The notes under the pieces are model-generated. The model was not told the DNA's origin. It made no database searches and saw only the letters and a list, made by a program, of their open reading frames with translations. The position numbers and the translations under genes were made by a program. Below are positions 1 to 25,958 of a stretch of 25,958 bases of DNA, piece by piece (the stretch's first letter is position 1; the number at the start of each line of letters is the position of its first letter). The stretch is from a virus: positions 1 to 25,958 of IMG/VR virus record IMGVR_UViG_3300032087_001259, one strand, 5' to 3'.

Positions 1-221
1 CTAAGAAAAGAGAATGGAGTGCAGTACAAGATTATTTTATGCAACTAGGAGCATATAGTTTAGCACATGAAGCTATGTATCAACCCATAGAACAAGCTAA
101 AATATGTATGTGTTCAAGAAATTTTGACTATCAAGAGTTTACAATTGAAGGCCAGGAACTAAAAGACTACCAAGAAAAATGGTGGGAAAGATACAATAAG
201 TATTTAGAAACTCTTAAGTAA
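1..221 (+). CDS. C-terminal part of a PD-(D/E)XK (RecB/Cas4-like) exonuclease, cut by the window edge
   Basis: The reading frame is open from base 3 and enters from upstream, so only about 72 C-terminal residues are visible. The segment DYFMQLGAYSLAHE contains a Q-x3-Y pattern (QLGAY), the conserved helix motif of RecB-type PD-(D/E)XK nucleases, followed by a tail rich in W, Y and charged residues as in phage exonucleases of the Cas4/MGME1-like group. The catalytic D and E-x-K motifs lie outside the window, so activity cannot be judged. The likely role is 5'-end processing of phage DNA for recombination or of host DNA for nucleotide recycling. The gene ends 8 bp inside the convergent SNF2 helicase gene. 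An internal ATG at 39 is not the true start, because the open frame and the conserved motif extend upstream of it. Confidence 0.7.
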   Translation, partial: KKREWSAVQDYFMQLGAYSLAHEAMYQPIEQAKICMCSRNFDYQEFTIEGQELKDYQEKWWERYNKYLETLK

Positions 222-1701
222 GCCACTCTTTAAATTCATCACCTAAAGTTTTAGTAGCTAATTTATTTTTATTAGATAGTGATGCAATAATTCTTTCATC
301 AATAGTACCTTTACAGATTAAATCAGTATACAACACAGGATGTTTAAGACCTGATCTATGAGCTCTATCTTCTGATTGTCTTCTTACTTCAAAGTTAAAA
401 CTATTAGAAAAATAAATAACATTCTTTGCTTCTGTTAATGTTAAACCAAAACCACCTGTAGATGGATTACCTACAAAGAATCTACACTTATCGTCTGTTT
501 GAAATCTATTAACTGCTTCTGTTCTTTTAGCACTATCTACTGCACCATAGTTAGCTACAACAGAATGTACTCCATACTTTTCTTTTAAAAATTTAATTAT
601 ATTTTCTATATTATAGATATAGTTAGCCCATATAATTACTTTGCCATCTGATTCTTCTATTATATCTGACAATGCATGTAGTTTAGGATTCTTAAATTCT
701 TTTAACACACCATCATTTGTTTTAACAAAACCATTACACACCTGGTGTAATTTAATAATCTCAGTTAATTTATTATTGTATGATACTGCTTCATCTTCTA
801 TGATTGCTATTGCAGCTATTCTTAATCTTTCATAAAAGTCTTTTTGTTCATCATTCATATCAATATATCGTTTGGTATATAATTTTTTAGGTAGATCTAA
901 ACATTCATCTTTAGTTACTCTGTAAGAGAACTTAGATAGTTTATCTTCTAATTCTTCTAAGTGTACATAGTATTTAGGTATCTCAGTATACTTACCATTA
1001 CCTAAATCTAATTTATGTGTCACACAATATCTATTTCTAAAAGAATAATAAGAAGAAAAACCTAAATGATCTGGATTTAAAAAATCACATTGAGTATATA
1101 AATCTAATGGCGACTTAGTAACTGGTGAACCTGTAAGTATTCTTTTGTATTTAGAATAGTCTCCAAGTTTAAGAACATTTCTAGTTCTTATTGCTTTATG
1201 ATTTTTAATTGTAGTAGACTCATCAACAATAGTTAAATTGTTTGGATGAGAATATAAAAATTCTGTTGCACCTTTTAATCCTCTAGATGTAGAAAGAGCT
1301 TCTATATTCATGCAGAATATTTTTAACTTACCTTTTTTATCTAAAGATTTTTGTAATTGTTTTGGTTTATCTATGTTCCAAGAATAAATTTCATAGTCCA
1401 CATCAGGAGACATATGTTTATAAATTTCATCAAATGCCCAAACAGTATAAACTGATTTAGGTGCAAGAATTAAAACACCAGTAATATTTTTATTGACTCT
1501 TAATAATCCAATGTTATCGATTGCGACTTTAGTTTTGCCTGTACCCATTTCCATAAAGAAAGCATATGTGGGTTTGTCCCAAGCTTTTAATAGACAAGTT
1601 TTTTGGTGTTCGTATGGTTCTGTTTTAAAGTTAAACAAGTTCAACATAATGCTTGACATACTATCAGCCATGACTATATTGTCAACATTAAAGGAGGTCA
1701 T
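214..1701 (-). CDS. SNF2-family (superfamily II) DNA helicase/translocase
   Basis: A 495-aa protein with the full set of SNF2/SF2 motifs: Walker A MGTGKT (residues 52-57), DExx-type box VDES (159-162), motif III GSPV (191-194), a C-terminal lobe with the GFGLTLTEA stretch, and motif VI QSEDRAHR (442-449). These hydrolyse ATP and drive duplex-DNA translocation. In phages such enzymes are thought to aid replication initiation, fork remodelling or displacement of bound proteins. It is the only leftward gene in the replication block and meets the nuclease gene tail to tail. The start is uncertain: ATG at 1701 has no clear ribosome site and lies 4 bp from the start of the divergent gene, whose promoter sits inside this ORF. 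ATG at 1671 is an alternative that removes 10 residues before the conserved core. Confidence 0.9.
   Translation of the reverse strand: MTSFNVDNIVMADSMSSIMLNLFNFKTEPYEHQKTCLLKAWDKPTYAFFMEMGTGKTKVAIDNIGLLRVNKNITGVLILAPKSVYTVWAFDEIYKHMSPDVDYEIYSWNIDKPKQLQKSLDKKGKLKIFCMNIEALSTSRGLKGATEFLYSHPNNLTIVDESTTIKNHKAIRTRNVLKLGDYSKYKRILTGSPVTKSPLDLYTQCDFLNPDHLGFSSYYSFRNRYCVTHKLDLGNGKYTEIPKYYVHLEELEDKLSKFSYRVTKDECLDLPKKLYTKRYIDMNDEQKDFYERLRIAAIAIIEDEAVSYNNKLTEIIKLHQVCNGFVKTNDGVLKEFKNPKLHALSDIIEESDGKVIIWANYIYNIENIIKFLKEKYGVHSVVANYGAVDSAKRTEAVNRFQTDDKCRFFVGNPSTGGFGLTLTEAKNVIYFSNSFNFEVRRQSEDRAHRSGLKHPVLYTDLICKGTIDERIIASLSNKNKLATKTLGDEFKEWLT
1653..1680 (+). promoter_or_regulatory. Sigma70-type promoter for the rightward replication operon
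   Basis: A perfect -35 TTGACA (1653-1658) and a near-consensus -10 TATATT (1675-1680) are separated by 16 bp. The predicted transcript starts near 1687, just before the AAAGGAGG ribosome site (1690-1697) and the ATG at 1706. The promoter lies inside the 5' end of the opposite-strand SNF2 ORF. Confidence 0.75.
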
Positions 1702-1705
1702 ATTT

Positions 1706-2248
1706 ATGAACCTAGAACAACTAACAAGTGTAAATATAAAAACTGACGAAGTAAAAGAAATATCTGGAGCTTGTAAAAAGCTTACTTCTCAAAATAAAAA
1801 AATCGAAGATCTTCAAAAAACTTTGAAAGAAGCTGAAGAAGAATCTAGACGATTATCTGAAGAGGTCATTCCTACATTGATGCAACAAGCAGGAGTATCA
1901 TCTATTACACTGGATGATGGAACCTCAGTAGAAGTTTCACCTTACTACTACGCAAAAATATCTGAGGCAAACAAAGAAGATTGTTTCCGATGGTTGCGTG
2001 AGAACAATCACGGGGACCTGATAAAAAATAATTTATCAGTTTCGTTTGGTAAGGGGGAAGATGCTAATGCAGTGAAACTAAAAGAATCACTGGAGCAGCA
2101 AGGTCTGGTCGTAGACCAAAAACAAGACGTCCATTGGCAAACTCTTCGAGGATTTGTTAGAGAACAAATTGAGAAGAATAATAATATACCATCTGAATTG
2201 TTTGGATTGTATGTTGCTAATAGGACTAAATTAACAAATAAAAACTAA
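1706..2248 (+). CDS. Conserved phage protein with N-terminal coiled coil; function unknown
   Basis: A 180-aa protein, first gene of the rightward replication operon. The start is fixed at 1706 by a strong AAAGGAGG ribosome site 8 nt upstream; the open frame continues further 5' but that part only mirrors the helicase gene. Residues about 15-55 form a charged heptad-like coiled coil (runs of K, E, Q, L). They are followed by a short beta-rich part (SITLDDGTSVEVS) and a C-terminal helical part ending in a basic tail. The pattern HWQTLRGFVREQIE ... IPSELFGLYV recurs in phage proteins encoded beside ssDNA-binding and recombination genes (possibly the family called DUF7173; name not certain). Position suggests a replication or recombination accessory role. 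No catalytic motif is visible. Confidence 0.8.
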   Translation: MNLEQLTSVNIKTDEVKEISGACKKLTSQNKKIEDLQKTLKEAEEESRRLSEEVIPTLMQQAGVSSITLDDGTSVEVSPYYYAKISEANKEDCFRWLRENNHGDLIKNNLSVSFGKGEDANAVKLKESLEQQGLVVDQKQDVHWQTLRGFVREQIEKNNNIPSELFGLYVANRTKLTNKN

Positions 2249-2265
2249 CACATAAGGAGTAACAC

Positions 2266-3066
2266 ATGGCAAAAACTCAAGCCAACTCAGTTGCAACTAA
2301 AGCAACTGCTTCAGCACCTATGCTTTCTTCAATGGAAGAATTTGCAGGTGCAGGTGCGGAAAACATTACATCAAAAGATGTATCACTTCCGTTTCTAAAA
2401 ATACTTACTAATAATTCTCCTCAAGTCACTCAAGGTGATTCGAAGTTTATTAGTGAGGCAAGACCTGGTATGGTCATAAATTCTGTCTTGAACAAATTAT
2501 ATAATGGTCAAGATGGTTTTAATGTCGTACCATGTTTTTTTAAATTCGAATATGTAGAGTGGGCAGACAGAGGTACACAGAATTCTGTTGCACCTGTTAA
2601 CTCATATCCTGCTGATTCGGATATTATGTCCAAAACAACTAGGGGTGAGGATCGAAAAGATAGATTGCCAAACGGTAATTATATCGAACCTACTCATTAT
2701 CATTATGTGATGATAGTAGACAACAACGATCAACCATCTGAAACTGCGGTCATTGTTATGAAAGCTACTCAGGCTAAAAAGTCTAAGAAGTGGAATTCAA
2801 TGATGCTTTCTCAAAGAAGAAAAGGTAAGAGTGGTTTATTTCAACCACCTACTTGGTCTCAGATTTACAAATTAAGAACTATACTAGAGAAAAATAGTTT
2901 AGGTTCTTGGTTTGGTTGGGAGATCGAACATGAGAAAGATATACCTAATGAGACTTTAATGGAAAGCGCAATGGCTTTCTATGAGACTTGTAAAAAAGGT
3001 AATGCGAAAGTAAATCTTTCTGAGGACCAAAAACAAGAAACCGGAACTGCGGACGCGCCATTTTAA
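2266..3066 (+). CDS. Putative ssDNA-binding / recombination accessory protein
   Basis: A 266-aa protein with an AAGGAG ribosome site before ATG 2266. After a low-complexity Ala/Thr/Ser N-terminus (about 1-30) comes a conserved core beginning LPFLKILTNNSPQV, a pattern seen in phage proteins encoded between primase/polymerase and helicase genes and often annotated as DNA-binding. The C-terminus is charged and ends in ADAPF, reminiscent of SSB-type tails (acidic stretch ending in Phe) that recruit replication partners. The internal basic segment KKSKKWNSMMLSQRRKGK (around residues 171-188) would suit nucleic-acid contact. Its stop codon shares a base with the primase start (TAATG), indicating translational coupling. 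The SSB role is inference from context and tail; a RecT-like or structural role is not excluded. Confidence 0.6.
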   Translation: MAKTQANSVATKATASAPMLSSMEEFAGAGAENITSKDVSLPFLKILTNNSPQVTQGDSKFISEARPGMVINSVLNKLYNGQDGFNVVPCFFKFEYVEWADRGTQNSVAPVNSYPADSDIMSKTTRGEDRKDRLPNGNYIEPTHYHYVMIVDNNDQPSETAVIVMKATQAKKSKKWNSMMLSQRRKGKSGLFQPPTWSQIYKLRTILEKNSLGSWFGWEIEHEKDIPNETLMESAMAFYETCKKGNAKVNLSEDQKQETGTADAPF

Positions 3067-4622
3067 TGAGTTCACTAGATTTTTTTAGTAAACTTTTTGG
3101 TGGCTTAACGTCAGCATACGGTACCTACGAGCTCTCCGGAGCTCGTAGGGCAGACGGTAAAGCGGAAGGTAGAGCATTAACTAAGAAGGCAGAAGTTACT
3201 TTAGAACTATTTGCTAAACATCTTAAAGGAGAATTGTCTTTGGGTATTGTACCTATAATGAAAGACAACAACTGTAAGTGGGGTTGTATAGATGTTGATG
3301 AGTATGAAGGATTTAATCCACTTAACGTAATAAAAAAAATTAGAGATTTAAAATTACCATTGTTTCCTTACAGATCTAAATCTGGAGGATTGCATATATT
3401 TTTACATATTAATGGTGTGGTACCAGCAACTGATATGATTGATAAACTTACTAAGTTAGCTAGTAGATTAGGTCTAGCTGATTGTGAGATATTCCCTAAA
3501 CAAAGAACTATAAATGTTGAATTAGGCACGATAGGTAATTGGTTAAATCTTCCATATCAAAATGCTGAGATGACTACAAGACACGCAATAGATGACACCG
3601 GCCAATCGATACCTATAGAAAAACTAAAAAAGGCAGTGCAACCTTTTTTGGTTACACCCGAAGATTTTTACAAAATACAATTGGATGAATTAAATGATGA
3701 TGACAAAGAGTTTGTTGATTACCCACCATGCGTACAGAATTTTGTTAAGAATGCAGTTAAGCCAGGTGATGGTAGAAACGAAGCATTATTTAATGTTGGT
3801 GTTTGTATGCTTAAAAAACATGGTAAAGATGGTGCGTGGGAAGATGAATTAGGTGAAGTCAATAAGTCTTGGGGTGATGATAAGATAGACCCAAAAGAAT
3901 TAAAGATAACTGTTATTAAAAGTTTAAGTGGAGACAAAGATTATAATTACAAATGCAGTTCTCCGATAGCTAAAAAGTTTTGTGATCAAGCAGAATGTGT
4001 GAAAAGAAAATTAGGTATTGGTAAAAAGAATTACACATTTAATATAGATTCCTTTCAAAAAATAAGCACTAAACCACCTAAATATATTTTAACAATAGAT
4101 AAAAAACCTGTAAGACTTACAGGCCAACAATTGTGTCAACAACAATTATTAAAAACAGAATTGTTTGATGCAGATATTGTATGGAAAACTATGAAGCAAG
4201 AAGACTTTGGTTTATGGTTAAATTATCTTAAGTCAATTCAAACTGAGGTAGAAGGTTATGACTTTACTGATGATGATAAAGATGAGTTTGAATATCTATT
4301 CAAAAACTTTATAGATGATAGTCAGTTAGCTGATGATATATCACAAACACAAACTGATTATATATTTGAAGAAGATGGTCATGTATTTTTTAGAGCAGAA
4401 GTATTTAAAAAGTTTTTAAAGAAAGATGGTAACAGTATGAAACCATCTGAAGTAAAAGAACTATTAATAGATAACGGAGCAGAATATATTAGGCAACATA
4501 AAGAATATAAAGCTAGGTTATGGCGAATACCTAAACCTAAAATAGAAAACATAAAGGAACGTAATGTTGAATTTAAAACAGAACAATCGCCATTTGACCC
4601 AGATACACAACAAAACTTTTAA
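3066..4622 (+). CDS. Archaeo-eukaryotic-type (AEP) primase, TOTE-like
   Basis: A 518-aa protein that synthesises primers, coupled to the preceding gene by TAATG. The N-terminal third matches the AEP primase fold as found in TOTE-type systems: catalytic acidic pair IDVD (residues 75-78, metal binding), the nucleotide-binding SKSGGLH motif (104-110), then EIFPKQ (141-146) and GNWLNLPY. The C-terminal part (about 230-500) contains Cys at conserved-looking spacing (around CSS...CDQAECVKRK), possibly a small zinc-binding or DNA-binding segment, plus an acidic linker; no DnaB-like Walker A helicase motif is visible. A very stable hairpin sits about 60 nt after the start codon (listed separately). 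The tail overlaps the helicase gene start by 59 nt. Primase assignment is strong; TOTE affinity is by motif recognition. Confidence 0.85.
   Translation: MSSLDFFSKLFGGLTSAYGTYELSGARRADGKAEGRALTKKAEVTLELFAKHLKGELSLGIVPIMKDNNCKWGCIDVDEYEGFNPLNVIKKIRDLKLPLFPYRSKSGGLHIFLHINGVVPATDMIDKLTKLASRLGLADCEIFPKQRTINVELGTIGNWLNLPYQNAEMTTRHAIDDTGQSIPIEKLKKAVQPFLVTPEDFYKIQLDELNDDDKEFVDYPPCVQNFVKNAVKPGDGRNEALFNVGVCMLKKHGKDGAWEDELGEVNKSWGDDKIDPKELKITVIKSLSGDKDYNYKCSSPIAKKFCDQAECVKRKLGIGKKNYTFNIDSFQKISTKPPKYILTIDKKPVRLTGQQLCQQQLLKTELFDADIVWKTMKQEDFGLWLNYLKSIQTEVEGYDFTDDDKDEFEYLFKNFIDDSQLADDISQTQTDYIFEEDGHVFFRAEVFKKFLKKDGNSMKPSEVKELLIDNGAEYIRQHKEYKARLWRIPKPKIENIKERNVEFKTEQSPFDPDTQQNF
3124..3149 (+). other. Perfect 11-bp hairpin with UNCG-type tetraloop inside the primase gene
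   Basis: CCTACGAGCTC (3124-3134), loop TCCG, GAGCTCGTAGG (3139-3149). The arms are exact reverse complements and the RNA loop C(UCCG)G belongs to the exceptionally stable UNCG class. It encodes TYELSGAR near the primase N-terminus. No U-run follows, so a plain intrinsic terminator is unlikely. Confidence 0.8.
3596..3607 (+). repeat. GC-rich dispersed motif, partial copy
   Basis: CACCGGCCAATC here is identical to 20678-20689 and shares its core with the copies at 8230 and 8894. It falls in a different codon phase from the others. Confidence 0.5.
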
Positions 4623-6174
4623 GATCTTTGGTCCTCCTGGTACAGGTAAGACCACAAGATTAATTAAAATAGTTGAAAAACATTTAAGACTTGGTGTGCA
4701 ACCATTTGAAATGGTTTATGTTTCATTTACAAACAAAGCAATTGATGAAGCAGTAGATAGAGTTTTAAAAAAATTTAAACAATATGAAGAGGATGATTTT
4801 AATAACTTTAGAACTATACATTCTTTTTGTAAAAAAGAACTTTCATCAATACCTGTTCTTGATCCTAAAATAGATATGTTAAAGTTCCATACTGATTGGG
4901 GAACTATAAGTGCAAACTTTACTGAAGAGGATGCTAATCAAAAAGTATTTAATAACTGGTCTTTAAGAGTTTATGACAAAGCTAGAAACATGTTAATGGA
5001 TCCAGTTAGTTTATATAAAGCTGAACCCATTAAGAAAGTAAGACTACAACAGTTTACAGATATAATTAGAAATTATAAAAAATTTAAAAAAGATAATAAG
5101 ATGGATTTTACAGACATGGTTCAAAAATATGTAGATGAAATTAATCCACCATCTTATAAAGTATTTATAGTAGATGAAGCTCAAGATCTGACACCTTTAC
5201 AATGGAAATTTGTAGACAAAGTAGCTAAACAAGCAGAAAGAATTTACCTTGCAGGAGATGATGACCAGGCAATATATGAATGGAATGGCGCAAGAGTTAG
5301 AAGTTTCTTAGATTTTCCAGGAAAAATTTTTGTATTAAATAAATCATACAGACTTAACAATACAATACTTAACTTCTCAAAAGAAATATTAAAGTTTATA
5401 CCTGAGAGACAGGAAAAAGAATTCACCTCAACTAACAAATCTGAAGGATCTATTAAAACATATAGTAGATTTAACGAAGTACCTTTTGATTCATTGGAAG
5501 GCACTTGGTTTGTATTAGGCAGAGTAGGAGATAATGTCGATGAGCTTAAAGAATATGCTAGGCAAAAGGGCCTATACTTTCAGGACATGAGGGGGAATAA
5601 ATCGTTCAATATTAACAAATGGAATGCCATAAATTATTGGATTACCTTACAAAAAGGAGAGACCTTAACTAAAGAACAGGTAGGTGTTTTGTATGATTTT
5701 ATTGAACAAATTAAAAAAGGTTGGAGAAAGATCGACAACAAAGCCTGGTCTGATATCCATCCGAATCAACCTTTAGATCTAGATTACCTGAAGAGCAATT
5801 GTGGTTTGGAGACTACCGAAAAGGATTGGTGGAAAGTCTTGAACAGAAAATTTACTGGCAGAGACTTGGATTATTTTGAAAGTATGTTAAAACGAAACAT
5901 TCAATTTAACGAGAAAGCAAAAATAATTATTGATACGATCCACTCAGTTAAAGGTGGGGAGGCAGATAATGTACTGATATATGAAAAAGCTAATTGGCCA
6001 TCTAATTTTTCAACAAAAAACAACAGAGAGAAAATGGCTGAAGCGCGTGTTTGGTATACTGGTATTACACGTTCTAAAACATCCCTACATATCCTCTCAA
6101 CTAATCATACATATTTTTTTCCTTTGGGGCGTCTTGCATCTAATTACAACAGGAGAATTATAAATGAGCGATAA
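4564..6174 (+). CDS. UvrD/Rep-like superfamily 1A DNA helicase
   Basis: A 536-aa ATP-dependent helicase of the SF1A (UvrD/PcrA/Rep) type. Visible motifs in order: Walker A GPPGTGKT (23-30), motif Ia VSFTNKAIDEA, TIHSFC, Walker B VDEAQD (203-208), motif III LAGDDDQAIYEWNGA, motif IV NKSYR, motif V TIHSVKGGEADNV and motif VI YTGITRSK. It is shorter than UvrD (about 720 aa), so accessory subdomains are reduced, as is usual in phage versions. It probably unwinds duplex ahead of the polymerase or acts in recombination; with no DnaB-type helicase in view it could be a main unwinding activity. Start 4564 has AAGGAA just upstream and overlaps the primase end by 59 nt. The 3' end overlaps the next gene by 11 nt. 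Confidence 0.92.
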   Translation: MLNLKQNNRHLTQIHNKTFKIFGPPGTGKTTRLIKIVEKHLRLGVQPFEMVYVSFTNKAIDEAVDRVLKKFKQYEEDDFNNFRTIHSFCKKELSSIPVLDPKIDMLKFHTDWGTISANFTEEDANQKVFNNWSLRVYDKARNMLMDPVSLYKAEPIKKVRLQQFTDIIRNYKKFKKDNKMDFTDMVQKYVDEINPPSYKVFIVDEAQDLTPLQWKFVDKVAKQAERIYLAGDDDQAIYEWNGARVRSFLDFPGKIFVLNKSYRLNNTILNFSKEILKFIPERQEKEFTSTNKSEGSIKTYSRFNEVPFDSLEGTWFVLGRVGDNVDELKEYARQKGLYFQDMRGNKSFNINKWNAINYWITLQKGETLTKEQVGVLYDFIEQIKKGWRKIDNKAWSDIHPNQPLDLDYLKSNCGLETTEKDWWKVLNRKFTGRDLDYFESMLKRNIQFNEKAKIIIDTIHSVKGGEADNVLIYEKANWPSNFSTKNNREKMAEARVWYTGITRSKTSLHILSTNHTYFFPLGRLASNYNRRIINER

Positions 6175-6487
6175 CAATATGTTTGATGAAGCATTTCCAC
6201 AAGACAAACAAATAGGTGGGAATCATTATAAAAATTTTCATATACAACCATATGAATTTATTTCTAAAAATAAACTTTCATTCTTTCAAGGCAACGTTGT
6301 AAAATATGTTTGTAGATATTTAGAAAAAAATGGTATAGAAGATTTAAATAAAATAATTCATTATTGTGAGTTAGAAAAGTTAAGAATGAAGGACGAAGAT
6401 GCCAGGAACGAAAAAAATAGCAAAACATATAACGGTAGACAAAGTAAAATTTATGCTGGAAATATATCCAGCAAGAGGGGGATCTAA
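6164..6487 (+). CDS. DUF3310 family protein
   Basis: A 107-aa protein. The DUF3310 signature is clear: IGGNHYK (17-23), IQPYEFI, GNVVKYVCRY (43-52) and KNGIEDLNK (from residue 55). The domain is small, widespread in phages and commonly found beside nucleotide-metabolism or replication genes; some versions are annotated as nucleotide kinases, without proof that I know of. The C-terminal tail from about residue 75 is basic and not conserved. It starts inside the end of the helicase gene with AGGAGA 8 nt upstream, so it is co-translated with the replication operon. The gene after it begins within its own 3' end, 89 nt before the stop. Confidence 0.85.
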   Translation: MSDNNMFDEAFPQDKQIGGNHYKNFHIQPYEFISKNKLSFFQGNVVKYVCRYLEKNGIEDLNKIIHYCELEKLRMKDEDARNEKNSKTYNGRQSKIYAGNISSKRGI

Positions 6488-6629
6488 TAATACAATAGAA
6501 GGTCCTTTTTGGGAAATCTTTCCTGAAGATTATAATGCGTCACTATTTGCATTTAGTAATAAAGAAAAATTAAATAAATTAATAGAAAAAAAATTTATCA
6601 AATGGAACAAAGTCAATTCTACTATTTAG
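6399..6629 (+). CDS. Small protein of unknown function
   Basis: A 76-aa frame starting at ATG 6399 with GAAGGA about 6 nt upstream, overlapping the DUF3310 gene by 89 nt and the next gene by 28 nt. The sequence has a core EIYPARGGSNNTIEGPFWEIFPEDYNAS and a basic C-terminus. I do not recognise the family. The long overlap is unusual, but without this gene there would be a 114-bp gap in a tightly packed operon, and the C-terminal half of the DUF3310 ORF looks like the less conserved partner. Confidence 0.6.
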   Translation: MPGTKKIAKHITVDKVKFMLEIYPARGGSNNTIEGPFWEIFPEDYNASLFAFSNKEKLNKLIEKKFIKWNKVNSTI

Positions 6630-7195
6630 GTCCTTTACTTTTTAAATCAAAAGTAGAAGAACAAACTTTGAAACAAATAGAAAGTTTATGTAAAAAAGAT
6701 AAATCTTTAAGTGCAGTAAAAGATTTAGCTGGACATATAAATGATGAATATAAAATTAATTATAGAGATTTAGACAAAGCACTTGAAAGTCATATATTAA
6801 CTTTTATTAAATGTTATCAAGGTTTTTATGGTTTACTAGATGATTTCTATATTAACAATGCTTGGGTAAATTATATGCAGGCTGGAGATTATAATCCTAT
6901 ACATACACACACAAAATGTGATTTTTCTGCAGTTCTTTTTTTACAAATGCCTGAAGAAATTAAAAAAGAAAATGCACAATTTAAAGGTAACGGAGGATCT
7001 TTAGAAGCTGGGCCTGGATCTTTAAGTTTTACTACAGGTGTGCCGATGAAAAATTGGAGAAATGAAGTAATTTTTTTACCTGAGAGAGGAGATTTATTTT
7101 TATTTCCTGCAAATTTAATGCACTTTGTATGTCCTTTTAAATCAAATGTAGAAAGAATAACTGTAGCATTTAACTTATCAAAGAAAAATATATGA
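6602..7195 (+). CDS. 2-oxoglutarate/Fe(II)-dependent oxygenase-like protein
   Basis: A 197-aa protein of the putative 2OG-Fe(II) oxygenase type common in marine phages (TIGR02466/PF13759-like). The double-stranded beta-helix motifs are visible: YNPIHTHTKCDFS (H101, H103 and D107 as candidate iron ligands), the strand GDLFLFPANLMHFV with the distal His (H174), and R185 in ERITVAFNL, which would bind the 2-oxoglutarate carboxylate. Such enzymes hydroxylate proteins, nucleic acids or small molecules; the substrate cannot be read from the sequence. The start lacks a strong ribosome site and overlaps the previous gene, suggesting translational coupling. It shares ATGA with the polymerase gene that follows, so it is expressed with the replication genes. 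Confidence 0.8.
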   Translation: MEQSQFYYLGPLLFKSKVEEQTLKQIESLCKKDKSLSAVKDLAGHINDEYKINYRDLDKALESHILTFIKCYQGFYGLLDDFYINNAWVNYMQAGDYNPIHTHTKCDFSAVLFLQMPEEIKKENAQFKGNGGSLEAGPGSLSFTTGVPMKNWRNEVIFLPERGDLFLFPANLMHFVCPFKSNVERITVAFNLSKKNI

Positions 7196-9066
7196 CAACA
7201 GAGCTAGTATTCAATCAAACAGAATCCGATTGGAAGAAACCAGAAAGTTACCCAGATCTATCTGATAGATCTATCATAGCGGTTGATTTAGAGACAAGAG
7301 ATCCTAATATAAAAACTAAAGGTCCTGGATGGGCTACTAAAGATGGAGAGATCGTAGGTATTGCAGTAGCTGCAGATGGTTTTAAAGGATACTTTCCTAT
7401 TGGACATGAAGCTGGAGGTAATATGGATAAAAATATTACACTCAAATGGTTTAAACAGTTAATGGAAAATGGTGTAGATAAAGTTTGTCATAACGCATCG
7501 TACGATATTGGTTGGACTAGATCTTTAGGAATAAGACCTACAGGAACTATTTACGATACAATGGTTGCGGGTGCATTAATTAACGAAGATAGATTTAGTT
7601 ATTCATTAAATGCATTGTCATTTGATTATCTTGGTGAAGTTAAATCAGAAGCACAACTAAAAGAAAAAGCTGAAGAGTGGGGACTAGATGCTAAACAAGA
7701 TATGTGGAGATTACCTGCAGGTTATGTTGGTCCCTATGCTGAGCAAGATGCAGAGCTGACTTTAAAATTATGGAACAGATTTAAAACAGAAATACAACAA
7801 CAAAATTTAACTAATATATTTAATTTAGAAACTCAACTTACTCCTATTTTAATAGAGATGAGAGAGCATGGTATACGAGTTGATTTAGAAAAAGCTGATC
7901 AACTAAAGAAAGATTTTATAAAAGAAGAAAATAAAAAACTTGCAGAGATAAAAAAATTAACAGGAGAAAATGTAGAGATATGGGCTGCAGCTAGTGTGGC
8001 TAAAGCTTTTGATGCACTAAAAGTTCCTTATGAAAGAACTGCTAAAACTAAAGCTCCATCATTTACTACTAACTGGTTACATAATTGTCCTCACCCAATA
8101 GCTAAATTAATCAGAGAAACTAGAGAAATGAATAAGTTTCACTCTACATTTATTGATTCTATATTAAGATATACCCATAAAGGCAGAATACACTCGGAGA
8201 TAAATCAATTAAAATCAGACTCAGGAGGGACGGCCACCGGCAGACTATCTATGAGTAATCCTAATTTACAGCAGATTCCTGCTAGAAATAAGGAATTTGG
8301 TAAACAAATTAGGTCATTATTTCTACCTGATGAGGGAAAACAATGGGGTAGCTTCGATTATAGCCAACAAGAGCCTAGACTGGTGGTACACTACGCATCT
8401 TCTACTGATGGCGGTTTTGAGGGCTCCTATGAGCTAATAAAGGCCTATAATGACGATAGTGCAGACTTTCACCAGGTTGTAGCAGAAATGGCTGATATAC
8501 CTAGATCACAGGCTAAAACGATTAATTTAGGTATGTTTTATGGTATGGGTAAAGGTAAGTTAGCAGCTGAACTAGGAATAGAAATAGACCAGGCTAAAGC
8601 TATCTTAAATGCCTATAATGAAAAGGTGCCTTTTGTTAAGATGTTATCTAATAGATGTATGGCCACAGCGGATAAGAAAGGCTGTGTAGTTACTATAAGA
8701 GGTAGGCACTGTAGGTTTGATCGTTGGGAACCTAAGACTTTTGGTATACATAAATCCATGACTAGAGAAGAAGCAGAAAGTAAATATGAACGAGGTATGA
8801 TTAAACGAGCCATGACTTATAAGGCCCTTAATAGATTGATACAAGGATCAGCAGCAGATCAAACTAAACAAGCTATGCTAGACTGTTACAATAACGGCCA
8901 CCGGCCACTACTACAAATACATGATGAACTGTGTTTCAATATAGGTAAAGATGAAGATATAAAACAAATAAAAAACAAAATGGAACATTGTTTAGATGAT
9001 GTTCCTCTAAAAGTTCCAAGTAAAGTTGATATAGCTTTAGGACAGAACTGGGGAGAAGCAACGTAA
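7192..9066 (+). CDS. polA: Family A DNA polymerase with 3'-5' exonuclease domain (Leu at the E. coli 762 position)
   Basis: A 624-aa replicative polymerase. The N-terminal proofreading exonuclease shows Exo I DLE (D32, E34), Exo II HNASYDIG and Exo III YAEQDAE. There is no 5'-3' nuclease domain. The polymerase domain shows TATGRLS, motif A FDYSQQEPR (catalytic D389), motif B RSQAKTINLGMFYG (R438, K442, Y450) and motif C IHDE (H577, D578, E579). The residue matching E. coli Phe762 is Leu446 (TTA at 8527-8529). In marine viruses Phe, Tyr or Leu at this site has been linked to different replication speed and life style, with Leu tied, as a hypothesis, to slower or temperate phages. The start shares ATGA with the oxygenase gene; the stop shares TAATG with the next gene. 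Confidence 0.97.
   Translation: MTTELVFNQTESDWKKPESYPDLSDRSIIAVDLETRDPNIKTKGPGWATKDGEIVGIAVAADGFKGYFPIGHEAGGNMDKNITLKWFKQLMENGVDKVCHNASYDIGWTRSLGIRPTGTIYDTMVAGALINEDRFSYSLNALSFDYLGEVKSEAQLKEKAEEWGLDAKQDMWRLPAGYVGPYAEQDAELTLKLWNRFKTEIQQQNLTNIFNLETQLTPILIEMREHGIRVDLEKADQLKKDFIKEENKKLAEIKKLTGENVEIWAAASVAKAFDALKVPYERTAKTKAPSFTTNWLHNCPHPIAKLIRETREMNKFHSTFIDSILRYTHKGRIHSEINQLKSDSGGTATGRLSMSNPNLQQIPARNKEFGKQIRSLFLPDEGKQWGSFDYSQQEPRLVVHYASSTDGGFEGSYELIKAYNDDSADFHQVVAEMADIPRSQAKTINLGMFYGMGKGKLAAELGIEIDQAKAILNAYNEKVPFVKMLSNRCMATADKKGCVVTIRGRHCRFDRWEPKTFGIHKSMTREEAESKYERGMIKRAMTYKALNRLIQGSAADQTKQAMLDCYNNGHRPLLQIHDELCFNIGKDEDIKQIKNKMEHCLDDVPLKVPSKVDIALGQNWGEAT
8230..8241 (+). repeat. GC-rich dispersed motif, 12-bp copy
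   Basis: ACGGCCACCGGC, identical to the first 12 bases of the 14-mer at 8894 and 20673. Here it encodes TATG of a polymerase motif, using unusually GC-rich codons for this genome. Confidence 0.5.
8894..8907 (+). repeat. GC-rich dispersed motif, full 14-bp copy
   Basis: ACGGCCACCGGCCA, exactly repeated at 20673-20686. It lies out of phase with the copy at 8230 relative to the polymerase codons, so the repeat is not explained by a shared peptide. Confidence 0.6.
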
Positions 9067-9269
9067 TGGCAGACAAAATTAGTATAAATGATATTGGTTT
9101 AGGTAAGTGTCCTGAATGTTTTGGATTTTCAACATTTATTCCTACAAGGAAAAAAGATGTTTTTATATGCGAAGAATGTAATGAGAAAGTTAAACAATAT
9201 AAAAATGGAAAAATACATTGGGTAAAGTATAACGAAAAACCTACCTTTAAAGCTTTTTACGAAAAATAA
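9066..9269 (+). CDS. Small zinc-ribbon protein
   Basis: A 67-aa protein whose start is fused to the polymerase stop (TAATG). It holds two Cys pairs, CPEC (C15, C18) and CEEC (C35, C38), a classic four-Cys zinc ribbon; the rest is basic with a W/K/Y-rich C-terminus. It may bind nucleic acid or a replication partner; coupling to PolA suggests it acts with the replisome or at the early-to-late switch. It overlaps the convergent oxygenase gene by 23 bp at the 3' ends. The specific function is unknown. Confidence 0.75.
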   Translation: MADKISINDIGLGKCPECFGFSTFIPTRKKDVFICEECNEKVKQYKNGKIHWVKYNEKPTFKAFYEK

Positions 9270-9855
9270 TTACATTTAAAACTATTCTTATCCCAGATTT
9301 TATTGGATTTGTGCTTGCATGAAAGTGGTTGTCTATAATTAAAAGTTTGTTTGCCTGTGGTTTAATTTTTTTCATTACAGTTAATGTTTTAAATTCATCT
9401 TTGTATCTTTCATTAAAAACGACTGTATCTCCATCACTGTCATTTAAATATAATAACAAAGAAACGTGTTTCTCATCATTGTCCACATGAGGCATGTTAT
9501 GTCTGTCTTCAGTTTGAACTTCAGAGTTATTTAAAAGTAAATTTATTTTTGCTTTATGTATATAACCCTTGATATCATTATCTTTCATAATTTGAATAAT
9601 TATTGGAATAAAAATTTCTGCATAAGTTGAATTAATTTTTTCATCTAAAATTAAACAATGAGATAGTTGTGGAGTAATAAAACCGTTTTTAGTTGGAAAT
9701 ACTGTACTGTTACGAAGTTTTTCTATATCTTCTACAAGAGTATATTCTCCTGAATCTAGTCCTAAAAAATAAGGAAAGTTATCTTTAACTACCAATTTAT
9801 ATATTTGATCAAAAGATTTTTGATCTACGGCATTTTCGATTATTTTTAAAGACAT
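9247..9855 (-). CDS. Second 2OG-Fe(II) oxygenase (prolyl-4-hydroxylase type)
   Basis: A 202-aa protein unrelated in detail to the oxygenase at 6602. The facial triad is clear: HVD (H123, D125), a distal His in NHFHAS (H177 or H179), and R190 in SGIRIVLN for 2-oxoglutarate. The layout (HxD, then VSLLLYLND, then KLLIIDN) fits the prolyl-hydroxylase-like group often found in marine phages. The substrate is unknown; protein hydroxylation or base modification are both possible. It is leftward and converges on the zinc-ribbon gene. The region upstream (9856-9903) is a short AT-rich gap, and no clear promoter was seen there. Confidence 0.85.
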   Translation of the reverse strand: MSLKIIENAVDQKSFDQIYKLVVKDNFPYFLGLDSGEYTLVEDIEKLRNSTVFPTKNGFITPQLSHCLILDEKINSTYAEIFIPIIIQIMKDNDIKGYIHKAKINLLLNNSEVQTEDRHNMPHVDNDEKHVSLLLYLNDSDGDTVVFNERYKDEFKTLTVMKKIKPQANKLLIIDNHFHASTNPIKSGIRIVLNVIIFRKKL

Positions 9856-9903
9856 GAATAGCCTAGAGTATTATATGAAAAATAACAAAATACTAGTTTT
9901 TTA

Positions 9904-10089
9904 TTAACTAGCTACATCGAAAAGACCTTTTTTAGCATCCTCTACAGATTGCTCAGCGATCTTAACTTTAAGATCTTTGATCTTTATATCGATCCACTTC
10001 ATGTCGGTAGTAACTCTACCCTGCTGTAACGCCTGGTTGGCCCACTTGGATTCCAACTGAAGTTTCTCCGAGATTAACTTTTGTAGCAT
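9904..10089 (-). CDS. Small coiled-coil protein
   Basis: A 61-aa protein rich in K, E, Q and L with heptad spacing through most of its length (LISEKLQLESKWANQALQQ and DIKIKDLKVKIAEQ), so probably a short helical or coiled-coil protein. The start is chosen at ATG 10089 because GAGGAGG lies 9-15 nt upstream. A longer reading from TTG at 10107 would place that ribosome site inside the coding region. It overlaps the upstream gene on the same strand by 74 nt. I do not recognise the family. Confidence 0.65.
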   Translation of the reverse strand: MLQKLISEKLQLESKWANQALQQGRVTTDMKWIDIKIKDLKVKIAEQSVEDAKKGLFDVAS

Positions 10090-10279
10090 CTCTTTTGACC
10101 TCCTCAAAGGTTAGAAAAAGAAAATTAGGATTATGAAATCCTGCACCTTCTTTTTCGGTTAACTGCCCTAAATCATAACTCGCACTAAAAGATTCTAAGG
10201 CAGCTTTATCGTTTTCGGCTTCAACCGTTTTATCCAAATAAACATTTTTATAGTTTGCTTGGATACGATAAAGTTTCAT
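10016..10279 (-). CDS. Small protein of unknown function, probably leaderless
   Basis: An 87-aa protein, upstream partner of the 61-aa gene. The N-terminus MKLYRIQANYKNVYLDKTVEAENDKAAL has alternating strand/helix character, and the C-terminus (about 60-87) overlaps the next gene and is less ordered. No ribosome site precedes ATG 10279. Instead a -10-like TAAGAT ends 6 nt before the ATG, so the transcript may begin at or next to the start codon. Similar small proteins (MKxYRIxA.Y.. type) occur among accessory genes of marine phages; function unknown. Confidence 0.65.
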   Translation of the reverse strand: MKLYRIQANYKNVYLDKTVEAENDKAALESFSASYDLGQLTEKEGAGFHNPNFLFLTFEEVKRDATKVNLGETSVGIQVGQPGVTAG

Positions 10280-10285
10280 GAGAGT

Positions 10286-10314
10286 ATCTTATCAAAAATA
10301 TACGTGGAATGCAA
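10286..10314 (-). promoter_or_regulatory. Candidate leftward promoter
   Basis: Read on the minus strand: TTGCAT (10314-10309), 17 bp, TAAGAT (10291-10286). Predicted start of transcription is about 10279-10280, at the ATG of the 87-aa gene. Confidence 0.45.
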
Positions 10315-10364
10315 CTATTTCAACCTTGTCAATAGGTGCTAAAAGTATTGAAAAATATAGGTTT

Positions 10365-10577
10365 TTAAATGTTAAAATGTTCTTTACAGGAAAATCTTGT
10401 ATAAATTTGTTGTTTGTTTAACTCATTGGGGTCCATTTGTTGTAAAAATTGTAAACTCATTTCATAACCAAACATTGCACAATCTCTGTATGAATCAAAT
10501 TGTTTGTCAATTGTTGATGTATTATCACATGCGCCAGCCATAATGCTGCAGATTTGTATTATTAAAATAAATTTCAT
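10365..10577 (-). CDS. Small exported Cys-containing protein
   Basis: A 70-aa protein with an N-terminal hydrophobic signal (MKFILIIQICSIMAGACDN) ending in AGAC, which could be a signal-peptidase I site or a degenerate lipobox (C17). Further Cys at 33 and 64 could form a disulfide in the periplasm. The pattern (signal, short linker, YRDCAMFGYEMS, F-S-C near the end) resembles a small family seen repeatedly in marine phage and SAR11-related sequences. A role at the host envelope, such as superinfection exclusion or lysis timing, is only inferred from the signal. The start lies just below the divergent control region at 10585-10621. Confidence 0.65.
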   Translation of the reverse strand: MKFILIIQICSIMAGACDNTSTIDKQFDSYRDCAMFGYEMSLQFLQQMDPNELNKQQIYTRFSCKEHFNI

Positions 10578-10584
10578 TTATAGC

Positions 10585-10612
10585 TTGACCTATCTTATTT
10601 ATCATCTATATA
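10585..10612 (+). promoter_or_regulatory. Candidate promoter overlapped by a palindromic operator
   Basis: TTGACC (10585-10590), 16 bp, TATATA (10607-10612). The -10 is inside the perfect 12-bp palindrome ATCTATATAGAT (10604-10615), nested within the inverted repeat TATCTTAT (10591-10598) / ATAAGATA (10614-10621). This is a typical layout for a repressed divergent promoter. Confidence 0.5.
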
Positions 10613-10658
10613 GATAAGATAAATATTTTTTAATATTAACATTATACAGGAAACAAAT

Positions 10659-10943
10659 ATGAATAGTAAGAGCAGATTACTTCTTTCTTTTATTAAAGAA
10701 ATAGATGAAATATTAGGTAAATTGCATACAACTGCACCAGATGGTGCACCTATTACACCTAACGATCAAACTTGGCATGACACTAGAGATAGATTAATCG
10801 GTATAAAAGTTGGTAGTTCGGCTAACTTCACTTATCCTGTCAATTGGATTATGGCTGAACAATTAATTATAGATGAATTAACTTCTAGACCTGAACCACA
10901 TTCAATACATATTGATTTGCAGAAAAATTATCATGGTAGGTAA
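10659..10943 (+). CDS. Small protein of unknown function
   Basis: A 94-aa protein, first gene of a rightward small-gene operon, with CAGGAAAC upstream of ATG 10659. It has an N-terminal helix (MNSKSRLLLSFIKEIDEILGKL), a middle segment PDGAPITPNDQTWHDTRDRLIG and a second helix ending in HIDLQKNYHGR. No known motif was recognised. The preceding control region suggests regulated expression. The next gene begins within its last codons. Confidence 0.65.
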   Translation: MNSKSRLLLSFIKEIDEILGKLHTTAPDGAPITPNDQTWHDTRDRLIGIKVGSSANFTYPVNWIMAEQLIIDELTSRPEPHSIHIDLQKNYHGR

Positions 10944-11049
10944 TTCTGTAACTTTAGGTTTGATATTTTTATTTGTAATATTTTTTCCTAAATTATTTTT
11001 AGGATTAGTTGGTATGTTAATAGCATTTATATTTGGAGTAACACTATGA
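10933..11049 (+). CDS. 38-aa hydrophobic membrane protein
   Basis: A short frame running from ATG 10933 to TGA 11047-11049. Almost all residues from 6 to 36 are hydrophobic, in two blocks (LGLIFLFVIFF and LFLGLVGMLIAFIFGV) split by PK, so it would form one long or two short membrane spans. It overlaps the preceding gene by 11 nt and shares ATGA with the following start, filling the gap exactly, which argues that it is real. It could be a holin-like, stress or envelope-modifying peptide; this cannot be decided from sequence. Confidence 0.65.
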   Translation: MVGNSVTLGLIFLFVIFFPKLFLGLVGMLIAFIFGVTL

Positions 11050-11243
11050 ATAAATTAAAATTTTCTGAAATGGATTGGAAAGACAAACAATATGCAGCAC
11101 ATTATAAATTAAGTAAAAGAAGAGGTTGGGATTTTAGTGACAACAATCCTTATTTTGAAAGATTTTATATTGTTTTACCTAAACCAGAAATTAAAACTAA
11201 GGCACAAATGAAAAAGGAGTTAAAAAAACATGGATATAAATAA
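11046..11243 (+). CDS. Small basic protein of unknown function
   Basis: A 65-aa protein translationally coupled to the membrane peptide (ATGA). It is very rich in K, with DWKDKQYAAHYKLSKRRGWDFSDNNPYF in the first half and a helical Lys-rich tail. This may reflect nucleic-acid binding, but no domain was recognised. The 3' end carries the AAGGAG ribosome site for the next gene and overlaps it by 14 nt. Confidence 0.6.
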   Translation: MNKLKFSEMDWKDKQYAAHYKLSKRRGWDFSDNNPYFERFYIVLPKPEIKTKAQMKKELKKHGYK

Positions 11244-11433
11244 ATGGAAATCCGTTGCGGTAAAAAAAGAAACACACATATTACTGACGGCTTTATGCGA
11301 TGAGAAAGATAGAAATCCTGCAAGAATGATTTCAAAACTAGTAAAAGATTATGCTGAATACCAAGCTAAGAAAAAAGGAATTTCAGCAGATAAATATATT
11401 TCTCAATTGCTAAAGAAAAATGGTAATAAATAA
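11230..11433 (+). CDS. Ribbon-helix-helix-like DNA-binding protein
   Basis: A 67-aa protein with the RHH pattern: a short beta strand KSVAVKKETHILL, a helix ALCDEKDRN, a turn and a second helix ARMISKLVKDYAEY. Proteins of this type dimerise through the strand and bind DNA operators. It could repress the operator upstream of this operon at 10591-10621. AAGGAG lies about 10 nt before the start. Assignment is by pattern and size only. Confidence 0.6.
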   Translation: MDINKWKSVAVKKETHILLTALCDEKDRNPARMISKLVKDYAEYQAKKKGISADKYISQLLKKNGNK

Positions 11434-11929
11434 ATCTAAACTAATCCCATTCTTTGATACTACAAGCCAGGTAAATTTTATTAAACATAACTTGCCTGGT
11501 TTGTATTTCTTATTCGATAAAGAACATAAATTAATTTATATTGGAGAAAGTATATACCCTTTGTGTAGAATTTCAGATCACTATTATAAATCTTTTTTAA
11601 AAAGTGGTAAAAACCCTAAAGGTGTAGGTCCTATATTTTCATACATAAGAATTATGAAAGTTAAAGATAAAGATTTTAGAATTAGACAACATTACGAAAA
11701 AAGATGGATAAAAAAATTTAATCCGCCTGTAAATCATAACGGAGATACTGCACCTTATGAATTATCATATAAAGAAATAAAAGGTCATATTTCAGTTTAC
11801 GAAGGATTTTTTAAAAACCTACCTTGGTTCACTTACATCAACGATCATGTTTTAAAAAGACAACAAAATTATATTGATTATCGAAGAGAAAAAAGACATA
11901 AACGGGAAAGAGAAAAACTGTATGATTAA
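11420..11929 (+). CDS. GIY-YIG family endonuclease
   Basis: A 169-aa protein with the GIY-YIG catalytic domain: GLY (27-29), YIG (40-42), R50 and H54 of the third motif, and a downstream YEKRWIKKFNPPVNHN block containing the conserved Glu and the terminal Asn. These enzymes cut DNA using one metal ion. The C-terminal 60 residues are basic and could recognise DNA. It may be a free-standing homing endonuclease or act in host DNA breakdown or repair; there is no intron or intein nearby to support homing. The start overlaps the RHH-like gene by 14 nt. Confidence 0.85.
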   Translation: MVINKSKLIPFFDTTSQVNFIKHNLPGLYFLFDKEHKLIYIGESIYPLCRISDHYYKSFLKSGKNPKGVGPIFSYIRIMKVKDKDFRIRQHYEKRWIKKFNPPVNHNGDTAPYELSYKEIKGHISVYEGFFKNLPWFTYINDHVLKRQQNYIDYRREKRHKREREKLYD

Positions 11930-12272
11930 AAAATTTTTAAAGATAAGAAATATAAATAGATTTGTTAAATGGTTAGATCAAACAAATGTTCATGCAGAAA
12001 TTAGAGATACTTATTTTACGATGCCTTGGGTTATGTGGCCTAACGAAAGAAAAAGTATTGAGAGAAGATTAGAATCAACTCATCAAAGAGATGTATTTTG
12101 TTTAAACAGAGCTAAGATAAGGCCAGGTTGGAATAAAGCTATCACAAGACTTGGGCAGTTTGAAAAAGCACAAAAACTTTTACAATATGTTAAAAAGAGA
12201 TATGCAAGAGTCTTAAAAAGAAAGATGATTAAAAAAAATGAGCACAAGAATTACGAAAAGTCAGTTAGATAA
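11922..12272 (+). CDS. Basic protein of unknown function
   Basis: A 116-aa protein starting at ATG 11922, which overlaps the end of the nuclease gene by 8 nt; an upstream TTG at 11874 is in frame but less likely. It is strongly basic (many K and R), with IRDTYFTMPWVMWPNERKSIERRLE in the middle and two Lys/Arg-rich helices at the C-terminus. No family was recognised; DNA or RNA binding is possible. It overlaps the next gene by 35 nt. Confidence 0.55.
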   Translation: MIKKFLKIRNINRFVKWLDQTNVHAEIRDTYFTMPWVMWPNERKSIERRLESTHQRDVFCLNRAKIRPGWNKAITRLGQFEKAQKLLQYVKKRYARVLKRKMIKKNEHKNYEKSVR

Positions 12273-12486
12273 AGCGCTACAAATTTTAGCAGAAAATTTA
12301 GATCCTGTTGAATACTCTAAAGTAACCTCAGTGATGAGTCTATTATTTGTAGGACACCAGTTCGGATTGTCCAATGATGGCTTTGAATTTGTTAATTTAG
12401 CTATAAAAACTAAGAAAGAACACCGAAAAAAACGATTTAAAAAGACTTTACACGGAAACGTCATTAGCTTAAAATTAAAACGTTGA
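12238..12486 (+). CDS. Small helical protein of unknown function
   Basis: An 82-aa protein, last gene of this operon. An N-terminal helix-rich segment (SQLDKALQILAENLDPVEYSKVTSVMSLLFV) is followed by a basic C-terminal tail. It could be a small regulator, but no helix-turn-helix can be asserted. A weak terminator follows at 12519-12555. Confidence 0.55.
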   Translation: MSTRITKSQLDKALQILAENLDPVEYSKVTSVMSLLFVGHQFGLSNDGFEFVNLAIKTKKEHRKKRFKKTLHGNVISLKLKR

Positions 12487-12518
12487 TTGTATAATTTTTA
12501 TCATTCAATTCCTTTTGG

Positions 12519-12555
12519 GGGGTAGGGCATGGGAGACTAGCGCTACCCCTTTGTA
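12519..12555 (+). terminator. Possible intrinsic terminator
   Basis: GGGGTAG (12519-12525) pairs with CTACCCC (12543-12549) across a 17-nt loop and is followed by TTTGTATT. The large loop makes this weak, but the position between an operon end and the next promoter fits. Confidence 0.4.
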
Positions 12556-12558
12556 TTC

Positions 12559-12587
12559 TTGACATTGAATTTAAAAAGACATATTCG
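12559..12587 (+). promoter_or_regulatory. Candidate promoter
   Basis: A perfect TTGACA (12559-12564), 17 bp, then a poor -10 TATTCG (12582-12587). The -10 overlaps an imperfect palindrome CATAT...ATATG (12580-12597), possibly an operator. It lies just upstream of the gene at 12605. Confidence 0.5.
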
Positions 12588-12604
12588 TATCGATATGGAG
12601 CTAC

Positions 12605-13036
12605 ATGAATATATCAACAAAAGTTTTAAAAACTATGGGATTAGTAATAGCTGAAAAGCTAGTAGAAAATACCACTGATCCTGAAATTAGAATATGGCGC
12701 GCAGTCTTATCTATGGCTTTAGAAGATGCTATGATTATAAATCAGAACAGAACTGAATCCGTATTGAAAGGTGAAGCACATGACTGGTTCTGTAATAACA
12801 GTGAAGATTTTCAATTTGTATGTTTTCAGGCAGAGATAGATCCTAATTACGTAAGAATGAAGTATTTAGAGGCGTTAGATAAGGGAAATATTTTCTTTAC
12901 TGAAAGACAAAATTTAAATATAAAGTATACTAAGGAATATGAAAAACTTAGAAAAGCTAAAAATAGAGATGAACGCAGGAAGCATACGAAAATTATTAAT
13001 CAACTGCGGGAAGCTATACTTAACTGCACCAGTTAA
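12605..13036 (+). CDS. Conserved phage protein of unknown function
   Basis: A 143-aa protein with GGAG before ATG 12605. It contains the pattern EIRIWRAVLSMALEDAM ... AHDWF ... FQFVCFQAEIDPNYVRMKY. A W-F / F-x-x-VC / DP-x-x-VR arrangement is found in a family of small phage proteins near replication or regulatory genes, whose function I do not know. The C-terminal third is highly charged and probably helical. Own promoter upstream; a possible 43-aa gene starts within its last 68 nt. Confidence 0.7.
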   Translation: MNISTKVLKTMGLVIAEKLVENTTDPEIRIWRAVLSMALEDAMIINQNRTESVLKGEAHDWFCNNSEDFQFVCFQAEIDPNYVRMKYLEALDKGNIFFTERQNLNIKYTKEYEKLRKAKNRDERRKHTKIINQLREAILNCTS

Positions 13037-13100
13037 ATCTATAGATAGAGATTTTTTTAAGCACCTTTATAAAAAAATAAGAAAAAGATATTCTAATTAA
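12969..13100 (+). CDS. Possible 43-aa basic peptide
   Basis: A short frame beginning at ATG 12969 inside the previous gene and ending at TAA 13098-13100. The second half (RDFFKHLYKKIRKRYSN) is strongly basic and amphipathic. No good ribosome site is visible, so expression would depend on coupling to the preceding gene. It fills the gap before the convergent gene at 13112, but could be chance. Confidence 0.3.
   Translation: MNAGSIRKLLINCGKLYLTAPVKSIDRDFFKHLYKKIRKRYSN
13035..13058 (+). terminator. Weak AT-rich terminator-like hairpin
   Basis: AAATCT (13035-13040) pairs with AGATTT (13049-13054), followed by four further T. The stem is AT-rich and weak, but it sits directly at the end of the gene at 12605-13036. 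Confidence 0.3.
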
Positions 13101-13111
13101 ACGAACACCGG

Positions 13112-13927
13112 CTACAGGCCACACATACCTTCACATTCTTGATTGAACAATTCACCTTGATCATCATTCTTAAACTTAACTTCATCTAACGGCACACAAG
13201 ATCTGTGTACAAAGTTTTTAACTTTAGGATTGTGTTTACGCATTTCTTTGTCGAAGTACACTGCTTCTGCAAATTCGTTAGGTCTGTTATCTCTCATGTC
13301 TATCCAGAACTTATCATCGTGAAACGGACACCCGATACATGCTGACTTTACAGGTACATTAAATCCTTTGCCTTCGTACCATTTTAAACAATCAGTTCTT
13401 GTCATTTTCTTTTCAAGTAATGGCCATCTGTTTCGCTGCCACCAAAATCTTGATGGTTTCATACGCACAACTTCATCCATGGAAATACCTATCCATACCT
13501 CAACCCATTGAGTTTTTTTCATTTTTTGTCTAGGCTTATAACCTAGAATTTCTCTAATTTTTTTTGCAATTGGAGTTATTTTATATTCTCTTGTACATTG
13601 TCTTCTGCCCATTCCTTTTTTACCTTTTTCATTTAAAGTATAAAATGGAGCTGAAGCAAATTGATTACCACCTGGTGCAAGTGCTTTTAAAATATCTTTG
13701 TCCAGGTCGCCTTTTTTAGTGATATGAACAGGATAGCTTAGTTTAGTTTTTAAATAGTTTAAGTGGTCTAGAACTGGTTTAGGTTCCCAACCCGTGTCAG
13801 CAAACACAGCTGCATCAGGCTTTACACCAAACTCTCCTTGATCGGCCATCAGTGCCATGGTGCTAGATTGCACGCCTGCACCTAAAGAAAGTATACGTAA
13901 TGTCGGATTTTCATCTCTTATAATCAT
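13112..13927 (-). CDS. PP-loop ATPase of the PAPS-reductase (CysH-like) family
   Basis: About 271 aa. The N-terminus RILSLGAGVQSSTMAL carries the adenine-nucleotide alpha-hydrolase PP-loop (residues 14-23, SxGxxSS-like), with VFADTGWEP, the D-T-G-x-E/Q strand typical of CysH-like proteins, shortly after. Conserved Cys follow: RRQCTREYK, ACIGCPFHDD and a C-terminal CEGMCGL, which could hold an iron-sulfur cluster or zinc. In phages this family is often annotated phosphoadenosine phosphosulfate reductase. Its real role may be sulfur transfer or base modification; the substrate is unknown. ATG 13927 is preferred; GTG at 13933 is in frame and gives two more residues. It is the only leftward gene in this part of the window. 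Confidence 0.85.
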   Translation of the reverse strand: MIIRDENPTLRILSLGAGVQSSTMALMADQGEFGVKPDAAVFADTGWEPKPVLDHLNYLKTKLSYPVHITKKGDLDKDILKALAPGGNQFASAPFYTLNEKGKKGMGRRQCTREYKITPIAKKIREILGYKPRQKMKKTQWVEVWIGISMDEVVRMKPSRFWWQRNRWPLLEKKMTRTDCLKWYEGKGFNVPVKSACIGCPFHDDKFWIDMRDNRPNEFAEAVYFDKEMRKHNPKVKNFVHRSCVPLDEVKFKNDDQGELFNQECEGMCGL

Positions 13928-13985
13928 TATCACTTCTATATAAGATATTTTTACCTTTTACAATCTTTTTACACTCCCAGAATCT

Positions 13986-14097
13986 CTGACATTTGTGACA
14001 CTACACTGTTTTTAGTCTATTCACATTGATATTACTTACTTATTTGATGTCACAAACACTTTTATTCTGTGACATACACTGACACTAGTGACACTAG
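13986..14097 (+). promoter_or_regulatory. Repeated TGACA / TGACACTAG cluster upstream of the small terminase gene
   Basis: TGACACTA occurs at 13996-14003, and TGACACTAG is present as an exact tandem pair at 14080-14088 and 14089-14097. Further TGACA sites lie at about 13987 and 14070, and an inverted TGTCA at 14048. They sit in the 240-bp gene-free gap between divergent genes, which otherwise shows only AT-rich sequence and the promoter at 14106. Confidence 0.6.
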
Positions 14098-14105
14098 ACG
14101 TCTTG

Positions 14106-14134
14106 TGGACAAAATACCTAAATTCGGATACAGT
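14106..14134 (+). promoter_or_regulatory. Candidate promoter for the terminase small subunit operon
   Basis: TGGACA (14106-14111), 17 bp, TACAGT (14129-14134): five and four matches to the sigma70 boxes. It lies directly downstream of the TGACACTAG repeats, so these could be activator or repressor sites. Confidence 0.45.
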
Positions 14135-14173
14135 CTTAATTAACTTAAAAATATCTTATTAGGAATTGAGAAT

Positions 14174-14668
14174 ATGGCTGGAAAACCAAACGTGTTGAAA
14201 ACCATGCACGATTTAACTCCCAAACAAAGAAAGTTTGTGGACATATATGTATCTGAGTATGGATTAATTAGCAAAACTGAAGCTGCTAAAAGAGCAGGAT
14301 ATGTTGCTAAAGATCCTCATACGATAGCATCAAAATTAACTAACCCAAATAGGAACCCACATGTCGTTAGATATTTAGAAAAGAAAATAGCGGAAGCTAA
14401 AAATAAATACGCGAACCCATTACGTTCATTCAAAAGATTTGAAAAATTTGGAGATGACGCTGCAAAGAAAAATCAGTTTGCATCTGCAATTAATGCTGAA
14501 TATAGATCTGGTCAATTAGCAGGAATGTTTGTTGATAAGAAAGAAGTAACTCATAATACTTTGGAGGGAATGTCGCGTGAACAACTTGAGAAACGCTTTG
14601 CAGAACTCGAATCAAAAATCGGAGAAGCAAAGAATATCATTAACGTTACACCAGAAGAAATTACTTAA
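14174..14668 (+). CDS. terS: Terminase small subunit
   Basis: A 164-aa protein with the Terminase_2-like signature: LTPKQRKFVDIYV (14-26), KTEAAKRAGYVAKDPHTIASKL with the helix-turn-helix, then NPHVVRYLEKKI, a central oligomerisation segment and an acidic helical C-terminus. The protein binds phage DNA at the packaging start site and feeds it to the large subunit. AGGAA lies 9 nt before ATG 14174. The large subunit is 4.2 kb away with the accessory cassette island in between, whereas these genes are usually adjacent. The repeats at 13986-14097 are a possible recognition site. Confidence 0.85.
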   Translation: MAGKPNVLKTMHDLTPKQRKFVDIYVSEYGLISKTEAAKRAGYVAKDPHTIASKLTNPNRNPHVVRYLEKKIAEAKNKYANPLRSFKRFEKFGDDAAKKNQFASAINAEYRSGQLAGMFVDKKEVTHNTLEGMSREQLEKRFAELESKIGEAKNIINVTPEEIT

Positions 14669-14774
14669 TAGCGGACAATGGGTTACTGTATTCAATCAAA
14701 TACACAATGCACATTTAAACGTATCAACTGGAACTGTAAAGGTAGAGATTAAAAATGGCAAAAAGAAAACCTAA
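14577..14774 (+). CDS. Small protein of unknown function with GTG start
   Basis: A 65-aa frame beginning at GTG 14577, eight nt after GGAGGG (14563-14568) and overlapping the small terminase gene by 92 nt. The C-terminal half (WVTVFNQIHNAHLNVSTGTVKVEI) has regular strand-like alternation and lies in otherwise unused sequence, so coding is plausible; the N-terminal half is forced by the overlap. It overlaps the next gene by 20 nt. Family not recognised; the start is the least certain part. Confidence 0.5.
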   Translation: MNNLRNALQNSNQKSEKQRISLTLHQKKLLNSGQWVTVFNQIHNAHLNVSTGTVKVEIKNGKKKT

Positions 14775-15078
14775 AATTTATAGAAAAACTATTCCTTTGA
14801 ATACTAAAAAGCTCGGTAAGAATATTGATGCCTATCCTTTTGTAGAAATTCAATGGCTTGATATCGAAGGTGATGCAGGTTGGTCTGATACTAAATCTTT
14901 ACTAAAATCCAAATTACCTACTTGCGTATCTAAAGGATATTTGGTATCTCAGAAAGGTGGAGTGACTAGGATATTTACTGATTACATACAATCTAAAACA
15001 GACGAAAGTTTTGAGAATATTGGTAACACAACAATAATTCCAACATCAGTTATACAGTCCATAAAGATATTAAACTAA
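14755..15078 (+). CDS. Conserved small protein of unknown function
   Basis: A 107-aa protein. A basic N-terminus (MAKRKPKIYRK) is followed by YPFVEIQWLDIEGDAGWSD, a central KGYLVSQKGGVTRIFTDYI stretch and a beta-rich C-terminus, suggesting a compact mostly-beta domain. Similar short proteins with W-x-D ... GW patterns are common in marine phages next to small terminase genes; function unknown. Its stop shares a base with the next start (TAATG). Confidence 0.65.
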   Translation: MAKRKPKIYRKTIPLNTKKLGKNIDAYPFVEIQWLDIEGDAGWSDTKSLLKSKLPTCVSKGYLVSQKGGVTRIFTDYIQSKTDESFENIGNTTIIPTSVIQSIKILN

Positions 15079-15245
15079 TGTATTATATTCTTTTACTTAA
15101 CGATTTGTATCACATGATTCCTATAACAAAGGAGTTATTAACTTCAATGCCTGTTGAAAAAGGTATGGATTTGTTCGAAGTGTGTAATGTTCTACGTGAA
15201 AACTTGACAGTAGAGGGTGTCTTTTTTGGGTGCACCTTGTCTTAA
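15078..15245 (+). CDS. 55-aa protein of unknown function
   Basis: The frame runs from ATG 15078 (in TAATG with the previous stop) to TAA 15243-15245. The translation begins MYYILLLNDLYHMIPITKEL and contains MPVEKGMDLFEVCNVLREN. The coupled start and the exact fit before the nuclease gene at 15250 support it. It is small and mildly hydrophobic at the N-terminus, with two Cys. No family was recognised. Confidence 0.6.
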   Translation: MYYILLLNDLYHMIPITKELLTSMPVEKGMDLFEVCNVLRENLTVEGVFFGCTLS

Positions 15246-15249
15246 ATAA

Positions 15250-15666
15250 ATGGCTTTAAAAAAACGAGAATCTTTACTCTTTCAAAGAGTTAAGCAACAT
15301 ATAAAAAATGCGCATTTTACAAGGATAGAAAGCTCAACTGTGCAAGGAATTCCAGACGTGCATGGGTGTATAGATTCTAGGTCTTTTTGGATTGAATTGA
15401 AGTCAACTGAAGACAAGTTACCTGTACTGTCCAAGTTCCAAATGGCGTGGGCTTATGAATATCAACGTCATGGTGGTAATATTTTTATCTTGCATCAGAC
15501 CCTCTCGCAGAGAGCCTTAAAACTTTACAGAGTGTCCGGTGGCGTGGATCCCTCGTCCCCATCCTCGTTTTCTCGTTCCCTCGTTCTCGTTTATACCTCA
15601 CCGGACCCTGTGCCGTCCCTGGCCTGGGAGCAGCTCAGGATGCAGCTGGTGAGAAATAGTTCTTGA
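15250..15666 (+). CDS. VRR-NUC / Holliday-junction-resolvase-like nuclease
   Basis: A 138-aa protein of the PD-(D/E)XK fold: ESLLF near the N-terminus (E7), GIPD (33-36), FWIELKS with E49 and K51, and FQMAWAYEYQRHGGNIFILH closing the core by about residue 85. Such VRR-NUC proteins act on branched DNA; in phages they probably resolve replication or recombination intermediates before packaging. From about residue 97 the DNA changes character: the last 40 or so codons consist of the first CTCGTT array and a GC-rich box of the cassette island. The C-terminal tail (Ser/Pro-rich) therefore looks appended by a repeat element rather than conserved. Confidence 0.8.
   Translation: MALKKRESLLFQRVKQHIKNAHFTRIESSTVQGIPDVHGCIDSRSFWIELKSTEDKLPVLSKFQMAWAYEYQRHGGNIFILHQTLSQRALKLYRVSGGVDPSSPSSFSRSLVLVYTSPDPVPSLAWEQLRMQLVRNSS
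15552..15651 (+). repeat. CTCGTT array plus GC-rich box, module a
   Basis: Five CTCGT units start at 15552, 15564, 15572, 15580 and 15586, followed after about 28 nt by CCTGGCCTGGGAGCAGCTC...CAGCTGG. The module forms the 3' end of the VRR-NUC gene and is followed by TTGACA at 15663. Confidence 0.7.
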
Positions 15667-15690
15667 CACAGATTCTCGTTGTGATAAAAG
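15663..15690 (+). promoter_or_regulatory. Candidate promoter after module a
   Basis: A perfect TTGACA (15663-15668), 16 bp, TAAAAG (15685-15690). Predicted start near 15697. It drives the candidate small RNA at 15697-15821. An extra CTCGTT lies in the spacer at 15675. Confidence 0.5.
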
Positions 15691-15696
15691 GAAAAT

Positions 15697-15821
15697 AGTT
15701 AATAATGTCTGTAGTGAGCAAAAGCTGGGCCCGCCGTCCATGGAGAGCAGGACACCGCGAAACCTCACTTAGTATTTTTAGCCTCTTTGTGCGGCCACCG
15801 TGAGGTGGCCGTTTCTCGTTT
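15697..15821 (+). ncRNA. Candidate small RNA bounded by promoter and hairpin terminator
   Basis: About 125 nt with a sigma70-like promoter just upstream and a strong hairpin at the end, but no convincing gene. The interior contains GGGCCC and a GTCC/GGAC pairing, so internal folding is possible. A 32-codon ORF (15705-15803) exists but ends inside the terminator loop and has poor start signals. The RNA call is inference from the flanking signals. Confidence 0.35.
15792..15821 (+). terminator. Hairpin terminator with GNRA loop
   Basis: CGGCCACC (15792-15799), loop GTGA, GGTGGCCG (15804-15811), then TTTCTCGTTT. The stem is a perfect 8 bp, the loop is a GNRA-type tetraloop, and the T-rich tail is itself the first CTCGTT unit of module b. 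Confidence 0.65.
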
Positions 15822-15911
15822 AAAATCCTCGTTTCTCGTTTTCTCGTTCCTCGTTTAGCCCAACCCCCCTGCAGCGTAGCAGCTGGCACCAGGATCCCAG
15901 CTGGCGTCCCA
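15815..15911 (+). repeat. CTCGTT array plus GC-rich box, module b
   Basis: CTCGTT starts at 15815, 15828, 15835, 15843 and 15850, followed by CAGCTGGCACCAGGATCCC and AGCTGGCGTCCCAGCG. It is entirely outside convincing genes. The remaining 50 nt to the next promoter are AT-rich. Confidence 0.7.
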
Positions 15912-15962
15912 GCGAAAGATTCCTGATCCTGTAGAAGAAGAAAATATTTCTAAAAAAACTTC

Positions 15963-15991
15963 TTGACATCTATCCCATGAGGTCTTATCTA
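15963..15991 (+). promoter_or_regulatory. Candidate promoter after module b
   Basis: A perfect TTGACA (15963-15968), 17 bp, TATCTA (15986-15991). Predicted transcription start near 15998, immediately before an ATG at 15999. Confidence 0.55.
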
Positions 15992-15998
15992 TACACAC

Positions 15999-16073
15999 AT
16001 GTGGATTTTATATACAACAACGATTTACCTTGTGCTGTTGTTCGGCACAGGCATTATATCGTTTAACTTTTAG
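15999..16073 (+). CDS. Possible leaderless 24-aa hydrophobic peptide (leader peptide)
   Basis: The frame opens at the first ATG of the predicted transcript, about one base from the inferred start of transcription, and ends TAG at 16071-16073, overlapping the AGGAGG ribosome site of the next gene. The peptide is almost wholly hydrophobic (begins MWILYTTTIYLVLLF), with one membrane span. A 9-bp hairpin (16029-16051) lies within it. It may be a true micropeptide, a regulatory leader or chance; the promoter distance and stop/ribosome-site overlap are the supporting facts. Confidence 0.35.
   Translation: MWILYTTTIYLVLLFGTGIISFNF
16029..16051 (+). promoter_or_regulatory. Leader hairpin
   Basis: CTTGTGCTG (16029-16037), loop TTGTT, CGGCACAGG (16043-16051): nine pairs including two G-T. 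It lies in the 84-nt leader of the gene at 16082 and could gate its translation. Confidence 0.4.
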
Positions 16074-16081
16074 GAGGACTA

Positions 16082-16375
16082 ATGATAAGCAACAAAGAGG
16101 CGGAGAGTAACATCGTTTACTCGTGCCCCGACCACGGAAAAGAAACATACTTCGCAATCAAAAAGCTGGAGAGAAAGATGAAGATGCGTGACTTCGTATA
16201 TGTTTGGTTTAAGCACCGTAAATACAATGAAAAGATGTGGGTGAGGATTACCAAAGGCAGTAGACTAAAAGGCGAAGGTCTTCTGAATAATGTTCCAAGA
16301 ATCTTAACCAAGCTGCAGTTACACCAACCTGTCAAATTCAAAACTGATGTGGAGGGAATCACATGGGGTCGTTAA
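16082..16375 (+). CDS. DUF2314-like protein
   Basis: A 97-aa protein with a strong AGGAGG site before ATG 16082. After a short N-terminus with CPDHGKE, the region from about residue 36 (DFVYVWFKHRKYNEKMWVRIT ... GEGLLNNVPRILTKLQLHQPVKF ... GITW) matches the DUF2314 pattern: a strand ending in MWV, then G-x-L-N-x-P and a final I-T-W. Such domains occur in bacteria next to toxin or immunity genes and singly; biochemistry unknown. GC content is clearly higher than in the replication block, consistent with recent acquisition as part of the cassette island. It overlaps the next gene by 13 nt. Confidence 0.6.
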   Translation: MISNKEAESNIVYSCPDHGKETYFAIKKLERKMKMRDFVYVWFKHRKYNEKMWVRITKGSRLKGEGLLNNVPRILTKLQLHQPVKFKTDVEGITWGR

Positions 16376-16707
16376 AACAATGGGTAAAAGCTCGTGTTGC
16401 AGAAGGAGCTTTCACAATTAAAGATATACTCAGCCACGGATGCGTGGCTGGGTGGCCGCATCTCACCTATCATTCCGATACATGTAAACTGTATGATCAA
16501 TACGTTGATGACATTTGGAATCTCGTGAATGAAGGCGCGGACCAATGTGGTCAGACTGCAATGGAGTTCATCGCAGGATGGAATCATAAGGCAGCATCCG
16601 ATGACTCGTTTAAGAATAATCTCGTTTGGTTCGCCGTTGAAGAGATCTGCCAACAACTGGATTATGATCAGGACCTGGCAGCTGGTGCTGCTCCGAAGCA
16701 GGAGTAG
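16363..16707 (+). CDS. Conserved phage protein (DUF7222-like)
   Basis: A 114-aa protein. The pattern DILSHGCVAGWPHLTYHSDTCKLYDQYVDDIW ... GWN ... NNLVWFAVEEICQQL matches a small phage family with invariant H-G-C and a closing W-F-A-x-E helix (I believe DUF7222; function unknown). The protein is predicted to be mostly helical. The last 11 residues are coded by a GC-rich box of the island, ending LAAGAAPKQE, and may not be ancestral. The gene starts inside the previous one and is followed after 2 bases by the next ATG. Confidence 0.65.
   Translation: MGSLKQWVKARVAEGAFTIKDILSHGCVAGWPHLTYHSDTCKLYDQYVDDIWNLVNEGADQCGQTAMEFIAGWNHKAASDDSFKNNLVWFAVEEICQQLDYDQDLAAGAAPKQE
16605..16690 (+). repeat. CTCGTT pair plus GC-rich box, module c (weak)
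   Basis: CTCGTT at 16605 and 16621, then ACCTGGCAGCTGGTGCTGCTCC. It lies within the 3' end of the DUF7222-like gene, where the CTCGTT parts also encode conserved residues, so this copy is the least certain. Confidence 0.4.
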
Positions 16708-16709
16708 AT

Positions 16710-16892
16710 ATGTTTGCCATCTTTATCCTCATATTCTGTGCCATTCTATATCCTGAGCTTACCGGATATGCCTTCTGGATCCTCGTTGCCGTTCTCGTGA
16801 TGATGTTCCAGGATACAGAGAACTACCTGACTGGCCTGGCGCCAGCACCAGCTCAGGAAATGCTCTATGGATCGGTGAATTTTTTTGTTTGA
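16710..16892 (+). CDS. Small membrane protein
   Basis: A 60-aa protein with GGAG 8 nt before ATG 16710. Residues 2-13 and about 18-33 are strongly hydrophobic (FAIFILIFCAIL; GYAFWILVAVLVMMF), giving one or two membrane spans with Pro-Glu between them. The C-terminal 25 residues (DTENYLTGLAPAPAQEM...) are encoded by module d and compare with the end of the preceding protein (LAAGAAPKQE). Possible envelope or exclusion function; no family recognised. A promoter for the next gene starts at its stop codon. Confidence 0.6.
   Translation: MFAIFILIFCAILYPELTGYAFWILVAVLVMMFQDTENYLTGLAPAPAQEMLYGSVNFFV
16782..16855 (+). repeat. CTCGTT pair plus CTGGCGCCAG box, module d
   Basis: CTCGTT at 16782 and CTCGTG at 16794, then CTGGCGCCAG (16836-16845) and CACCAGCTCAGG. 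It overlaps the C-terminal codons of the small membrane protein. Confidence 0.55.
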
Positions 16893-16916
16893 CAATTCTC
16901 CCATGTATGATAAGAC
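16889..16916 (+). promoter_or_regulatory. Candidate promoter after module d
   Basis: A perfect TTGACA (16889-16894), 16 bp, TAAGAC (16911-16916). Predicted start near 16923, followed by AAAGGAG and ATG 16950. Confidence 0.5.
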
Positions 16917-16949
16917 TGTGATGTTTAACAAATAACAAAGGAGTTAAAA

Positions 16950-17333
16950 ATGGGACTAGATCAATACGCAGGTTTTCGTGATAGCAACGGCGAAGTTCAT
17001 GAAAACTTTTATTGGAGAAAACACGCGAGATTACAACAGTTCTTCGCAGGTGAGTTTGAAAAGCAGAAAGATAGAAAGGGCGATGGTTCTTTCGATCTTG
17101 GTTTCAATGGTGGCGAGGGTGGTGTAAAAATTACTGAGGAAGTAGTCAAGAGGCTAGAGGAACAAGTCAAGAGTGGCTATTACGATTGCTTTGCACCTGA
17201 TGGTTTCTTTTGGGGACAACAGTTTCAAGAGGAGCAGGTGAAAGAGTACAAAGCCCAAGATGAAAAATTTTTGGAGTGGTGTAAGGAACAACTACAGAAA
17301 GGTAAAGAGATTGGCTACGATTGTAGTTGGTAA
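16950..17333 (+). CDS. Conserved protein of the MGLDxYA type, function unknown
   Basis: A 127-aa protein with strong AAAGGAG before ATG 16950. It starts MGLDQYAGF and has NFYWRKHARLQQFFAGEF, LEEQVKSG and GFFWG, the layout of a widespread phage and bacterial family (sometimes misannotated as phosphoglycerate kinase) with a YWRKH motif and a Y-D-x-x-W ending, here YDCSW. Probably a small alpha/beta protein; biochemical role unknown. It stands alone in its own cassette with a promoter upstream and two strong hairpins downstream. Codon use is less AT-biased than in the replication genes. Confidence 0.7.
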   Translation: MGLDQYAGFRDSNGEVHENFYWRKHARLQQFFAGEFEKQKDRKGDGSFDLGFNGGEGGVKITEEVVKRLEEQVKSGYYDCFAPDGFFWGQQFQEEQVKEYKAQDEKFLEWCKEQLQKGKEIGYDCSW

Positions 17334-17343
17334 ATAATTTACT

Positions 17344-17367
17344 TGTCGCCGTTTAACAACGGCGACA
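17344..17367 (+). terminator. Perfect 10-bp hairpin after the MGLDxYA gene
   Basis: TGTCGCCGTT (17344-17353), loop TAAC, AACGGCGACA (17358-17367), eleven bases after the stop codon. No T-run follows, so it may act as a 3'-end stabiliser or Rho-linked terminator rather than a classic intrinsic one. Confidence 0.55.
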
Positions 17368-17373
17368 GGATTT

Positions 17374-17420
17374 GGTGAGGGGTCTTTTGTCAGAGTAGCT
17401 CCTGTTTTAGACCTCTCTCC
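17374..17420 (+). terminator. Second, long-stem hairpin
   Basis: GGTGAGGGGTCT (17374-17385) pairs with AGACCTCTCTCC (17409-17420): 12 positions with one mismatch and one G-T, and a 23-nt loop. It directly precedes the CTCGTT array of module e. Confidence 0.5.
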
Positions 17421-17425
17421 TAATC

Positions 17426-17502
17426 CTCGTTCTCGTCCTCGTTTCTCGTAGAAGCCTTCTTACTTTTCAGTTCAGGGACTGGCGCCAGACACCAGCTGGC
17501 AG
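17426..17502 (+). repeat. CTCGTT array plus CTGGCGCCAG box, module e
   Basis: CTCGT units start at 17426, 17432, 17438 and 17445, followed by GGACTGGCGCCAG (palindrome 17479-17488) and ACACCAGCTGGCAGG. This is the cleanest intergenic copy. It shares GGACTGGCGCC with module f and CTGGCGCCAG with module d. Confidence 0.7.
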
Positions 17503-17542
17503 GTAAGCGTGCAGAGAAGTTCTACTTTTTTTATTTTTTTTC

Positions 17543-17570
17543 TTGAAGCAGGAGACAGATGTGATATTAA
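17543..17570 (+). promoter_or_regulatory. Candidate promoter after module e
   Basis: TTGAAG (17543-17548), 16 bp, TATTAA (17565-17570). Predicted start near 17577, just before AAAGGAG and ATG 17593. Confidence 0.45.
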
Positions 17571-17592
17571 TTTAGAAACAAAGGAGTTACAA

Positions 17593-17769
17593 ATGGCAGA
17601 ACAAAACGAATCACATTTCCAAGTACAAGACGAAAACAAAGCTAGAAAGTTCGAAGCTAACAAAAAGAAAAGGGAAGAGGTTAAACAGTTCATCGATAGA
17701 TGCGATGAAAGAAAGTTAACAGAAATTCATGCTGAGGTTACAAGACTGAAGAGAGGGTTTTATCTCTAA
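17593..17769 (+). CDS. Small charged helical protein
   Basis: A 58-aa protein. The start at 17593 follows AAAGGAG; a longer in-frame reading from 17509 would code through promoter and T-rich sequence and is rejected. The protein is almost entirely charged (K, E, R, D, Q) and probably a single long helix (ENKARKFEANKKKREEVKQF). No family was recognised. It forms its own cassette: promoter after module e, gene, module f. Confidence 0.6.
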   Translation: MAEQNESHFQVQDENKARKFEANKKKREEVKQFIDRCDERKLTEIHAEVTRLKRGFYL

Positions 17770-17777
17770 TGCTGTTC

Positions 17778-17862
17778 CTCGTTCTCGTTGTCGTTACGTT
17801 TGCATTCCTCGTTATTTCCTCTTAAAGGACTGGCGCCCAGTTCCAGCAGAAGCTGATGCTGG
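17778..17862 (+). repeat. CTCGTT array plus GGCGCC box, module f
   Basis: CTCGTT at 17778, 17784 and 17808 (with TCGTTACGTT between), then GGACTGGCGCC (17827-17837) and CCAGCAGAAGCTGATGCTGG. It begins 8 nt after the stop of the 58-aa gene. Confidence 0.65.
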
Positions 17863-17885
17863 GAAAATTTCGCCATGAGGTGTAG

Positions 17886-17917
17886 GTCGCATTGAGGTTT
17901 AAATCTTAATGTGCGTT
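17886..17917 (+). other. Imperfect hairpin between module f and the next promoter
   Basis: CGCATTGAGGTTT is complementary to AAATCTTAATGTGCG with a 2-nt bulge and G-T pairs, centred on TTTAAA. The rest of the 17863-17954 stretch is plain sequence with a T8 run at about 17932. No ORF with a start signal is seen. Confidence 0.35.
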
Positions 17918-17954
17918 GCTCTATGGAAGACTTTTTTTTAGATAAAAAAAGAAT

Positions 17955-17983
17955 TTGCATTATCTTTTAAAATAAATTAGATT
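17955..17983 (+). promoter_or_regulatory. Candidate promoter after module f
   Basis: TTGCAT (17955-17960), 17 bp, TAGATT (17978-17983). The start region overlaps the small inverted repeat AGATTT/AAATCT (17980-17996). Confidence 0.45.
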
Positions 17984-18032
17984 TAAGACAAATCTATATT
18001 TTATAGATTAACAATTAACAAAGGACAAAAAC

Positions 18033-18446
18033 ATGACGACACAAAAAGCAAAAAAAGTTCTTTTAGAAAAGAACGAAAAGCAAGTGTGCAATTCATTTAT
18101 AGATCAAGCATATTTGTTTAGTAAGTACCAAACTTTAAAAGCAGATACAAAAGAATTAGTAGCTGAATATTTTTTAAAGTTAAAACAAAACATAATCATT
18201 TTATCTAACACTAGATATATTCAAAAAATTGAAAGATCGAGCAGAAGATTTGATAGCAAGACTTTCATTGATTATGTTAATGGCAAGGCAACAACTGATG
18301 AAAAAATAAGTTATAAAGAGTTGCAATTAACTCTTAATGGCTTTTTTAAACAAATCAAAGTTGTTGAGTTAAAACCCTTTGATGATAAACTTGAAAAAGA
18401 AAAAAGAACAAAAACTAAAAAAGGAGAAATAACAAATGCCAAATAA
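18033..18446 (+). CDS. Lys-rich protein of unknown function
   Basis: A 137-aa protein with AAAGGA before ATG 18033. Mostly helical, with NEKQVCNSFIDQAYLFSKYQTLKADTKELVAEYFLKLKQNIIIL in the first half and a Lys/Glu-rich tail. Base composition returns to the AT-rich style of the rest of the genome, so this gene lies outside the GC-richer island. It overlaps the next gene by 11 nt and is translationally coupled to it. No family recognised. Confidence 0.6.
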   Translation: MTTQKAKKVLLEKNEKQVCNSFIDQAYLFSKYQTLKADTKELVAEYFLKLKQNIIILSNTRYIQKIERSSRRFDSKTFIDYVNGKATTDEKISYKELQLTLNGFFKQIKVVELKPFDDKLEKEKRTKTKKGEITNAK

Positions 18447-18735
18447 TAACGACAACAACCTACCCTCAATGAGTGTTTTATCTCAAATGATACAGACGAC
18501 TATGCAGAACAAAGGCATAGACCAATCAAGAGTGCAATCACTATTGAACGAAGATCAACATGGTAAAACTCTTAACTATCAAATACTCTATAAGTTATTA
18601 GAGAGTGCAGTTGAGGAATTTATCTTAATCAACAATGGCAATCCTTTAGCTGATGACTTTAGAAATAGAGTTGTTGATAAAATGTCAGATGTGGTCAATA
18701 TGTTAATGGGCAACCAACCACCAAACAATAGCTAA
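18436..18735 (+). CDS. Small protein of unknown function
   Basis: A 99-aa protein with a strong AAAAGGAG ribosome site before ATG 18436. N-terminus Asn/Ser-rich (MPNNNDNNLPSMS), then two helices (VLSQMIQTTMQNKG; YQILYKLLESAVEEFILI) and a Pro/Asn-rich end. A helical scaffold or regulator is possible, but nothing diagnostic is visible. Last gene before the packaging and structural block; a perfect hairpin follows 12 nt after the stop. Confidence 0.6.
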   Translation: MPNNNDNNLPSMSVLSQMIQTTMQNKGIDQSRVQSLLNEDQHGKTLNYQILYKLLESAVEEFILINNGNPLADDFRNRVVDKMSDVVNMLMGNQPPNNS

Positions 18736-18747
18736 CCAATCCCTCAC

Positions 18748-18770
18748 GCGTGGCGACATGGTCGCCACGC
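18748..18770 (+). terminator. Perfect 10-bp GC-rich hairpin before the large terminase
   Basis: GCGTGGCGAC (18748-18757), 3-nt loop ATG, GTCGCCACGC (18761-18770). No T-run follows directly, but a nearly G-free C-rich stretch does, a combination compatible with Rho-dependent termination or with a DNA-level signal. Confidence 0.55.
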
Positions 18771-18793
18771 AATCCTACTCGCGACCTCAATAG

Positions 18794-18868
18794 AGGTACC
18801 AACCACCCAACAAAACTCAATCACCAAACCCGACACTCGCCCCCCCTTTTTTGCTTTGTATGGTACCT
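18794..18868 (+). other. C/A-rich, nearly G-free stretch flanked by an 8-bp inverted repeat
   Basis: AGGTACCA (18794-18801) and TGGTACCT (18861-18868) flank a region with no G for about 30 nt (18801-18830) and then a C7-T6 run (18840-18852). No gene is present. Candidate packaging (cos/pac) or Rho-loading site; unproven. Confidence 0.45.
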
Positions 18869-18879
18869 GACGCGGTGGC

Positions 18880-18907
18880 TTTACAACCGATTTCATACGT
18901 GTATAGA
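18880..18907 (+). promoter_or_regulatory. Candidate promoter for the large terminase
   Basis: TTTACA (18880-18885), 16 bp, TATAGA (18902-18907). Predicted start near 18914, only about 7 nt before ATG 18921, with no ribosome site between: a nearly leaderless message. Confidence 0.5.
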
Positions 18908-18920
18908 TATATAAATACTT

Positions 18921-20387
18921 ATGAATCTAGATACATTAACTACCGATCAGTTAAGAGATCGTGTTGAAAAATTATATATTGAACACATAAAACTATGCCA
19001 AGATAACTTTTTATATTTTGTTCAATCTGTTTGGCCAGATTTTATTTGTAGAAAAGAAGGGGACCCAAAGAAATGGGGGCACCATCAACACATTGCTCAT
19101 GAACTAACTAATATTGCAAGAGGCTCAAAAGGAAGGCTCATTGTTAATATGCCTCCTAGACATACTAAATCAGAATTTGCATCTTATTTGTTTCCTGCTT
19201 GGTATATTGGAAAGTATCCAAAGAAAAAAATTATGCAGGTATCTCACAACGCAGAATTAGCTGGCAGGTTCGGTAGCAAGGTAAGAAATTTAATTGACAG
19301 TAGAGAATATAAACAGATCTTCGGGGATGTTAAACTACGAGAAGATAGTAAGGCAAAAGGACGTTGGGAGACCAATCATGGTGGGGAATATTTTGCAGCG
19401 GGTGTTGGCGGTTCTATCACAGGACGAGGGGCGGACTTACTTATTATCGATGACCCACATACTGAACAAGACTCCATGTCTGATTCAGCAATGGAACGAG
19501 CTTACGAATGGTATAACTCAGGACCCCGACAACGTTTACAACCAGGTGGTTCCATCTTGTTAGTAATGACTAGATGGGCTCAAGATGATTTGACAGGAAG
19601 ATTGTTGAAGGCTCAATCTGAAGTTAAAGCAGACAAATGGAAGTTAATAGAATTTCCTGCAATACTTTCTTCAGGTAATCCTGTGTGGCCTGAGTATTGG
19701 TCACTAGAAGAACTAGAAGCAGTCAAAGCATCTATTGTTCCAAGAAACTGGAATGCACAATACATGCAGGACCCAGTTGCTGAAGAAGGAGCTATTCTAA
19801 AAAGAGAATGGTGGCAAAAGTGGAAAGGACAAATTCCTGCATTAAAACATGTTATTCAAAGTTACGATACTGCATTTTCTAAAAAAGAATCTGCAGACTA
19901 TTCTGCCATTACTACTTGGGGAGTATTTGAGCCAACACCTGGAGACAATTGTCTAATACTTCTTGATGCTGAAAAAGGTCGTTGGGATTTTCCCGAGCTA
20001 AAGGCAGTTGCTTTTGAAGCTTATAAGTATTGGGAACCTGAGTCTGTAATTGTTGAGGCTAAAGCCTCTGGGCAGTCTTTGATTCAAGAACTTAGACGTG
20101 CTGGTATTCCTGTAATGGATTTTGTTCCATCTAGAGGAAAAGATAAGCATTCTAGAGTAAATTCTTGTGCTCCTGTATTTGAATCTGGAAACGTATATTA
20201 CCCTGAAGGCTCAAGATTTGCAGAAGAAGTTATTGAAGAATGTGCAGCATTTCCTTTTGCTCAACACGATGACTATGTTGATAGCACCACACAAGCTGTG
20301 TTAAGATACCGTCAAGGAAATTTCGTTTCTACATATTTAGATGAGCCTGAAGGAATGCAGATCGAAAGAGAGTATAAATACTATTAG
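18921..20387 (+). CDS. terL: Terminase large subunit (packaging ATPase and nuclease)
   Basis: A 488-aa packaging motor. ATPase half: Walker A variant MPPRHTKSE (77-85), Walker B LLIIDDP (173-179), coupling motif MTRW (216-219). Nuclease half (RNase H-like fold, Terminase_6C type): SYDTAF with D316, ESADYSA with D326, VIVEAKASGQ with E379 and AQHDDYVD with D450/D451/D454. It translocates DNA into the prohead and cuts concatemers. The length is normal for the family. No ribosome site is visible before ATG 18921 and the inferred transcript is almost leaderless. The next gene starts 13 nt after the stop. Confidence 0.97.
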   Translation: MNLDTLTTDQLRDRVEKLYIEHIKLCQDNFLYFVQSVWPDFICRKEGDPKKWGHHQHIAHELTNIARGSKGRLIVNMPPRHTKSEFASYLFPAWYIGKYPKKKIMQVSHNAELAGRFGSKVRNLIDSREYKQIFGDVKLREDSKAKGRWETNHGGEYFAAGVGGSITGRGADLLIIDDPHTEQDSMSDSAMERAYEWYNSGPRQRLQPGGSILLVMTRWAQDDLTGRLLKAQSEVKADKWKLIEFPAILSSGNPVWPEYWSLEELEAVKASIVPRNWNAQYMQDPVAEEGAILKREWWQKWKGQIPALKHVIQSYDTAFSKKESADYSAITTWGVFEPTPGDNCLILLDAEKGRWDFPELKAVAFEAYKYWEPESVIVEAKASGQSLIQELRRAGIPVMDFVPSRGKDKHSRVNSCAPVFESGNVYYPEGSRFAEEVIEECAAFPFAQHDDYVDSTTQAVLRYRQGNFVSTYLDEPEGMQIEREYKYY

Positions 20388-20399
20388 GAGTATCATGTA

Positions 20400-22739
20400 A
20401 TGGCCGATCCTTTCAACGATCCATTTGAATCTTTTGTTAGTCAAATTAAAAAGGGTTCAACACCACTAATCAAACAAGACTCATCTATTATTGTCGATGA
20501 CAAGGAGCCTTCGGCGATTGGTGGGTTAGCAGCACTCGGTGCTACCGCAATAGGAACAGGTCTTCTTGCAAGACGAATACCTGGAGTTCAAGCATTCTTA
20601 AAAAAAGTAAAACAGAAGCCTAATGTATCGTACACACCTAATAAAACAGTAGAAGAAATTCCTAACGTGCCAACGGCCACCGGCCAATCCACAGAGTTAA
20701 TTACTACAGCTCCAGTGCCTGCAGTAAGCAAATCAAAATTTGGTGATGTAATCAATATACCTTTTACACAAGGTAAAGGTTACAGCTCTTCGACAAGACC
20801 AGGAATGAATTTAAATCCAATCGTAGGTTCATCAACTTACGACAGAATTATGGAAGCACCATTTGAAAAAGCACCCGCTAATGAGTGGATTGAATGGTTA
20901 GCAAAAGGAATGGATCCTCAGTTAAGAATTAATACTGGTCCATTGACGGGTGTCTCTCGTAGAGTTACACCGGATGAGTTGGAGGAATTAAACATAGTTA
21001 CTCTTAAAAAAGGTTTAAAATCTAAACCAATGAGAGATGTTCCAGGACAAAAACCAGGAAGACAAAAATACGAAGAGGTCGTAGAACCTACAGGTGGATT
21101 TTTAAAAGCAGCACAAGATAGTAAATTAGAAGTCGATAGAGATACTTTATTAAGTATGGTTAAAAATTCTCCGATAAACGATTTAAAAACAATTCGTTTA
21201 GGAGTCAGAGGTAATCCTGATGGTGAGATGGTAGCTTTTAAAAAAGAAGTAAATGAAGCTGTTATGAAATATAAACCAGATGGAGTCCCTGAAGGTAATT
21301 ATATAAATGATAATTTAGATGCTGTGTCTAAGGTTATGTTCGGACAAAAACAACCTATCAACACTCAAGTCATTCAAAAAATACAAAAAAATTTAGCAGA
21401 CCTTGGAACGGAAGTAGGAGATTCAAAACCTTTCGCAGATTTGTTAGTTAAATTTAATAGACTAACAGGAAGTTACAATAACTATAGTCAAAAAATTAAT
21501 AGACCTGATGGTTTTAGTTTAAGAAGAGGTAAAGGAGATAATTTTTATCCAGAATATAAAACAGGTATGGGTTACAATTACAAACTAGATGGCGGAGAAA
21601 ACTTTACTGAAGACATAGTATATTATTCAAAAAGAGTTCCAAACACAAGAACAGGAAAATTTATGGAAGTAGATGACCCTCATTACATTGATAATGAGAT
21701 TGGATTTATTCGATATGATGATTTACCGAATCCTAAACTAGGTGCAGGTAAAAGACATATTAGAGTTTCAGAAGTACAATCAGATTTACACTCACCACAG
21801 TATGCAGCAGAACAAGGAACAAGAGATCGTTATTTTAAAAATAAAATAAATACATTTAACTTAGATGCACCATTAAAAATTTTAAAAAAACAAAGACAAG
21901 AATTAATGGATAAGGTTGCACCTTATCAAGAACTCGGTAGAGGAGTTGCAGGACTAACTAGAAAGCAACAACAAGAACTTGCAAGAGTGAACTATGAAAT
22001 TGGTAAATTAGAAAAGTCAGGAATGGGTCAACTAATGTCTCAAGGAAGAGTTGATGGGACTACTGCAGGCCCTTTGTCTAGAGCTTGGCCAGATTATGCG
22101 GTTAAAAGTTTATTACGTACAATGGCAGAAAGAGATATCAATGCAATCTCTATTGTACCAAGTCCAATGAATAAAGGTATTAAGATGCCAAATCCTAGTC
22201 AAACAGGTGATGAGATTAACTATGGCTTGATGGATGGTAGAGCTTTGATAAAAAATAGTAAAGGTAATTTTGAAAAAACTAAAAAGTTTGCAACAATGGT
22301 AGAACCTTTAAACAGATTAGCTAAACAATATGGTGCTAAGTTTGAGATGTTCCCAATGCCTAAAAGTAATCCAGAAAAACCATTTAAAGTTATTAGAGTT
22401 ATTTCATCAAAAGATTCTAGTTCATTTAAAAAAGCGGTAGAAAGAGGTAAAGCTCATTACAACAAAAAAATTGGAGATGAATATATATTTGAAGATCATC
22501 TAGCTGCAGCAGATACTTTAGAGGAAGCGCAAAACTTATTGAATTTAAGAAAATCAGAAGTAAATGTTGGTAACCTAATTGTTAAAGAATTAGGACCAAA
22601 TAATCCTGATGTCTATGAAATGGTGCCTACTCTAATTGCAGATAGTGCAACACTTAAGAAGTTTTTATTGCCAATGAAAGCTTATATGTACGAAGGTGGA
22701 TTTGTAGATCAAAAGAACATTTTTACTTCGCTATTATAG
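20400..22739 (+). CDS. Large virion-associated / polyvalent-type protein
   Basis: A 779-aa protein between TerL and portal, start at 20400 with AGGAG upstream. It begins MADPFNDPFESFV and has one short hydrophobic segment (about 40-58, IGGLAALGATAIGTGLLARR). The middle is rich in K, N and G. Around residues 455-465 it has VSEVQSDLHSPQYA and near 555-570 GPLSRAWPDYAVKSLLRTM. The EVQSD motif followed by a W-x-x-x-x-x-K-x-L-L segment is shared with large polyvalent proteins of phages that are packaged with or injected beside the genome. The catalytic role of that domain is unknown. A structural or ejected internal protein is the best inference from position and size; it carries a copy of the GC-rich 14-mer at 20673. 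Confidence 0.7.
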   Translation: MADPFNDPFESFVSQIKKGSTPLIKQDSSIIVDDKEPSAIGGLAALGATAIGTGLLARRIPGVQAFLKKVKQKPNVSYTPNKTVEEIPNVPTATGQSTELITTAPVPAVSKSKFGDVINIPFTQGKGYSSSTRPGMNLNPIVGSSTYDRIMEAPFEKAPANEWIEWLAKGMDPQLRINTGPLTGVSRRVTPDELEELNIVTLKKGLKSKPMRDVPGQKPGRQKYEEVVEPTGGFLKAAQDSKLEVDRDTLLSMVKNSPINDLKTIRLGVRGNPDGEMVAFKKEVNEAVMKYKPDGVPEGNYINDNLDAVSKVMFGQKQPINTQVIQKIQKNLADLGTEVGDSKPFADLLVKFNRLTGSYNNYSQKINRPDGFSLRRGKGDNFYPEYKTGMGYNYKLDGGENFTEDIVYYSKRVPNTRTGKFMEVDDPHYIDNEIGFIRYDDLPNPKLGAGKRHIRVSEVQSDLHSPQYAAEQGTRDRYFKNKINTFNLDAPLKILKKQRQELMDKVAPYQELGRGVAGLTRKQQQELARVNYEIGKLEKSGMGQLMSQGRVDGTTAGPLSRAWPDYAVKSLLRTMAERDINAISIVPSPMNKGIKMPNPSQTGDEINYGLMDGRALIKNSKGNFEKTKKFATMVEPLNRLAKQYGAKFEMFPMPKSNPEKPFKVIRVISSKDSSSFKKAVERGKAHYNKKIGDEYIFEDHLAAADTLEEAQNLLNLRKSEVNVGNLIVKELGPNNPDVYEMVPTLIADSATLKKFLLPMKAYMYEGGFVDQKNIFTSLL
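20673..20686 (+). repeat. GC-rich dispersed motif, full 14-bp copy
   Basis: ACGGCCACCGGCCA, identical to 8894-8907 in the polymerase gene. Here the codon phase gives T-A-T-G, in a low-complexity part of the protein. Confidence 0.6.
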
Positions 22740-22742
22740 ATT

Positions 22743-22772
22743 TTGATCACAAAATGCTTTACACTGTATAGA
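22743..22772 (+). promoter_or_regulatory. Candidate promoter before the portal region
   Basis: TTGATC (22743-22748), 18 bp, TATAGA (22767-22772); an alternative -35 TTTACA is at 22758. An AGGAGG ribosome site follows at 22782-22787, so the leader would be very short, as at the replication promoter. Confidence 0.4.
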
Positions 22773-22792
22773 TAATTCTATAGGAGGAAATA

Positions 22793-23215
22793 ATGAGTCT
22801 AAAAAAGAAATTAAAAAATGTAGGTAAAGCTGCTGCTAAAGCTGCGGCTGTTGCCGGTACTGCTTACTTAGCAAGTAAAGCCATGTCAGGGGCTAAACCT
22901 GGTATTAACGTAGATAAAGGAAGAGGAAGTGCATTAAGTAATATGTACAGAAAAAAATACACTGATGGTATTATGAGAGGTGTAAAAGGAACTAAAGCTG
23001 CTAGCATAGGTATTATGGATAGAATAGGTAATGCTGCTAGTAAAATTATTAAAATGGGTCCAGGAAAAAATGCAACATCTAAAAAAGGTGGAACATTAGC
23101 TGGAGACTACGGAGATGCTTTTGGAGATGGGTTTTCTGGTGGAGCTAAAACAGGTAAAATGATTAAAGCTAGAGGCGGAAAGATGGTAAATTTAAAACCA
23201 ACTAAATTATATTAA
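22793..23215 (+). CDS. Basic Gly/Ala/Lys-rich protein, probably virion-associated
   Basis: A 140-aa protein with a strong AGGAGG site. The N-terminus is a basic amphipathic Ala/Lys helix (KKKLKNVGKAAAKAAAVAG). The middle and end are Gly/Lys-rich, and it finishes with a GKMIKARGGKMVNLKP motif. A similar K-x-G-K-x-x-K-A-R-x-G-K pattern ends the protein at 25526, so both may bind the same partner or DNA. Its stop shares a base with the portal start (TAATG), so the two are co-translated. Location between TerL and portal suggests a role in the head or an ejected basic protein. No enzyme motif. Confidence 0.65.
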   Translation: MSLKKKLKNVGKAAAKAAAVAGTAYLASKAMSGAKPGINVDKGRGSALSNMYRKKYTDGIMRGVKGTKAASIGIMDRIGNAASKIIKMGPGKNATSKKGGTLAGDYGDAFGDGFSGGAKTGKMIKARGGKMVNLKPTKLY

Positions 23216-25548
23216 TGGCGATAGAATCTGATAATCCGATCAACGAAGAAATTGAAGTTGAGGAAGAAGCTGTTGTAACTTTACCATCTGAAGAAGGTGA
23301 AGAAGAAATAACAGAAGAAACCGAACAAGACTTCTATGCAAACATTGCAGAAACTATTGATGACAAAGCATTAAGTCAGCTTGCTTCTGATTTAATCAGC
23401 GAGTATGACAGTGATAAAGAATCAAGAAAAGATTGGGAAGACACATATAGAAATGGTTTAGACCTTTTAGGTTTTAAATACAAATCTACTACACAACCTT
23501 TTAAAGGTGCCAGTAATGTTACTCATCCTTTATTAGCAGAAGCCGTTACACAATTTCAAGCGCAAGCCTATAAAGAATTATTACCAAGTGATGGTCCAGT
23601 AAAAACTAAAATTGTTGGATTACAAAACGAACAAACTGAATCTCAAGCAGAAAGAGTAAAAGATTTCATGAACTTCCAAATCATGGAGAAGATGGAAGAG
23701 TATACTCCAGAGTTTGATCAATTGTTATTTTATTTACCACTTGCAGGTTCTGCATTTAAAAAAATATATTATGACTCAATGCTAGAAAGAGCTGTGTCTA
23801 AATTTATTCCTGCAGAAGATTTAGTAGTTCCGTATTTTGCAACTGATTTAAAAGATGCACCAAGAATTACACACGTGCTTAAACAATCTGAAAATGACTT
23901 ATTAAAAAAAATGGCAGCAGGTTTTTATAGAGAAGTAGATCTAATGAAACCTCAAAAGAAAGAAAACAAAATTCAAGATAAGTATAATGAACTAGAAGGT
24001 ATTAAACCTGTTGAAACAAAAGATTATATTTATAATGTTTTAGAAATGCATGTTGATTTAGATTTATCTGATTACATTGCAGAGAACGATGAAGACAAAA
24101 TTAATATTAAAATACCTTATGTGGTAACAATTGAAGAAGGCACAAGACAAATTTTATCTATTTATAGAAACTATCGAGAAGGTGATGCTAAATTTAATAG
24201 AAAAGAATACTTCTCACATTATAAATTTTTACCTGGTTTAGGTTTTTATGGTTTTGGTTTGATCCATATGATCGGTGGCCTGTCTCGAACAGCAACTACA
24301 GCTCTAAGACAACTACTTGATGCAGGTACATTATCTAATTTACCTGCTGGATTTAAGTCTAGAGGTATGAGAATTAGAGATGATGACCAACCAATTCAAC
24401 CTGGAGAGTTCAGAGATGTAGATGCACCAGGTGGAAATATCAGAGATCAGTTTCAATTACTACCTTTTAAAGAACCAAGCACAACTTTATTTAATCTTTT
24501 AGGTTTTTGTGTAGATGCGGGAAGAAGATTTGCATCAATTGCTGACCAACAAGTCGGTGAAGGTAACCAACAAGCAGCTGTTGGAACCACAATTGCTCTT
24601 TTAGAGAGAGGTTCTAGAGTAATGAGTGCTATTCACAAGCGTTGTTACTACGCAATGAAGCAAGAATTTAAACTTTTAGGTCAAATTATAGCTGAATACT
24701 TACCACCTGAGTATCCATACGCAGTTTATGGAGCTGAAAGAGTGATAAAAGTAACAGATTTTGACAATAGAGTAGATATTTTACCTGTTGCAGATCCAAA
24801 TATCTTCTCAATGTCACAAAGAGTGACGTTAGCACAGACACAATTGCAAATTGCACAGTCAAATCCGCAACTTCACAACCTACACGAGGCTTATAGACGT
24901 GTTTATGAGGCTTTAGGCACCAAAGAAATACCTCAAATACTAAAACCAATGCCAAGACCAATGCCAAAAGACCCTGCAATAGAAAATATGGATGCATTAC
25001 AGATGCAACAACTAACTGCATTCCCAACTCAAGACCATGATTCCCATATTGCAGCCCATTCTGCATTTATGAGAACTAGAATGGTTCAAATTAATCCAAT
25101 GGTGTATGCAAATTTACAAGGACACATCTCTCAACACGTTTCTATGAAAGCATCTGCTGAAGTTATGGCTATGATGCAGCAAGATCCTAATTTAATGGCT
25201 ATGATGCAACAAAATCCACAAGGATTTCAGATGATGTATGATTCTGAAGTAGCAAAAAGAGTTGCGCAGATAACTGCTGAACTAGCACAAAATGAAAGCA
25301 TGATGGATGCTCAGAAAAACGATCCTGTAGTTATGTTGAAACAAAGAGAACTAGATTTAAGAGCCATGGATTTACAAAGACGTGCTCAAGAGGGTACAAT
25401 GAAAATAGAACAGAATCAAGATCAGTTTGATGAAAAATTAGATTTTGATAAATTAAAACTAGAAACACAAGACGAGCAATCTGATAAGAGATTAGAAGTT
25501 GCTCGAGAAAAAATGGAGAAAACAAATGTCAAAAAAGCTGGGTCTTGA
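23215..25548 (+). CDS. Portal protein
   Basis: A 777-aa protein forming the dodecameric portal at the capsid vertex through which DNA enters and leaves. After an acidic N-terminus (Glu-rich, about 1-50), the region RKDWEDTYRNGLDLLG ... TTQPFKGASNVTHPLLAEAVTQFQAQAYKELLP is the signature of the long portal type found in marine podovirus-like and P22-related phages. It continues with a stem/wing region (FYLPLAGSAFKKIYYD; LLPFKEPSTTLFNLLGFCVDAGRRFASIADQQVGEG). The C-terminal 150 residues are Gln/Met-rich and coiled-coil-like, a possible barrel extension. Start 23215 is coupled to the preceding gene. A portal of this length fits a short-tailed virion, which is inference. The next gene starts within its last codons. 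Confidence 0.88.
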   Translation: MAIESDNPINEEIEVEEEAVVTLPSEEGEEEITEETEQDFYANIAETIDDKALSQLASDLISEYDSDKESRKDWEDTYRNGLDLLGFKYKSTTQPFKGASNVTHPLLAEAVTQFQAQAYKELLPSDGPVKTKIVGLQNEQTESQAERVKDFMNFQIMEKMEEYTPEFDQLLFYLPLAGSAFKKIYYDSMLERAVSKFIPAEDLVVPYFATDLKDAPRITHVLKQSENDLLKKMAAGFYREVDLMKPQKKENKIQDKYNELEGIKPVETKDYIYNVLEMHVDLDLSDYIAENDEDKINIKIPYVVTIEEGTRQILSIYRNYREGDAKFNRKEYFSHYKFLPGLGFYGFGLIHMIGGLSRTATTALRQLLDAGTLSNLPAGFKSRGMRIRDDDQPIQPGEFRDVDAPGGNIRDQFQLLPFKEPSTTLFNLLGFCVDAGRRFASIADQQVGEGNQQAAVGTTIALLERGSRVMSAIHKRCYYAMKQEFKLLGQIIAEYLPPEYPYAVYGAERVIKVTDFDNRVDILPVADPNIFSMSQRVTLAQTQLQIAQSNPQLHNLHEAYRRVYEALGTKEIPQILKPMPRPMPKDPAIENMDALQMQQLTAFPTQDHDSHIAAHSAFMRTRMVQINPMVYANLQGHISQHVSMKASAEVMAMMQQDPNLMAMMQQNPQGFQMMYDSEVAKRVAQITAELAQNESMMDAQKNDPVVMLKQRELDLRAMDLQRRAQEGTMKIEQNQDQFDEKLDFDKLKLETQDEQSDKRLEVAREKMEKTNVKKAGS

Positions 25549-25957
25549 TAAACAATATAAAAATTTATACACACACGTAAATAAAAATAGCCCAAGTGGT
25601 CTTTCTAAAGGTATAACTAAACCTTTTAAATCTACGGGTAAAAGAATAATGGAAATTCCTATAGTAGGTAGTAGACTGCTTTCTCAAATGTTAAATACAG
25701 GTGGTTTATCTGGAGGACAGAAAAAGATTGCAGCCAAAGCACCACCTCCAAATGTATTAGATGGAAAAGACTTTGCAGTTCTTAGAGCAGAAAAAGCAAA
25801 AGGAAGAGGTGAAGGTCTTCAAGATGAAAAATTAAAACCAGGTAAAGTCATGAAAGCTAGAACTGGAAAAGACGTTAAAGTTAAACGTATAGGAAAAAAC
25901 GAAGACGAACTAACAGAGTTTGAAAAAAGAAGATTAAAATTAAAAGCAGGTGATTAG
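25526..25957 (+). CDS. Basic protein, probably virion-associated
   Basis: A 143-aa protein that just fits inside the window (stop 25955-25957). ATG 25526 is preferred, with GGAGA 7 nt upstream, over a TTG at 25499 inside the portal gene. It is Lys-rich with a central MEIPIVGSRLLSQMLNTGGLSGGQ segment. The C-terminal half ends in KPGKVMKARTGKDVKVKRIG and a charged helix, sharing a K-A-R-x-G-K-x-V motif with the protein at 22793. It could be a scaffold, head-tail or DNA-associated protein; not recognised further. Confidence 0.6.
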   Translation: MSKKLGLDKQYKNLYTHVNKNSPSGLSKGITKPFKSTGKRIMEIPIVGSRLLSQMLNTGGLSGGQKKIAAKAPPPNVLDGKDFAVLRAEKAKGRGEGLQDEKLKPGKVMKARTGKDVKVKRIGKNEDELTEFEKRRLKLKAGD

Positions 25958-25958
25958 T

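Follow-up and report, generated by a model that had tools for sequence, protein, structure and literature searches.

Escherichia coli keeps its primase scarce through an internal terminator ahead of the primase gene in the rpsU-dnaG-rpoD operon. The same operon is named among processed operons in the available part of a report on the cip-cel operon (PMC10311766). A second means of unequal expression is differential mRNA decay: the accessible portion of a survey of E. coli (Dar and Sorek 2018, PMC5927463) reports that, of 34 gene pairs in operons in which the upstream message is stabilized, 26 end at a stable hairpin lacking a U tract, and that 17 of these 26 hairpins lie inside the downstream coding sequence, at a mean depth of 107 +/- 56 nt and with wobble positions that are conserved. 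For phage T4, the available text of one account describes the single-stranded DNA-binding protein (SSB) message as the most stable T4 mRNA (PMC3014915), and RNA-seq data for phage HTVC027P are sorted into time clusters in the accessible part of another (PMC12753301). HTVC023P-type phages are described, in the part of PMC9599517 available, which does not mention a hairpin, as widespread pelagiphages infecting SAR11; the available portions of the literature found do not say how such phages fix the relative amounts of replication proteins encoded by a single operon. Here we describe a hairpin inside the primase gene of a related marine phage, in a window of 25,958 nt (the whole stretch analyzed, positions 1 to 25,958 of the IMG/VR record IMGVR_UViG_3300032087_001259).

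Genes and stem-loops at the junction

The primase gene (3066–4622, plus strand) matches PF22548 AEP-TOTE (E 6e-12) and the phrog_21866 primase family (E 5e-77), and is followed in the operon by a UvrD-type helicase gene (4564–6174, plus strand). The gene upstream (2266–3066, plus strand) belongs to PF23977 Pam3_Gp34 / phrog_2402, and its stop codon overlaps the primase start in the sequence TAATG (3064–3068, plus strand). Because of this overlap, and because no Shine-Dalgarno-like sequence is visible directly upstream of the primase start, translation of the primase is likely coupled to that of the upstream gene.

The upstream product is listed as being of unknown function, but it looks like an OB-fold, SSB-like protein, and its C-terminus, APF, ends in Pro-Phe, as does the C-terminal tip of bacterial SSB. 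Among 40 phrog_2402 members, 33, including that of the window, end in PF and three in PY. Foldseek matches to the AlphaFold model (pLDDT 82.9) were weak, with RPA and SSB chains at the head of the list and an RPA chain as the best (E 0.018). In the VIA comparison the model aligned with the RB69 gp32 core at Z 6.5 (rmsd 5.3, 152 aligned), below the top row, a PhiC31 integrase-RDF chain at Z 8.8. Searching PDB sequences with the phrog_2402 profile brought no meaningful match. Based on the weak fold similarity and the C-terminal tip, the protein is likely SSB-like. All six genomes tested by profile carry phrog_2402 upstream of the primase.

Just past the primase start codon is a small first stem-loop, SL1 (3074–3089, plus strand; ACUAGA-UUUU-UUUAGU), which is paired in 99.4% of cells over the clade and shows an A-U to G-C exchange (TCA/AGT to TCG/AGC) in 7 of 26 distinct rows. 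The T run at 3080–3086 was considered as part of a -1 frameshift element and rejected, since it ends about 37 nt before the main hairpin, a gap too long for the spacing rules of -1 frameshifting.

The main stem-loop, SL2 (3124–3149, plus strand), covers primase codons 20–28 and begins 58 nt past the A of the primase ATG at 3066. Its arms (3124–3134 and 3139–3149) are 11 nt each and fully complementary, and are closed by C(UCCG)G with a 4-nt loop. Taken by itself, the hairpin has a folding energy of -22.6 kcal/mol (z -5.45), and none of 200 shuffles was equally stable. First-order Markov copies of the window contain on average 0.10 perfect stems of at least 11 bp with loops of 3–8 nt, against the one observed. 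The hairpin is followed by GCAGACGGT and thus lacks the U tract that, with a GC-rich hairpin, makes an intrinsic terminator. Rfam covariance models gave no match in the window at gathering score and none in the loci of nine relatives at E up to 1; twelve further loci yielded a single chance-level match (E 0.5, below gathering score, on the other strand).

The preliminary description had reported these 11 perfect pairs and had remarked on the unusual GC-rich codons, and both points hold: over 44 homologous genes, ACC supplies 9.5% of Thr codons, CTC 3.0% of Leu, AGG 9.3% of Arg, TCC 4.9% of Ser and GAG 23.6% of Glu. It had also treated the UNCG tetraloop as a feature of the element. This does not generalize, and we reject the loop as the key feature: its letters vary within the clade, and UCCG occurs in only 14 of 44 sequences, those with the codon TCC.

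Among the window's hairpins inside long ORFs, SL2 is the strongest; the remaining strong ones occur between genes or in short ORFs. Two perfect 10-bp GC-rich hairpins, at 17344–17367 and 18748–18770, occupy ORF gaps upstream of the terminase gene, share GTCGCC/GGCGAC and have no U tracts; they are perhaps further boundary hairpins. A relative's contig (G002, locus L148) contains an intergenic hairpin at 31515–31534, GTGGCTCC-TTCG-GGAGCCAC, directly 3' of a gene and ahead of a purine-rich sequence resembling a ribosome-binding site, and a similar hairpin is found on the other strand of a second contig (G001, 45489–45508).

Conservation of pairing in SL2

A search of viral contigs for relatives gave 80 loci. 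The 51 with a gene start (about 70–100% identity), together with L141 and the window, supplied 53 coding sequences, 44 of them distinct; fragments without a start (L049, L051-L053) and distant loci were left out, and in L023 and L141 part of the primase gene is missing. The tree comprises 43 of the 44 sequences, omitting L141, and was built without the hairpin codons under test.

With G.U counted, 10 or 11 of the 11 SL2 pairs are kept in every one of the 44 distinct sequences, including the window. All nine outer pairs are intact in 42, and the remaining two have C.A at the terminal pair. When codons are redrawn synonymously at the frequencies of these genes, all nine outer pairs arise with a probability of 0.00045–0.0028 per sequence. 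Recoded segments reached the native fold at most twice in 300 trials in the 19 clusters of the window's clade, and never in 300 in 38 clusters of the HTVC023P clade, described below.

Codon use under the hairpin is similarly constrained. Glu22 is GAG in 44/44 although GAA makes up 76% of Glu codons; its column is the only codon-invariant one among 11 invariant Glu columns, and that of Ala26 the only one among 10 for Ala. Thr20, Glu22 and Ala26 require 1, 0 and 0 parsimony steps, where columns of these amino acids average 7.0, 3.4 and 5.0. Closer to the loop, Leu23 and Gly25 change freely, with 7 and 4 steps.

The clearest coupling joins residues 21 and 27. Tyr21 as TAC is accompanied by Arg27 as CGT in 33 of the 44 sequences, TAT by His27 as CAT in the other 11, and mixed combinations do not occur. 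Each column changed three times and on the same three branches, a coincidence with a chance of about 1.4e-4 if changes fall by branch length. Three exchanges between C-G and U-A have therefore taken place, every one accompanied by an amino-acid replacement in one arm. An independent-pairs sign test on TAC/CGT gave 3/3 (p 0.25), as fewer than six pairs cannot reach 0.05. In alignment A1, the numbers of paired cells and of double-change cells and the covariation score exceeded those of all 500 shuffles; the same control left the count of pairs changed on both sides unsupported (2, against a shuffled mean of 1.8), and likewise that of further pair types.

These observations bear on the preliminary description, which had proposed to look for compensatory changes in the arms and had named homologues retaining the residues with the pairing lost as evidence against its reading. 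Compensatory changes are present, the synonymous switch at Tyr21 and the Arg/His27 switch together turning C-G into U-A, and no homologue with the residues and without the pairing came to light among the 44. The pairing rather than the peptide thus appears to be selected, as residue 27 alternates between Arg and His while the pair stays. From this comparison of sequences, SL2 is a real element, and its pairing is very probably under selection at the level of RNA.

The same junction in other phages

The junction was surveyed in 270 chosen loci, excluding fragments, near duplicates and starts off ATG; 11 of the 13 L056-type loci retained a start. The Pelagibacter phage HTVC023P (MN698239, L160) and its relatives have a hairpin of their own, longer than SL2 and spanning +43 to +84 of the primase gene, with about 18 bp and a bulge. 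One of its pairs is exchanged between U-A and C-G (14 and 18 of 34), and across both stem-loops of this clade six pairs have changed on both sides. In seven relatives at a greater distance (L236-L240, L242, L243; about 46% identity), that place is taken by a further, different stem.

Within about 2 kb, the best 45-nt fold lies at the junction in 19/19 clusters of the window's clade, 38/38 of the HTVC023P clade, 15/19 of the HTVC027P type, 29/32 of the L065 type and 5/10 of the L056 type, where 2.6, 5.2, 2.6, 4.3 and 1.3 were expected. The compartment follows the length of the spacer between the genes. In the two clades with spacers of -1 to 8 nt, which include the window, all 57 clusters have the hairpin inside the coding sequence. 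When the genes lie about 30 nt or further apart, it is the spacer that contains the best simple hairpin (HTVC027P type, 18/19 clusters; L065 type, 26/32; L056 type, 8/10). The count of simple hairpins allows no bulge, so that eight HTVC023P clusters score as having none; folds of -21 kcal/mol or below are nevertheless found in all 38. In the DSL-LC04 clade, simple strong hairpins were found in 17 of 51 clusters (14 in the spacer, three in the coding region), and many of its spacers contain a larger structure in which the stems vary around GAAAG and GAGUA.

The junction fold is also the local best in Pan1 and R5C, both of which have phrog_2402 ahead of the primase. In six records with a primase that has no phrog_2402 upstream, by annotation or not profile-tested, the best fold is at the junction in one (L485), too few for a comparison. 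A single scan of genome contigs for cellular relatives yielded four distant loci. Taken together, these comparisons show that in several phage clades the hairpin belongs to the junction of the upstream gene and the primase. It mostly resides in the spacer of relatives that have one, and within the primase gene where the genes abut.

Three kinds of structured spacer deserve description. DSL-LC04-type loci (L411, L414, L427, L453, L467, L472, L476 and others; for example, L411:878-1003) have a leader with an outer stem GGGGCC/GGCCCC (variants GGGG/CCCC and GGGAC/GUCCC), GAAAG opposite GAGUA, and a variable inner stem. It has no usable Rfam match, and its GAAAG/GAGUA resembles the bulged-G/loop E motif. 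Spacers of L162, L142, L158 and L353-L393, which span several primase clades, contain the hairpin motif RAWG-(G/C)GAGA(C/G)-UGGA, with the closing pair changing from G-C to C-G. The spacers of about 118 nt in L060, L065, L076, L156 and L325-L330 combine an outer stem, a CUUCGUUAG-like single strand and an inner stem, and the sequences of their stems differ greatly between loci.

Possible function and alternatives

By analogy with the E. coli decay barriers, we propose that SL2 is an intercistronic RNA barrier keeping the upstream phrog_2402 mRNA above that of the primase, a proposal that could equally prove right or wrong. Following cleavage further downstream, or when the primase is untranslated, 3'-to-5' exonucleases would halt at the hairpin, and the upstream mRNA with its protected 3' end would outlive the primase mRNA. 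The result would be an excess of a structural single-stranded DNA-binding protein over a catalytic primase. SL1 and the missing Shine-Dalgarno sequence may further reduce primase translation, and in clades with a U run after the spacer hairpin, partial transcription termination may yield the same imbalance. Of the roles suggested in the preliminary description, control of primase dose and a processing site in the operon mRNA are still the favored candidates.

The hairpins share only stability and position, and neither sequence, length nor compartment, which suggests a physical barrier rather than a sequence-specific site. SL2 has the attributes of protective structures embedded in coding sequences: it lies shortly past the upstream stop, within the downstream gene and without a U tract, and the wobble positions over it are conserved at E22 and A26 in 44/44. 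The hairpins inside phage coding sequences share the design of the E. coli barriers. Several points count against a barrier. The precedent is enterobacterial, whereas HTVC023P-type phages infect SAR11; ribosomes translating the primase would melt the hairpin; the SSB-like assignment of the upstream protein draws on weak fold similarity and a C-terminal tip; the elaborate leaders with conserved internal-loop letters in several relatives exceed the needs of a bare barrier; and the fold at the L056-type junction is the local best in only 5 of 10 clusters, with simple hairpins in only 17 of 51 for DSL-LC04.

The main rival is an RNA that binds a regulator, suggested by internal-loop letters that are conserved in some relatives. 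Such an operator would be bound by the upstream protein, the primase or a host factor, or would sense a condition, and so control primase translation; we regard it as possible, if unlikely. The conserved letters are RAWG-(G/C)GAGA(C/G)-UGGA in HTVC027P- and L353-type spacers, and GAAAG...GAGUA, constant between varying stems, in the DSL-LC04 clade. T4 offers a parallel, as both gp32 and gp43 are repressors of their own messages and a hairpin serves as the operator for gp43, but in the available part of that account the T4 operators are around or upstream of the ribosome binding site (PMC3014915), whereas SL2 starts 58 nt past the start. Moreover, from clade to clade the hairpins agree in neither sequence, loop nor placement with respect to the start codon, and even inside the window's clade the loop letters vary, which a sequence-specific binder would not allow.

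A wider reading, which we hold to be doubtful, treats the junction of phrog_2402 and primase, in a widespread group of phages, as the site of a near-obligatory RNA device that persists although its sequence, shape and compartment turn over, and that ties primase supply to the SSB-like protein, possibly by direct binding. It would encompass three or more types of structured RNA that match nothing in Rfam: tandem stem-loops in the coding sequence, the GAGA-loop hairpin with its RAWG/UGGA internal loop, and the GAAAG/GAGUA leader.

Transcription attenuation, in which the hairpin would pause or terminate RNA polymerase between the upstream gene and the primase, is improbable. U runs (at least five T in the next 9 nt) do follow some spacer hairpins, as in 11 of 28 L065-type and 6 of 9 L056-type clusters having a hairpin (TTTTTTT in L080, TTTTTT in L333), but none follows the hairpin in the 57 clusters with one inside the coding sequence, the window with its GCAGACGGT included.

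A DNA-level element, whether a cruciform, as the preliminary description had suggested, a single-strand initiation site for the primase or a dimeric operator, is very unlikely. The perfect dyad does lie inside a primase gene, and symmetric changes would preserve a dyad as well. Departures from pairing speak against such an element: in the window's clade (27 rows) SL2 has G.U in 19 cells against one A.C, and the inner helix of the HTVC023P clade (34 rows) has 49 against none. In duplex or cruciform DNA the two mismatches should be equally harmful, so the excess of sense-strand G.U shows that only that strand needs pairing, and that selection acts on RNA. Read in the sense direction, the loops of relatives include CUUCGG, GCAA, GAAA and GAGA, which are stable RNA-type tetraloops.

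Nor does the hairpin behave as an origin or a repeated site. In four long contigs the GC skew tracks gene direction and does not switch near the hairpin, and we reject a replication-origin reading. A repeated operator or promoter is likewise rejected: the exact pattern is present once per contig in 10 of 17 records, single-copy wherever found, and absent from seven, which include ACT, AGA or TTA variants excluded by the pattern and two distant relatives. Among 10 pattern loci viewed in viral contigs, nine of them examined as candidates, L091 and L101 are primases and the other eight are not; matches outside this primase are read as chance.

Finally, a coding accident, with the GC-rich codons kept for the peptide or through recent common descent, is scarcely credible: SL2 does fall within the conserved peptide AYGTYEL.GA.R.DGK, but the recoding nulls, the conserved wobble positions and the coupled TAC/CGT and TAT/CAT speak against it, as do the unrelated hairpins at nearly the same codons of HTVC023P-type genes and the count of 0/44 distinct sequences among close relatives with the peptide and without the pairing.

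Comparison with known systems

The element is unusual for covariation inside a coding sequence and for its shift between spacer and coding sequence, and is otherwise of a known type, with evolutionary evidence of uncommon strength behind it. The persistence of the hairpin through matched codon and amino-acid changes shows that selection on RNA structure can influence which residue a replication enzyme carries, and the movement between spacer and coding sequence offers a natural experiment on the proposal that operon stoichiometry is set by RNA barriers in downstream genes. We found no literature on RNA structure at a phage SSB-primase junction.

Control of T4 genes 32 and 43 is alike in that RNA structure governs replication proteins. 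It differs in using autogenous operators near the ribosome binding site, and a conserved hairpin inside the coding sequence of a neighboring gene is not described in the available part of the T4 account (PMC3014915). The rpsU-dnaG-rpoD operon also has an RNA element ahead of a primase gene; there, however, the terminator is in a spacer, and the DnaG primase and the upstream gene are unrelated to those described here. The cip-cel operon, as far as the available text goes (PMC10311766), resembles the phage junctions in having stem-loops without a common sequence at operon boundaries between products needed unequally, but it is cellular, its stem-loops are intergenic and cleavage has been shown experimentally.

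Closest are the differentially decaying operons of the malE-malF type, which, in the accessible portion of that survey (PMC5927463), likewise have a stable hairpin without a U tract at the boundary of a gene pair, in many cases within the first part of the second coding sequence and with conserved wobble positions. Compared with these, the element described here belongs to a phage replication operon, shows base-pair covariation and shifts from spacer to coding sequence.
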